Part shown: piece after piece, positions 1 through 60,846 of the stretch | How the letters are laid out: the number at the start of each line of letters is the position of its first letter | Position numbering within the stretch: position 1 is the first letter of the stretch | Origin: an uncultured Alphaproteobacteria bacterium | GTDB lineage: Bacteria; Pseudomonadota; Alphaproteobacteria; HIMB59; GCA-002718135 | NCBI GenBank assembly: GCA_902518705.1 | Contig: CABYHW010000006.1 | Coordinates: forward strand, 1-60,846 | DNA length: 60,846 nucleotides | Direction: 5' to 3' | Position numbers and translations under genes: made by a program | The notes under the pieces: generated by a model | What the model was told of the DNA's origin: nothing | What the model saw: the letters and a program-made list of their open reading frames with translations, nothing else | The model's database searches: none

Positions 1-2190
1 CCTGGGATAGAGCAAATTGTTAAACAGGCATGTTTGTCTGGAATTGAAGATATTATTATTGGAACAGCTCATCGAGGTAGACTAACACTTCTATCAAGTG
101 TTTTAGAAATGCCTTACAAAAAAATATTATCAAAATTCCAAGGCTCTTTAAACGATCCAAATGAGGTACTTGGTTCGGGTGATGTAAAATATCATTTAGG
201 AGTTTCTGCTGATCGTGAATTTGAAAAAAAGAAAATTCATTTATCGCTAACTTCTAACCCTTCTCATTTAGAAGCAGTTAACCCAGTCGTAGCAGGAAAA
301 GTAAGAGCAAAACAAACTTTAGCAAAAGATAAAACAACTGATAAAGTTATCGGTTTATTAATCCATGGAGATGCAGCAATAGCTGGACAAGGTGTAGTAG
401 CTGAAACATTTGCTATGTCACAATTAAGAGGGTTTAAAACTGGTGGTACCATTCACTTTGTAATTAATAATCAGATAGGTTTTACAACAATGCCTCAATA
501 TGGACGATCAGCACCTTATTGTACTGAAATTGCAAAAATGGTTCAGGCACCAATATTTCATGTTAATGGCGATGACCCAGAAGCAGTAGTTCATGTATGT
601 AGACTTGCAACAGAATTTAGAAATAAATTTAAAGTCGATGTTGTTGTAGATATGTTTTGCTACAGAAGGTCAGGACATAACGAAGCTGATGAACCTTCTT
701 TTACTCAACCACTTATGTATAAGGCTATCAAAAAACAGATCACAACAAGAAAAAAATATGAAAAAAAATTAATCGAGAATAATACTCTTTCAGAAGGAGA
801 AGCTAAAGATATTGTAGATTCTTTTAAAAATTTTTTGGATAAAGAATTTGAATCAACTAAAAATTATAAGCCAAATAAAGTAGATTGGTTAGAGGGAACT
901 TGGACAGGTTTATCTACTGCAACATTTGATGCGAGAAAGGGAAAAACTTCTGTAAAAGAAAAAAAATTAATTAATGTAGCAAAAAAAATTCATGAAATAC
1001 CAATAGATTTCAATGCACATAGAAGAATAAAAAAAATTTATGGAGACAGATTAGCAAGTGTCATCAATGGAAAAGGTATTGATTGGGCAACCTCTGAAAG
1101 TTTAGCTTTAGCAACACTTCTTGATGAGGGATACGGTGTTAGAATATCCGGACAAGATGTTGGAAGAGGAACATTTAGTCATAGACATGGTGTGCTATAC
1201 GATCAAGAAAACGAAAACCGTTATGTTCCATTAAGACACTTTCAAAACAAGCAAGGTTACTTTGAAATTATAGATAGTTTTTTATCAGAGTTTGGTGTTC
1301 TTGGTTTTGAATATGGATATTCACAAGTTGATCCTAAGACACTTGTTATATGGGAAGCGCAATTTGGTGATTTTGCAAACGGCGCACAAATTATGATTGA
1401 TCAATTTATTAGTTCTGGAGAAAGAAAATGGTTGAGAATGTCTGGTTTAACGATGCTTCTTCCCCACGGTCACGAAGGCCAAGGCCCTGAACATACAAGT
1501 GGAAGATTAGAAAGATTTTTACAGATGTGTGCGGAAGATAATATGCAAATTGTTAATTGCACAAGTCCTGCAAATTATTTTCATGTTTTAAGAAGACAAC
1601 TACATAGAAATTTTAGGAAGCCTCTAATTATATTTACGCCAAAATCTACACTTAGACATAAATCTAACGTTTCTAATATTGAGGATTATATTAATGGTTC
1701 AACTTTTCATAGAATTCTTACTGATAAATTATCAGTTAAAGAAAAAAGGAAAAATAAAAGATTAATAATCTGCTCTGGTAAAATATATTTTGAACTTGCA
1801 GATCACATAGCAAAAAATAAAATTAAAAATCTCTCCATAATAAGATTAGAGCAGATTTATCCATTTCCTTATGAAAACTTTAGAGATGAATTAAAACATT
1901 ATACGGATGCTGAAATTATTTGGGCACAAGAAGAGCCAAAAAATATGGGTGCCTGGGGTTTTGTGAAAGGTAGATTGGAAAGTGTTATGCAGGAATCTAA
2001 AGTTAAACAAGAAAAGATATTCTATGTTGGCAGAAGTCCAGCTGCGTCTCCTGCCGCTGGTTCTTTAGAAAGACACTTAAGTAACCAAGAAACTATTCTA
2101 AAAATGGCAACTGAAGATTCGATTAGCAAAATTAGCAAATCTTGGGCAGGTATTTCAACAAAATTAAAGACTAATCTGCCAATTGAATAA
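1..2190 (+). CDS. sucA: 2-oxoglutarate dehydrogenase E1 component, 5'-truncated by window edge
   Basis: Thiamine-diphosphate decarboxylase subunit of the TCA-cycle 2-oxoglutarate dehydrogenase complex. The frame is open from base 1, so the gene begins upstream. About 729 codons are visible, and roughly the first quarter of a family-length (~930-970 aa) protein is missing. Visible motifs are the AHRGRL substrate-site block, NPSHLEAV, the ThDP/Mg region GDAAIAGQG followed by NNQIGFTT, YRRSGHNEADEP, the transketolase-like pyrimidine-domain block GQDVGRGTFSHRHG, and WEAQFGDFANGAQ. The TTG at base 34 encodes an internal leucine and is not the start. sucB follows after 31 bp, giving the usual sucAB order. 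Confidence 0.97.
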   Translation, partial: PGIEQIVKQACLSGIEDIIIGTAHRGRLTLLSSVLEMPYKKILSKFQGSLNDPNEVLGSGDVKYHLGVSADREFEKKKIHLSLTSNPSHLEAVNPVVAGKVRAKQTLAKDKTTDKVIGLLIHGDAAIAGQGVVAETFAMSQLRGFKTGGTIHFVINNQIGFTTMPQYGRSAPYCTEIAKMVQAPIFHVNGDDPEAVVHVCRLATEFRNKFKVDVVVDMFCYRRSGHNEADEPSFTQPLMYKAIKKQITTRKKYEKKLIENNTLSEGEAKDIVDSFKNFLDKEFESTKNYKPNKVDWLEGTWTGLSTATFDARKGKTSVKEKKLINVAKKIHEIPIDFNAHRRIKKIYGDRLASVINGKGIDWATSESLALATLLDEGYGVRISGQDVGRGTFSHRHGVLYDQENENRYVPLRHFQNKQGYFEIIDSFLSEFGVLGFEYGYSQVDPKTLVIWEAQFGDFANGAQIMIDQFISSGERKWLRMSGLTMLLPHGHEGQGPEHTSGRLERFLQMCAEDNMQIVNCTSPANYFHVLRRQLHRNFRKPLIIFTPKSTLRHKSNVSNIEDYINGSTFHRILTDKLSVKEKRKNKRLIICSGKIYFELADHIAKNKIKNLSIIRLEQIYPFPYENFRDELKHYTDAEIIWAQEEPKNMGAWGFVKGRLESVMQESKVKQEKIFYVGRSPAASPAAGSLERHLSNQETILKMATEDSISKISKSWAGISTKLKTNLPIE

Positions 2191-2221
2191 ATTGACGTAA
2201 ATGTTATTAAGCATTTAATTA

Positions 2222-3403
2222 ATGAGCACTGAATTAATAGTTCCAACACTTGGAGAGTCAATTACGGAAGCAACTGTTTCAAAATGGCTTAAGAATATAG
2301 GCGATAATTTTGAAGCAGATGAACCTTTAGTTGAAATTGAGACAGACAAAATTACAGTTGAAGTACCAGCACCTCATGCAGGTTCTCTAAAAGAAATAAA
2401 AGTTTCTGAAGGCACTGATGTTGAAATTGGTGGTATTTTAGGAATCTTAGATGAATCAAAAGGCAAAACACCAAGTCCTAAAAAAACTGAAACTAAAGGA
2501 GAAAAAATAAAAGAAGAAGTAAAAGCAGTTAAGGTTGAAACCAAATCTTCACCTGCCAAATCTTCACCATCTGCAAGAAAAATAGCTGAAGAAAATAATA
2601 TTAAACTTGAAGATGTCACCTCATTCCGTTCCGATGGAAGAATTAATAAAGAAGATGTAGTTTCTCATCTTTCTTCTTCAAATAAAACAAGCACTAAAAA
2701 AGGTCAAAGAGAAGAAGTAATTAAAATGTCTAAAATTAGACAGACAATATCTAAACGTTTAAAGGAGGCTCAAAATACAGCAGCCATACTTACAACTTTC
2801 AATGAAATAGATATGTCCAAAGTTATGGAAATTAGAAAAACAAAAAACCAAGAATTTCAAAGTCGCTATGAGGTCAAATTAGGTTTCATGTCATTTTTTG
2901 TAAAAGCTGTAGTAAAAAGTTTGCAAGAGTATCCAGCTGTGAATGCTGAAATTAAAGATGAAAATATAATTTATAAAAACCATTTTGATATAGGTATAGC
3001 TGTTGGAACTGAAAAAGGATTAGTCGTACCAATACTTAAAGATGCCGATCAATTGAGTTTTGGAGAAATAGAAACTACAATTATTGATCTTAGTACAAAA
3101 GCAAAAGATGGAACGTTGACCATGGATCATTTAACTGGTGGAACTTTTACAATTTCAAATGGTGGTGTTTACGGATCAATGCTCAGCACCCCAATAATCA
3201 ATAGACCTCAATCTGGAATTTTAGGGATGCATAATATTCAAAAAAGAGCAGTAGTTGTAAATGATGAAATAGTTATTAGGCCAATGATGTATGTTGCATT
3301 AAGTTATGATCACAGAATTATTGATGGAAAAGAAAGTGTTGGATTTTTAGTGAAGGTGAAAGAACTTCTAGAGGATCCATCCAAATTAGTATTAGGAATA
3401 TAA
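2222..3403 (+). CDS. sucB: 2-oxoglutarate dehydrogenase E2 component (dihydrolipoyl succinyltransferase)
   Basis: Transfers the succinyl group from lipoamide to CoA and forms the core of the 2-oxoglutarate dehydrogenase complex. The order is an N-terminal lipoyl domain (about 1-77) with the lipoylation site at Lys43 in ETDKITVEV, a charged Pro/Lys/Ser linker (about 80-115), a peripheral-subunit-binding domain (about 115-150), and the acyltransferase domain ending in the active-site motif DHRIIDG (His364, Asp368). The 393 aa length is normal for a single-lipoyl SucB. It lies between sucA and a dihydrolipoamide dehydrogenase that starts 1 bp after its stop, so the three are almost certainly one operon. 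Confidence 0.97.
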
Positions 3404-3404
3404 A

Positions 3405-4802
3405 ATGGAAGATTTTGATTTAATAGTAATTGGTGCAGGACCTGGTGGATATGTAGCTGCAATCAGAGCAGCTCAACTTGGAATGAAGGTTGCTTGTGTA
3501 GAAAAAGAGCCATCACTTGGTGGAACTTGTTTAAACATTGGATGCATACCTTCTAAAGCATTATTAAATTCATCTGAAAAATTCGTTGAAATTTCAAATC
3601 ATGCTTCAGAGCATGGCATAAAAACATCAAAGATAGACTTAGATTTAAATGTTTTGATGGATCGAAAAATAAAGATTGTAAAAAAGCTCACAACAGGGAT
3701 TGGATTTTTATTTAAGAAAAATAAAATAACACATATTCCTGGCATGGCTTCATTTGTAGATAAAAATACTATTTCTATTACAAATGGAAAAAATGAAATT
3801 ACTGCCAGTGCTAAAAATTTTATTATCGCAACAGGATCATCTTCAATTGAGATACCAAATGTTCCTGTTGACGAAAAACAAATAGTATCTTCAACAGGTG
3901 CTCTTTCTTTATCTAAAATACCAAAATCACTACTAGTTATTGGTGGTGGATATATTGGACTAGAGATGGGATCAGTATGGAGTAGATTAGGCTCAAAGGT
4001 AACAGTTGTTGAAGCTCTTGACAGAATTGTTCCAACTATGGACGGTGAAATTGCAAAAGAATTTATGAAAATGTTAACTAAACAAGGATTAGAATTTAAA
4101 TTATCTCATAAAGTTAGTTCTGCAAAATCTAGTAAGTCTGGCGTAGATGTTGAAATGGAAACATCAGATAAAAAGAAAATAAAAGAAAACTACGAAATAG
4201 TTTTAATGTCAGTAGGAAGAAGACCAAACACACAGGGACTGGGTCTCGAAAAAATAGGGATTAAATTAACCGAAAAAAAATCCATTGAAATTAAAGAAAA
4301 CTTTCAAACTTCCGTTGATGGAATCTACGCAATTGGCGATGTAGCACCAGGACCAATGCTAGCACACAAAGCCGAAGAAGAAGGAGTTGCTTGTGTTGAA
4401 TTTATAAATGGTCAAAAACCTCATATAAACTATGACGCTATCCCAGCCATTGTTTATACTAATCCAGAGATTGCATCTGTAGGGAAAACAGAAGAACAAC
4501 TCAAGCAAGAAAAGAAAGACTTTAAGGTTGGAAAATTTCCTTTTATGGCAAATGGTCGTGCCTTAACCACTTCTGCATCAGAGGGATTTGTTAAAATTTT
4601 GGTTGATAAAAAAACAGATGAAATTTTAGGTGCACATATAATCGGTCATGATGCTGGACAACTGATTGCAGAAATTGTTACGACAATCGAATTTGGTGGC
4701 AGTGCAGAAGATATTGCTAGAATATGTCACGCTCATCCAACAACTAGTGAAGCTGTAAAAGAAGCAGCTCTAAGTGTTGATGGCAGAGCCATACATATTT
4801 AA
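3405..4802 (+). CDS. lpdA: dihydrolipoamide dehydrogenase (E3)
   Basis: FAD flavoprotein that reoxidises the dihydrolipoyl groups of SucB with NAD+. The N-terminal FAD motif GAGPGGYVAAIRAA is at residues 10-23, the redox-active disulfide is Cys42/Cys47 in GGTCLNIGC, a second Rossmann motif (GGGYIGLE) serves NAD, and the C-terminal interface motif HAHPTTSE (His444, Glu449) supplies the acid-base catalyst. The 465 aa length is full. It starts 1 bp downstream of sucB, so it is probably dedicated to this complex, though it may also serve other lipoyl enzymes. Its last 4 bp overlap the end of a convergent small gene. Confidence 0.97.
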   Translation: MEDFDLIVIGAGPGGYVAAIRAAQLGMKVACVEKEPSLGGTCLNIGCIPSKALLNSSEKFVEISNHASEHGIKTSKIDLDLNVLMDRKIKIVKKLTTGIGFLFKKNKITHIPGMASFVDKNTISITNGKNEITASAKNFIIATGSSSIEIPNVPVDEKQIVSSTGALSLSKIPKSLLVIGGGYIGLEMGSVWSRLGSKVTVVEALDRIVPTMDGEIAKEFMKMLTKQGLEFKLSHKVSSAKSSKSGVDVEMETSDKKKIKENYEIVLMSVGRRPNTQGLGLEKIGIKLTEKKSIEIKENFQTSVDGIYAIGDVAPGPMLAHKAEEEGVACVEFINGQKPHINYDAIPAIVYTNPEIASVGKTEEQLKQEKKDFKVGKFPFMANGRALTTSASEGFVKILVDKKTDEILGAHIIGHDAGQLIAEIVTTIEFGGSAEDIARICHAHPTTSEAVKEAALSVDGRAIHI

Positions 4803-5002
4803 ATTTTAGCTAGATCCATACCTGTTTTATATTTTTTTGATGACTGTTTTACAACTGCTTGACCACACCTCATAACTTTTCTTTTATGATCAAAAGTCAT
4901 TTTTGGCTCTCCATGTAATTTCCAGCCATTAGATAATGCTTCTGTTACTCTTTGACAAAAATCAATAGTATCATCATCTGTAATAAATCTATAACCTTTC
5001 AT
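4799..5002 (-). CDS. DUF1737 domain small protein
   Basis: 67-residue soluble protein of unknown function. The pattern YRFITDDDT, FCQRVTEALSNGW, then a GQAVVK-type strand is the DUF1737 family, common as single-domain proteins in alphaproteobacteria. The start is well supported: AAAGGAG lies a few bases before the ATG on the minus strand. It is convergent with lpdA and overlaps its stop codon by 4 bp. No catalytic residues can be assigned. Confidence 0.8.
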   Translation of the reverse strand: MKGYRFITDDDTIDFCQRVTEALSNGWKLHGEPKMTFDHKRKVMRCGQAVVKQSSKKYKTGMDLAKI

Positions 5003-5019
5003 TTATTCTCCTTTAATTT

Positions 5020-5682
5020 TTATTTTATATTCAATAAATTAATTTCTATAATTTTAATTAAATATTCTACAAGATCAGTTTGCATATCAATTGTAAATTT
5101 ATTTTTATCTTTTGATCCCATTGCCAAGATAATACTATCTTCATGAAATTTAATTTTTAATAATATATATGATTTTACCATTGCTGATTTATTAGGAAAA
5201 AATAAAAGTAAACCTTTTGGATTTTGATTTAAATTAGTAACCATTTTGTTTTTAAAATAACTATTTGCAATTTTAGTATCAAGTTGAGACAAGTTTTCTA
5301 CACTAATATTTTCATTTGTAATAAAACAATTCATTTCATCACAACCTAAAATTATTTTAAGATCATTGTTAATTAAGCCTATTAATTTTGGTAAACTTTT
5401 AATATTTAAAATTCTAATCGTGGATTTAAGAATTCTTTTTTGAGCATTTAAATGACTTTTTCCTGCAAGTAGTACTTTTGTCATTTGATTTTGTAAGTCT
5501 ATATTTTGTTGTGATATTTTTTTATATCTATAAGCCTCTAAATCAATAACCTTATCTGAACTATTATCTAGATTTGGAAAATTTAGTTCATTAATTAATT
5601 CAGAATTTTTAATAAAAAAATTTTTATTTTTTTTTAAAAAATTTATTATTTCTTTTTCTCTAATTTCATCTTCATTTGCCAT
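5020..5682 (-). CDS. DUF484 family protein
   Basis: About 220 aa, cytoplasmic, function unknown. The N-terminus has the DUF484 signature (INFLKKNKNFFIKNSELINEL, degenerate here), then a short helical segment, then a GAF-like C-terminal half. I chose the start at MANEDE (5682) rather than an upstream in-frame ATG at 5724, because the upstream start would run into the transaldolase gene. With 5682 the spacing to the fsa stop is 5 bp. DUF484 genes in proteobacteria usually sit near xerC; here xerC is absent and the partner is fsa, an arrangement also seen near priA in alphaproteobacteria. It is very AT-rich and Lys/Asn/Ile-rich. Confidence 0.75.
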   Translation of the reverse strand: MANEDEIREKEIINFLKKNKNFFIKNSELINELNFPNLDNSSDKVIDLEAYRYKKISQQNIDLQNQMTKVLLAGKSHLNAQKRILKSTIRILNIKSLPKLIGLINNDLKIILGCDEMNCFITNENISVENLSQLDTKIANSYFKNKMVTNLNQNPKGLLLFFPNKSAMVKSYILLKIKFHEDSIILAMGSKDKNKFTIDMQTDLVEYLIKIIEINLLNIK

Positions 5683-5687
5683 GATGA

Positions 5688-6347
5688 TTATTTTGGCAAA
5701 ATTTGTTGTCCTGTTTTTACCCAATCATCAAGAAATGCTTTAAGCCCTTTATCTGTGAGAGGATGTTTATATAACTCGTGAATAACTTTAGGTGGTAGAG
5801 TTGAAACATGGGCACCAATCACAGCTGCATCAATAAGATGTTGAGTATTTCTTACTGAAGCAACTAATACTTCCGTATCAAATCCATAATTTTCATACAT
5901 TATTACTATATCTGAAATCAGATCCATTCCTTTCTCACCAATGTCATCTAGTCTTCCAACAAATGGAGAAATAAATGTTGCACCAACCTTAGCGGCTAGT
6001 AATGCTTGAGCAGCACTAAAACACAACGTTACATTTACCATGATATCTTTTTCTCGAAGAGCTTTGCATGTTTGAAGACCAGCAGGTGTAAGAGGAACTT
6101 TAACAGCAACATTCTTAGCTAATGATGCTAAGTATTCACCTTCTTCAAGCATTTTGTTATATTCAGTTGCTGTGACTTCTGCACTTACTGGACCAGATAC
6201 TATGGAACAAATTGTTTTAATTGTTTCTCCCATATCTTTACCGCTTTTTGCAATTAGAGATGGGTTTGTTGTAACACCGTCTATTAATCCACTAGGCATT
6301 AACTCTTCAATCTCAGGTATATCAGCAGTGTCTATAAAAAATTTCAT
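5688..6347 (-). CDS. fsa: transaldolase / fructose-6-phosphate aldolase family protein
   Basis: Small TIM-barrel aldolase of the TalC/FSA (type 3 transaldolase) group, 219 aa as expected. Start motif is FFIDTAD, then [10 protein letters not shown]. The Schiff-base lysine is Lys83 in NVAVKVPLT, and VRNTQH is near the C-terminus. Depending on a few active-site residues such proteins act as transaldolase in the non-oxidative pentose phosphate pathway or as fructose-6-phosphate aldolase; the sequence alone does not settle which. It is transcribed with the DUF484 gene and lies divergently to priA, with 63 bp between starts. Confidence 0.9.
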
Positions 6348-6410
6348 TGTTTGTTGTATACCATATACAAGTTATTTAGAAAGTTAACATATAAAAAATA
6401 CATAAATATA

Positions 6411-8366
6411 ATGTTGTACGATATAGTAGTAACAAGACCTTTCGACAAAGTTTTCACCTATTCTTCAACAAATGAGCAACTTGAAATTGGTCAAGTAGTC
6501 TTGGTCCCATTTGGAAAAAAAATAGAAGCTGGAATTATTTGGAAGAAGAATGTTAATAATCCTGGATACGAAATTAAAGAGGTTACAAAAATTTGTAATG
6601 ATCTTATCCTTCAGAATTCTGCAATCGATTTTATAAATTGGATCGCAAGTTATACCTTAGCTCCACTAGGAGCAGTTTTAAAATTATTTCTTATTAATAA
6701 TGATATAGTTGAATTTGATAAAGATAAATTAGATAGTTTCAATAACACTGAACCTTCTTTAGTGTCTTTAAGTGAAGAGCAAGCAAATTCATTCAAAGAA
6801 ATTACCCAATCATTTAAAAAATCAAACAAACCTGTTTTATTAGAAGGTGTAACAGGCTCTGGTAAAACTGAAGTATATTTTGAAATAATAGATAAATTTT
6901 TAAAAGAAAAAAAACAAATATTAATAATGGTTCCAGAAATTAGCCTAACACCGCAATTAGAGACAAGAGTAAAGAAGCGTTTTGGAATGGAAGTGTGTCT
7001 GTGGCATTCTAAAATTACAAAAAAAAATAGGCAAAAAATTTGGCATAAATGTTTTACTGGAGATCCAGTAATTGTTATTGGCGCTCGTTCAAGTTTGTTT
7101 CTTCCTTTTACAAACTTAGGATTAATTGTTGTCGATGAAGAACATGATTCTAGTTATAAACAAGAGGACAATATACGTTACCAAGCAAGAGATCTTGCAA
7201 TTGTAAGAGCTAAAATTGAAAAAAATTTTATATTATTAGCTTCAGCAACGCCGTCTTTAGAAACAATAAATAATGTTAAAATTAAGAAATATGATCAAGT
7301 CTATTTATCAAAACAATTTTCTGGAACTCCATTACCTGAAATTTCTATAATTGATTTAAATAAAAATAAACTTGATAAAGATAAATGGATATCACAATCA
7401 ATTATAGATTCTATTTCTCAGTGCTTAGAAAATAAGGAACAAACTCTTATTTTTTTAAATCGTAGAGGATATTCTCCATTAACCTTATGTAACAGTTGTG
7501 GATTCAGATATGAATGTGATCAATGTTCATCATGGATGGTTATGCATCAACACAAAAAGGTTTTCTTATGCCATCAATGTGGAACTATAAAAAAATTAAA
7601 TTTAAATTGTCCTCAATGTAATGAAAAAGATAGTATAAAATTTGTTGGTCCTGGAGTTGAGAGAGTTGCAGAGGAGCTAAAAGAATTCTTTCATGGAAAA
7701 AATATTTCCATAATGTCTAGCGACAACGTTAACACACCAAACAAAATTAAAAAATTTATTACTGATATAAACAACAAAGATATAGATATAATTGTAGCTA
7801 CACAAATTATGGCAAAAGGATATGATTTTCCAAATTTGTCATTAGTAGCAATAGTTGATGCGGACGCAGGTTTATTTGGTGGTGATCCTAGAGCTATAGA
7901 AAAAACTTTTAACCTACTTCAGCAAGTTGGAGGAAGAGCTGGTAGAGGAAAAAAAATTGGTAAAGTTTTTCTTCAAACATATTTTCCAGATCAAGAAATA
8001 ATTAAGTCGATTCAACTTCGAGAAAGAGAAGCTTTTATTGAAAGAGCTTTAGAAGAGAGAAAGAATTTTAATATTCCTCCTTTTGGTTTTATGACTTCAA
8101 TAATTCTTTCTAGTCATACAAAAGCTCTAGTTCTTAAACAAGCTTCAAGACTGGCTCAACAAGATCAAAATTGTGAAAATATTAAAATTCTAGGTCCAGT
8201 TGAAGCTCCAATTTTTTTGCTTAGAGGACAATATCGATACAGAATATTATTGAAGAGCAATAGTAGAAAAAATCTTAATAAATTCACAAAAAAAATTGTC
8301 GAAAAGACTAAATTACCTTCTTCTGTAAAGTTAATTATTGATGTCGATCCCTACTCATTCATGTAA
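6411..8366 (+). CDS. priA: primosomal protein N' (replication restart helicase PriA)
   Basis: ATP-dependent 3'-5' DNA helicase that reloads the replisome at stalled forks. The N-terminal DNA-binding domain starts MLYDIVVTRPFDKVFTY. The helicase core carries Walker A GVTGSGKT (about residues 146-153) and the DEEH box. A zinc-binding insert holds four CxxC pairs (about 7490-7620), and the GGRAGRG motif VI follows. About 651 aa, somewhat shorter than the 732 aa E. coli protein. I moved the start to 6411 because the in-frame ATG 60 bp upstream adds a tail not matching the conserved N-terminus. Confidence 0.95.
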   Translation: MLYDIVVTRPFDKVFTYSSTNEQLEIGQVVLVPFGKKIEAGIIWKKNVNNPGYEIKEVTKICNDLILQNSAIDFINWIASYTLAPLGAVLKLFLINNDIVEFDKDKLDSFNNTEPSLVSLSEEQANSFKEITQSFKKSNKPVLLEGVTGSGKTEVYFEIIDKFLKEKKQILIMVPEISLTPQLETRVKKRFGMEVCLWHSKITKKNRQKIWHKCFTGDPVIVIGARSSLFLPFTNLGLIVVDEEHDSSYKQEDNIRYQARDLAIVRAKIEKNFILLASATPSLETINNVKIKKYDQVYLSKQFSGTPLPEISIIDLNKNKLDKDKWISQSIIDSISQCLENKEQTLIFLNRRGYSPLTLCNSCGFRYECDQCSSWMVMHQHKKVFLCHQCGTIKKLNLNCPQCNEKDSIKFVGPGVERVAEELKEFFHGKNISIMSSDNVNTPNKIKKFITDINNKDIDIIVATQIMAKGYDFPNLSLVAIVDADAGLFGGDPRAIEKTFNLLQQVGGRAGRGKKIGKVFLQTYFPDQEIIKSIQLREREAFIERALEERKNFNIPPFGFMTSIILSSHTKALVLKQASRLAQQDQNCENIKILGPVEAPIFLLRGQYRYRILLKSNSRKNLNKFTKKIVEKTKLPSSVKLIIDVDPYSFM

Positions 8367-8484
8367 TTTACCCACAATTTTAAAAATATCTTCGATTTAA
8401 CTCATTTGACGCACAAACTGACAGTTTACCTACTTTTTCTGATGTGTTAATAGCCTATTTCTAAACTTCTTATGAACTTAATTT
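8367..8484 (+). promoter_or_regulatory. Intergenic leader upstream of the F1 ATP synthase operon
   Basis: 118 bp between priA and atpH that must hold the operon promoter if it is not read through from priA. A TTGACG hexamer at 8406-8411 is a possible -35 box, but no good -10 lies at the right distance, so the promoter position is not resolved. No clear hairpin is present. Confidence 0.3.
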
Positions 8485-9042
8485 ATGGCATCTAACACGT
8501 TATCTGGAGATCTTATATCGGAAAGGTACGGAGCTGCTCTCTATGATCTTGCTTCTGAAAAAAAATGCATTGATGATATTCTAAAAGATTTTGAATTATT
8601 GAATAAAGCATTGAAAGAAAGTTCAGAATTAAGACAGGTTATTAAAAGTCCACTAGTAAATTCAGATGAGAAACTTAATATTTTATTAAAATTATTTTTT
8701 GAAGCAAATTTACATAATCTTACGACAACTTTTTTAAAAGTTCTTGATAACAATAAAAGAATTTCAAATATCGCTTCTATTATTTTACAATTTAAAAAAA
8801 TAAACTCTGAAAAAAGAGGTGATATTACTGCTGACATAACATCAGCAAACATATTATCTGATGATGAAAAAAATAATATTACAAATCAACTTAAAAAATC
8901 TTTAGGTGAAAAATTATCTTTAAATTTTGATGTCGATGAAGGCATTATTGGTGGTTTAATTGTTAAGGTTGGTTCCAAAATGATTGATACATCTATAGCA
9001 AATAAAATTAATAAACTTAAAATTGCAATGAAGGGGGCATAA
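8485..9042 (+). CDS. atpH: F0F1 ATP synthase subunit delta
   Basis: Peripheral stalk subunit joining F1 alpha to the b subunits. 185 aa, typical length. The N-terminal helical domain starts with [15 protein letters not shown], matching the family's RYA-AL-ELA pattern, and the C-terminal strand region [18 protein letters not shown] is the conserved delta end. First gene of atpHAGDC; its stop overlaps the atpA start by one base. As in other alphaproteobacteria, the Fo genes are not in this operon. Confidence 0.95.
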
Positions 9043-10577
9043 TGGAAATTAAAGCTGCAGAAATATCTTCTGTAATTAAAGACCAAATAGCTAATTTTGA
9101 AACTAAAGCGGATGTTGCTGAGGTTGGAACAGTACTAAGTGTTGGAGATGGAATTGCACGTGTGTATGGTCTTGATCAAGTACAAGCTGGAGAGATGGTA
9201 GAATTCCCAGGCGGCATTAAAGGTATGGCCCTCAACCTTGAAATGGATAACGTTGGTGTTTCAATCTTCGGTGATGATACTGGAATTAAAGAAGGTGATA
9301 CAGTTAAACGTACAGGAGAAATTGTTGACGTTCCTGTTGGAAAAGAATTGTTAGGACGTGTTGTTGATGGTTTAGGAAATCCTATTGATGGTAAAGGTCC
9401 TATTCAATCTTCTGAAAAGAGAAGAATTGAGTTAAAAGCCCCAGGTATTATTCCTCGTCAAAGTGTATCTGAACCTATGCAGACAGGTATTAAAGCACTT
9501 GATGCTCTTGTTCCAGTCGGAAGAGGACAGCGTGAATTAATAATTGGTGACAGACAAACAGGTAAAACTGCTGTTGCTATTGATACAATCTTAAATCAAA
9601 AATCTGTAAATCAATCAGACAATGAAAAAGAAAAGTTATATTGTATCTATGTTGCAATTGGTCAGAAAAGATCAACAGTTGCTCAAATTGTAAAAACGCT
9701 AGAAGATAATGGTGCAATGGAATATACAATTGTTGTATCTGCAACTGCATCAGAGCCTGCACCATTGCAATTTTTATCTGCTTATACTGGCTGTACAATG
9801 GGTGAGTATTTTAGAGATAATGGTATGCATGCATTAATTGTTTATGATGATTTATCAAAGCAAGCTGTTGCTTATAGACAGATGTCTCTTTTATTAAGAA
9901 GACCTCCTGGACGTGAAGCATATCCCGGAGATGTATTTTACATTCATAGTCGTCTTTTAGAAAGAGCTGCCAAAATGAGTGATGAACATGGTGGTGGAAG
10001 TTTGACCGCTCTTCCAATTATTGAAACTCAAGCAGGGGATTTATCTGCTTATATTCCAACGAATGTTATATCCATTACTGATGGACAAATATTCTTGGAA
10101 ACCAACCTATTCTTTGCTGGTATTCGACCTGCGATTAACGTTGGTCTTTCTGTAAGTCGTGTTGGTTCTGCTGCGCAAACAAAAGCAATGAAAAAAATTG
10201 CTGGTCCTGTAAAACTAGAGTTAGCTCAATATCGTGAGATGGCTGCTTTTGCACAGTTTGCATCTGACTTAGACGCTTCAACTAAACAATTACTTGATCG
10301 TGGTGCAAGACTAGTTGAAATTTTAAAACAAGGTCAATATTCACCGCTAACGGTTTCAGAGCAAGTTATATCTATTTATGCAGGTGTACGCGGATATCTT
10401 GATAAAGTTGCAGTAGGCGATGTAGTGAAGTTTGAAACAGAAGTTTTAAATGAGATTAGAAATAAGCATAGTAATTTATTAGATGAAATTGCCAATGAAA
10501 AAGAATTATCTAAAGAAAATGATGATAAATTAAAATCAATCTTAGATGATTTGGTTGGAAAGTTTGCAAGTAATTAA
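9042..10577 (+). CDS. atpA: F0F1 ATP synthase subunit alpha
   Basis: Non-catalytic nucleotide-binding subunit of the F1 hexamer. Full length at 511 aa. The N-terminal beta barrel contains [14 protein letters not shown], the P-loop GDRQTGKT is at residues 169-176, and the family signature around [17 protein letters not shown] with its arginine is intact. It is preceded by AAGGGGG just before the start. It overlaps atpH by one base and is followed by atpG after 3 bp, so it is certainly part of the operon. Confidence 0.98.
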
Positions 10578-10580
10578 TTT

Positions 10581-12905
<2,325 letters not shown>

Positions 12906-12906
<1 letters not shown>

Positions 12907-13304
12907 TGGCGACAATTTCTTTTGATTTAGTTTCTCCAGAAAACCTCATCTTTAATGATGATGTTGGAACTATTATTGTTCCAGGTAAAGATGGTGATCT
13001 GGGTATCTTACCTGGACATAGTCAAGTAATGTCCTCATTAAGACCTGGCAGAGTGATGGTCTATAGTGAGGATAAAAATTTAGTTAAATCATTTTTTGTA
13101 TCAGGTGGTTTTGCTGAAATTAATCCTGAGAAATGTATCGTTCTTGCAGAAAGTGTAGTTGAATTAAATTCTTTAGACAAGTCTTCAATTGAAAAAGAAA
13201 TTGAAGAACTAGGTAGTAATGAAAGTAAAGAATCAGAAGAGCAACTGTTGATAGCAAAAGCTAAATTAGAAGCTATAACTGTAAGTTTTTATGATAAGAT
13301 TTAA
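12906..13304 (+). CDS. atpC: F0F1 ATP synthase subunit epsilon
   Basis: Regulatory subunit at the foot of the central stalk. 132 aa: the N-terminal beta-sandwich contains FDLVSPENLIF, VPGKDGDLGILPGHS and FFVSGGFAEI, all typical. The C-terminal helical part is short and acidic, so inhibitory up/down switching may be reduced; that is inference from length. Last gene of the atp operon; its final 4 bp overlap the convergent amidohydrolase gene. Confidence 0.95.
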
Positions 13305-14335
13305 TTTCTAAAATTAACAGAATCTATTAAATTTTTTGCATTATTATAAAAAAGATTCTGCTTTTCACTTTCCGTTATTTTGCTATTTCGAATGCCTCTT
13401 TTCATTGCCCTTAATTGTTCGTATCTAATAAATGTCATTCGATCATCACAATGGCTTAGAGCCAAATTGTGATTATCAGAATTTATTCCAGACCAAGCTT
13501 TCCCAAAAGTAATATATTTTCCCCTCATTCTCCCTATCATATCGTCAGATCCATACATTATTTTTTCAAGACCAACTCCTTGATACAGAGCGTCAATTGA
13601 ATCAGATTCACATACTGTAGAACAATCATACCAAATATTTTTTAAATCTCTAATTTTCTTAATTCCCTTTTCTAAAGCCCAAGCAGAATAACTTCTAGCA
13701 CAGTGAGCAAGTATCCATTTAACATTAGGATATTTATCACCCAAATAAATTAGGTCATTAATATTATCATCATTGGCAATTGCATCTTTTTTTGCCAAAT
13801 GCATCATAATTATAAGTCCAAATTTATCTGCAATTTCTATTTGCTCTTCAGTTATAAAATCTAAAATTTTGCAATTAATTGTATCGTTTGTTTTTGAATA
13901 AAATCTATATGGTTTAAAACCTTTAATGTTATTTTTTAATAAAAGCTCTTCAATATAATTTTTATCCATATTTGGGTTAATTAAAATTAAGCACTTATTT
14001 TCAGTATGTGTTTTAGTTTGTTCTAAAATATATTCATTTGAAGCTTCAAAGTTACACGGATATTTAAATGGAAAAGGAAAACTTAATCTATTTACAACTC
14101 TATTAGGCATAAGTAATTGATCTACTTGATCTGCAAATCTCATAGATACTTCACTAAAATATTTTCCTTGAAAATTTCTTTCACTAATATTTTTTTTAGG
14201 ATCCTTATTAAAACTCCATTTATAAATATGGGTATGAACATCAAAGATATTCTTAGGAACAAAGTTTTCTAACTCCTCGTCCCATATTTCTTTATCTAAG
14301 CTTGTGATTATTAATTCAGGATTTTCATTAAACAT
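13301..14335 (-). CDS. amidohydrolase-2 family metal-dependent hydrolase
   Basis: 344 aa TIM-barrel hydrolase. The metal-binding DVHTH is at residues 32-36, with histidines in MHLAKKD and LAHCARSY and the acid in YGSDDMIG, the pattern of PF04909 (decarboxylase or lactonase-like enzymes). The substrate cannot be named. No signal peptide is seen. It sits between atpC and rppH, overlapping atpC's end by 4 bp and the rppH stop region by 8 bp. It is therefore probably co-transcribed with rppH and ctpA, an unusual insertion into a housekeeping block. Confidence 0.75.
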   Translation of the reverse strand: MFNENPELIITSLDKEIWDEELENFVPKNIFDVHTHIYKWSFNKDPKKNISERNFQGKYFSEVSMRFADQVDQLLMPNRVVNRLSFPFPFKYPCNFEASNEYILEQTKTHTENKCLILINPNMDKNYIEELLLKNNIKGFKPYRFYSKTNDTINCKILDFITEEQIEIADKFGLIIMMHLAKKDAIANDDNINDLIYLGDKYPNVKWILAHCARSYSAWALEKGIKKIRDLKNIWYDCSTVCESDSIDALYQGVGLEKIMYGSDDMIGRMRGKYITFGKAWSGINSDNHNLALSHCDDRMTFIRYEQLRAMKRGIRNSKITESEKQNLFYNNAKNLIDSVNFRN

Positions 14336-14798
14336 CTTTTAGAACATTTTTAAATTCACTTTGAATTTTCTGATAAACATTTTTTTTAAATGGTACTGCA
14401 TTATGAGTAATTTCGTCGTAATTCATCCATTTCCAGTCACTAAATTCAGGATTATCTGTTCCTACATTTATATCTCTATCATCACCATTAAAATTAAATA
14501 AAAACCATTTTTGAATTTGACCCATATACTCATTTCCCCAGGGTAAAGTGCTTAAAATTTCACTTGGTATGTCATAGGATATCCATTCTTTAGATGAAGC
14601 AATTAGGGATGCTTTATTAGTTCCAATTTCTTCCATCATTTCTCTCCATACTGCTTCTTCAGGATTTTCATTTTCATCAACACCACCTTGTGGCATTTGC
14701 CAATACCCGCTAGGATTATCTAATCTTTTGCCAACTAAAATCTGATTTTTTGTGTTGAGAATCATCATTCCCACACACTTTCTATATTTTTTTTGCAT
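14328..14798 (-). CDS. rppH: RNA pyrophosphohydrolase (Nudix)
   Basis: Removes pyrophosphate from mRNA 5' ends and so initiates decay. 156 aa. The Nudix box spans residues 38-60 with all key residues of the GX5EX7REUXEEXGU consensus (Gly38, Glu44, Arg52, Glu53, Glu56, Glu57, Gly59). The N-terminus YRKCVGMMILN and the GYWQMPQGGVD stretch are characteristic of RppH/IalA rather than other Nudix enzymes. It follows ctpA by 2 bp, the standard alphaproteobacterial order. Confidence 0.95.
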   Translation of the reverse strand: MQKKYRKCVGMMILNTKNQILVGKRLDNPSGYWQMPQGGVDENENPEEAVWREMMEEIGTNKASLIASSKEWISYDIPSEILSTLPWGNEYMGQIQKWFLFNFNGDDRDINVGTDNPEFSDWKWMNYDEITHNAVPFKKNVYQKIQSEFKNVLKDV

Positions 14799-14800
14799 TA

Positions 14801-16096
14801 TTATTCTTGAATTTCATTAAAGAGACTAACACCTTGCACAAGATCAAAGGCTCTACGAAGTTGATAGTCAAGCTTTAACCTTTTTTCAAATTCACTTAAT
14901 TCATTATCTTCATTATCTTCTAATTCTTCTTCATTGTTTTTATCAAGGGAATCTTTTAAATCCGATTCAGAAAATCTTTTATAATCAAAAGATTCAAATT
15001 CTCCTTGCTCAATAATTATATCTGGAACAATACCTTTACCCTGTATTGATTCACCTGAGGGAGTATAATATCTAGCTGTCGTTAATCTTATACCAGTAAG
15101 ATTATCACTATTTGAAACTTGAAAGGGAATTATTGTTTGTACTGATCCTTTACCAAAAGATTGTGTACCAATAATGATTGCTCTTTTATGATCTTGTAGT
15201 GCGCCTGCAACAATTTCAGATGCAGATGCAGAACCTCCGTCAATAATTACAACAAGTGGTTTACCATTAGTTCTATCAGACTTCTTTGCACGATATCTTC
15301 TAATATCTTTTTTATCCCTACCTCTTGTTGAAACAATTTCTCCTCTTTCCAAAAATATATCTGTTACCTTAACTGCTTGAGTAAGAAGACCCCCTGGGTT
15401 AGAGCGTACATCTAAAACATAACCTTTTATTTGATTTTCTTTTTCAATTTTTTTTATTGCATCAAGAAGTCCACTTTCTGTTTGTTCGTTAAAAGATGTT
15501 ATTCTTAAATATCCAATATTATTAAGCACTTCACTTTTTACTGATCTAATTTTTATATAATCTCTAATAATTTCAATCTCAAAGGGTTCAGTATTTGCTC
15601 TCGAAATAGTAATTACTATTGGCTCACCTTTTTTACCTCTCATTAATTCAACAGCTTCATTTAGAGTTAGACCAAAAACAGGTGTTTCGTCTATTTGAAT
15701 AATGTAATCACCTGCAAGAACCCCAGCTTCATATGCTGGTGTATCTTCTATCGGAGCAATGACTTTCACAAAACCTTCTTCCATGGTTATTTCAATACCT
15801 AATCCCCCAAATTTACCCTCTGTATCCATTTGCATTTCTTGAAATACTTCTTCATTCATAAAACCAGAATGAGGATCTAAACCAGACAACATTCCATCAA
15901 TCGCTTTTTCAATTAATTCTTGATCCGTAACCTCTTCTACATAGGATGATCTTACTCTATCAAATACTTGCCCAAATAGATCTAGATATTTATATTTTTC
16001 TTCATCTGAAGAAGATCCATATGTTTTAGGTGCAAGAAGTGTAATGAGCATAAGCAGTAGTATTACTTTTAAAAATGCATTTTTTGAAATTATCAT
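14801..16096 (-). CDS. ctpA: carboxy-terminal processing protease (S41 family)
   Basis: Periplasmic serine protease that trims or degrades envelope proteins. An N-terminal hydrophobic signal (about 5-22) ends near PKTYGSSS, followed by a PDZ domain (about 100-185) and the S41 catalytic core. The Ser/Lys dyad is visible as Ser291 in GSASASEI and Lys316 in SFGKGSVQ, 25 residues apart as in E. coli Prc. The tail (about 375-410) is a Glu/Asp/Asn-rich linker. 431 aa, normal for CtpA. In many alphaproteobacteria rlmH and an envC-like gene separate rsfS and ctpA; here they are missing and rsfS ends only 5 bp away. Confidence 0.95.
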   Translation of the reverse strand: MIISKNAFLKVILLLMLITLLAPKTYGSSSDEEKYKYLDLFGQVFDRVRSSYVEEVTDQELIEKAIDGMLSGLDPHSGFMNEEVFQEMQMDTEGKFGGLGIEITMEEGFVKVIAPIEDTPAYEAGVLAGDYIIQIDETPVFGLTLNEAVELMRGKKGEPIVITISRANTEPFEIEIIRDYIKIRSVKSEVLNNIGYLRITSFNEQTESGLLDAIKKIEKENQIKGYVLDVRSNPGGLLTQAVKVTDIFLERGEIVSTRGRDKKDIRRYRAKKSDRTNGKPLVVIIDGGSASASEIVAGALQDHKRAIIIGTQSFGKGSVQTIIPFQVSNSDNLTGIRLTTARYYTPSGESIQGKGIVPDIIIEQGEFESFDYKRFSESDLKDSLDKNNEEELEDNEDNELSEFEKRLKLDYQLRRAFDLVQGVSLFNEIQE

Positions 16097-16101
16097 ATAT
16101 T

Positions 16102-16455
16102 TTAAGCTAGTTTAGTTTGTGAAGAATCAAAGCTTACTCCCCATAATTTTTCTAATGCATATAATTCTCTGATTTCTTGTCGAAACAAATGAACAATGAT
16201 CTCACCTGCATCAACAATTATCCAGTCACATTGAGGTCTTCCTTCAGGATTCGGACATTTTATCCCTGCTCTTTTTAATTTTTTTACCATTTCGTCTGCC
16301 GTAGCATCTGAATGTCTAGTTGATCTACAAGTAGCAATCACAAAGGCATCAGCAACGGATGATTTGTTTGATAAATCAATAACTTTTATATCTTCAGCTT
16401 TTGCATCACTTAGTATTGATACAATATTTTCTGTTAATGAAGTAATTTTATTAAT
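16102..16455 (-). CDS. rsfS: ribosomal silencing factor RsfS, apparent ATT start codon
   Basis: Binds ribosomal protein L14 and blocks subunit joining during starvation. The C-terminal part has CDWIIVDAGEIIVHLFRQEIRELYALEKLW split over the family core, typical of RsfS. Conserved family sequence (AKAEDIKVIDLSNKSSVADAFVIA, in frame) continues upstream of the first possible GTG at 16341 with no ATG, GTG or TTG before the stop at 16465-16467. The best start is ATT at 16455-16453, with AAGAGG five bases upstream and giving 117 aa, the normal RsfS length. It overlaps the nadD stop. A GTG start at 16341 would delete about a third of the fold. Confidence 0.85.
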   Translation of the reverse strand: MNKITSLTENIVSILSDAKAEDIKVIDLSNKSSVADAFVIATCRSTRHSDATADEMVKKLKRAGIKCPNPEGRPQCDWIIVDAGEIIVHLFRQEIRELYALEKLWGVSFDSSQTKLA

Positions 16456-17029
16456 ATTTGCCTCTTAATTTATTTCTTTGATTTCTAATTTCAGATGATG
16501 AAATTTTAATTTCTTTATTTTGTATCAAAGTCCATGCAGGAATTTTTTTTGAAACATGTTCTATGTCTTGAGCTATATATTTATTATGAATAAATTTTTT
16601 TGCTGCAACACTTTTCAAAGCATTTGTATTATATCCATGTCTTCTAAAAATAACAATAGAGATAATATGAAAAATTGATTGCCATTTTTCCCATTCGTGA
16701 AAATTAACTAAATTGTCTGCACCCATTAACCAAAAAAATTTAATATTTTTATAATATTGAATAAGAAATTTAATTGTTTGATAAGAATATTGAGATTTAA
16801 TTTTTTTTTCTACTTCTAATATTTTTATAGGAAAATTTTTTGTAATTTGTTTGCAATTTTGTAATCTTTCTTCGTATGTTGCAGGTTTTGAAATCTTCAA
16901 TGGGTTCTGAGGTGTAACTAACCACCAAATTTCATCAAGTTGTAATACTTTTTTTGCTTCATTTGAAATAAATAGATGCCCTCGATGTGGTGGATCAAAA
17001 GATCCTCCAAGAAGTCCGATCTTTTTCAA
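16451..17029 (-). CDS. nadD: nicotinate-nucleotide adenylyltransferase
   Basis: Adenylates nicotinate mononucleotide in NAD synthesis. The N-terminal nucleotidyltransferase motif GGSFDPPHRGH (residues 8-18) is diagnostic, and WWLVTPQNPLK and the C-terminal ISSSEIRNQ motif of the family are present. 192 aa, normal. It starts immediately after the proA stop and its end carries the rsfS ribosome-binding site, so proA-nadD-rsfS are one transcript. Confidence 0.95.
   Translation of the reverse strand: MKKIGLLGGSFDPPHRGHLFISNEAKKVLQLDEIWWLVTPQNPLKISKPATYEERLQNCKQITKNFPIKILEVEKKIKSQYSYQTIKFLIQYYKNIKFFWLMGADNLVNFHEWEKWQSIFHIISIVIFRRHGYNTNALKSVAAKKFIHNKYIAQDIEHVSKKIPAWTLIQNKEIKISSSEIRNQRNKLRGKY
16453..16466 (-). 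promoter_or_regulatory. Shine-Dalgarno plus ATT start of rsfS
   Basis: On the minus strand AAGAGG (16466-16461) is followed by five bases, CAAAT, and then ATT (16455-16453). The site lies inside the last codons of nadD, and the ATT shares one base with the nadD TAA stop, so translation is likely coupled. This spacing is ideal for initiation, and no canonical start codon is available in frame. Confidence 0.6.
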
Positions 17030-18279
17030 TTAGGATCTTTCCTGGCCATTGCCATTAACTACATATTTAAATGTAGTTAAATGTTTTGTTCCCACTGGTC
17101 CTCTTACATGTATTTTGTCAGTTGAGATCCCTATCTCAGCACCAAAACCAAATTCACCACCATCTGCAAATTGTGTAGATGCATTTTTTAATATTATTGC
17201 ACTGTCAATTTTATTATAGAATTTTTCAAAGGTTTTTTCACTTTCTGTAATTATACTTTCCGTATGTCCAGAAGAATAATCATTTATATGCTTAACCGCT
17301 TCGTCAACTCCTGACACAATTTTTACTGATAAAATTTTATCTAAATATTCTAATGACCAATCTTCTTCACTGGCAGTTTTAAAATCACTATCTAAAGACT
17401 GAATATATTCATCACCTCGAATTTCACAATTTACTTCTTTTAGAGGTTTTAATATTTTTATTGCTTCATCTTTAATTTTTTCATCAATTAAAAGTGTTTC
17501 TGCAGCACCACAAATTTCAGGACGCCTCATTTTACTATTAAAAACCACTTTTTCTGCAATACTTAAATCAGCATCCTTATCTACATACACATGACATATA
17601 CCGTCTAAATGTTTGATAACAGGAATCTTGCTTGCTGAATTAATTTTTTCAATTAAACCTTTACCACCTCTAGGAATAATTACATCAACATAATCTCTCA
17701 TACTAAGTAAATGATCAACCGCTTCTCTTTCAGGTGTATTAATCATTTGAACACAATATTCTGGGAGGCCAGCTTCCGTGAAAGCATTTGTAATATTATT
17801 TACCAATTCTTTAGAGGAATGAAAACTATCACTACCACCTCTTAAAATTATACAATTACCAGATTTTATGGAAAGACAAGAAGCATCAATTGTGACATTC
17901 GGTCTGGATTCATAAATTACACCTAATACACCAAGCGGTGTTGAAATTTTACGAAACTGCAATCCATTAGGCCTTTCCCATTTTTCTAGTGTAATACCAA
18001 TAGGATCTGGTATTTCAATTATATCTTCAATTGATGTAATCAATCCATCAATAGATTTATCTGTTAATGTAAGTCTATTCATTAAAGGTTTAGTTAAAGA
18101 TTTTTTTTCTCCATTTTCTAAATCTATCTTATTAGCCTCAAGAATTTTATCTCTGTTTTTATTTAAATTTTTAGTGAGTTTTGTTAAAGCAAGATTTTTT
18201 TGATCACTGCTGCAAACCTTCATATTTAGAGAAGCAGTTTTTGCTCTTTTGCCTAATTCAATAATATTATTTTCAATAC

Positions 18280-18283
<4 letters not shown>
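17030..18283 (-). CDS. proA: gamma-glutamyl phosphate reductase
   Basis: Second step of proline synthesis: reduces gamma-glutamyl phosphate to glutamate semialdehyde with NADPH. 417 aa, full length. The catalytic cysteine is Cys258 in RPEICGAAETLL, and YESRPNVT, ILRGGSDSFHS and PRGGKGLI are the expected conserved segments. Its ATG overlaps the proB stop as ATGA, and nadD begins on the next base after its stop. Confidence 0.96.
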
Positions 18284-20377
<2,094 letters not shown>

Positions 20378-20391
20378 TTAATTAATTAGGA

Positions 20392-20649
20392 TTATTGTTC
20401 TGTGGGAACAACTGATACAAAAGTTCTTACTCTTGTTTTTTTAAAAGCCACTTTTCCATTTATTGTAGCAAATATTGTGTGATCTTTACCTATGCCAACA
20501 TTATTACCTGGATGAAACTTTGTGCCTCGTTGCCTAATAATAATGTTTCCTGCTATTACGTTTTCACCGCCAAATTTCTTAACTCCAAGTCTTCGACCCG
20601 CCGAGTCTCTTCCATTCCTAGAACTACCACCTGCTTTTTTCGTTGCCAT
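20392..20649 (-). CDS. rpmA: 50S ribosomal protein L27
   Basis: 85 aa ribosomal protein whose N-terminus reaches the peptidyl-transferase centre. [18 protein letters not shown] and [18 protein letters not shown] are hallmark stretches. There is no Firmicute-type cleavable leader: Ala-Thr-Lys-Lys follows the initiator Met directly. Its ATG overlaps the rplU stop by one base. Confidence 0.97.
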
Positions 20650-21170
20650 TATTTATCTTCTTTTTTAGTTTTAACAGTTTTTTTAACAGTTTTCTTTACT
20701 GACTTTTTCTTAGTAGGTGAAGCTTTATTTACTGCTTTTTTTGTAACTATCTTCTTTTTTGCAACCTTTACCTCTTTAGACTCAATTTTTTCTTTAGTGA
20801 CTTTAGTTTCAGTTTTTTTAACTTTTTTTGTTTCAGGTTCAGCCGTGGATTTTTTACCACCATAAGAAATTGATTCTATTCTTAATACAGTTAGATATTG
20901 TCTATGACCTTGTGTTAGTCTGTAATTTTGTCTTTTTCTTTTTTTAAAAACTATTATTTTTTTATCTCTGATTTGATCAACAATTTTTGCTTCAATTGAA
21001 GCATCTTTTAGTAATGGCGCGCCTAAGCTATTTGTGCTTTGATCACTAATCGCTAATACATCAGTAATAGATACTTTATCGCCTTTGGATCCCTCAAGTT
21101 TTTCTACTTTAAGTATCTGCCCAGCTCTTGCTGAGTATTGCTTTCCACCAGTTTTGAAAATTGCTAACAT
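20649..21170 (-). CDS. rplU: 50S ribosomal protein L21 with lysine-rich C-terminal extension
   Basis: The first ~105 residues are a normal L21 ([35 protein letters not shown]). A further ~65 residues follow, made almost only of Lys, Thr, Val, Glu and Ser with [10 protein letters not shown]-like repeats. Such basic tails occur on L21 in some alphaproteobacteria and are expected to be disordered and RNA-binding. The total of 173 aa compares with 103 in E. coli. First gene of the rplU-rpmA-obgE operon. Confidence 0.95.
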
Positions 21171-21187
21171 ATCTTTTGATGGCGGGG

Positions 21188-21214
21188 TTTATAGTGAACT
21201 ATGCTAATAGTCAA
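21188..21214 (-). promoter_or_regulatory. Putative sigma-70 promoter for rplU
   Basis: On the minus strand TTGACT (21214-21209) and TATAAA (21193-21188) are separated by 15 bp, slightly short of the optimum, and lie 18 bp upstream of the L21 start codon. This fits a vegetative promoter for the ribosomal-protein operon. The evidence is sequence match only. Confidence 0.4.
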
Positions 21215-21249
21215 ATTAAAAATATGGCGTAAATATAGGAAAAAAGACC

Positions 21250-22002
21250 TTAAAAGCTATCCTTTGCTTTTCGTAAATAAGCAAATAATTCAAAGTCTGT
21301 AAAACCTAGCTCTTTCTTAATTATAGTACCTAACTTTGAATTTTGATTCAGGAATAAGTTATATTGTTTTTCATCTTCTAATAAAAAAGGTACGGATTTT
21401 CCTTTATTATTTAAATCATCATTAATTTTGTTTCTAACTGTCAAATACACGCTTTCTTTTTTGAGTGTTTTCTCAAGAAAATTTAAATTGCTTATTGTAT
21501 ATTCATGACCACAATAAATAACTGTATTTTTACCTAACTCATTGATTTTTTTTAAACTGTTAAACATTTCATTTAATGTTCCTTCAAACACACGACCACA
21601 ACCAAGCCTAAACAGTGTATCACCACAAAATAAAACATCATTGTTTTCATCATAGTAAATTATATGATCTAATGTATGCCCGGGTGTTTTTATTACTCTG
21701 AATGTATTTAAGCAGGAGTTGACTTCATCTCCATCACGTACAACGAATCTTGTATTTTCAATCTGAGCACTTGGAGAGTGTATATTAACTTCTGGAAAAG
21801 CATTAAGTATTCCTTTTACACCTGATGTGTGATCTTTATGATGATGTGTAATAAATATATCTTCTATGGTTAAATTGTTTTCAAGAGCAAAATTTAATAT
21901 AGGATTACTATCAGCAGGATCTATAACACAGCTCTTAAGCGTGTCATTATATAAAACAAAAGAATAGTTATCTTTTAATTGATTTATAATTTCAACTTTC
22001 AT
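21250..22002 (-). CDS. gloB: hydroxyacylglutathione hydrolase (glyoxalase II)
   Basis: Metallo-beta-lactamase fold thioesterase hydrolysing S-D-lactoylglutathione, the second step of methylglyoxal detoxification. The metal-binding THHHKDHTSG motif is at residues 52-61, followed by TPGHTLDHI and a third ligand region FCGDTLFRLGCGR. 250 aa, and the C-terminal helical domain ends with FELFAYLRKAKD, matching the family. It is 8 bp after metW on the same strand, so it is probably at the end of the metX-metW transcript. Confidence 0.92.
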   Translation of the reverse strand: MKVEIINQLKDNYSFVLYNDTLKSCVIDPADSNPILNFALENNLTIEDIFITHHHKDHTSGVKGILNAFPEVNIHSPSAQIENTRFVVRDGDEVNSCLNTFRVIKTPGHTLDHIIYYDENNDVLFCGDTLFRLGCGRVFEGTLNEMFNSLKKINELGKNTVIYCGHEYTISNLNFLEKTLKKESVYLTVRNKINDDLNNKGKSVPFLLEDEKQYNLFLNQNSKLGTIIKKELGFTDFELFAYLRKAKDSF

Positions 22003-22009
22003 CTAATAA

Positions 22010-22693
22010 CTAATTTGCAATAACAGAATTTTTTGCAAAAACTTTTTTTGATGATTTAATTTTTATTGGTTCAAAATTTTTATAACTTAATAAAAAGATA
22101 GCTTCGTGTGTGAAAAAATTAACTCCAGTAACTGATTCACTTATATCAAATTGCTTTCCTTTTGATGTTAATCCAATACTTTTTTCAATCACAATATTCA
22201 TTTCATTACACAAATTCAAAAAATCCTTAATTGTAAAAAAATGAATGTTAGGTGTGTCATACCATGTGTAAGGTAAACTTTCTGTTACTGGCATTTTTCC
22301 AGATATTAAAAGCTGTAATCTTATTTTCCAATGTCCAAAGTTAGGAAAAGAAACTATTGCTTTTGATCCTATTCTTAATAATTCAGACAGAATATCTTTG
22401 GGCTTCATCATTGCTTGTAAAGTTTGACTTAAAATTACATAATCAAAACTATTATTTGAATATTGGGACAAATCCAATTCGGCATTTCCATGTACAACAT
22501 TGAAACCTCTTGCGATAGCATTTGCAGCTAGATCTCTATTTAATTCAATGCCATGAGTTATCGCATTACGATTATTTTCTAATTGTTCCATAAGACCACC
22601 ATCACCACATCCAATATCTAGGATTTTTCTATCTTCTGCGATAAGTGTTTCAATAAGAGACCAATCTTTTCTTATGCTATTAATTTTATTCAT
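22010..22693 (-). CDS. metW: methionine biosynthesis protein MetW
   Basis: Small SAM-dependent methyltransferase-fold protein that accompanies MetX in proteobacteria and is needed for efficient homoserine acetylation. Motif I is ILDIGCGDGGLM. The stretch PNFGHWKIRLQLL followed by MPVTESLPYTWYDTPN is highly characteristic of MetW. 227 aa. Its start overlaps the metX 3' end by 8 bp. Confidence 0.94.
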   Translation of the reverse strand: MNKINSIRKDWSLIETLIAEDRKILDIGCGDGGLMEQLENNRNAITHGIELNRDLAANAIARGFNVVHGNAELDLSQYSNNSFDYVILSQTLQAMMKPKDILSELLRIGSKAIVSFPNFGHWKIRLQLLISGKMPVTESLPYTWYDTPNIHFFTIKDFLNLCNEMNIVIEKSIGLTSKGKQFDISESVTGVNFFTHEAIFLLSYKNFEPIKIKSSKKVFAKNSVIAN

Positions 22694-23834
22694 CTATCTT
22701 CGCAAAGTTGTTTGTTAGGAAACCTTTTATTACATCATCTAACTGTGGTTCCTCTAATAAAAAACTATCATGTCCTTTATCAGTATCAATTTCTAGAAAG
22801 CTTACTTCTCTTGATAGAGAATTTAATTGATTTACAATCATTTTACTTTCTATTGTAGGGAATAACCAATCCGAGGTAAATGAGACAATTAAATATTTTA
22901 AATGGTTATTTGGATTATGACTAAACTCAATATTTTTTCTAAATGTTTCATCATGATCAAAATAATCCATAGCCCTTGTTAAATAAAGATATGAATTTGC
23001 ATCAAATCTTTCAACAAATGATTTACCTTGATATCTCAAATAACTCTCAACTTGAAAATCAGCATCAAATCCAAAAGAAATAATATCTCTTGATTGAAGT
23101 TTTCTTCCAAATTTTCTATGCATCGCATTTTCGGATAAATATGTGATATGCGCAATCATTCTTGCTACTGATAGACCTCTTTCTGGTACTTCATTATTTT
23201 CAAAATACTTTCCATTTTTCCAAATAGGATCACTCATTATTGCCTGTCGCCCAACTTCATGAAATGCAATATTTTGAGCCGAATGTTTTAAAGCGCCCGC
23301 AATATGTATTATATTTAAAATTCTATCTGGAAAATCGATTGCCCATTGAAGTGCTTGCATTGCTCCCATCGAACCACCAATGATAGAAAATAACTTTTCT
23401 ATATTTAAACTTTCAATCAATAAAGATTGAGCCTTCACCATATCTTTTATTGTTACGGAAGGAAAATTACCACCATATGCAACATCACTTCCATTTTGTA
23501 ACTCTTTAGGACCAGTTGAGCCAGCACAACCGCCGAGTACATTTGAGCAAATTACAAAAAATTTGTTTGTATCAATTGGTTTATTAGGCCCAACCATTCT
23601 AGACCACCAACCTTCTCTCCCAGTAATGGGATTATTCCCAGTAACATATTGATCTCCAGTTAAAGCATGGCAAACAAGAATAGCATTAGTTTTATAAGCA
23701 TTTAATTTGCCATATGTTTTGAATGCTAGTTTAAAACTATCTATTATATCTCCTGATTCTAGTTTTAAATTAATATTCTCGAAATAGGCTATTTCGCTTT
23801 CAAGTTTTGTGTCAGTAGTAAATTTTGTTTTCAT
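22686..23834 (-). CDS. metX: homoserine O-acetyltransferase
   Basis: Acetylates (or succinylates) homoserine to open methionine synthesis. Alpha/beta hydrolase fold, 382 aa. The nucleophile is Ser155 in GGSMGAMQALQWA, and the C-terminal DKGHDSFLLE supplies the catalytic His and Asp side. HALTGDQYVTG and GGCAGSTGP are family signatures. Acyl specificity cannot be read safely by eye. A SAM-II riboswitch lies 48 bp upstream of the ATG, so expression should fall when SAM is abundant. The product could feed the O-acetylhomoserine sulfhydrylase-like enzyme at 34.3 kb. Confidence 0.95.
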   Translation of the reverse strand: MKTKFTTDTKLESEIAYFENINLKLESGDIIDSFKLAFKTYGKLNAYKTNAILVCHALTGDQYVTGNNPITGREGWWSRMVGPNKPIDTNKFFVICSNVLGGCAGSTGPKELQNGSDVAYGGNFPSVTIKDMVKAQSLLIESLNIEKLFSIIGGSMGAMQALQWAIDFPDRILNIIHIAGALKHSAQNIAFHEVGRQAIMSDPIWKNGKYFENNEVPERGLSVARMIAHITYLSENAMHRKFGRKLQSRDIISFGFDADFQVESYLRYQGKSFVERFDANSYLYLTRAMDYFDHDETFRKNIEFSHNPNNHLKYLIVSFTSDWLFPTIESKMIVNQLNSLSREVSFLEIDTDKGHDSFLLEEPQLDDVIKGFLTNNFAKIDE

Positions 23835-23881
23835 ATCTTTTTAGTCTAACACTGTTTGAAAGAATGAAGGAGGAGTGTAAA

Positions 23882-23931
23882 CGCTTTAGCTGATTATTGC
23901 TCCACCCGCAAGCTGTCTCAAATCGGTGATA
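23882..23931 (-). promoter_or_regulatory. SAM-II (SAM-alpha) riboswitch upstream of metX
   Basis: Read on the minus strand, the leader contains CACC, then GATTTGAGACAGCTTGC, then GGGTGG, then an A/U-rich stretch, then AGCTAAAGC. This is the order of the SAM-II consensus: P1 stem (CACC/GGTG pair), loop GAUUUGA..GCUUGC, and the 3' GCUAAA element that forms the H-type pseudoknot. SAM-II elements precede metX or metA genes in alphaproteobacteria and usually act by hiding the ribosome-binding site. Here about 48 nt lie between the element and the metX ATG. Confidence 0.88.
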
Positions 23932-24043
23932 ATAGGTCTTATATTTATATATCTCTCTAAGTCAATAAATCGTCATTTTTTAAATTAAATACTACTTTAT
24001 TTTGATTTATCGTAAGATAGTTTGTAAAGAAACGTGCGAAATT

Positions 24044-25393
24044 ATGAAAAATAAAGAATTAGACAATTTAAGAAGCAAAATTAATAACATTGATGATGAA
24101 ATTTTATCTTTATTATCTAATCGATCTAAAATTGTTTTACAAATAGGAAAACACAAAAAAGATAATTCAGTTGTTGATCTAAATAGAGAACAAAAAATTC
24201 TCGACAGATTAAGCTCTAAATTTACAGGATCTTATCCGAAAGATACTATTGTTAGACTTTGGAGAGAAATTTTTCAATCTTCTGAAAAACTTCAGAAGTT
24301 AACTAAAGAAAATATTCAATCAAAAAGATCTATAGAAAACATTAATGTTTATAAAGGTGGTAAGGCAAAGTTATATAACAATAAAAGAGTTATCAAACTT
24401 TCTTCAAATGAAAATCCCTATGGTGCTTCACCGAAAGTAATTGAATTGTTAGAAACAAAAAATATTAATCATGATTTACATAGATACCCAGAAATTGATG
24501 GATCATCATTAAGAGAAGCAATAGCTAAAAATTTTTCTATTGATAGTAACAGAATTATTCTTGGCTCTGGCTCAGATGAAGTTTTATTATTTGCAGCTTT
24601 AGCATTTTGTCAAGATGGTGATGAAATTCTCCATGCAAACCACGGCTTTGAGATGTATTCAATTGTGAGTAAAGTAGTTGGTGCAGTTCCAAAAAAAATT
24701 AAGGAAGATGTAAATTTCAATTTAAATATTGAAAATCTCATAGATCAAACAAATGACGCTACTAAAGTAATTTATATTGCATCGCCTAATAATCCAACTG
24801 GAACTTATTTGTCTAGAGATCAACTTGTTAAATTAATGAATAGTATTTCTAAAAATATTATAGTTGTTATAGACGGGGCATATGTCGAATATGTGCAAAA
24901 AGAGGATTATGATAAAGGATTTAGTTTAACGGATGAATATGAGAATATTATTTTAACAAGAACATTTTCAAAAACATATGGACTAGCAGCTTTAAGAGTA
25001 GGCTGGTGTTATACCAGTCAAAAAATAGCTGATATAATCAATAAAATAAAACCTCCTTTTAATACGACAACTATTTCACAGTCTCTTGCAATTAAAGCTT
25101 TGGAGGATAAAGAACATATTGAAAACTCTGTTAAATTAAATTCTGAAATTAAAGATTGGTTTGAAAAAGAGCTCAAACTTCTAAATATTAAAACCAGACA
25201 AACTGAGGGTAATTTTACTTTAATTGAAACTTCAGAAGAAGAAGCTGAGAAAATTAGTAATCATCTTATGAATGATGGCATTATTATAAGGCGTTTAAAT
25301 AGTTATAATCTGCCTAGTTTTTTGAGAATTAGTATTGGTACAAAAGAAGAAATGAATTTGACAGTTGAAAGTTTGAAGAAATTTAATGTCTAA
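24044..25393 (+). CDS. chorismate mutase (AroQ) fused to HisC-like aromatic aminotransferase
   Basis: Two-domain protein. Residues 1-90 are an AroQ chorismate mutase (LRSKINNIDDEILSLLSNR, QIGKHKKD, REQKILDRL). Residues ~100-449 are a fold-type I aminotransferase close to histidinol-phosphate/aromatic aminotransferases (SSNENPYGASP, RYPEIDGSSLREA, SPNNPTGT, PLP lysine ~Lys310 in TRTFSKTYGLAALRVGW). tyrA overlaps its end by 8 bp. The likely role is chorismate to prephenate, then transamination in Phe/Tyr synthesis; a dual HisC role is possible. The start at 24044 was chosen because the upstream ATG adds an unconserved 14 residues. No Shine-Dalgarno is obvious. Confidence 0.88.
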   Translation: MKNKELDNLRSKINNIDDEILSLLSNRSKIVLQIGKHKKDNSVVDLNREQKILDRLSSKFTGSYPKDTIVRLWREIFQSSEKLQKLTKENIQSKRSIENINVYKGGKAKLYNNKRVIKLSSNENPYGASPKVIELLETKNINHDLHRYPEIDGSSLREAIAKNFSIDSNRIILGSGSDEVLLFAALAFCQDGDEILHANHGFEMYSIVSKVVGAVPKKIKEDVNFNLNIENLIDQTNDATKVIYIASPNNPTGTYLSRDQLVKLMNSISKNIIVVIDGAYVEYVQKEDYDKGFSLTDEYENIILTRTFSKTYGLAALRVGWCYTSQKIADIINKIKPPFNTTTISQSLAIKALEDKEHIENSVKLNSEIKDWFEKELKLLNIKTRQTEGNFTLIETSEEEAEKISNHLMNDGIIIRRLNSYNLPSFLRISIGTKEEMNLTVESLKKFNV

Positions 25394-26297
25394 AATAACT
25401 TATGATTCAGCTTTAGTCATTGGTATGGGATTAATTGGATCATCTATAGCGAGGGCGCTCAAGGAAAAACAATTATCAGAAAAAATTTTTGCAATTGATA
25501 GAGATAGTGAGGTAATAAGTATTTCAAAAAATTTAAATCTTGTGGATGCAATAGAGAGTGATTTAAATAAATATAATCAACAATTTGATGTTATTTTTAT
25601 TTGTACACCTTTAAGTTCATATAGGGACATATTTAAGCAATTGAATAGCTATGTTAATGAAACAACACTAGTAACAGATGTTGGTTCAACAAAAGTAAGT
25701 GTTATAGAAGATTTTAAAGAATCAATTGATAATAAAAAAATTTTATTTGTTCCTGCTCACCCTATTGCTGGATTAGAGAAAAGTGGACCCGAATTTGGTT
25801 TTGCAAAGCTGTTTGAGAATAGGTATTGTATTTTGACACCAATAGAAAATCAGAGTGAGATAACAAAATCAATTTCAGATATTTGGGAGTCATTTGGAAT
25901 GAATATAGAAATCATGGAACCTAATCGTCATGACAGAGTACTAGCTATGACATCACATATTCCTCAACTCATTGCATATTCTGTCGTAGGAACTGCAACA
26001 GAGCTTGAATCTCAAATGAAAGATGAAGTAATTAAGTATTCAGCTGCAGGTTTTAGAGATTTCACAAGATTGGCAGGTAGTGATCCAGTAATGTGGCGTG
26101 ATGTTTATGAAAAAAATAAAGAAGCCGTTTTAGAAATGCTTGGCCGTTTTAGTGAAGATCTACTTACTTATCAAAAAGCAATAAGAAATAATGATTTAAA
26201 ATATTTGGAAGAAAAATTTATAAAATCAAAAGAAATTAGAAAAATTATTGAAGAGATTGGTCAAGCAGGAACTTTTGATCCCACAGAAAAGAATTAG
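25386..26297 (+). CDS. tyrA: prephenate/arogenate dehydrogenase
   Basis: NAD(P)-dependent oxidative decarboxylase of tyrosine synthesis. The Rossmann motif VIGMGLIGSSIARAL is at residues 11-25. TDVGSTK, PAHPIAGLEKSGPEF and the catalytic-site stretch MTSHIPQLIAY follow, then AAGFRDFTRLAGSDPVMW. 303 aa, a TyrA without fused chorismate mutase, since that domain is on the upstream fusion protein. It overlaps that gene by 8 bp, so the two are translationally coupled. Prephenate versus arogenate preference cannot be told. Confidence 0.93.
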   Translation: MSKITYDSALVIGMGLIGSSIARALKEKQLSEKIFAIDRDSEVISISKNLNLVDAIESDLNKYNQQFDVIFICTPLSSYRDIFKQLNSYVNETTLVTDVGSTKVSVIEDFKESIDNKKILFVPAHPIAGLEKSGPEFGFAKLFENRYCILTPIENQSEITKSISDIWESFGMNIEIMEPNRHDRVLAMTSHIPQLIAYSVVGTATELESQMKDEVIKYSAAGFRDFTRLAGSDPVMWRDVYEKNKEAVLEMLGRFSEDLLTYQKAIRNNDLKYLEEKFIKSKEIRKIIEEIGQAGTFDPTEKN

Positions 26298-27001
26298 TTA
26301 TCCAATAACAAATTTGAAGCAGTTTCTATTCTATTTTGAACTTCGTTTAATAAAATTTTTTTATCTAAACCTTCATCAATTGTCGGTAAAAATTTTATAG
26401 TAATTAATCCTTTTTCTAATACCCATGATTGTTTTGGCCAACATAAACCTGAATTTAAAGCTACAGGAAGGATTTTTCTTTTTGTATGATTATAAATTCC
26501 AATAAAACCTGTCTTATAGTCAGGTTTACTACCAGGCAGCTTTCTTGTTCCTTCGGGGAATATAATAATTGAAGATCCAAAAGATAATTTTGATTGAACT
26601 TTTTGTAACATATCTCTCATAGCTTTTGTCCCACCATCTCTATTAATCGCAACCATATTAGACTTGAATAAATATTGGCCAAAAATTGGTATAAAGAAAA
26701 GCTCTCTTTTATGGACAAAAAAACAATCTTTTAAATAGTAATAGAGTGCGAGTGTCTCAAATGTGGACTGATGTTTAGATGCAATTAAGACACTTTCATT
26801 TGGAATATTTTCTGAACCCTCAATTTTATGTTTGATATTACATATAAGATTAAGAAAAACAAAAATAACACGTATCCAAAGTTTGGTTGGATATTTAAGT
26901 AAATAACTTGGTAATAATAGAAAAGGTAGACACACAATACCCATCAACACAGTCCATATACTCAAGGAAATATAAAATATTATACTTTTTAAAATTAACA
27001 T
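26294..27001 (-). CDS. plsC: 1-acyl-sn-glycerol-3-phosphate acyltransferase
   Basis: Membrane-bound acyltransferase making phosphatidic acid. An N-terminal hydrophobic segment (about 5-35) is followed by the acyltransferase box, here His77-x4-Glu82 in KHQSTFE instead of the usual Hx4D. An IIFPEGTRK phosphate-binding motif (about 148-156) follows. Several alphaproteobacterial members also have Glu at this place, so loss of function is not implied. 235 aa. Its end overlaps tyrA by 4 bp, convergently. Confidence 0.88.
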   Translation of the reverse strand: MLILKSIIFYISLSIWTVLMGIVCLPFLLLPSYLLKYPTKLWIRVIFVFLNLICNIKHKIEGSENIPNESVLIASKHQSTFETLALYYYLKDCFFVHKRELFFIPIFGQYLFKSNMVAINRDGGTKAMRDMLQKVQSKLSFGSSIIIFPEGTRKLPGSKPDYKTGFIGIYNHTKRKILPVALNSGLCWPKQSWVLEKGLITIKFLPTIDEGLDKKILLNEVQNRIETASNLLLDN

Positions 27002-27051
27002 ACTTAATGATTTTGTTTTATATACTAGCCTGACTGATCTATATATAATTT

Positions 27052-27495
27052 ATGTTCATTGTTTGCTCTAATTGTGAATTCAAGTATTTAGTAAATTCTG
27101 CAGATCTTAAACCAAATGGTAGAATGGTTGAATGTGCAAATTGTAATCATCAATGGTTTCAAGAATTAGATGATACTGACATTTCAACATCAGTCCCATC
27201 TACAAAAAAAGAAGAATTAGATCAAAATTTAAAAAATAATAAACAAAAAGAAAAATTACAAAAAGGTCCAGTCAGAAATTTACCAAGTACAGTTGTAAGA
27301 CAAGACAAACCAAGTGTTATTAATTCAACCATAGTAATTGCTCTAGCTATAGTTGTAATTTTAGCAATATGGATTTATCGATCTTACGGTGTAAATACTT
27401 TTATTATTATTGATTTCTATATTAGGGAATTTTTCTTTAATTTAAATTTGATAATTTCAGACTTAGCTAAAATTATACACAATACTTTAAATTAG
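27052..27495 (+). CDS. MJ0042-type zinc-ribbon, single-pass membrane protein
   Basis: 147 aa. The N-terminal zinc ribbon has Cys5-x2-Cys8 and Cys28-x2-Cys31 (CSNCEFKY ... CANCNHQWF), the MJ0042 finger. A charged Lys/Gln-rich linker and one transmembrane helix (about residues 92-110) follow, with a short C-terminal part. This domain architecture is common in alphaproteobacteria, and the function is unknown. It is divergent from plsC (50 bp apart) and convergent with lysA, which ends on the next base. Confidence 0.8.
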   Translation: MFIVCSNCEFKYLVNSADLKPNGRMVECANCNHQWFQELDDTDISTSVPSTKKEELDQNLKNNKQKEKLQKGPVRNLPSTVVRQDKPSVINSTIVIALAIVVILAIWIYRSYGVNTFIIIDFYIREFFFNLNLIISDLAKIIHNTLN

Positions 27496-28737
27496 TTACA
27501 ACCAGCTAGGAATAATATCAGCTTCAATTATTTTCTCAATTTTTTCTGGAGAATAAATAATTGCATAATTATCTTTGTTTACTAAAATTTCAGAGGGCAG
27601 TGGCCTAGAGTTATAATTTGAAGACATTACTTTTCCATAAGCTCCTGTATTTTTTATAACCAGTAGATTGCCAATTTTTTGTTTAGCCAATTTAATATTT
27701 TTTAAAAAAACATCTGAACTTTCACAAATTGGACCAGCAATAGCATAATCCATAAATTCCTCTGATTTTACATGAATAGCTAATATTTCATGATGTGCAC
27801 CATACATGGCTGGTCGTATCAATGTATTCATTCCTGCATCAACAATTAAATAATTTATACCTCCATTATTTTTAATTGTAACAATAGAAGTAACCGTAAC
27901 TCCAGCCTCAGCAATTAAATACCGACCAGGCTCAAACGATAATTCATATTTTGTTTGCGTAAAACAATTATCAAGTTCTTCTTTTACCATCTCAATATTA
28001 AAGTCAGGATCAGAATCTTCATATTTAACATGAAAACCTCCACCCAAATCTACATGCTTGATATTAATACCTGATTCAATAAACTTATCTGCAGCCATTT
28101 TCATTTGAGAAAACGTATTTTTATATGCCTCAATTTTACTAATTTGACTTCCAATATGACAACTAATACCAACTAAATTTAAATTTTTACAACTTTTAAC
28201 TAATTTGATAATTTTATCTAAATTTTCAAATTCAATACCAAACTTATCAGTTTTTTTTCCTGTTGAAATTTTACTTAAAGTCTCACCATCAACATCTGGA
28301 TTAAGTCTAACACCAATATCAACGATTTTATTTTTTTCATTTGCTAAATTATCCAGTAGTTTTATTTCTTCTAAAGATTCAGTATTAATTAAACGTATAT
28401 TTTTATGCATAGCATAGAGTAGGTCTTGTTCAGATTTACCAACACCTTCAAAAATTATTTTATTCGGATCGAAACCAGCTTCCAAGGCCCTTTTTAATTC
28501 ACCAACTGACACTACATCTGCTCCAATATCTAACGAGTTCATTAATTTCAAAATAGCTTGATTTGAATTAGATTTAATTGAATAAAAAATATTGTTACCT
28601 AAAATTTCTTTAGTTTTATTTACTTGATTTATAATTTTTTCTTGTGAATACACATAAAAAGGTGTCTGACAAACTTTAACTAAGTCATCTAGAGAAGTAC
28701 CCTCAATATACGGGTCGTTATTTTTATAAGTTAACAT
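27496..28737 (-). CDS. lysA: diaminopimelate decarboxylase
   Basis: PLP enzyme making lysine from meso-diaminopimelate. 413 aa. The PLP lysine is Lys55 in YSIKSNSN (family YAxKAN), HIGSQ and DLGGG contact the phosphate, and the second-subunit cysteine is in GPICESSD. The C-terminal LVIKNTGAYGKVMSSNYNSRP is typical. It begins right after the lptM stop; the order argH-lptM-lysA is conserved in alphaproteobacteria. Confidence 0.96.
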   Translation of the reverse strand: MLTYKNNDPYIEGTSLDDLVKVCQTPFYVYSQEKIINQVNKTKEILGNNIFYSIKSNSNQAILKLMNSLDIGADVVSVGELKRALEAGFDPNKIIFEGVGKSEQDLLYAMHKNIRLINTESLEEIKLLDNLANEKNKIVDIGVRLNPDVDGETLSKISTGKKTDKFGIEFENLDKIIKLVKSCKNLNLVGISCHIGSQISKIEAYKNTFSQMKMAADKFIESGINIKHVDLGGGFHVKYEDSDPDFNIEMVKEELDNCFTQTKYELSFEPGRYLIAEAGVTVTSIVTIKNNGGINYLIVDAGMNTLIRPAMYGAHHEILAIHVKSEEFMDYAIAGPICESSDVFLKNIKLAKQKIGNLLVIKNTGAYGKVMSSNYNSRPLPSEILVNKDNYAIIYSPEKIEKIIEADIIPSWL

Positions 28738-28923
28738 TTATTCAGTATTTATAATAACGGATTGTTGACGTTTTTTCTCTTCCTCTAATTTCTTTAAACA
28801 TGCTTCATCACATGGATATGTAATTACGGATTTGTCTACTTGATCTTCAGGTAAACTTAAAGGACCAACTTTACCACAGCTAAAAGTAAACAACAAAAAT
28901 GATAATAATATTAATCTCATCAT
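28738..28923 (-). CDS. lptM: small lipoprotein, LptM-like
   Basis: 61 aa. The signal peptide and lipobox end at Cys16 (FTFSC), and the mature N-terminus CGKVGPLSLPED matches the CGxKGPLxLP pattern of LptM/YifL, which promotes oxidative maturation of the LPS translocon LptDE. The C-terminus is charged and helical. Start and stop interlock with argH (TAATG) and lysA. Function is inferred from the N-terminal pattern and the gene position. Confidence 0.8.
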   Translation of the reverse strand: MMRLILLSFLLFTFSCGKVGPLSLPEDQVDKSVITYPCDEACLKKLEEEKKRQQSVIINTE

Positions 28924-30305
28924 TATAAGTATTTTTTTATAACAAGTTTTATCATTTTTTTAGTAATTTCAGGAGCTGTACCCCCAAAACTTGATTTTGA
29001 TTTAATACTGTTAGTAGCTGATAGCACTTTTTTTGCGTCAGCTGTTATATTTTTGTCAAATTTTTTTAATTGATCAAGAGATAATGAATCTATGTTTCTA
29101 TTTTGTTTTGAACAATAAGAAACAATCTTTCCTGTAACAATATAAGCATCTCTAAATGAATATCTAAGTTTTTGAACCAACCAATTAGCCAAATCTGTAG
29201 CGGTTGCATTTGAATTATCAATCAACTCTTTCATTCTAGTTTTGTTGAATGTAGATTTTGATAAAATTTCATTCATAACTTTTATACACAAAGAAACATT
29301 GTCGTATGAATTAAATGTTATTTGTTTATCGTCTTGTAAGTCTTTATTATAAGACAGTGGTAACCCTTTAATAATATTAAGCATTGTACTTAAATTACTA
29401 ATGATAATACTTGTTTTTCCTCTAACAAGTTCTGCGCCATCAGGATTTTTTTTCTGAGGCATAATTGAACTGCCAGTTGAAAGATCATCTGGTAAATTTA
29501 TAAAATCAAATTGTTGATTTGACCAAAGTACTATTTCCTCTGCTATTTTTGATAAATGAACAGCAATTAATGATAGAACAAATAAAAATTCCATTACAAA
29601 GTCTCTATCTGAGACTGTATCCATGGCATTTTTTGTTGGCTCTCTAAAGCCTAACTCTTTAGATGTATATTTTCTATCAATAGGAAAAGAGGTGCCTGCA
29701 AGTGCAGCAGCTCCTAATGGGTTTTCATTAAGACGATATAAACAATCTTCAAGTCTTGTTCTGTCTCTACCAATCATTTCAACGTAAGCTAAAACATGAT
29801 GAGCCAATGTTATTGGTTGAGCAATCTGTAAATGAGTGTAACCTGGCATAATTGTTTCAGTATTTTTGGTTGCAATATTAATTAAAGTTCTCTGAAATTT
29901 TTTTAGTTCACTATCTAAAATTTTAGATTCTTTTTTAACCCATAATTTTAAATCAGTTACTACCTGATCATTTCTAGATCTTGCAGTATGAAGCTTTCCT
30001 GCAACTTTTCCAATTTTCTTAAATAATAAACTTTCTATGTTCATATGAATATCTTCAAGTTTTTTTGAAAATACAACCTTATTTTTTTCAATATCTCTTT
30101 CAATTGCTTTAAGCCCAGAGACTATTGCATTTTGTTCTCTTTTATTTATTATTTTTTGTTTACCGAGCATTCTAGCATGCGCTATTGACCCAGTAATATC
30201 TTCTTTATACAGACGTTTATCGATATCTATAGACGAATTAATTGCATCTAAAATCTCACTAGGTCCTTTTGAAAAATGGACATTTCTTGAAGGATTTTTT
30301 TTCAT
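28923..30305 (-). CDS. argH: argininosuccinate lyase
   Basis: Last step of arginine synthesis: cleaves argininosuccinate to arginine and fumarate. 460 aa, fumarase/aspartase superfamily. The signature GSSIMPQKKNP is at 278-288, and HTARSRNDQV and MPGYTHLQIAQP (His158) are present. First gene of an argH-lptM-lysA transcript; divergent from the beta-oxidation gene, 104 bp between starts. Confidence 0.96.
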   Translation of the reverse strand: MKKNPSRNVHFSKGPSEILDAINSSIDIDKRLYKEDITGSIAHARMLGKQKIINKREQNAIVSGLKAIERDIEKNKVVFSKKLEDIHMNIESLLFKKIGKVAGKLHTARSRNDQVVTDLKLWVKKESKILDSELKKFQRTLINIATKNTETIMPGYTHLQIAQPITLAHHVLAYVEMIGRDRTRLEDCLYRLNENPLGAAALAGTSFPIDRKYTSKELGFREPTKNAMDTVSDRDFVMEFLFVLSLIAVHLSKIAEEIVLWSNQQFDFINLPDDLSTGSSIMPQKKNPDGAELVRGKTSIIISNLSTMLNIIKGLPLSYNKDLQDDKQITFNSYDNVSLCIKVMNEILSKSTFNKTRMKELIDNSNATATDLANWLVQKLRYSFRDAYIVTGKIVSYCSKQNRNIDSLSLDQLKKFDKNITADAKKVLSATNSIKSKSSFGGTAPEITKKMIKLVIKKYL

Positions 30306-30409
30306 TTTGCGCGCCTATAAGAGATATTTATATTAATTTCCACTCTTATGCTTAAATTATTTTCATACGGCAAATTTTTCTTATATAAGCTCAGCTTTAT
30401 AGAACTCAT

Positions 30410-32644
30410 ATGAATATTAAAAAAGTAGTAGTAATAGGATCTGGCACTATGGGAAGTGGAATTGCAGCCCAAATAGCAAATGCTGGTATTGATGTAACTC
30501 TTCTAGACTTACCTTCAAAAGAAGGATCTAGAAACCAAATTACAGAAAACGCTAAAGAAAGAATTAAAAAATCACGACCCCCACTTTTAGTAGAAAAAAA
30601 CAAATCAGAATTAATTACGGTTGGAAATATTGAGGACGACTTTAATGAAGTCGCTGAAGCTGATTGGGTTGTGGAGGCTGTTGTTGAGAGAATAGATATT
30701 AAACACAACATTTATGATAAAATTCAGACTACAAGAAAGAACAATTCTATAATTTCATCTAATACATCTACAATTCCATTAAAAATTTTATCAGCAAATA
30801 TGTCAGACGAAATGAAAAAAAATTTCTGCATTACTCATTTTTTTAACCCAGTTCGTTATATGGCATTGCTTGAGATAGTAACTGAAGAAGTTAATGACAT
30901 TGAAAAAATAATTTTATTAAAACAATTTTGTGATGAAAAACTTGGTAAAGGTGTAATTATTTGTAACGACACCCCAGGATTTATCGGAAACAGAATTGGA
31001 GTTTATGCAATGCAAGTTGCTATGACTGAAGCTTTTAAAATGAAGATATCAATTGAAGAGGCCGATGCAGTATTTGGAAGACCTATGGGTATCCCAAAGA
31101 CTGGAATTTTTGGACTATACGATTTAATCGGTATTGATTTGATGGCTGATGTTTTAAAAAGTTTTATCAAAGAACTCCCAAAAGAAGATCCTTTCCATGA
31201 GGTTGCACAAGAGATTCCATTGGTCAGAAAACTTATTGAAACTGGGTATACAGGAAGAAAAGGTAAGGGTGGTTTTTATAGAATGAATAAATCTGATGGA
31301 AAAAAAATTCTTGAAGCTATTAATTTAGAAACTGGCCAGTATCACCCAAGTAAGAAAATTAATTTAGGTATTGGAGATAAAATTGACATATACAAACTTA
31401 CTCAAAGAAAAGACAAATACGGTGAATATGCAAAATCAATTCTGACAAAAGTAATTAGATATGCTGCATATTTAATTCCTGATGTATCATCAAAATATAT
31501 AGACATAGATGATGCACTAAGATTAGGTTTTAATTGGACTGTCGGCCCTTTTGAAATGCTTTCAAATATCGATACAAAAAATTTTATTGATCAAAATACT
31601 GATATTAAATTCTTTAAAGATTTAAAGGGAATTTTTGAATTTAACAAAAGACCTGGATATTTGGATTCAAGTATTGATAATTTAAGATCGTTAAATTTAC
31701 AAAAAACTTTTGAGAACCCTTCTGCTAATGTTAAAAATGCATCATCATATCAGGTTGTTGAATTTACTACTAAGGCAAACGCTTTAGATACTGACTCTAT
31801 GTTAGCTTTAAAAGAAGCTGCGCAAAATAATAAAAGTACAATTGTGATTAATGATGCAATGCAATTTTCTGCTGGTGTAAATTTAAATTATGTGATGGAA
31901 TTTGCTAAAAATAATGAATGGTCTAAAATTGAAAAATTTATAATTGATTTCCAACAAACGTGTAAAACAATAAAATATGCAGATAAGCCTTTTATTGCTG
32001 CGCCATCAGGCCTTGCTATTGGAGGTGGTTTTGAAGTGGTATTGCATTGTGACTACAATGTTGCTCATACAAATGTTGTTCTTGGACTAGTTGAATCTTT
32101 AGTTGGACTCATTCCTGCTGGTGGGGGTTGTAAAGAAATGTTGTGGCGTTGGTTACAAACTCCTGAAGGTAAAGAAAATTCTGAACATGCGTCTCTGAAA
32201 GTTTTTGATCTAATTGGTTATGCAATCACCGCTACTTCACCAAATGAAGCACTTCCAAATCAATTCTTTTTAGAAAAAGATAAGGTAGTAATAAACAGAG
32301 ACAGACAATTATCAACGGCTATCGATTTATTAAATACTATAGAGGGAGGATATGAAAAACCATCTCAACCTAAATTCAATTTAGGCGGTAGTGCTGTCAG
32401 AGATAAAATGTTTGAAAAACTTGAAGCACTATATAATGAAAATAAAATTTTAGACCACGGATTAGAAGTTGGTAAGCAAATTGCTTTTGTACTTAGTGGT
32501 GGAAACACAAATACTGATAATGAATTAAGTGAGGATGATCTTTATAATCTTGAATTAGAAGCTTTCATGAGACTTATCCAGATGTCTAAAACTCAAGAGC
32601 GAATAAAACATACACTTGAAACTGGAAAACCATTAGTAAATTAA
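30410..32644 (+). CDS. 3-hydroxyacyl-CoA dehydrogenase / enoyl-CoA hydratase fusion (FadN-like order)
   Basis: Beta-oxidation enzyme, 744 aa, with the dehydrogenase first and the hydratase last, as in FadN-type proteins and opposite to FadB. The Rossmann motif VVVIGSGTMGSGIAAQIANAG is near residues 5-25 (split signature), ITHFFNPVRYM and NDTPGFIGNR are dehydrogenase motifs, and ETGYTGRKGKGGF is in the C-terminal HAD part. The crotonase part (about 440-640) has GGGFEVVLHCD and GLVESLVGLIPAGGG, keeping both glutamates expected for hydration. First of four same-strand genes; the next starts 38 bp later behind AGGAGA. Confidence 0.9.
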   Translation: MNIKKVVVIGSGTMGSGIAAQIANAGIDVTLLDLPSKEGSRNQITENAKERIKKSRPPLLVEKNKSELITVGNIEDDFNEVAEADWVVEAVVERIDIKHNIYDKIQTTRKNNSIISSNTSTIPLKILSANMSDEMKKNFCITHFFNPVRYMALLEIVTEEVNDIEKIILLKQFCDEKLGKGVIICNDTPGFIGNRIGVYAMQVAMTEAFKMKISIEEADAVFGRPMGIPKTGIFGLYDLIGIDLMADVLKSFIKELPKEDPFHEVAQEIPLVRKLIETGYTGRKGKGGFYRMNKSDGKKILEAINLETGQYHPSKKINLGIGDKIDIYKLTQRKDKYGEYAKSILTKVIRYAAYLIPDVSSKYIDIDDALRLGFNWTVGPFEMLSNIDTKNFIDQNTDIKFFKDLKGIFEFNKRPGYLDSSIDNLRSLNLQKTFENPSANVKNASSYQVVEFTTKANALDTDSMLALKEAAQNNKSTIVINDAMQFSAGVNLNYVMEFAKNNEWSKIEKFIIDFQQTCKTIKYADKPFIAAPSGLAIGGGFEVVLHCDYNVAHTNVVLGLVESLVGLIPAGGGCKEMLWRWLQTPEGKENSEHASLKVFDLIGYAITATSPNEALPNQFFLEKDKVVINRDRQLSTAIDLLNTIEGGYEKPSQPKFNLGGSAVRDKMFEKLEALYNENKILDHGLEVGKQIAFVLSGGNTNTDNELSEDDLYNLELEAFMRLIQMSKTQERIKHTLETGKPLVN

Positions 32645-32682
32645 ATTAATTTCTTGTAGTATTTGATCCTTATAGGAGACAG

Positions 32683-34314
32683 ATGAGTAATTTTGATACA
32701 AACTTAGATAAAAATTCAGCCAATTTTGTCCCATTATCACCGTTAAGTTTTATTACTCGCGTAAAAGATATTTATCCAAACTATGACTCTTTAGTTTATG
32801 GAAATAGAAGTTACACTTGGCTTGAAACCTATAATCGATGTACCAAATTTGCTAGTGCTTTAGCAAAAAAAGGAATTACAAAAGGAAGTACCGTTTCAAT
32901 TATAGCTGCAAATACTCCAGAATTATTCGAAGCACATTATTCTATTCCAATGACTGGTGGTGTTATTAATACGATCAATACCAGACTTGATGCAGAAACA
33001 ATTGCCTATATTCTAGATCATAGTGATGCAAAACTTCTTATAACTGATACTCAATTTTCACCTACAATGAAAAAAGCTTTAAAAATATATGGGAAGAATA
33101 TTCCTATTATTGACATTCATGATGATCAGGCAGTCTTTAAAGATGGTGAGGGTGAACAAATTGGAGAAATGACATATGAAGAGTTTTTACAAACGGGTGA
33201 TGACAATTATAATTGGTCTTTACCTGAAGATGAATGGCAAGCAATATCACTAAGCTATACATCAGGCACAACTGGTAAACCAAAAGGTGTTGTGTATCAC
33301 CACCGTGGATCATATTTAATGTCAACAGGAAGTGTTACTGCATGGAACATGCCTAATAAATTAACATTTCTTTATACAGTTCCAATGTTCCACTGTAACG
33401 GATGGGGTTATCCTTGGACAGCTGCTTTAATACATGCAAAGATTATTTGCTGCAGATATATTGTTGCAAAAGATATTTATAATTTAATTGATAAATATAA
33501 AGTAACTCATTTTGGAGGCGCTCCTATAGTTTTAAGTTTAATTGCTAACGCAGATGAGAAAGATAAAAAAGAAATAAATCATAAAGTATACGTATTAACT
33601 GCTGGAGCTCCACCAACGAGTGCAATTCTTGAAAAGATGGATAACTTAGGTTTTGAAGTTATGCATGTATATGGGTTAACTGAAACATATGGCCATATTC
33701 TTCAATGCGCTTGGAATGAAGAATGGGAATCACAATCTAAATCTGAAAAAGCTGATATTAAAGCAAGACAAGGTGTTCGTTATCCAAATACTGAAGAAGT
33801 TTGTGTCGCAGATCCGGAGACCTATGAAAAAGTTCCAATGGATGGAGAAACCATGGGAGAGATTTTAATTCGAGGAAATGTTGTAATGAAAGGATATTAC
33901 AAAAATAAAGAGGCGACTGAAACATCCATGAAAAAAGGATGGTTTCACTCTGGTGATTTAGCTGTTGTCTATCCAGATGGATATATTCAAATAAAAGATA
34001 GATCGAAAGATATTATAATTTCTGGTGGAGAAAATATTTCATCTGTGGAAGTGGAAAATGTTGTTGCAAAACATCCAGCTGTTTCCTTGGTTGCAGTAGT
34101 CGCCAAACCAGATGAGAAGTGGGGTGAAACACCTTGTGCTTTTGTAGAATTAGCACCAGGAAAAAATGCCACAGAAGAGGATATAATTCAGTTTTGCAAA
34201 GAAAATATGGCTGGATTTAAAAGACCAAAGCATGTAATCTTTGGTGAATTACCAAAAACTTCAACTGGGAAGATACAAAAGTTTGAATTAAGAACAAAAG
34301 CAAAGGAGTTATAA
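32683..34314 (+). CDS. acyl-CoA synthetase (AMP-binding; medium-chain or DmdB-like)
   Basis: Activates a carboxylic acid to its CoA thioester through an acyl-adenylate. 543 aa. The P-loop SYTSGTTGKPKG is at 191-202, VYGLTETYG is the A5 motif, SGDLAV is A7, and the catalytic lysine is Lys530 in TSTGKIQK. YTSGTTGKPKGVVYHHRG resembles AlkK/DmdB-type ligases for medium-chain or methylthiopropionate substrates. Exact substrate is unknown. AGGAGA precedes the start. Its stop overlaps the next gene's ATG by one base, so the two are coupled. Confidence 0.88.
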   Translation: MSNFDTNLDKNSANFVPLSPLSFITRVKDIYPNYDSLVYGNRSYTWLETYNRCTKFASALAKKGITKGSTVSIIAANTPELFEAHYSIPMTGGVINTINTRLDAETIAYILDHSDAKLLITDTQFSPTMKKALKIYGKNIPIIDIHDDQAVFKDGEGEQIGEMTYEEFLQTGDDNYNWSLPEDEWQAISLSYTSGTTGKPKGVVYHHRGSYLMSTGSVTAWNMPNKLTFLYTVPMFHCNGWGYPWTAALIHAKIICCRYIVAKDIYNLIDKYKVTHFGGAPIVLSLIANADEKDKKEINHKVYVLTAGAPPTSAILEKMDNLGFEVMHVYGLTETYGHILQCAWNEEWESQSKSEKADIKARQGVRYPNTEEVCVADPETYEKVPMDGETMGEILIRGNVVMKGYYKNKEATETSMKKGWFHSGDLAVVYPDGYIQIKDRSKDIIISGGENISSVEVENVVAKHPAVSLVAVVAKPDEKWGETPCAFVELAPGKNATEEDIIQFCKENMAGFKRPKHVIFGELPKTSTGKIQKFELRTKAKEL

Positions 34315-35624
34315 TGGATCCAAAAACTTATAAATTTGACACACTAAGTCTACATGCTGGTTATCAACCAAGTAAAAATGCTGGCTCAAGACAAGTACCA
34401 ATTTATCAAACAACTTCATATATGTTTGATGATGTTGATCATGCGGCAGCACTGTTTAATTTAGAAAGAGGTGGTCATATTTATAGTCGTATGTCCAACC
34501 CAACAGTACAAGTCCTAGAAGAAAGAGTTTGTGCACTTGAAGGGGGAACAGCTGCTCTTGCAACCGCATCTGGAATGAGTGCAATATTTTTAACTATTAT
34601 GACTCTTTGTAACGCTGGTGATCACATGGTTGTCTCTTCTCAGCTTTACGGTGGAACGGTAAATTTATTTAGATTAACACTTCCAAAGTTTGGTATTAAA
34701 ACAACTTTTGTAAAACCAAGAGATACAGAAGGTTTTAAAAAAGCTATTCAGCCAAATACTAAAGGTATTTTTGGTGAGCTTGTTGGTAATCCAGGTAATG
34801 AACTAATGAACATGCCTGAAGTTTCAAACATAGCAAAAGAAGCAGGTATCCCACTAATAATTGATAGTACTTATCAAACTCCTTATTTGTGTAGACCTTT
34901 TGAACACGGAGCTGACCTTGTTGTACACTCACTAACTAAATGGATGAGTGGGAATGGTTCTTCTATGGCAGGAATATTAGTTGAAGGTGGAACTTTTGAT
35001 TGGATGCAAAATGATAAGTTTCCTTCTATGACAGAACCTTATGAGGGCTATCATGGATTATCATTTGCAGAAGAATTTGGTCCAACAGCTTTTACAATGA
35101 TGGCAAGAGCTGAGGGTATGAGAGATATGGGGCCTTGTTTAGCACCACAAAATGCATGGAATATTTTACATGGGTTAGAAACTCTCTCTCTTCGAATGGA
35201 AAAACATTGTTCTAATGCTTTGAAAATGGTTGAGTATTTATCAAATCATGAGAGTGTTGCTTGGGTTTCACATGCTAGCGCACCAGGACATCCAGATAAA
35301 GAGCTAGCAGAAAAAATTCTACCTAAGGGTACGGGGTCAATGATCGCCTTTGGAATTAAAGGTGGCAAGGAGGCTGGAGCTGCATTTATTAACAATGTTA
35401 AACTTGCATCTCATTTAGCAAATGTAGGTGATGCGAGAACACTAGTTATACACCCAGCATCTGCAACGCACTCACAAATGGATGAGGCAACTTTAAAATT
35501 TGCTGGATTATCTCATGATATGATTAGATTATCTGTTGGCTTAGAAGACTTTGAAGATATTGTAAACGATTTTGAAGATGGATTCAGAGCAGCAAAAAAA
35601 CCTCGTTTAGTAGCAAACAAATAA
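34314..35624 (+). CDS. metY: O-acetylhomoserine (thiol)-lyase / Cys-Met metabolism PLP enzyme
   Basis: Gamma-replacement enzyme using O-acetylhomoserine with sulfide or methanethiol. 436 aa, the length of MetY rather than MetB/MetC. N-terminal TLSLHAGYQPS and YSRMSNPTVQVLEERVCALEGG are typical. The PLP lysine is Lys209 in VVHSLTKW, and C-terminal HPASATHSQM is intact. The motif before the lysine reads DSTYQTPYLCRP where most MetY have D-N-T-F-A-T-P, a mild deviation. It is embedded between an acyl-CoA ligase and an alpha/beta hydrolase rather than near metX. Confidence 0.88.
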   Translation: MDPKTYKFDTLSLHAGYQPSKNAGSRQVPIYQTTSYMFDDVDHAAALFNLERGGHIYSRMSNPTVQVLEERVCALEGGTAALATASGMSAIFLTIMTLCNAGDHMVVSSQLYGGTVNLFRLTLPKFGIKTTFVKPRDTEGFKKAIQPNTKGIFGELVGNPGNELMNMPEVSNIAKEAGIPLIIDSTYQTPYLCRPFEHGADLVVHSLTKWMSGNGSSMAGILVEGGTFDWMQNDKFPSMTEPYEGYHGLSFAEEFGPTAFTMMARAEGMRDMGPCLAPQNAWNILHGLETLSLRMEKHCSNALKMVEYLSNHESVAWVSHASAPGHPDKELAEKILPKGTGSMIAFGIKGGKEAGAAFINNVKLASHLANVGDARTLVIHPASATHSQMDEATLKFAGLSHDMIRLSVGLEDFEDIVNDFEDGFRAAKKPRLVANK

Positions 35625-36440
35625 ATGAAGTTTAAAGTTCGCGGTATTGATACGTTTGCCTCCACTGGAGGCAGACCTTTTGATAAAAATAAACCTCTTA
35701 TTATATTTGTACATGGTAGTGGACTAAGTCACATGGTCTGGGTTTTACAAACACGCTACTTTGCATTTCGTGGATACAGCGTTTTAGCTGTTGATTTACC
35801 AGGTCACGGATTATCTTCTGGTGAGAGTTTAAAAACTATTGAAGAAATGGGAAACTGGGTTGGTGATGTAATTGGAGCAGTTGGATGTAAAGAAGCTTCA
35901 CTAGTTGGACATTCTCAAGGATGTCTTGTAACAATGGAATGTGTTGCACAACATCCAGAAAAAATTAAAACGTTAACTCTTATGGGTGGCGCATCTGCAA
36001 TTCCAATGAACCCTGAATTATTAAGGCTTGCTGAAGAGAGTAATCCTAAGGCTGTTGATCTTATGATGGATTTTGCGCACGGTCCAGCAGGACATTTTGG
36101 CGGTCATCCTGTTCCCGGTTTATATCACCTAAATGTTGGCTCTATGATTGTTCAAAATAAAGAAATTAAAGATACCTTAGGTGTGGATTTTAGAGCATGC
36201 GATGATTATAAAAACGGACCTGATATTGCTAAAAAATTAGATTTACCAACTCTTTCTATATTAGGTGCACAAGATAGAATGTGCCGTTTAAAAGATGGAA
36301 AAATTCTTGCTGATTATATTAAAGGCTCGGAAGTAAAGATTATTGAAGATTGTGGTCATATGATGCTCCTTGAAGAAGCAGATCAAACATTAGAAATTCT
36401 AAAGAAATTTATAGCCGAACATTATCCTTTACCCAGTTAG
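35625..36440 (+). CDS. alpha/beta hydrolase
   Basis: 271 aa esterase- or thioesterase-like protein. Oxyanion region FVHGSGLSHMVW, nucleophile Ser97 in VGHSQGC, acid probably in LGAQDRM, and catalytic His about 245 in EDCGHMMLLEE. It begins on the base after the metY stop, so it is in the same operon as the ligase and the beta-oxidation fusion. A thioester hydrolase or C-C hydrolase acting on the product of that set is plausible, but the substrate is not evident. Confidence 0.85.
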   Translation: MKFKVRGIDTFASTGGRPFDKNKPLIIFVHGSGLSHMVWVLQTRYFAFRGYSVLAVDLPGHGLSSGESLKTIEEMGNWVGDVIGAVGCKEASLVGHSQGCLVTMECVAQHPEKIKTLTLMGGASAIPMNPELLRLAEESNPKAVDLMMDFAHGPAGHFGGHPVPGLYHLNVGSMIVQNKEIKDTLGVDFRACDDYKNGPDIAKKLDLPTLSILGAQDRMCRLKDGKILADYIKGSEVKIIEDCGHMMLLEEADQTLEILKKFIAEHYPLPS

Positions 36441-36479
36441 TAAATTTTAAAAAATTTTTAGATATTGATATTTCTGCTA

Positions 36480-36662
36480 TTACTGATTTTCTTCTTTATC
36501 AGGCCTTGTAAGCTCTTCAAGTTTACGCATTTCCTCTTCCATTTTAAGCTTTTCTTGCTCTTCACGTTTCTTTTTACGTTCCTCAGCCTTCATTTTTAGT
36601 TTAAGCTCTTTCTGCATTTTGCGGTCTCCCGCTTTAGATTTGTGATTAAAGTGAATGCCCAT
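36480..36662 (-). CDS. small highly charged coiled-coil protein, unknown
   Basis: 60 aa; not recognised with certainty. N-terminal MGIHFNHKSKAGDRKMQKE is followed by an almost uninterrupted Lys/Glu/Arg helix, and the end is acidic. Such short basic proteins beginning MG...KSKAGDRKxQKE occur in alphaproteobacteria without assigned function. The coding potential rests on that resemblance and on the convergent position filling the gap after the hydrolase. Confidence 0.5.
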   Translation of the reverse strand: MGIHFNHKSKAGDRKMQKELKLKMKAEERKKKREEQEKLKMEEEMRKLEELTRPDKEENQ

Positions 36663-36716
36663 ATAAACCTGTCAACTATATACTAAATATTATAAAATTT
36701 TTCTAGAGTCTAAATC

Positions 36717-36911
36717 CTAATTTCTTGCCAGCCAGACAATTAAAACAAAAACAAATATAGCTATAGCTTGAAAAAGTACTCTTAAACGCATTAGCTTATT
36801 ACTATGATTTTTATTAAGCTTTCCATTTACTGCCATGGCTATAACACCAATAACTACGACTGCTAGAGTTGCAGCCATAAATAAAACTAGTACTATCTGC
36901 ATTGTACCCAT
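36717..36911 (-). CDS. twin-transmembrane / HIG1-domain small protein
   Basis: 64 aa with two hydrophobic helices (about 4-26 and 44-62) joined by a basic loop (NGKLNKNHSNKLMRLRVLFQ), the pattern of HIG1-type respirasome proteins and of bacterial twin-TM proteins. The start was taken at MGTMQIVLVL; longer in-frame starts (to 36977) would cross into the divergent esterase gene. A role in cytochrome oxidase assembly is known for HIG1 relatives but is only an inference here. Confidence 0.7.
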   Translation of the reverse strand: MGTMQIVLVLFMAATLAVVVIGVIAMAVNGKLNKNHSNKLMRLRVLFQAIAIFVFVLIVWLARN

Positions 36912-36969
36912 ATATTTATCTATATAAAACTTTTCTTGAATGAAGCAAGAATTCATACATAAGGTCATT

Positions 36970-37644
36970 ATGGACAATATATTATTAGGCCCATCAATAT
37001 CAAAACACGATAAACCTAAGAAATTAATGGTAATGCTTCATGGTTATGGTGATAATGCTGCTAATTTTATTCATTTAGCAGAACCTTTAGACCAAGATGA
37101 ATGGGGAATGCACTATGTAGCTTTAAATGCACCAAGTATTATGCCGGGCAATCCAATGGGTTATCAATGGTTTGATTTATATCTGAACGGTGTTTATATT
37201 TCTGATGTTGGTCCAAAAGAATTTGAAAATGTTAGAAATTTAATAAATGAAAATGTTAAAAAAATTTCTAATACAATATCTCTGCTTACAAATGATTTAA
37301 ACATTGAGATGGGTGATTGTTTTGTTATGGGCTTTTCCCAAGGAGGAATAATGGCGTTTGAATTGGGTAAATCTCTAAATAAAAAATTAGCTGGCATAGC
37401 AATTATTTCTTCAAGAATAATTTCAAGAGAATTTGTTCCTACAAATTCATTTTTAGAAACACCAATATTTATTTCACATGGTGGACTAGATAATGTACTA
37501 CCTGTTTCTAATTTTAATCAATCAGTTGAAATTCTAAAAAATTATAATTTAAAATTTGAATCTCACCTTTTACCAAATGATGAGCATACTATGTCGCAAG
37601 AAACAATAACTTTATTCCAAAATTTTATTAAAAAAAATATTTAA
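36970..37644 (+). CDS. phospholipase/carboxylesterase family hydrolase
   Basis: 224 aa alpha/beta hydrolase of the YpfH/EstB esterase group. VMLHGYGDNAANF holds the oxyanion hole, the nucleophile Ser is in GFSQGGIMAFELG, and the C-terminal ISHGGLDNVLPV and LPNDEHTMS supply the acid and histidine. The start at MDNILLG (36970) was chosen over one 30 bp upstream, which adds a non-family tail and crowds the divergent HIG1-like gene. Confidence 0.85.
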   Translation: MDNILLGPSISKHDKPKKLMVMLHGYGDNAANFIHLAEPLDQDEWGMHYVALNAPSIMPGNPMGYQWFDLYLNGVYISDVGPKEFENVRNLINENVKKISNTISLLTNDLNIEMGDCFVMGFSQGGIMAFELGKSLNKKLAGIAIISSRIISREFVPTNSFLETPIFISHGGLDNVLPVSNFNQSVEILKNYNLKFESHLLPNDEHTMSQETITLFQNFIKKNI

Positions 37645-37664
37645 AGTAATCGAATCTTAATATT

Positions 37665-37685
37665 ATATTATTATCTTAATAATAT
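37665..37685. other. Perfect 9-bp AT-only hairpin
   Basis: ATATTATTA and its exact reverse complement TAATAATAT are separated by TCT in the 64 bp between the esterase and the HNH gene. Without G-C pairs it is too weak to call a terminator; it may be chance in AT-rich DNA. Confidence 0.3.
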
Positions 37686-37708
37686 GACTTGGGTGAGTAA
37701 AAACTAAA

Positions 37709-38263
37709 ATGAGTACTGCAGAAAATCCAGCTTTGGTTCTTAATGCTGATTTTCGACCACTATCCTATTACCCACTTTCCTTATGCTCATGGCAAGATGC
37801 TATTAAAGCCGTTTTTCTTGAAAGAGTTTCAGTGATTGAAAATTATGAGCATGAAGTTCATTCTCCAAATCTTACTTTTAAGTTACCAAGTGTAATTGCA
37901 CTTAAAGATTATGTAACGCCTCAAAGAAGACCTGCATTCACTCGTTTTAATGTATTTTTAAGAGATAATTTTACTTGCCAGTATTGTACTAATCGTTTCC
38001 CTGCTAATGAACTAACATTTGATCATTTAGTGCCTAAATGCTTAAATGGTAAAACTACATGGGAGAACGTAGTTTCTGCTTGTACGTCCTGTAATTTAAA
38101 AAAGGGAAGAAAATTAATTCACAATACAGATATGAAACTTTTTAAAAAACCCCTTCGACCATCATCAATTCAATTACAAAACAATGGTAGGAATTTTCCA
38201 CCAAATTTTTTGCATGAAACTTGGAGAGATTATTTATACTGGGATACAGAATTAGAAAATTAA
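37709..38263 (+). CDS. HNH endonuclease family protein
   Basis: 184 aa. Zinc-finger HNH nuclease core with Cys90-x2-Cys93 (FTCQYC), Asp105-His106 (FDHLVPK), Asn120 and Cys125-x2-Cys128 (CTSCN). The N-terminus PALVLNADFRPLSYYPLSLCSWQDA is very typical of a widely conserved single-copy HNH protein in alphaproteobacteria, so it is probably a core gene and not a phage enzyme. It is unrelated to the HNH protein at 40.6 kb beyond the nuclease motif. Confidence 0.88.
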   Translation: MSTAENPALVLNADFRPLSYYPLSLCSWQDAIKAVFLERVSVIENYEHEVHSPNLTFKLPSVIALKDYVTPQRRPAFTRFNVFLRDNFTCQYCTNRFPANELTFDHLVPKCLNGKTTWENVVSACTSCNLKKGRKLIHNTDMKLFKKPLRPSSIQLQNNGRNFPPNFLHETWRDYLYWDTELEN

Positions 38264-38829
38264 ATTTTTTTTGAGATAGCAATTGCTGTTTTACATCCAA
38301 GTTCAATTACTTTTGACATAATTTTATAACCCGGAGCATTTTCTGCATCATGCTCTATTCCAATATCATGGTGTTCTAGTTCATCATCTCGGAATTTAGA
38401 AATTGTTTTTTTTAAATCTTTGTGATCATCGCCTAAAAGATCCAATTGTTCTTGATAATGTTCGCCAATAACTTTTTCAACAGCAACTGTACATGCCATT
38501 GCAGCTTTTTCACCCATTAAAGCAGTTGATGCTCCAAGTGCATAACCAGCAACATTCCATAATGGTAGTAGAGCAGTTGGTCTAACACGGTGTTCTAATA
38601 TTAATTCGTTAAACTTATCTATGTGTTCTTGCTCCTGATCAGCCATATGTTGAATTGTCTTTCCAAGTTTTGAGCTTTTTCCAAATATTGCAATTTGACC
38701 ATCATAAATTCTGGTAGCTCCATATTCACCAGCATGATCAACTCTTATAATTTCTTCTAAAACTTCTCGATGTGTTGTTTTACCAGATGAAGAATTTTTT
38801 TTAGATTCCCTTTTCTTTTTTAAAGCCAT
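38260..38829 (-). CDS. coq7: demethoxyubiquinone hydroxylase, COQ7 family
   Basis: Di-iron monooxygenase for the C6 hydroxylation step of ubiquinone synthesis, replacing the flavin enzyme UbiF of E. coli. The iron ligands are visible as Glu in RVDHAGEYGA, EQEH, then EKVIGEHYQEQ and ELEHHD. The core is a four-helix bundle. About 189 aa with start at MALKKKR. The alternative ATG 24 bp upstream lies deeper in the dsbB-like gene; even the chosen start overlaps that gene by 29 bp. The basic N-terminal tail is variable in the family. Confidence 0.9.
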   Translation of the reverse strand: MALKKKRESKKNSSSGKTTHREVLEEIIRVDHAGEYGATRIYDGQIAIFGKSSKLGKTIQHMADQEQEHIDKFNELILEHRVRPTALLPLWNVAGYALGASTALMGEKAAMACTVAVEKVIGEHYQEQLDLLGDDHKDLKKTISKFRDDELEHHDIGIEHDAENAPGYKIMSKVIELGCKTAIAISKKI

Positions 38830-39295
38830 TATTTCTATATAAATAAATAGCATTAAAAATAAAAATAACTAGTAAAACAAGTGTATTAATTGAAGCAGCA
38901 GAAATTCCAAAAAAACTCCAAATTACTTCATCGCAACTGATCACTTGCTTTGATAATATCTGCGCTTTAAGATCTGAAGCACTCTTACTGCTTGTCAGCA
39001 TTGCTGAACAACCTGCTGGTCCCTTAAGAATATTGTTTTCAACTCCAACATGCCATATAGAATAAAAAAGTCCGTAAACAGATGCAAATTGAATTACAAC
39101 GTAAAGCCAAATTTTATTTAAATTTTTCAATAAAAATATGAAGACTAAACATATTAAAATTAAATAATAAGGATGTCTTTGCTTTAAACATAATTCACAC
39201 GGCTGAAGATTAAAAAAATATTCTGCAACTAATGCTGATGATATTGAGACAAACGAAATTACAAATAAAAGCTTGTTCCAATTACGAATTATCAT
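38801..39295 (-). CDS. dsbB: disulfide bond formation protein B family
   Basis: Inner-membrane quinone-linked oxidase that reoxidises DsbA-like proteins. 164 aa, four hydrophobic segments. The first periplasmic cysteine pair is Cys33/Cys36 in PCELCLKQRHPYY, and a second pair lies in GPAGCSAM and VISCDEV. The stop of the upstream yqaA-type gene overlaps its ATG as ATGA, so the two are coupled. Confidence 0.88.
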   Translation of the reverse strand: MIIRNWNKLLFVISFVSISSALVAEYFFNLQPCELCLKQRHPYYLILICLVFIFLLKNLNKIWLYVVIQFASVYGLFYSIWHVGVENNILKGPAGCSAMLTSSKSASDLKAQILSKQVISCDEVIWSFFGISAASINTLVLLVIFIFNAIYLYRNNGFKKEKGI

Positions 39296-39876
39296 ATAAA
39301 TCTAATTATAAAAACACTTCCAACAAGTAAAATAAAAAACACAATAGTTAAAATATTAAAATATTTATCAATAATTAACTTAATTTTTTCACCAAAAAAA
39401 TACAGAAGTATTGATATCAAATAAAATCTTAATCCTCGTCCAATAATAGAAATAATAATAAATAAAAAAATATTTAGTCCAAATACACCACTCGCAATTG
39501 TAATAAACTTATATGGAAAGGGCGTTATACCTGCGCCTAAAACAATTAAAATACCAAATTCTTTGTAGTAATTTTCAAAAATACTAAAGGAATTCTCTAG
39601 ATGATAAAACTCAACAATATAAATACCTACTGAATTATAAAAAAAATATCCTATTGCATATCCTAGTATTCCACCAAGAACAGAAGAGATGGTGCAGATC
39701 AATGCATAAAATAAGGCTCTTGCTTTAGAAGCTAAAACCATTGGTATTAGAACTATATCAGGCGGAATTGGAAAAAATGAACTCTCTACAAATGAAATTA
39801 AACTTAAATACCACTTTGCATTTTTGTGCTCAGCTTTTTTTAATGTCCAATCATAGATATTTCTTAGAAAATTCAT
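39292..39876 (-). CDS. YqaA/DedA-family (VTT domain) membrane protein
   Basis: About 194 aa with several hydrophobic helices. The VTT pattern includes SLISFVESSFFPIPPDIVLIPMVLA, GGILGYAIGYFFY and GAGITPFPYKFITIASG. Roles in lipid or envelope homeostasis are known for the wider family. The reading frame continues 45 bp upstream to 39921, but that stretch is the 3' end of a tRNA-derived repeat, so the start at MNFLRNIYDW (39876) is preferred. Confidence 0.88.
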   Translation of the reverse strand: MNFLRNIYDWTLKKAEHKNAKWYLSLISFVESSFFPIPPDIVLIPMVLASKARALFYALICTISSVLGGILGYAIGYFFYNSVGIYIVEFYHLENSFSIFENYYKEFGILIVLGAGITPFPYKFITIASGVFGLNIFLFIIISIIGRGLRFYLISILLYFFGEKIKLIIDKYFNILTIVFFILLVGSVFIIRFI

Positions 39877-39887
39877 TGTAATTAACC

Positions 39888-39973
39888 TTGGTAGGAGTAG
39901 AGGGAATCGAACCCACACCACCGAAGTGACCGGATTTTGAATCCTTCAAATAAATCAACCCCATTAAACTCCT
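39888..39973 (-). pseudogene. decayed tRNA-Leu copy (3' half conserved)
   Basis: The 57 bp 39888-39944 match the 3' part of the intact tRNA-Leu at 41801-41857 with one mismatch and in the same orientation. Beyond that, the rest of the tRNA aligns without gaps but only about half the bases match, so the D-arm and acceptor 5' strand are destroyed. A 13-base identity returns at exactly the same offset (39992-40004 and 41905-41917), so the whole locus was duplicated. It cannot fold as a tRNA. Confidence 0.8.
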
Positions 39974-40048
39974 AGTTTAGCTTCTAAGTAATACTTGGTT
40001 TTTATAACTAAGTCTACGAGCTTGTTGCATAAAAATAAGATTGCAAGT

Positions 40049-40067
40049 CAACCACAGGGCAACTTTT
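40049..40067 (+). repeat. 19-bp direct repeat, left copy
   Basis: CAACCACAGGGCAACTTTT is identical to 41749-41767. It is GC-richer than its surroundings and lies between the tRNA remnant and the first cargo gene. A single copy of the inner unit ACAGGGCAAC is present here. Confidence 0.75.
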
Positions 40068-40133
40068 CTTAATCTCAATAATCTTATATTTTGAACTCTT
40101 AACAATATCTTTTCATAATGGTAAGGTATCCTA

Positions 40134-40616
40134 ATGAGATATTTTTCTTTAATTTTATTTATCTTTTTTTCTTTAAAGGTTTTTGCAGTAGATACAGATA
40201 AGCCAGTTTGGGAACAAGCTGATAAACTGTTTTGCGAAATGCATTATTTTAATGTTTGTCAAAATATGGAATGTTCTTCTCATGATTTCAGACAAGATAA
40301 AGGATCAACCAGAGCAATAACTATTAATTTTAAAACAAATGAAATCAAAGATTTGCAATATATGAGAGAAAGTAAAGTCAGAAATGATATGAATTTAGAT
40401 CAAAAAATTATTTCAAAGATATTCACAGAGTCAAAACCATATGGAAGAAAAGAGAGTGTTTTAATAGTACAACCAGAAAGATATGGGGGTAGCACCTTAT
40501 TCAAAATATTCTATCTAGGAGGTTCTTGGAATCTAGATAAGAGTGACTCAGGCTGGAATAACGAAACAAAAAAAAATATTTCAAGCTATACTAACTTTAG
40601 TTGTGTAAACGATTAA
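40134..40616 (+). CDS. secreted protein of unknown function
   Basis: 160 aa; not recognised. A clear signal peptide (MRYFSLILFIFFSLKVFA, about residues 1-18) predicts export. The mature part has cysteines in LFCEMH, NVCQNMECSS and FSCVND that could form disulfides in the periplasm, a beta-rich middle and the closing motif NISSYTNFSC. No membrane helix follows. It lies 12 bp before the HNH nuclease gene on the same strand, inside the tRNA-bounded island, so the two probably form an accessory operon. Confidence 0.65.
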   Translation: MRYFSLILFIFFSLKVFAVDTDKPVWEQADKLFCEMHYFNVCQNMECSSHDFRQDKGSTRAITINFKTNEIKDLQYMRESKVRNDMNLDQKIISKIFTESKPYGRKESVLIVQPERYGGSTLFKIFYLGGSWNLDKSDSGWNNETKKNISSYTNFSCVND

Positions 40617-40628
40617 ACATATTTAAAT

Positions 40629-41711
40629 ATGGCTTGGAAAAGATATCCTAAATATCAAAAAAAAATTAAAACTTATAAAGATTACACACATTTTTCTTTT
40701 TCAAACATAGCCAAAAAAAAGGAACAATTAGAAAATAAAAAAGAAAAATTAGATAAGAAACTTATAGAGGTTTCATTCTTTGAAAGAAAAATTATACATT
40801 TCAGAGAAGGATTAGATAACAGACTAAAATCAAGAATTGATACGCTCTATGACCTAAAAGACAGTTATGTAAAAGTTTTAGAAGATGAAAAAACAGGGTT
40901 TTTTGAAAGAATGTTAGGTGATGAAAAATATGATGACAGAGCTAAAAACAAATTTCAATCTATTAAAACACAGATGAAGAATATTCTTAAGGAATGTAAA
41001 TCAACAGCTACAAAAATTGCCCAGCAAGAATTAGGTAAGATTCCAACATTTAATTTCGTTTGGGAAAACAAAATAAAAGGAGATCTTGAATACAATATTA
41101 ATTTTTTAAATTCTGAAATAAATAGATATGATTTAAAAATTGAAGATATTGATAATGAAAATTTTCTAACAAATTCTAAGTATTCTAGTTATGCTTTTAC
41201 AATTAAAAGAAATAATCCAAATTCTTTTTTAGAAGATAGTTTAGATTATTGTAAATTTGTAAAAGATAGGATTACAAGTGATTTAAATACAATAAGGGCA
41301 GATTTAAAACCTGTAGTTAGTGCTTATCAAATTATTGAAAAAAAGGAACAAAAGGAAAAAGAAAAAATTAAAAGAGCGAATGAAAAAGCAGATAAATTCA
41401 AAGCTCAAGCATATGCATTTCAGGAAAAGACCCGAGATTTAAGTGAAGAGATAAAAAAAGAAATTAGTGACCAGCAAAATATTTTTCCTGTATGCCCATA
41501 TTGTGAGCAAACACTGGGACTTGAGCCTCACGCAGATCATATTTACCCAGTAACTTTAGGTGGACAAGCTACACCAGAAAATATGGTTTATGTTTGCGCC
41601 AAATGCAATCTATCTAAAGGTGCGCTAACCTTACGAGAATTTATTAATAAAAGAAGTTTAAATAGAGATAGAGTAGAAAATAATTTATCATTATTGGGAA
41701 AGAAATTTTAA
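40629..41711 (+). CDS. coiled-coil protein with C-terminal HNH endonuclease domain
   Basis: 360 aa. Residues ~25-280 are Lys/Glu-rich and predicted helical/coiled coil (for example KKKEQLENKKEKLDKKL and KKEQKEKEKIKRANEKA). Residues ~286-335 form a treble-clef HNH nuclease: Cys289-x2-Cys292, HADHIYP with Asp303/His304, Asn318, and Cys323-x2-Cys326. There is no signal peptide, so it acts in the cytoplasm. The architecture (long sensor-like helical part plus HNH) and the island location suggest a DNA-targeting defence or addiction nuclease. That role is inference. Confidence 0.75.
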   Translation: MAWKRYPKYQKKIKTYKDYTHFSFSNIAKKKEQLENKKEKLDKKLIEVSFFERKIIHFREGLDNRLKSRIDTLYDLKDSYVKVLEDEKTGFFERMLGDEKYDDRAKNKFQSIKTQMKNILKECKSTATKIAQQELGKIPTFNFVWENKIKGDLEYNINFLNSEINRYDLKIEDIDNENFLTNSKYSSYAFTIKRNNPNSFLEDSLDYCKFVKDRITSDLNTIRADLKPVVSAYQIIEKKEQKEKEKIKRANEKADKFKAQAYAFQEKTRDLSEEIKKEISDQQNIFPVCPYCEQTLGLEPHADHIYPVTLGGQATPENMVYVCAKCNLSKGALTLREFINKRSLNRDRVENNLSLLGKKF

Positions 41712-41748
41712 ATAAATTAAGATCAAAAAAATTTATAGAATTACAGGG

Positions 41749-41767
41749 CAACCACAGGGCAACTTTT
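41749..41767 (+). repeat. 19-bp direct repeat, right copy (with extra tandem unit)
   Basis: Same CAACCACAGGGCAACTTTT as at 40049-40067. The 10-mer ACAGGGCAAC occurs twice in tandem here, at 41743-41752 and 41754-41763. The pair lies between the nuclease gene and the tRNA, as expected for recombinase arm sites at an element end. Confidence 0.75.
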
Positions 41768-41801
41768 TTAAATCTGAAATTTGATAGAGGCTAATTTTTG
41801 T

Positions 41802-41886
41802 TGGTAGGAGTAGAGGGAATCGAACCCACACCACCTAAGTGACCGGATTTTGAATCCGGCGCGTCTACCAGTTCCGCCATACTCCC
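41802..41886 (-). tRNA. tRNA-Leu(CAA)
   Basis: 85 nt including an encoded CCA. Acceptor GGGAGTA pairs with TACTCCT (first pair G-U), the D stem GCG/CGC brackets GAACTGGTAGA, anticodon stem CCGGA/TCCGG holds the loop TTCAAAA with anticodon CAA, and there is a long class II variable arm. The T loop TTCGATT is normal, but the T stem GTGGG/CCCTC has a U-U mismatch at its second pair. It reads UUG leucine codons. Its 3' half is the direct repeat bounding the adjacent island. Confidence 0.95.
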
Positions 41887-41959
41887 AAATTATTTTATTA
41901 ATATTACTTGGTTTTTAAAGTTTAGTCCATGAAGTTGTTCGGTAAAATAAAATAAGTTT

Positions 41960-42565
41960 TTATTTTCTTTTTAAATTAAATTTAGAGGTAACTGTTGTAT
42001 ACTCACTGTATCCCATTCTGGCAATATAATTCATTGATACACTATCTACTCTATTATTTTTGATAAATTTATCATTTATAAAAATTCCAATTACTTCTCC
42101 AATAATCATTGTTGAGATTTTTTTTGAGTTTGACTTAAGTTTAATTTTTTTTACCAAGGTACATTCTAAATTTACAGGACTCTCTTTAACAGACGGTGCA
42201 CTAACAAGTTTTGACTTTTTCTTTTTTAATTTTGATAAAATGAATTCATCTTCATCTGGTTTAAAATCTTTGGAACTATTGTTCATTTGATTTCGTGTTA
42301 AAGAAGTGGCAAAATTTACTACAAACTCTTTTGTAGACAAAATATTAGATAAAGAATCTTTATATTTGTAATGAGATGAACCACCGTTTGAACAAAACAT
42401 AATTTGCGGAGGTTCATCAGTAACAGCATTAAAATACGAATAAGGAGCTAGATTAGCTATCCCCTTTTTATTTACTGAAGAGATCCACCCAATTGGTCTT
42501 GGAAAAATGAGTGATTTAAATGGATCAATATCAAAAGGCACTCCTTTTTTTGGTTCATAAAACAT
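41960..42565 (-). CDS. flavin reductase family protein (DIM6/NTAB)
   Basis: 201 aa FMN-binding split-barrel protein. FPRPIGWISSVNKKGIANLAPYSYFNAVTDEPPQI in separated form is the FMN-binding family core, with KEFVVNF and ESPVNLECT further on. Such proteins are flavin reductases or flavoredoxins serving two-component monooxygenases; no partner is visible nearby. It is transcribed with sufE and gal genes (9 bp after sufE). Confidence 0.85.
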   Translation of the reverse strand: MFYEPKKGVPFDIDPFKSLIFPRPIGWISSVNKKGIANLAPYSYFNAVTDEPPQIMFCSNGGSSHYKYKDSLSNILSTKEFVVNFATSLTRNQMNNSSKDFKPDEDEFILSKLKKKKSKLVSAPSVKESPVNLECTLVKKIKLKSNSKKISTMIIGEVIGIFINDKFIKNNRVDSVSMNYIARMGYSEYTTVTSKFNLKRK

Positions 42566-42574
42566 AATTAATTT

Positions 42575-42988
42575 TCATGAATAAGAATTTGCGTACTCTT
42601 TTATTTTTTCTAACATTGAATAAACCCCGTTTCTTCTTCCAGGAGTTAATAGAGTATCAAGTTCTAAAATATTTAACATATCAAAATCTGAATTTTTAAT
42701 TTCAGCGGGTTTTCTATTACCATAAATATCACAAAGAATAGTTACCATTCCTTTTGATATAAAGGCATCAGAGTCGTAATAAAAGGAGAGTAAATTTTTG
42801 TTTAATTTTGGAACTAACCAAACTTGTGCCTGACATCCTGAAACTTTAAAGGAGTCATTTCTATATTCTTCAGGAAAATTTTTAGCATTTTTTGCCTGAT
42901 CAATTAAAAATTTGTACTTATCCATTCCATCATCAAATAAATCTAGACTTTCTTTGTAATAATTAATTTTCTCTTCTATTGTTTTCAT
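42575..42988 (-). CDS. sufE: cysteine desulfuration protein SufE
   Basis: Accepts persulfide sulfur from a cysteine desulfurase for Fe-S cluster assembly. 137 aa. The acceptor cysteine is Cys52 in KVSGCQAQVWL, and the N-terminal DKYKFLIDQAK and C-terminal LTPGRRNGVYSMLEKI are family motifs. Its start overlaps the galT stop by 4 bp. No sufS or sufBCD is near. Confidence 0.93.
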   Translation of the reverse strand: MKTIEEKINYYKESLDLFDDGMDKYKFLIDQAKNAKNFPEEYRNDSFKVSGCQAQVWLVPKLNKNLLSFYYDSDAFISKGMVTILCDIYGNRKPAEIKNSDFDMLNILELDTLLTPGRRNGVYSMLEKIKEYANSYS

Positions 42989-44034
42989 TTCATAAATTTT
43001 CGTAACACTTTAGCAGAATCTTCAGGCAATACATCCATAATAAAAACACCAGCCATTGATTCAGAGCCTGCTAATACTTTTGGTTTATCTCCGTGTCGTA
43101 GAGGTGGATAAAATTCAACGTGAAAATGAAACTGATTATCATTTAATTCAGGAGAAGCATGTAAACCCATTATATATGGGCATCTTTTATTTAGAAAAAT
43201 ATCATATCCTTTCACAACCTGCTGAATACATTTAGAAAAATCTTCAATTTGCTTATCATTAAATTTCCAAGGTCCTTCAATTTGAATTTTTGGTATTATC
43301 CATATCTCATACGCATATCTAGCAAAGGGCGGTACAGCAGCAATAAAATTATCATTTTGATACACATAATATTTCTCCTCCAGATCCTTCATAATTTTAA
43401 TTAAAAAGTTCTCTTTTTTAAATGCCCTTATTTCTTTTTTAATTGCAGGAGGAATAAAAGGATAAGCATAAATTTGACCATGTGGATGATGAAGAGTAAC
43501 ACCACATTCTTCCCCTCTATTTTCAAAAGGTAGAACATATTTAACATCAGGTTTTTTTTGCAACTCCGTATATCTATCAATCCAAACTTTAGTTAATAAT
43601 TCTATTCGTTCTAAAGGCATTTCAGAAATTGTATCAAGATGTGCTGGGGAATAGACAACAACTTCACATTCTCCTTTTGAAGGTTTACTAAAAATTTTTT
43701 CTAAAAATATATTTTCTCCATTGTGATTAAAGCTAGCCCAACGATTTGGAAAGACTGCAACTTCGAAGTTTGAAAATGGTATTTCTGTTGGATAATTTAA
43801 ATTTGCTCCTGGACAAAGTGGGCAATATTCTTTTGGTGGAAATGAAGTTCTATCTTTTCTTCCTGCTGAGTAGGTAACCCATTCTTCTCTTGAAGGGTTC
43901 CATCTCATATGAGGTTTAGGAATTTCTGTTATCTCAAGTTCTTGGCTTGGGGACTCTTCGTGTTCCTTATACCCATAAAGATAAAGTTCTTTTTTATCAT
44001 TTCTTATAAAAATTCTTTTATGTATTTGATTCAT
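42985..44034 (-). CDS. galT: galactose-1-phosphate uridylyltransferase
   Basis: Leloir pathway: exchanges UMP between UDP-glucose and galactose 1-phosphate. 349 aa. The active-site motif HHPHGQIYAYPF places the uridylylated nucleophile at His185. CPLCPG (Cys71/Cys74) with His132 region YSPAH and His183 give the structural metal site. C-terminal FHFHVEFYPPLR is conserved. It overlaps galE by 17 bp and sufE by 4 bp. galK is not in the window. Confidence 0.94.
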   Translation of the reverse strand: MNQIHKRIFIRNDKKELYLYGYKEHEESPSQELEITEIPKPHMRWNPSREEWVTYSAGRKDRTSFPPKEYCPLCPGANLNYPTEIPFSNFEVAVFPNRWASFNHNGENIFLEKIFSKPSKGECEVVVYSPAHLDTISEMPLERIELLTKVWIDRYTELQKKPDVKYVLPFENRGEECGVTLHHPHGQIYAYPFIPPAIKKEIRAFKKENFLIKIMKDLEEKYYVYQNDNFIAAVPPFARYAYEIWIIPKIQIEGPWKFNDKQIEDFSKCIQQVVKGYDIFLNKRCPYIMGLHASPELNDNQFHFHVEFYPPLRHGDKPKVLAGSESMAGVFIMDVLPEDSAKVLRKFMK

Positions 44035-45001
44035 TAATTTTTGCTTCCCATCTAATTGAAGAATTTATAATTTCACTTAGATCATTATGTTTTGGTCTCC
44101 AATCAATATGTTTTAATATTTTTGATGTATCTGCAATTAATTTTTCAACATCTCCATCTCTTCTGTTTGAAAATTTATAATCAATTTTATCTTTTGAAAT
44201 TTTATTTGCAGTATTTATAACATCTAAAACACTAAAACCATTTCCATAACCACAATTAAATAAATTAGATTCTGAACTTTCTAATAAATATTTTGCAACT
44301 TCTAAGTGGATATCAGCAAGATCAGAGACATGAATATAGTCTCTGATAGCTGTTCCATCAGGTGTATTATAATCATTTCCAAATATTTCAATATGATCTC
44401 TTTTACCTACAACTACTTCAGATAAAATTTTTATTAAATGTGTTGATCTTTTAGATATTTGACCTGATCTTAATTTTTTATCAGCACCAGCAACGTTAAA
44501 GTATCGTAATATAATAAATTTGTAGTCATCTTTATTTTCAAATAAAAAATTTTCTGTTTTTATTTTAGATTCAGCATATGGATTTTGAGGATTTAAATTT
44601 GTATTTTCATCTATTAATTTATTTTCATTTACTGATCCATATGCAGCAGCTGTTGAAGAAAATACTATTTTATTTAATCCATTATTTTTACAAGTTTCAA
44701 ACAGTTTAGTTGCATTTTCAGTATTATTATTAAAATATTTCTGCGGATATTTTACAGATTCCTCAACTTGAATAAAACCAGCGAAGTGCATTAATAAATC
44801 AAAGCTATTAGATTTTATAAGCTCAGAAATTACTTTTTCATCATTAATATTACAATTTGTAAAAAATGTATTTTTAGGAATAAGACTTTCGTTACCAGTA
44901 GATAAATCATCAATAATATGAACATTATGACCAGCATCTAGAAGAGAAAGAGCGGCATGACTTCCGATATAACCAGCTCCACCGGATAAAAGAACATTCA
45001 T
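44018..45001 (-). CDS. galE: UDP-glucose 4-epimerase
   Basis: Extended SDR interconverting UDP-galactose and UDP-glucose. 327 aa. NAD motif GGAGYIGSH at 7-15, active-site Ser116-Thr117 (FSSTAAAYG), and Tyr142-x3-Lys146 (PYAESK). ILRYFNVAGAD and TPDGTAIRDYIHVSDLA are typical of GalE. Upstream of galT with a 17 bp overlap, so the two form a Leloir operon also carrying sufE and the flavin reductase. Confidence 0.95.
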   Translation of the reverse strand: MNVLLSGGAGYIGSHAALSLLDAGHNVHIIDDLSTGNESLIPKNTFFTNCNINDEKVISELIKSNSFDLLMHFAGFIQVEESVKYPQKYFNNNTENATKLFETCKNNGLNKIVFSSTAAAYGSVNENKLIDENTNLNPQNPYAESKIKTENFLFENKDDYKFIILRYFNVAGADKKLRSGQISKRSTHLIKILSEVVVGKRDHIEIFGNDYNTPDGTAIRDYIHVSDLADIHLEVAKYLLESSESNLFNCGYGNGFSVLDVINTANKISKDKIDYKFSNRRDGDVEKLIADTSKILKHIDWRPKHNDLSEIINSSIRWEAKINESNT

Positions 45002-45089
45002 TTGTTTTATAATAAATCATTATTAGATTATTTGAAAATATATTAACAAAAATAGTTTCATCCTCAACAATATGTGTTAAACATTATTT

Positions 45090-45932
45090 ATGGAATTAAT
45101 AGATACCCATCAGCATTTAATGTATCGGGACCAAGTTGGATATAGCTGGGCAAATGAATTTCCGCCTATAGATAAAGGAAATTTTACATTGGAGGACTAC
45201 AAAGAACTAACTAAAGAGTTTAAAATCAAAGGTACAATATTCATGGAAACAGGAGTAGATGACTCTGATTATAAAAAAGAAACAAAATTTATAAAATCTA
45301 TAATGGATCAGCCCAATAGTAATATGAAGGGTTTAATTGTTTCAATAAGACCAGAAGAGGAAAATGGTTTTGATCAATGGTTGGAGGAAACCATTGATAT
45401 GAATGTAGTTGGATATAGAAGAATTTTTCATGTTATGCCTGATGAATTTTCTCAAAATACGGTATTAAGAAATAATGTAAAAAAAATTGGTTCAGCTGGA
45501 AAACCCTTTGATATTTGTTTTCTTCCAACACAGCTAAAAATTGCAAAAGAATTTGCAAAGGAATGTGATCAGATGGATTTAGTATTGAATCATTGTGGGG
45601 TTCCGCCTATTGCATCTGGAGAGATCGATGAATGGGGTAAAGATATTAAATCTCTTTCTGAACTTCCAAATGTTACTTGTAAATTATCAGGTTTAATGGC
45701 CTATTGTGCACCTGGCACTTCTTCTTATGAAACAATAAAGCCATACGTAGATCATTCTTTAGAATGTTTTGGTCCCGATAGAATGGTTTGGGGGAGTGAT
45801 TATCCAGTAGTCAATGCTGGTAAAGGTATTCAAGAGTGGATTAAAGTTACACATACCATTTTAGGTAATCTTTCAGATGATGAGGCAAAGAAAATTGCAA
45901 GTTCTAATGCTGAAAGAATCTATAAAATTTAA
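45090..45932 (+). CDS. amidohydrolase-2 family, probable sugar-lactone hydrolase
   Basis: 280 aa TIM-barrel hydrolase close to L-fucono-/L-rhamnono-lactonases. The metal motif DTHQHL starts at residue 5, LNHCGVP carries a further His, and WGSDYPVVN near the C-terminus has the catalytic acid. In a region with mutarotase, L-fuconate dehydratase and keto-deoxy-fuconate dehydrogenase genes, opening of L-fuconolactone is the best guess. Divergent from galE (88 bp between starts) and convergent with the MetE-core gene, which ends on the next base. Confidence 0.8.
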   Translation: MELIDTHQHLMYRDQVGYSWANEFPPIDKGNFTLEDYKELTKEFKIKGTIFMETGVDDSDYKKETKFIKSIMDQPNSNMKGLIVSIRPEEENGFDQWLEETIDMNVVGYRRIFHVMPDEFSQNTVLRNNVKKIGSAGKPFDICFLPTQLKIAKEFAKECDQMDLVLNHCGVPPIASGEIDEWGKDIKSLSELPNVTCKLSGLMAYCAPGTSSYETIKPYVDHSLECFGPDRMVWGSDYPVVNAGKGIQEWIKVTHTILGNLSDDEAKKIASSNAERIYKI

Positions 45933-46961
45933 TTATAATTTTTTTGCGGTAGCAACCAACATTTTTATTTTATTTTTAACAATATCAATTGGTACATGAC
46001 CAAATCCGCACTCACTGGTTAATAATATTTTTTCTTTTGGAAAATATTCTAGTGCAGGTTTTATAGCTTTTATAATATCTTCTTCTGTTTCTGTACTATC
46101 AATTCGTTGATCAATTACTCCAAGAGATACTTTTCCATTAAATTTCCAATCATTGAAAATATCCAACATTTTATAATGTAAGCTACAGTGTTCTAAATGT
46201 ATTTCATCAACTTTTAAAATTTTAAATGCTTCAATCATATCTGTATATTTTCCAAAAAAACCTCTTTTCCTGTGAGCATTTCCACCACATACATGCAAAT
46301 TAAAATCAACATTAGGAAATTTTTCAATAATTCCGTTTAGTATTTCAGCAGCCCATTTAGTTTCATTTACATTTTCTGTCCAAACGGGTTCATCAAATTG
46401 AATATAATCACAGCCTTCATTAACGACTTCTTCTAGTTCTTGGGTCAATGCGTTCGCATAAGCTTTTGCCAGAGCAATGTCATCAGGATATAAATCAGGT
46501 CTTTGATTAACACTAAACCTTGCTAACATATGAGGTCCTGTAATTGTTTGTTTTACTCTGACGTTAGAAGGTGTATTTTCTCTCGCTACTCTCCATTTTT
46601 TTGCTAAACTAGTTCTTAGGTTTTTAATTTCATCTTTTACAACTGCACACTCAATTCCAAAACCTTTTGTTCCATGAGTCTTACTTAAATCTACACCTTT
46701 CATTGAACCACCAAGTGTAAAGTCTTTTCGAATTTTATTTATTGCATCTACCCCATCCAATCGTAATTGATAAAACCAATACATATTTTCTCTGTATCCT
46801 TCACCATCAGTAATAATATCAAGCCCAAGATCAGACTGTTCTTTAACTGCCCATTTAATCATTTCAAAAGACTCTTCTTCTGAAACACTTGATTTACGCA
46901 GTGTATCTTTTTGTACTTCTTTCCTTGGGTAACTTCCCGTGACTGTTGTTGTGTAGCTCAT
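45933..46961 (-). CDS. MetE-core (cobalamin-independent methionine synthase II-like) protein
   Basis: 342 aa, equal to the C-terminal catalytic half of MetE only. Zinc ligands are visible: His223 and Cys225 in NLHVCGG, a Glu in DEIHLEHC (253 or 257), and Cys318 in SECGFGH. N-terminal TTTVTGSYPR and YIQFDEPVW are also family marks. The methyl donor and acceptor are unknown; core-only members use donors other than polyglutamyl-methyltetrahydrofolate. It is 3 bp downstream of a sugar epimerase gene and in line with a mutarotase, an odd place for methionine synthesis. Confidence 0.85.
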   Translation of the reverse strand: MSYTTTVTGSYPRKEVQKDTLRKSSVSEEESFEMIKWAVKEQSDLGLDIITDGEGYRENMYWFYQLRLDGVDAINKIRKDFTLGGSMKGVDLSKTHGTKGFGIECAVVKDEIKNLRTSLAKKWRVARENTPSNVRVKQTITGPHMLARFSVNQRPDLYPDDIALAKAYANALTQELEEVVNEGCDYIQFDEPVWTENVNETKWAAEILNGIIEKFPNVDFNLHVCGGNAHRKRGFFGKYTDMIEAFKILKVDEIHLEHCSLHYKMLDIFNDWKFNGKVSLGVIDQRIDSTETEEDIIKAIKPALEYFPKEKILLTSECGFGHVPIDIVKNKIKMLVATAKKL

Positions 46962-46964
46962 ATA

Positions 46965-47930
46965 TCAATTACTTTCTCTCACATCTTGTATAAGACATTT
47001 AACACCTTCTTCAAAAGATCTTGGATTAAAATCTATTTCTTTTCGAATTCTTTCGTCATTTTGATCATCAATTAATGGTGTTGATTTTACATTTTCATCA
47101 AAATAGATTTCAGCATCTGGGATTATTTTTTTAACTGTTGCTTCTAATTGCGAACCATCTAAAGTTTCTGCACCTGTATTAAAGCAAGAATAGTTTAGAG
47201 TTTCTTTTAATGCTAAACGAACAAGTTGCTCTGCGCAATCTTCTACATAAATCCAATTGTCTCTATTTTTTTTTGAAAATGGTAAATGAGCAGCTTGTCC
47301 CATAGCAGGTTTAGCTGCAAAATCTTCAGCCCAGTTTATTGCAGTATTCTGCCTACCATAACCAAAGACAACTGATGGTCTAGTATAGGCAATACTACAT
47401 CCATGTTTTTTGATATACTTTTCAGCCATAAATTCATTAAGGAGTTTCATCACACCATATGTATAAAAGTGATAATTAATGCCTGAGTAATCCTCTTCTG
47501 TTACAGCTCTGTTTCCAAAGAATTCTTGATGAGCACCATAAACAGTTTCGCTACTTGCAAATACTAATCGTCTAATTTTATACTTCACAATCATTTCAAA
47601 TATTGAAGTAGTACCCACAATATTTATTTTACTTGCAAGCAATGGATTTTCTTCGCATATAGTTCCTATTCCATACGCTAAATTAATAACTGAATCTATT
47701 TTGTTATTTTGAAAAATATTTTCAATTTCTTTATAATTGGTAATATCTAATTTTTGATATTTTACTTTGTCTTTATTTTTCCCAATTTTTAATATGTTAC
47801 TTTCAAGTTTGTCTTTATTTTTTACAATATCTAGATCAGTCACTAAAACATCAATATCTTTTTTTAGTAATTGCAAAACAACCTTAGATCCAATAAACCC
47901 TAAACCACCCGTAACTAAAACAGTCATCAA
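46965..47930 (-). CDS. NAD-dependent epimerase/dehydratase family protein
   Basis: 321 aa extended SDR. The N-terminal motif VTGGLGFIGSK binds NAD, FASSETVYG supplies the Ser/Thr position, and YGVMK holds the catalytic Tyr and Lys. RPSVVFGYGR and the WIYVEDCAEQLVRLA segment are typical. The substrate is probably a sugar or sugar acid judging from the neighbours. It starts exactly after the mutarotase stop and runs 3 bp before the MetE-core gene. Confidence 0.85.
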   Translation of the reverse strand: MMTVLVTGGLGFIGSKVVLQLLKKDIDVLVTDLDIVKNKDKLESNILKIGKNKDKVKYQKLDITNYKEIENIFQNNKIDSVINLAYGIGTICEENPLLASKINIVGTTSIFEMIVKYKIRRLVFASSETVYGAHQEFFGNRAVTEEDYSGINYHFYTYGVMKLLNEFMAEKYIKKHGCSIAYTRPSVVFGYGRQNTAINWAEDFAAKPAMGQAAHLPFSKKNRDNWIYVEDCAEQLVRLALKETLNYSCFNTGAETLDGSQLEATVKKIIPDAEIYFDENVKSTPLIDDQNDERIRKEIDFNPRSFEEGVKCLIQDVRESN

Positions 47931-48260
47931 TTATTCCATAAAAAAAATTTGATCCATCATAACCCAGGATTCATTGTCATCATTATTTGGGAAAGGATTA
48001 AAGCAATCTATCATTAGTTTAGTCCATTTATCTACAATTGGTATTTGTTGCATCTTTCCCATATCACCATCAAAATCATTCCCTGTATATTCAAGGTAGC
48101 CAAACATAAAATCTTCTTTTAAGAAAATACTATAATTTTGAACATTAATTTTTTTTAACTCTTCTAAAACTTCAGGCCAAACATTTGCATGATTGTCAAT
48201 ATAATATTGTCTTTTCTCATCTTTCAACCTGACAGCCATTCCATATCTTTGTATAGCCAT
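47931..48260 (-). CDS. L-rhamnose/L-fucose mutarotase family protein
   Basis: 109 aa dimeric alpha/beta barrel of the RhaM family, interconverting anomers of 6-deoxy sugars. QRYGMAVRLKDEKRQYYIDNHANVWPEV in split form carries the catalytic-site His; MMDQIFFME closes it. The start is fixed by a strong AAGGAGG seven bases upstream of the ATG at 48260; an in-frame ATG at 48281 lies before that site and is rejected. First gene of a three-gene minus-strand operon, divergent from the oxidoreductase-transporter cluster. Confidence 0.87.
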   Translation of the reverse strand: MAIQRYGMAVRLKDEKRQYYIDNHANVWPEVLEELKKINVQNYSIFLKEDFMFGYLEYTGNDFDGDMGKMQQIPIVDKWTKLMIDCFNPFPNNDDNESWVMMDQIFFME

Positions 48261-48411
48261 ACAACCTCCTTGATTTTTCAAATTAACTTAACATAGAACT
48301 TACAATGAAATGAAACAAAATCATCAGTTATTCATAATTTTTTCTGATCTTAATTTTTATTACTGTATGATTTATTGCTTTTTTAAAAAATTTAGTTAAA
48401 AAATATTTTCT

Positions 48412-49497
48412 ATGGAAAAAATTAGTACAGAAGATATAGCAAATTTAAATACTGTTTGGGAACTTCCAAAAAATAAAAAACCAATTGTAATCATTGGTGC
48501 TGGTGGAATAGTAAGCGACGCTCATTTGCCAGCTTATAAAAAGGCAAACTTTCCTGTTAGAGGAATTTATGATCCTGATATAGAAAAAGCAAAAAAATGT
48601 GCTGAAAATTATTCTATTGAAAAGATTTACTCTAGTGAAGAAGAAGCATTAGCAGAAAAAGATGTAGTTTTTGATATAGCAGTTCCTCCTCAAGTTCTAT
48701 TAGGTATTGTTCAAAAGATTCCAAATAATTCTATTTGCCAATTACAAAAACCAATGGGTAATAGTATGACTCAAGCAAAAAGAATTAAAGAAATTATTAA
48801 TGAAAAAAATATTATTGCATGTGTTAATCTTCAATTAAAATTTAGTCCGATGATGATTGCTTTAAGAGAAGCAATAGATAAAAATATGTTAGGCAAATTA
48901 ACAGAATTAGAAATAAGTTTAAGCGTAGGAACCCCTTGGCATCTTTGGCCTTTTTTAGAAACATTAGATAATGTTGAAGTTCCACTCCACTCTATTCATT
49001 ATTTGGATTGGATACGATCAGTTCTTGGGAATCCAACAAGTGTACATTGTAAATCAGTAAAACATCCTAACTTACCAAACTTAGCCGATGCTAGATCAAG
49101 TATAATTCTTCAATATGAAGATGATATTAGATGTTGTTTATCTATAAATCATACTCATGATAATTCTTCACATGGTATGAAACACTCACATGCGTATGCC
49201 AGGGTTGAAGGTTTGGATGGAGCAGCTTACATCAAATTTGGGTTACTACTTAACTATCCAAACGGTGAACCGGAAGAGATTGAAATTTCTACAAAAGATA
49301 CTGAATGGACCAAAGTCAAGAATGTTGGAACTTGGTTCCCAGATGCATTTATAGGCACTATGTCTAGCTTACAAAGATATGCGTCAGGAGAAGAACCTGA
49401 ATTAACTCATTCCGTTGATAATGCCTATAATACAATGGCTCTTGTATATGCTTGTCTTGAGTCAAATATTCAACCTGGGACAATAGTTCACTATTAA
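48412..49497 (+). CDS. Gfo/Idh/MocA family oxidoreductase
   Basis: 361 aa NAD(P)-dependent sugar oxidoreductase. The N-terminal Rossmann motif VIIGAGGIVSDAHLPAYKKANF and the LQKPMG (family EKP-like) motif are present, followed by the C-terminal beta-sheet domain including LHSIHYLDWIRSVLG. Glutamine replaces the usual glutamate just before the KP pair. It may oxidise the transported sugar in place of a classical fucose dehydrogenase; that is inference. It heads the transport cluster. Confidence 0.85.
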   Translation: MEKISTEDIANLNTVWELPKNKKPIVIIGAGGIVSDAHLPAYKKANFPVRGIYDPDIEKAKKCAENYSIEKIYSSEEEALAEKDVVFDIAVPPQVLLGIVQKIPNNSICQLQKPMGNSMTQAKRIKEIINEKNIIACVNLQLKFSPMMIALREAIDKNMLGKLTELEISLSVGTPWHLWPFLETLDNVEVPLHSIHYLDWIRSVLGNPTSVHCKSVKHPNLPNLADARSSIILQYEDDIRCCLSINHTHDNSSHGMKHSHAYARVEGLDGAAYIKFGLLLNYPNGEPEEIEISTKDTEWTKVKNVGTWFPDAFIGTMSSLQRYASGEEPELTHSVDNAYNTMALVYACLESNIQPGTIVHY

Positions 49498-49525
49498 AAA
49501 AATTTTCCCTAAAGTTATTGTATTT

Positions 49526-49550
49526 TTACCAAATAATTGCAACATGGTAA
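49526..49550. promoter_or_regulatory. Inverted repeat upstream of binding-protein gene
   Basis: TTACCA and TGGTAA face each other with 13 bp between, 26-29 bp before the start of the solute-binding protein gene. It could be a repressor operator. No regulator gene lies in the window, and a 6-bp arm can arise by chance. Confidence 0.3.
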
Positions 49551-49578
49551 TATTAATTAACAAATTTATGGAGGAATG

Positions 49579-50904
49579 ATGTTAAGATTATTTTTATCAT
49601 TGGTTCTTGCCGTATCTTTTTTTGGTTCTTTTTCAGCTAAAGCAGAAACTGAATTATGGGGAGATTTTTCTGGTGTAACTCTAAGAGTTAAACTGATCGG
49701 CGGAGGTCAATACGAAGGATTATACAACGAAGTAATTCCATGGTGGGAAGAAAACACAGGTGGAAAAATTGAAATCGTAACACAAAAAAATCACTTTGAA
49801 TTAGACAAAGAGATTAAGAAAGATATTGCTTCAGGCAATTTAGATTTTTGTGTAGCGTCTAACCACACAAGTTTTGCATCTCAATATGGCAATATTTACA
49901 CAGACTTAAATAATATTATGCCTGCATCTGTTTTAGCAGATTATACACCATTAATTTTAGAGCACTCTACTGTTGATGGAAGATTAGTGCAAATGCCAAG
50001 ACATAGTGATGTTAGTAATTTATATTATCAAAAAAGTTTATATGAAGATGCTGATAACAAAGCTAACTTTAAAGCAAAGTATGGCTATGATTTAACACCA
50101 CCTGAAACTTGGGATCAAGTTAAAGATCAAGCTATCTTTTTCTCAAACCCACCTGATTTCTACGGAACTCAATATGTTGGTAAAGAAGAAGCGATAGCAG
50201 GTCGTTTCTATGAGCTAGTAATTGCAAATGGTGGAGCATTATTTGACGAAGATTATCGTCCAATATTCAATTCTCCTGCAGGTGTCGAAGCTCTTCAATG
50301 GTTCATTGATTTGTATAATGCAAAAGCAGTTCCTGATGGTGTTTTAAACTATCTTTGGGATGACACTGGTTTAGGTTTTGCAAGTGGAACAATTGCTATG
50401 AATCTTGACTGGGCAGGATGGGCAGGTTTCTTTAATGATCCAGAAAACTCAAAAGTTGCTGGTGATATTGGACTTGTACGTGCACCAATGGGTTCTGGTG
50501 GTTTAAGAACTGGTTGGTCAGGATCACACTCTTTCTCAATGACAGAGTCATGTCCGGATAAAGAAGCAGCTGCATCTTTCTTATGGGCTTTAACAAGTAA
50601 TAAAGCACAAATGATTGAAGCAAGAGGTGGACTATCACCAACTCGTCCAGCTATTTGGGACGCAATTATTGCTGAGAAGAAAGCTGAAGGTGATGAGTTT
50701 ATGTTAATGGTATTTGAAACTTTCAAAATGTCATTAGCAGAAGATGCATTCACTCCACCACTAATTCCTGAGTGGATTGAATTCACTAACGCTCTATATC
50801 CAGAACTTCAAGCAGCTATTCTTGGGGACAAATCTCCTGAAGATGCGCTTGCTACTGCTTCTAAGAAAGCAACTGAAATTATGGAAGACGCTGGTTACTT
50901 CTAA
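49579..50904 (+). CDS. sugar ABC transporter, extracellular solute-binding protein
   Basis: 441 aa periplasmic receptor of the family 1 (MalE/UgpB-like) group. The signal peptide MLRLFLSLVLAVSFFGSFSAKA ends before the mature ETELWGDF. FYGTQYVGKEE, FNSPAGVEALQWFIDLYN and TRPAIWD are typical of the group. Two ATGs are adjacent; the second (49579) is better spaced from GGAGG at 49570-49574. It is followed by a strong hairpin and then two permeases and an ATPase. Ligand is probably a deoxy sugar or oligosaccharide given the catabolic genes. Confidence 0.93.
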   Translation: MLRLFLSLVLAVSFFGSFSAKAETELWGDFSGVTLRVKLIGGGQYEGLYNEVIPWWEENTGGKIEIVTQKNHFELDKEIKKDIASGNLDFCVASNHTSFASQYGNIYTDLNNIMPASVLADYTPLILEHSTVDGRLVQMPRHSDVSNLYYQKSLYEDADNKANFKAKYGYDLTPPETWDQVKDQAIFFSNPPDFYGTQYVGKEEAIAGRFYELVIANGGALFDEDYRPIFNSPAGVEALQWFIDLYNAKAVPDGVLNYLWDDTGLGFASGTIAMNLDWAGWAGFFNDPENSKVAGDIGLVRAPMGSGGLRTGWSGSHSFSMTESCPDKEAAASFLWALTSNKAQMIEARGGLSPTRPAIWDAIIAEKKAEGDEFMLMVFETFKMSLAEDAFTPPLIPEWIEFTNALYPELQAAILGDKSPEDALATASKKATEIMEDAGYF

Positions 50905-50917
50905 CAATTAATAAAAT

Positions 50918-50942
50918 ACCTAGCTCTTTACAAGAGCTAGGT
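50918..50942 (+). terminator. 11-bp perfect hairpin between binding protein and permeases
   Basis: ACCTAGCTCTT, loop TAC, AAGAGCTAGGT. It is not followed by a long T run (TTCTATATC), so it is more likely an mRNA-stabilising or partial attenuation hairpin that keeps the binding protein more abundant than the permeases than a full terminator. Confidence 0.75.
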
Positions 50943-50955
50943 TTCTATATCTATC

Positions 50956-51843
50956 ATGAGAAAATTTCTAAACGGACCATGGGTTTTACTAATGCCCACT
51001 TTAATAATACTTACTTGTGTTGTTTTATTACCATTGCTCCTATCTTTATGGACAAGTTTTACACCTTTTAAGTTAACAAAACCCGATACTCTTTATCGTT
51101 TTGTTGGATTTAGAAATTACGAAAGATTAATTGGAGATCTTGATTTTTGGATAGCTTTTGGAAGAACAGTTTTATTTTTAGCTATTGCTCTTAATTTAGA
51201 ATTAGTTTTCGGTCTAGGAATAGCACTGTTAATAAATAAAATTACATACGGACAGAGAACATTGAGAACACTAATGATGTTTCCAATGATGTTTTCTCCA
51301 ATTCTAGTTGGATTTCAATGGAAGTACATTTTTAATGACAATATTGGTTTAATGAATAATTTTTTGAGAGAGTTTGGAGTCATACAACCAATACCATGGC
51401 TTGTTGATGGCATTTTAGCAAACGTTTCAATAATGGCTGCTGAAATTTGGTCAAGTACTTCAGTATTTGCTATTTTATTATTAGCAGGTTTATTGGGTAT
51501 ACCTAAAGACCCTATTGAGGCTGCCAAAGTTGATGGATGCAACTCATGGCAAGTATTTAAAAATATCACATTACCTTTTTTGATGCCTTTCGTATTTATT
51601 GCTATGACAATCAGATCATTAGATGTTGCAAGAGCTTATGATATTGTTCAGATGATGACTGGTGGCGGTCCTGCTAAAAGAACAGAATTACTATGGACTT
51701 TAATTTCGAGAACTGGATACGTAGATGCTAAGATGGGAATGGCTAATGCAATGTCATATATTTCAATTTTTCTTTCGATTGCATTTACTTTTTTCTTTTT
51801 TTACAAATTAATAGAGGCAAGGCAGAGGTTAAGTTATGAATAA
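50956..51843 (+). CDS. sugar ABC transporter permease (MalF/UgpA type)
   Basis: 295 aa inner-membrane protein with about six transmembrane helices. Starts WVLLMPTLIILTCVVLLPLL. The coupling EAA-like motif is in PIEAAKVDGCNSWQVFKNITLPFLMP. It pairs with the next permease, whose start overlaps its stop by 8 bp. Confidence 0.93.
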   Translation: MRKFLNGPWVLLMPTLIILTCVVLLPLLLSLWTSFTPFKLTKPDTLYRFVGFRNYERLIGDLDFWIAFGRTVLFLAIALNLELVFGLGIALLINKITYGQRTLRTLMMFPMMFSPILVGFQWKYIFNDNIGLMNNFLREFGVIQPIPWLVDGILANVSIMAAEIWSSTSVFAILLLAGLLGIPKDPIEAAKVDGCNSWQVFKNITLPFLMPFVFIAMTIRSLDVARAYDIVQMMTGGGPAKRTELLWTLISRTGYVDAKMGMANAMSYISIFLSIAFTFFFFYKLIEARQRLSYE

Positions 51844-52696
51844 AAAACAAATCAATAATATTCTAATTTGGTTTTCAGCCATTGTTTTAATAATTCTAAT
51901 TATGACTCCTGGCTTGTGGGTAGTGCTTACAGCATTTAGACCTCAAGTAGATGTTATGGCAAAACCTGCTGTTTGGATACCGCGTAATTTAAATTTAATT
52001 CAATTTGAAACTATGCTCTTTGGTGGTTCCGAAGGATCAATGGGTAGAAGTCCTATCCCTGTTTTAAGTTATTTACGAAATTCACTTATAATTTCTTTTA
52101 CAAGTACTTTTATAGCAGTGTTAGTGGGCACAATAGGAGGTTATGGTTTTGCGAGACATAATTTTAAGCACAAAAATAAATATTTTTTATTAATTATGTT
52201 AACTAGAACAATTCCTGGCATATCTTTAAGTTTACCTATCTTTATTATATTTTCAAAAATTGGTTTAATCGATACACATATAGGAATTATATTAGTTTTT
52301 GTTGCTTTAAATATTCCATTTACAATTTGGTTAACTGATGGTTTTTTTAGACAAATTCCAAGAGCGATGTCAGAAGTAGCAATGACAGATGGTTGTACTA
52401 AACTTCAAGCTTTTTGGCATATAGAGTTACCACTATCTCGATCAGGAATAGCATCTGCTGGAATATTTGCATTTTTAATTTCATGGAATGAATATGCATT
52501 AGTTTCAAATCTAGCAAGAAGTACAGATTCAAAAACATTAACTGTTGGACTTATGGACTTCACTGCGCAATTTACAATAAATTGGCCTGGTATGTGCGCT
52601 CTTGCAGTTTTTATAATTATTCCAGCACTAATCTTAACCTTTATGGTTCAAAAGCATTTAGTAACAGGATTAACATTTGGAGGAGTAAAAGGATAA
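51836..52696 (+). CDS. sugar ABC transporter permease (MalG type)
   Basis: 286 aa, about six transmembrane helices. The N-terminal helix is near residues 8-30 (ILIWFSAIVLIILIMTPGLWV), the periplasmic loop contains RPQVDV, and the EAA-loop is in AMSEVAMTDGCTKLQAFWHIELPLS. It overlaps the first permease by 8 bp and the ATPase start by one base, so subunit genes are translationally coupled. Confidence 0.93.
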   Translation: MNKKQINNILIWFSAIVLIILIMTPGLWVVLTAFRPQVDVMAKPAVWIPRNLNLIQFETMLFGGSEGSMGRSPIPVLSYLRNSLIISFTSTFIAVLVGTIGGYGFARHNFKHKNKYFLLIMLTRTIPGISLSLPIFIIFSKIGLIDTHIGIILVFVALNIPFTIWLTDGFFRQIPRAMSEVAMTDGCTKLQAFWHIELPLSRSGIASAGIFAFLISWNEYALVSNLARSTDSKTLTVGLMDFTAQFTINWPGMCALAVFIIIPALILTFMVQKHLVTGLTFGGVKG

Positions 52697-53790
52697 TGGC
52701 AAAAGTTAGCTTACAAGGTGTCTCAAAATTTTACGGAAAAGTTCAAGCAGTAAAAAAAATTGATCTAGAAATTATTGATAAAGAATTCTTAGTTCTAGTT
52801 GGACCATCAGGTTGTGGAAAATCATCTTCTCTAAGAATGATTGCAGGATTAGAGGAAATAGATGAGGGTATTATCAATATTGGTGACAAAGAAATGAATA
52901 ATCTTGAACCTAGAGAAAGAAATGTTTCGATGGTGTTTCAAAACTATGCTCTTTATCCTCATATGACAGTAGAAGAAAATTTAGGATTTTCATTAAAGAT
53001 TGCGGGACTTGCTAAAAAAGAAATTGAAGAAAGAGTACACGAGGCTGCAGGAATTTTAGATATAACTGAATTTTTACAAAGAAAACCATCACAATTATCA
53101 GGTGGTCAAAGACAAAGAGTTGCAATGGGAAGAGCAATAGTAAGAAGACCAGATGTTTTTTTATTTGATGAACCTTTATCTAATTTAGATGCAAAATTAA
53201 GAAATCAAATGAGGACAGAAATTAAAAGATTACATCAAAAAGTATCAACAACAATTGTCTACGTTACGCACGATCAAGTTGAAGCAATGACTTTAGCTGA
53301 TCGAATTGTAATTATGAAAGATGGTATAATTGAACAAATAGGAACACCATTAGACCTATTTGAGAGACCAGCTACAAAATTTGTAGCCACTTTTATTGGA
53401 TCTCCTTCCATGAATATGATTAAGGCTTCAATAGTGAAACAAAATAATGAATTATTGATGAAGACAAACGACGGAATTATAGTACCAGTGCCTAAAGATA
53501 AACAAAATTCTGTAAGTGAAGGTCAAAATATTTCTTTTGGGTTTAGAGCTGAAGATATAGTGCCACTAAAATTTGGACAAAAACCATCTAGTGCTTGGGA
53601 AATGCAATCATCGGTTAATCTAGCAGAACCACTTGGAACTGAAACTTTGATTTTTACAAACTTTGGTGAAATAGAAATAGTTAGTAGAATGTTTACACCA
53701 GAACAAGTTAAATCAAATGATGTTTTAGATTTTGCTTTAAATTTAAATAGAACATATTTATTCGATGAGAATAGCGGCTTAGCAATATGA
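52696..53790 (+). CDS. sugar ABC transporter ATP-binding protein (UgpC/MsmK type)
   Basis: 364 aa. Walker A GPSGCGKSS at 36-44, Q-loop at Gln82, signature LSGGQ at 134-138, and Walker B with Asp158-Glu159 (VFLFDEPLSNLD). The C-terminal ~130 residues are the TOBE-type regulatory domain found in carbohydrate importers, including GFRAEDI. The start at MAKVSL (52696) overlaps the permease stop; an upstream in-frame ATG lies inside the permease gene and is rejected. It completes a four-gene importer. Confidence 0.95.
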   Translation: MAKVSLQGVSKFYGKVQAVKKIDLEIIDKEFLVLVGPSGCGKSSSLRMIAGLEEIDEGIINIGDKEMNNLEPRERNVSMVFQNYALYPHMTVEENLGFSLKIAGLAKKEIEERVHEAAGILDITEFLQRKPSQLSGGQRQRVAMGRAIVRRPDVFLFDEPLSNLDAKLRNQMRTEIKRLHQKVSTTIVYVTHDQVEAMTLADRIVIMKDGIIEQIGTPLDLFERPATKFVATFIGSPSMNMIKASIVKQNNELLMKTNDGIIVPVPKDKQNSVSEGQNISFGFRAEDIVPLKFGQKPSSAWEMQSSVNLAEPLGTETLIFTNFGEIEIVSRMFTPEQVKSNDVLDFALNLNRTYLFDENSGLAI

Positions 53791-54443
53791 CAAGTTCTAC
53801 TGAAATTTCAGATAGATTATCAAAATGTTTTAGTAGTGTTATCCATGATGTCATGAGAGATGATGGATTTAAAAATTTTGTTTTGAATCCAAATATTAAA
53901 CCTAATAAGGAAAAACACAAAATCGCAGGGCAAATTTTTACTATTGAAGGAGAATCAAATACTAGTTTTTCTCATCACGAAACACTCCTTGCTTGGACTG
54001 GTCTTTTATCTAAGGCTCCATCAGATAAAGTTCTTATCTGTCAACCAAACGATAATAATATAGCTTTAATGGGTGAGTTGAGTGCCGAAACTTTACAAAA
54101 GAAAAATATTAGAGGCTACATTGCTGATGGCGGGTGTAGAGATTTAGAATTTATAAACAAAATCGATTTTCCTGTTTGGTCGAAATTTTATACGCCTAAA
54201 GATGTCGTTGCTTATTGGAAGCCTACTAAATTTGAAGAAACTATTAAAATTGGAGATGTGGAAATACATAACGGTGATTATGTAATGGCAGATATTGATG
54301 GTGTTATTATTATTCCCCAAGATAAGGTAATAGATATTTTGGAAAAATCAGAAAAATTAATTAATACTGAAAGCCAAGTTAGAAAAGCTATTAGAGAAGG
54401 AATGGATCCACAAGAAGCGTATATTAAGTATAGCGTTTTTTAA
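53787..54443 (+). CDS. RraA-family protein (HMG aldolase / RNase E inhibitor-like fold)
   Basis: 218 aa. The family motif GYIADGGCRDL (Arg118, Asp119) and the preceding MGELSAETL are the metal and substrate site of class II pyruvate aldolases of the RraA fold. IDGVIIIPQD closes the domain. In a sugar-acid region an aldolase or decarboxylase function fits better than RNase E control, since enzymatic members retain this Arg-Asp pair. It overlaps the ATPase gene by 4 bp and is therefore part of the transport operon. Confidence 0.85.
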   Translation: MTSSTEISDRLSKCFSSVIHDVMRDDGFKNFVLNPNIKPNKEKHKIAGQIFTIEGESNTSFSHHETLLAWTGLLSKAPSDKVLICQPNDNNIALMGELSAETLQKKNIRGYIADGGCRDLEFINKIDFPVWSKFYTPKDVVAYWKPTKFEETIKIGDVEIHNGDYVMADIDGVIIIPQDKVIDILEKSEKLINTESQVRKAIREGMDPQEAYIKYSVF

Positions 54444-54889
54444 GTAATTTTTCTTTCAACCAAAAGTATATGTTCAGAATAACAAACACATTTGTCATTT
54501 TGATTTAGAATTTCACACGCCTCATTAACCTGACCATATTGAGGTCTTTTTGGATCATCTTTTTTTTCTTTAATTGTAACCTTAGTGTGAATTGTATCAC
54601 CTATAAAAACAGGATTAGGAAAACGAAGTTTTTCAAATCCATAGGTGAATGCTCGCTTGTTAACTATCGAAGCTGTAAGTGCGATACCTATCGAAAAAGT
54701 ACAACTAAATTGTGCTATTCGTTGACCAAATGGACCCTTTTTAGCAAACTCTGCATCAGTGTGATGAGGATAAAAGTCTCCAGAGTGCATTGCGTGCATT
54801 ACAATATCAGTTTCAGTGATGGTCCTACCAACAGTGACTCTTTCAGCACCAAGTTCATAGTCTTCGAAGAATTGTTCTATTTCTACCAT
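54440..54889 (-). CDS. MaoC-like hot-dog hydratase (catalytic residues intact)
   Basis: 149 aa. The hydratase motif is complete: SGDFYPHHTD, with Asp38 and His43 as catalytic pair. [22 protein letters not shown] is shared nearly word for word with the neighbour at 54938. Likely hydrates or dehydrates an enoyl-CoA. It is on the minus strand within an otherwise plus-strand operon, overlapping rraA's 3' end by 4 bp and divergent from its paralogue with 48 bp between starts. Confidence 0.87.
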   Translation of the reverse strand: MVEIEQFFEDYELGAERVTVGRTITETDIVMHAMHSGDFYPHHTDAEFAKKGPFGQRIAQFSCTFSIGIALTASIVNKRAFTYGFEKLRFPNPVFIGDTIHTKVTIKEKKDDPKRPQYGQVNEACEILNQNDKCVCYSEHILLVERKIT

Positions 54890-54937
54890 TTCTATTGAAT
54901 AAATATTTCTCTGTAATAAGGTAGCATAATTGTAAAA

Positions 54938-55501
54938 ATGAATAAAGATAATAAATTTGAAAACACTGTTGGAATTGAGTCAACCTTTCCAAAAGATATG
55001 CCCAATGAGCATCGAGAAATTCCAGTATGGAATTCTGAAAACTGGTTTTATGAAGATGTAATTGTTGGTCATAAAATTAGATCTCTTCGCCGAACAATAT
55101 CTGAAGGAGAGGCCATGCAATTTAATTGTATGGTTTTAGATATGCATCCATATGTAGGTGATGAACATTTTGCTAAAAATGAAGGTATGTTCCAAAAAAG
55201 ATTAGTAGCAGGAGCTATGGTTTTTTCTTATGGGTTGGGTTTAGTTGCAACTAATTGTGTAAATTCTTTTAGTTATGGATATGACCGTTTAAGATTCATC
55301 AAACCAGTTTTTATTGGAGATACAATTTATACAATTAGAACTAATATGGAAAAAAAACCAAAATATGAAAAAATGGGCTTAGTAAGAACCAGTTACGAAG
55401 TTTTTAAAGGTGAAGGCGAAATCGTTCTATATTGTGAGCACCTACATTCAGTTTTATATAAAAAACCAGAGGACTTTAAAGATAAATACGAAAAAAAATG
55501 A
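54938..55501 (+). CDS. MaoC-like hot-dog protein lacking the catalytic histidine
   Basis: 187 aa paralogue of the preceding gene ([22 protein letters not shown]) with a ~35 residue N-terminal extension. At the active-site motif it reads [12 protein letters not shown]: the Asp68 is kept, but the position of the catalytic His (five residues on) is Val73. It may be a structural partner of the active paralogue or use a different residue such as His70. Its stop overlaps the next gene as ATGA. Confidence 0.85.
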
Positions 55502-56631
55502 TTAACTTAAAGGGAATGACCTGGGATCATTCTAGAGGTTTTGATCCAATGGTTGCTACATCTAAAAAATTTCAGGAATTTCATAATAATAAAGTTTCAA
55601 TTGAATGGGATAAAAGACCATTACAAGCTTTTGCAGATAGGCCTATAGAAGACATGACTGATGATTATGATTTGATAGTAATAGACTATCCTCATGTTGG
55701 TGAAGTAGCTCACAAAGGACTTTTACAAAACTTAAATCTCAATGAATATCAATCTCAATTAAACGATTTAAAAAAGCAAACAGTTGGAAAATCGCATGAG
55801 AGTTATTTTATAGATAACAAACAATGGGCTCTTGCCATAGATGCTGCTTCACAGACTGCCTGTTACAGAGAAGATTTAGTTAAAGCACTTCCTTCTAAAT
55901 GGGATGATCTTGTTTCTTTAGCAAAAGAGAATAAAATTCTTTGGCCTTTAAAACCAATTCATGCAATTAGTAGTTTTTATAGTATTTATAACAACATTAC
56001 TGAAGAATTAATTCCTGAACAAAATAATTTTATCAAAAAAGATTTTGCTGTTAAAACCCTTACAATGATGAAAGCTATCTCTAGTGAAATAATTAGTGAT
56101 TGTTTAAATATGGATCCAATTGAAACTGCTGAACTAATGACAGAAACAAATGATTTCTATTATTGTCCATATATTTATGGTTTTTCAAATTACTCAAGAA
56201 AAAATTATAGACAAAATATTTTGAAATACACTGACGTTTTAGATTTATCTGGAAAAGGTCCAGCAGGAACACACTTAGGTGGCACAGGTATTGCAGTTTC
56301 AAATGTAAGCAAGAACAAGGATTTAGCAATTGAATACGCATTTTGGATAGCAGGTGCTGAATGTCAAAAGTCACTTTTTTACCAAAGTGGTGGACAGCCA
56401 GGAAATTCTGAAGCTTGGGAAGATAAACAAATAAATTTAGAAACAAATGATTTTTTTAAAGGAACTCGTAAAACGCTTGATTTAGCATGGGTAAGACCAA
56501 GACATAATGGCTATATGGAATTTCAGGACAAAAGTGGTGATCTAATTAATGAATATTTACAAACAGAAATTTCAGCTGAAAGTGTTTGTGAAAAATTATC
56601 TGATATGTACAATAAGAGTTTCAAAGAATAA
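55498..56631 (+). CDS. solute-binding-protein-like protein without signal peptide
   Basis: 377 aa resembling family 1 extracellular binding proteins (opening [21 protein letters not shown], middle [28 protein letters not shown], late [33 protein letters not shown], in separated blocks). It begins directly with the mature-type domain: the ATG overlaps the previous stop as ATGA, and there is no hydrophobic N-terminus. It is therefore predicted cytoplasmic. It sits between a MaoC gene and a CoA transferase, so it may bind a CoA-pathway ligand or act as an enzyme subunit. Function is not established. Confidence 0.8.
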
Positions 56632-56639
56632 ACTATTGT

Positions 56640-57788
56640 ATGACTAAACCATTAGAAGGACTAACTGTATTAGAATTTAGCCAATTTTTATCAGGGCCAT
56701 ATGCAGGCTTAAGACTTGCTGATTTAGGAGCAAGAGTAATTAAAATTGAAAGACCAGAAGTTGGTGATCTTTGTAGAAATTTATATATCAGCGATACTGA
56801 TCTCGAAGGTGATAGCACTTTATTTCATGCAATTAATAGAAATAAGGAGAGCTTTGCAGCAAATTTAAAAGATGCCAAAGATATAGAGTTAGTAAAAAAA
56901 TTAATTGAGAAGGCAGATATAATTACACAAAATTTTAGACCAGGAGTAATAGAACGTATTGGTTTAGATTATGAAAATGTAAAAAAAATAAATCCAAAAA
57001 TAGTATATGGAACTATTTCTGGTTACGGATCTGATGGACCTTGGAGTTCATTACCTGGACAAGATTTATTAGCGCAATCTAGAACAGGTTTAGTTTGGTT
57101 AAATGGTAATGGAGGTGAAGCACCAACCCCAATGGGTTTGGCAGTTGCTGACATGTTGGCAGGACATACACTTGTTGAAGGAATACTAGCAGCGGTTATC
57201 AAAAGATTTCGAACGGATAATGGATCTCATGTAGAAACAAGTTTAGTTGAGGCCTTATTAGATTTTCAATTTGAAGTTCTTACGACATATTTTAATGATG
57301 GAAACAGAAAGCCACAAAGAAGTTCTTATAATAATGCTCATGCATATCTATCAGCTCCATATGGAATTTATAAGACTTCTAATGGATATATAGCAATAGC
57401 AATGACACCCCTGCCACAACTTGGTGAGTTGCTTAATCTTAATTCAATAAAAGGTTTGGACGATCAAAAAGAATGGTTCACAAAAAGAGATGAGATTAAA
57501 AAACAAATTGGTGATTGGATTGAAAAAGAAACAACAGAACACTGGTTAAGTATTCTTGAGCCAGCTGATATATGGTGCGCTAAAGTACTCGATTGGGAAA
57601 CAATGGTTAAACACGAAGGATTTAAAATACTTGATATGGTTCAAAGAATTAAAAGAGATGATGGACTTGATATTGAAACACTTCGTTGCCCTATAAAAAT
57701 TGATGGAGAGATCTTTAAATCAAGTAAGGCAGCTCCAAAAATTGGGAACGACAATAATAGTATTATGAAAGAATTTGGTATCTCATGA
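56640..57788 (+). CDS. CaiB/BaiF family CoA transferase
   Basis: 382 aa family III CoA transferase moving CoA between carboxylic acids. N-terminal KPLEGLTVLEFSQFLSGPYAGLRLADLGARVIKIERP (in pieces) is canonical, and the catalytic aspartate is Asp171 in GLAVADMLAG. VSGYGSDGP-like ISGYGSDGPW is present. It is 8 bp after the binding-protein-like gene and overlaps the next gene by 4 bp. The acid substrate is unknown; a C4-C6 hydroxy- or keto-acid produced by the sugar-acid pathway is possible. Confidence 0.9.
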   Translation: MTKPLEGLTVLEFSQFLSGPYAGLRLADLGARVIKIERPEVGDLCRNLYISDTDLEGDSTLFHAINRNKESFAANLKDAKDIELVKKLIEKADIITQNFRPGVIERIGLDYENVKKINPKIVYGTISGYGSDGPWSSLPGQDLLAQSRTGLVWLNGNGGEAPTPMGLAVADMLAGHTLVEGILAAVIKRFRTDNGSHVETSLVEALLDFQFEVLTTYFNDGNRKPQRSSYNNAHAYLSAPYGIYKTSNGYIAIAMTPLPQLGELLNLNSIKGLDDQKEWFTKRDEIKKQIGDWIEKETTEHWLSILEPADIWCAKVLDWETMVKHEGFKILDMVQRIKRDDGLDIETLRCPIKIDGEIFKSSKAAPKIGNDNNSIMKEFGIS

Positions 57789-58891
57789 AAATTAAAGATA
57801 TAGAAATTCGTATGTGTCGACACAAAGAGCCTGTCATGAAAGATTCAGAAATGAGAGATGGGAAAAAATCAGATTTAGAATTCTTAGTTATCACATTTCA
57901 TACTGATGAAGGTTTATCTAGCTCAACTTTTGGGTTTGCAGGGAGGGGTGCAGAAATGGCTGGTGAAATCGCAAATTCAATTTTTAAACCTTTTTTTATT
58001 GGAAGAGACCCACTTTATCGTGAGCAACATTGGCATGAATATAGAACTGCTGACAGATGGTGGAACCATGCACCAATATATAGTTACGGACCATTTGATG
58101 TTAATTGTTGGCTTCTCTCATCTATGCAAGCAGGTCAACCTCTTTATAAGTATTTGGGTGCTTATAGAGACAAGGTTCCAATTTATGGAAGTTCTCTTGT
58201 TTTAGATTCGCCTGAAGCGTACGCAAAGGAAGCCTTGGAATATAAAAAGAGAGGTTTCAATGCTTATAAACTTCATCCTCCTGGAAAATATGATTTTGAT
58301 TTGGAAGCTCATAAAAAAACACGAGAAGCAGTTGGTGATGAATTTAAGCTTATGAGTGATCCGGTTGCCCCTTATACTTTTGAACAAGCTCTACGTTTTG
58401 GAAGAGAGTTAGAAAAATTAAATTATTATTGGTACGAGGAGCCTTTATTTGATGAAAATTTTCATAATCTAAGGGAATTAACTAGAATATTAGATATTCC
58501 TATTATTGGAACAGAGGTTATAGCAAAACATCCTTACAGTGTTGCGGAATGTATCTCTACAAGGGTTGTTGATATGGTAAGAGCTGATGTTTCATGGAGT
58601 GGAGGTATTACGGCTACAATGAAAACAGCACACTTAGCAGAAAGTTTTGGTGTTCAGTGTGAAATTCATACAGCTATTTATCATCCTTTAGAACTTGTTA
58701 ACTTACATTGTTGTGCAGCTATAAAAAATTCTGAATTTTTTGAAGTACTCGTTCCTTATGAATATTTTAATTTTGGTTTAAAAGATTCTATCAAAGTCGA
58801 AAACGGTTATGCTCATTTACCTTCTAAGCCAGGTCTTGGCATTGATTTAGATTGGGATTTTATAGATAATACAACTTTCAAAAAAATTTAA
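57785..58891 (+). CDS. mandelate racemase/muconate lactonizing enzyme family protein
   Basis: 368 aa enolase-superfamily enzyme. The barrel carries metal ligands Asp192 (LMSDPVAPY), Glu218/219 (WYEEPL) and Glu244 (GTEVIA). A Lys162-x-His164 pair (AYKLHPP) stands where acid-base residues normally lie, and CEIHTAIYHPLE offers a further His. It probably dehydrates or epimerises an acid sugar; the specificity is not readable. The N-terminal cap starts MKIKDIEIRMCRH. It is followed 1 bp later by the fuconate dehydratase gene. Confidence 0.88.
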   Translation: MKIKDIEIRMCRHKEPVMKDSEMRDGKKSDLEFLVITFHTDEGLSSSTFGFAGRGAEMAGEIANSIFKPFFIGRDPLYREQHWHEYRTADRWWNHAPIYSYGPFDVNCWLLSSMQAGQPLYKYLGAYRDKVPIYGSSLVLDSPEAYAKEALEYKKRGFNAYKLHPPGKYDFDLEAHKKTREAVGDEFKLMSDPVAPYTFEQALRFGRELEKLNYYWYEEPLFDENFHNLRELTRILDIPIIGTEVIAKHPYSVAECISTRVVDMVRADVSWSGGITATMKTAHLAESFGVQCEIHTAIYHPLELVNLHCCAAIKNSEFFEVLVPYEYFNFGLKDSIKVENGYAHLPSKPGLGIDLDWDFIDNTTFKKI

Positions 58892-58892
58892 A

Positions 58893-60194
58893 ATGACAAA
58901 GATTACTAAATTTAGTGTTCAAGATGTAAGATTTCCAACTTCAAAAGATTTAACTGGATCTGATGCCATTCATACAGATCCTGATTATTCAGCAACGTAT
59001 GTGACGGCTTTTACTGATCAATCAGAATTAAAAGGATATGGTATTGCCTTCACGATTGGTAAAGGAAATGACATTGTTGCTGAATGTATAAAACATTTTT
59101 TTCCAATTTTTGAAAATATGGACTTAAATGATTTAGAAAATAATATTGGTAAGCTCTGGTTCAAGTGTGTTGATCATAGTCAACTACGTTGGTTAGGACC
59201 TGAAAAAGGAGTTGTTCATATGGCTGTATCAGCAATCTTTAATTGTTTATGGGATTTAATTGCTAAGAAGCACAAAAAACCTTTGTGGCAGTTAGTTGTA
59301 GAAAGCGAGCCTGAAAAAATCGTTAGTTGGTTAACATTTAAATATATTGAAGATGTTTTAACTCCAGAGGAAGCGTTGGCGATTTTGTCAAATAATCAAA
59401 ATAATAAACAAAAACGTATCGATACAGTATTGCAAGAAGGATATCCATCTTACACAACTGCTGCAGGATGGCTTGGCTATTCAGATGAAAAAATAATTCA
59501 ATTATGCAAAGAATATATGGCGAAAGGTTGGAAGCATTTTAAAATCAAAGTAGGTTTAGATCTAGATGCAGATGTAAAAAGACTTGAGTTAATTAGAAAA
59601 ACAATTGGTGATGATTGCTTTATAATGGTTGATGCAAACCAACAATGGAACGTAGAACAATCGATTAAACATATTAATGCATACAAAAAATTTAATTTAT
59701 TTTTTGTAGAAGAACCTACAAGTCCAGATGATGTAATGGGTTTTGCCAAAATAAAAAAAGAAGTTGGAAACGTAAGACTTGCAACTGGAGAAGCTTGTGG
59801 AGGTCGTATCATGTTTAAACAATTTCTCGAATCTGGTGCAATGAACATTTGTCAAATTGATAGTTGCAGATTGGGAAGTATAAATGAAATAATAACCGTA
59901 TTGTTAATGGCACATAAATTTAATGCCCCAGTCTTTCCTCATGCAGGTGGTGTCGGTCTTTGTGAGTATGTCCAACACTTATGTATGATTGATTATATTT
60001 TAATTAATGGTTCTAAAAATGATAAAGTAGTAGAATATCAAGACAGTTTACATGAACACTTCATATACCCATGTAAAATTGAAAATGGAAATTATATGCC
60101 TCCACTTGATCATGGATATTCTATTGAAATGAAAGAAAAGTCTGTTAATGAGTTCTCTTTTCCTAACGGCGAATATTGGAAGAATAATATATGA
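58893..60194 (+). CDS. L-fuconate dehydratase
   Basis: 433 aa enolase-superfamily enzyme closely matching characterised L-fuconate dehydratases: VQDVRFPTSKDLTGSDA, DPDYSATYV, SQLRWLGPEKGVVHMA, YPSYTTAAGWLGYSDEK, FPHAGGVGLCE and YPDG-like FPNGEYW. Acid-base residues are Lys217-x-Lys219 (FKIKVG) and His350; metal ligands are Asp247 (VDANQQW), Glu273 (EEPTSPDD) and Glu300 (TGEA). It converts L-fuconate to 2-keto-3-deoxy-L-fuconate. The downstream SDR start overlaps its stop as ATGA. Confidence 0.93.
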   Translation: MTKITKFSVQDVRFPTSKDLTGSDAIHTDPDYSATYVTAFTDQSELKGYGIAFTIGKGNDIVAECIKHFFPIFENMDLNDLENNIGKLWFKCVDHSQLRWLGPEKGVVHMAVSAIFNCLWDLIAKKHKKPLWQLVVESEPEKIVSWLTFKYIEDVLTPEEALAILSNNQNNKQKRIDTVLQEGYPSYTTAAGWLGYSDEKIIQLCKEYMAKGWKHFKIKVGLDLDADVKRLELIRKTIGDDCFIMVDANQQWNVEQSIKHINAYKKFNLFFVEEPTSPDDVMGFAKIKKEVGNVRLATGEACGGRIMFKQFLESGAMNICQIDSCRLGSINEIITVLLMAHKFNAPVFPHAGGVGLCEYVQHLCMIDYILINGSKNDKVVEYQDSLHEHFIYPCKIENGNYMPPLDHGYSIEMKEKSVNEFSFPNGEYWKNNI

Positions 60195-60846
60195 GACTAA
60201 AAGATAAAAAAATAATTGTAACAGCTGCGGCACAAGGGATTGGTAGAGCTACTGCAATGATGTTTGCAAAAGAAGGTGCTACTGTGATTGCTACAGATAT
60301 TAATGAAGAAAAACTTAATGAATTAAACAAAGAAAATAATTTAATCAAAACTCAAAAATTAGATGCAACTAATAAAAAAGCAGTTGAAGAATTTTGTTCC
60401 AGTATTGATTTGGTTGATGTTCTTTTTCATGCAGTAGGTTTTGTTCATCATGGAACGTTATTGGAATGTGATGATGAAGAATTTTATCGATCAGTGAATG
60501 TAAATGTATATTCAGCTTATCTAATGAGCTACAATTTAGTTCCTAAAATGTTAGAAAAAGGAAAAGGAAATATAATCATAGTATCATCTGCAGCTTCTAA
60601 TGTTAAGGGTGTTGAAAATAGATTTATATATGGAGCAACTAAAGCAGCTTTAAATGGTTTTGTTAAAGCAGTTGCGGCTGACTATGTGAAAAAAGGAATT
60701 CGATGTAATGCAATACTTCCTGGAACTGTAGAAACACCTTCTTGGGAAGGAAGAGTAAACATGGCTGCTGATCCAAAGAAAGCTCGTGAAGACTTTATAG
60801 CGAGACAGGCAATGGGTAGATTGGCCCAACCAGAAGAAATTGCTTC
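60191..60846 (+). CDS. SDR, probable 2-keto-3-deoxy-L-fuconate dehydrogenase, 3'-truncated by window edge
   Basis: 218 codons are visible; the last ~25-30 residues are outside the window. The N-terminus MRLKDKKIIVTAAAQGIGRA has TAAAQGIG where classical SDRs have TGxxxGIG, a mark shared by the BDH2/keto-deoxy-fuconate dehydrogenase group. DVLFHAVGFVHHGTLLECDDEEF, SSAAS and YGATK (catalytic Tyr/Lys) and PGTVETPS also fit. It oxidises the product of the upstream dehydratase with NAD+. ATGA overlap with that gene. Confidence 0.88.
   Translation, partial: MRLKDKKIIVTAAAQGIGRATAMMFAKEGATVIATDINEEKLNELNKENNLIKTQKLDATNKKAVEEFCSSIDLVDVLFHAVGFVHHGTLLECDDEEFYRSVNVNVYSAYLMSYNLVPKMLEKGKGNIIIVSSAASNVKGVENRFIYGATKAALNGFVKAVAADYVKKGIRCNAILPGTVETPSWEGRVNMAADPKKAREDFIARQAMGRLAQPEEIA

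Follow-up and report, generated by a model that had tools for sequence, protein, structure and literature searches.

A candidate CIME-like cassette without an integrase at tRNA-Leu(CAA) in a HIMB59 alphaproteobacterium

The ssrA islands of Dehalococcoides lie in tandem, are bounded by RNA genes, occur with or without a recombinase (of the serine type) and share attachment ends; for the integrase-less islands, treated there in a discussion of CIMEs (cis-mobilizable elements), accretion has been proposed as the way of moving (PMC3146451). The additive flexible genomic island fGI-2 of Methylophilaceae holds variable gene sets of 330 bp to 42 kb, mostly of unknown genes, bordered by repeats of the tRNA-Lys 3′ end (PMC10872708). 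Tycheposons, as outlined from Prochlorococcus work in the same source, are cargo elements of 4–200 kb that lie at tRNA genes of streamlined marine bacteria and encode a tyrosine recombinase (PMC10872708), and phage satellites of the PICI and PICMI type form a further group (PMC10803314 for PICMIs).

The window analysed here, a 60,846-nt stretch of DNA, is contig 6 of a 58-contig genome of 1.16 Mb that is 71% complete, from the order HIMB59 (AEGEAN-169), whose AG- genomes are discussed in PMC12416821. Two direct repeats of 57 nt (39888–39944 and 41801–41857) lie 1913 bp apart in the same orientation with one mismatch, exactly as a first-pass annotation of this DNA had reported, and both match the 3′ part of tRNA-Leu(CAA). 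The same annotation placed two genes of accessory character between the repeats; two ORFs are indeed the only ones there, and both are missing from the relatives searched. No integrase or relaxase match was found within the element, and the base composition of the island is unremarkable against its surroundings. Homology between its two borders, further than that annotation had noted, extends beyond 57 nt, with 39968–40034 and 41881–41947 70% identical at the unchanged spacing of 1913, and the left copy is therefore a degenerate whole tRNA gene with its upstream promoter region. The features of the locus, including the left end (LE) and right end (RE) of the element, are collected in Table 1.

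Table 1. Coordinates of the element at tRNA-Leu(CAA) and of its borders.
Feature	Position	Strand	Remarks
Left core, displaced 57-nt 3′ part of tRNA-Leu(CAA)	39888–39944	−	adjoins YqaA/VTT gene; in the G022 empty site the 57 nt run into the complete tRNA
Left end (LE)	39945–40078	.	degenerate tRNA-Leu 5′ half (39945–39973), tRNA promoter-like block, arm site
Promoter-like block in LE	−35 TAGACT 40016–40011; −10 TATTAC 39993–39988	−	17-nt spacer
Left arm site GTCAACCACAGGGCAACTTTT	40047–40067	+	two heptamer-like units, 11 bp apart
Promoter-like motif before cargo	40098–40133	+	TTAACA-N17-TAAGGT, start codon 6 nt past second hexamer
Cargo gene 1, 160 aa	40134–40616	+	contains cysteine; N terminus resembles a signal peptide; family hits all under cut-off
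Cargo gene 2, 360 aa	40629–41711	+	long helical region (predicted) and C-terminal HNH; begins 12 nt after gene 1
Right end (RE)	41740–41800	+	contains right arm site 41747–41767
Intact tRNA-Leu(CAA)	41802–41886	−	sole intact tRNA detected in the window
Putative crossover zone	41842–41857	−	minimal shared sequence, anticodon stem-loop; GACCGGATTTTGAATCC in related genomes

By anatomy, the cassette fits a CIME: its attL and attR are related (57-nt core repeats together with the arms of LE and RE), it lacks integrase and transfer functions, and an integrase is encoded by a relative at this att site, the element of genome G002, whose RE is identical to the window RE over 57 nt. Movement by accretion or in trans is hinted at by the tandem array in G030. 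It departs from the Dehalococcoides islands in pointing to a tyrosine integrase, to the anticodon region of tRNA-Leu and to cassettes of only 1–3 kb, and in having an LE with a degenerate whole tRNA and a promoter-like block. With fGI-2 it has in common a streamlined planktonic host, variable and mostly unknown gene content and tRNA 3′-end repeats as borders, but the tRNA here is tRNA-Leu, and arm sites are shared and an integrase-bearing relative has the same RE. The tRNA at its border recalls tycheposons, whereas its length of 1.9 kb and its lack of a recombinase set it outside the size and gene content of that group. Integron cassettes are recombined by IntI at attC hairpin sites. The resemblance to them lies in small one- or two-gene units with shared recombination ends and, as proposed here, an integrase acting in trans and tandem growth at one site; unlike integron cassettes, the present units are bordered by tRNA direct repeats with arm sites, not by attC, and each unit has its own promoter-like sequence. 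Integrase-less elements of this type are known elsewhere, and the cassette family is new to the HIMB59 lineage; we found no description of it in the literature searched, coverage of which is incomplete.

Comparison with relatives reveals both an unoccupied site and other occupants of it. In genome G022, a single tRNA-Leu stands between YqaA and flavin reductase; when the window flanks are joined at the core, they align with this arrangement across the junction over 1,399 bp at 90% identity. With a 62-nt RE query against 162 genomes of the order, strong matches lay solely beside tRNA-Leu(CAA), in G002, G030 (two), G036 and G121, with a diverged match in G012 and a true remnant, RE without LE, in G116. 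RE identity is 95–100% in G002, G030, G036 and G121, and LE is 82–89% identical in G012, G030 (two copies), G036 and G121. At least six cassettes follow one compact design of LE, forward cargo and RE with differing cargo, and their interiors are unrelated between genomes, ends excepted; the one exception is an LE plus one gene common to G030b and G121 (751 nt at 91%). The 1.1-kb cassette of G012 encodes one 238-aa lipoprotein with DUF7424. G030 carries two cassettes in tandem, one (G030a) with a 252-aa protein and the other (G030b) with a 189-aa protein and other genes. That 189-aa protein recurs with other companions in the 3.0-kb cassette of G121, and the cassette of G036, split over two contigs, has different cargo again. 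Sister cargo consists mostly of uncharacterised secreted, lipo- or membrane proteins, with no recognisable defence genes. Between the window and G121, LE (89%) and RE (95%) are closer than the host genes YqaA (68%) and DsbB (75%), a pattern that movement of the ends from one species to another would produce.

These observations bear out the initial suggestion of an island at the tRNA gene, which is upheld by the repeats, the empty site and the differing cargo elsewhere. The two checks that had been proposed with it, for a relative with an empty site and a single tRNA and for other cargo between the same ends, each returned examples, in G022 for the former and in G012, G030, G036 and G121 for the latter, with the G002 element having other cargo beside the same RE. 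The opposite outcome, with identical genes and two tRNA copies in every relative or with genes that belong to the core, was not observed, the cargo proteins being absent from the relatives searched. In other relatives, the genes that fill the tRNA interval, to the left or right of the tRNA, are different ones. The same cargo families occur in L101/L166 (G074) and L084 (G121), and in L175 (G089) and L068 (G036), on opposite tRNA-Leu sides or at other loci, which points to cargo exchange between element types. In many relatives, an MFS-like gene on the opposite strand ends inside tRNA-Leu (L049, L052, L054, L057, L065, L066), the C terminus of its protein, LVGVEGIEPTPPK, being encoded by the tRNA 3′ part. 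G012 (L055, 5433–6855) holds SufE as two short fragments with an intact copy ~1 kb off, suggesting local duplication or insertion.

Both ends of the cassette contain a candidate integrase arm site. GTCAACCACAGGGCAACTTTT (40047–40067) and GGCAACCACAGGGCAACTTTT (41747–41767) are the only two matches to the arm pattern in the 60.8-kb window, against 0.05 expected by shuffling. One lies inside each end, which agrees with the arm-like repeat near each end noted at first pass, and the repeat sits within a longer one of 44 nt at 82% identity. LE has the layout that many genomes show in front of their intact tRNA-Leu genes. It holds the promoter-like block TAGACT-N17-TATTAC, and the tRNA 5′ half is degenerate and not kept, a combination that suggests an ancestor with a complete tRNA. 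In G010, one gene lies between two complete tRNA-Leu copies. In the empty site, YqaA-DsbB-COQ7 begins immediately beyond the tRNA, and we considered whether the LE promoter serves to restore its transcription. This fits the window, G036 and G121, but it is not general, because an oppositely oriented MFS gene adjoins LE in G012 and G030.

The G002 element, of ~9.5 kb, is satellite-like and encodes a 332-aa phage-type tyrosine integrase (Pfam 2.6e-24; phrog_1 3.4e-57), a 730-aa protein with DUF5906/VapE-like domains (primase/helicase-like), a CHC2 zinc-finger protein and an HTH protein that matches excisionases weakly; no structural genes were recognised in it. This gene content resembles that of phage satellites, whereas the window element is without integrase, replication or regulation genes. 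The left end of the G002 element is unlike the cassette LE, which the G002 integrase might therefore be unable to process. The G030a cassette matches the 5′ end of the G002 integrase gene plus RE over 107 nt at 95% identity, with the start codon changed (CGCGAT vs CGCCAT on the written strand), and this vestige indicates descent of the cassette from an integrase-bearing element. The genome to which the window belongs, 71% complete, contains no intact G002-type integrase. It holds an N-terminal fragment of one beside tRNA-Gly, and its one intact tyrosine recombinase, on another contig, is unrelated to the G002 type; a helper would thus have to be encoded in the missing 29% or be brought in by other DNA. 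No contig in IMG/VR had the right-end arm, the G002-type integrase, the helicase, the promoter motif or the HNH protein. Short ORFs corresponding to the N-terminal part (~90–180 aa) of the G002-type integrase occur in several genomes (G000:C1:197817-198185 (L149/L129), L127, L133–L137), and may represent integrases in decay or an arm-binding domain on its own.

In G106 and G035, integrases related to that of G002 (85% and 77%, respectively) adjoin a copy of the tRNA 5′ part, not the 3′ part. The sequence common to 3′-restoring and 5′-restoring elements narrows to GACCGGATTTTGAATCC, in the anticodon stem-loop, and we infer that strand exchange takes place there. An element may accordingly be read, from these junctions, as able to carry either tRNA half. 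In the window, the intact tRNA-Leu(CAA) would take its 3′ part from the element and its 5′ half and promoter from the host; the single mismatch between the 57-nt repeats sits in the presumed element-derived copy, and a later mutation could also account for it. Promoter-side elements at tRNA-Leu (L150 6492–8366; L139; L140) carry a tRNA promoter of their own and a second copy of the tRNA 5′ half, and promoter-side sites show 11-bp repeats that are arm-like but differ in sequence (AGCGTCG, GGGCGTC, GTGTCG).

The first gene points inward from LE in all cassettes. Upstream of the window cargo, positions 40098–40133 match, in diverged form, a 30-nt motif that is spread across a genus, CTTAACAATCTCCTTGGTTGGTGGTAGGATAA, which also precedes the cargo in G002, G121 and G036 and lies inside G030b; in G012 and G030a no copy was seen. 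A one-mismatch search located CTTAACAATCTCCTTGGTTGGTGGTAGGATAA in 37 of the 162 genomes of the order, all of one genus, and the reversed control gave 0. Where the start codon is readable, it stands ~5–15 nt before a conserved exonuclease-like gene or before small genes of secreted, membrane or MORN-like type, and we read it as a putative promoter, possibly leaderless. Its contexts include L186, L166, L175 and L183.

Since the cassette ends are common to other cassettes and to an integrase-bearing element, the cassette probably moves by borrowing that integrase. We consider it likely that 39945–41857 is a small, non-autonomous, CIME-like cassette derived from integrase-bearing elements and mobilised in trans, inserted at the anticodon-arm region of tRNA-Leu(CAA). 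RE, the tRNA 3′ part (core) and LE would then be the ends of a tyrosine-integrase element family at this tRNA gene, in which the integrase and replication genes have gone and a two-gene cargo stands in their place. A related satellite-like element, for example that of G002, would supply an integrase in trans, and this enzyme would bind the paired GGGCAAC arm sites and excise a circle, which would insert into tRNA-Leu of another cell. On insertion, the element would restore the tRNA 3′ part, and the displaced 3′ fragment would remain beside YqaA. Mobilisation in trans, the passage of DNA between cells and the position of the crossover are what we infer from the shared ends and junctions.

The first-pass annotation had left the element as either decayed or moved in trans, and the conserved ends favour the latter. 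A dead remnant, that is, an island that inserted with an integrase, has since lost it and is decaying, with the shared ends as leftovers, would explain why no helper integrase is resident and why the tRNA 5′ half in LE is degenerate, and G116 demonstrates that real remnants exist. We nevertheless regard it as unlikely, given that one compact design recurs with differing cargo in at least six cassettes, that LE and RE remain 82–100% identical across species, that G030 has a tandem pair and that both window ORFs are intact. Homology of the left copy to a whole tRNA and promoter at the constant spacing of 1913, together with the two full tRNA-Leu copies around one gene in G010, could alternatively reflect a tandem tRNA-Leu duplication that gained genes between its copies by homologous recombination, with no site-specific recombination involved. 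The conserved RE and arm sites, however, are not tRNA-derived and are common to the integrase element, G030a retains the integrase vestige and the empty site is precise, all of which make such an origin highly improbable.

The cargo lends itself to more than one interpretation. The 360-aa protein matches HNH Pfam families (1.6e-9 and 1.8e-8), has the motif CxxC...DH...GG...EN...CxxCN intact and, judged by family, is likely a DNA nuclease. Of the long coiled coil plus HNH initially described, the HNH part stands on these matches, and long helices are predicted only in a low-confidence single-sequence model (such models were poor, with mean pLDDT of 53 and 40). For the 160-aa secreted-like protein, DUF6485 was rejected at an E value of 0.0016, under the curated cut-off, and no counterpart was found in the 161 other genomes of the order. 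No full-length HNH protein was recovered, itself apart, from 60 relatives, 385 genomes of the class or 398 of the phylum; these searches gave short HNH-only matches to an unrelated core gene, and a two-sequence HNH profile found one relative, again HNH-only. A Thauera plasmid protein has the same layout, with 37% identity over the last 125 aa, and a tyrosine recombinase gene lies ~1.6 kb from it. The best PADLOC match was to PtuB of Septu (PtuAB), weak at 8e-6 and covering the HNH region and flank only; unlike in Septu, there is no adjacent ATPase PtuA, and the partner is the 160-aa protein, which has no ATPase match.

A dedicated anti-phage system, with a coiled-coil HNH nuclease and a secreted protein acting together, would accord with the intact HNH motif, the weak matches to PtuB and other nuclease models, the accessory location at a tRNA site and the recombinase near the Thauera relative. 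We find this doubtful: the matches span the HNH domain only, neither PtuA nor another ATPase partner is present, sister cassettes carry other, mostly envelope-like genes, and no relative of the gene pair was found in the relatives, order, class and phylum searches. The idea of a minimal defence cassette put forward at first pass finds no support past weak HNH-only matches, and sister cargo includes no recognisable defence genes; defence is one use that the probable nuclease may have. The guess that we prefer, at low confidence, is that the cassette supplies an accessory cell-envelope protein and a DNA nuclease against competing DNA.

More broadly, the mobilised cassette may belong to an integron-like exchange without an integron, a possibility that we put forward with some reserve. 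One-operon cassettes with common ends and their own promoter-like sequence, often the shared genus-specific motif, would gather at tRNA-Leu(CAA) across a marine genus, with satellite-like elements providing the integrases that shuffle them; exchange at the anticodon arm, restoring either the tRNA 3′ or the 5′ half, would allow stacking on both sides. Classical mobile elements are scarce in streamlined ocean bacteria, yet accessory genes vary from one cell to its neighbours. If true, cassettes of 1–3 kb that borrow a satellite integrase would offer a concrete and testable route of gene exchange, and metagenomic reads would allow a direct count of their ends, which are short enough for this.
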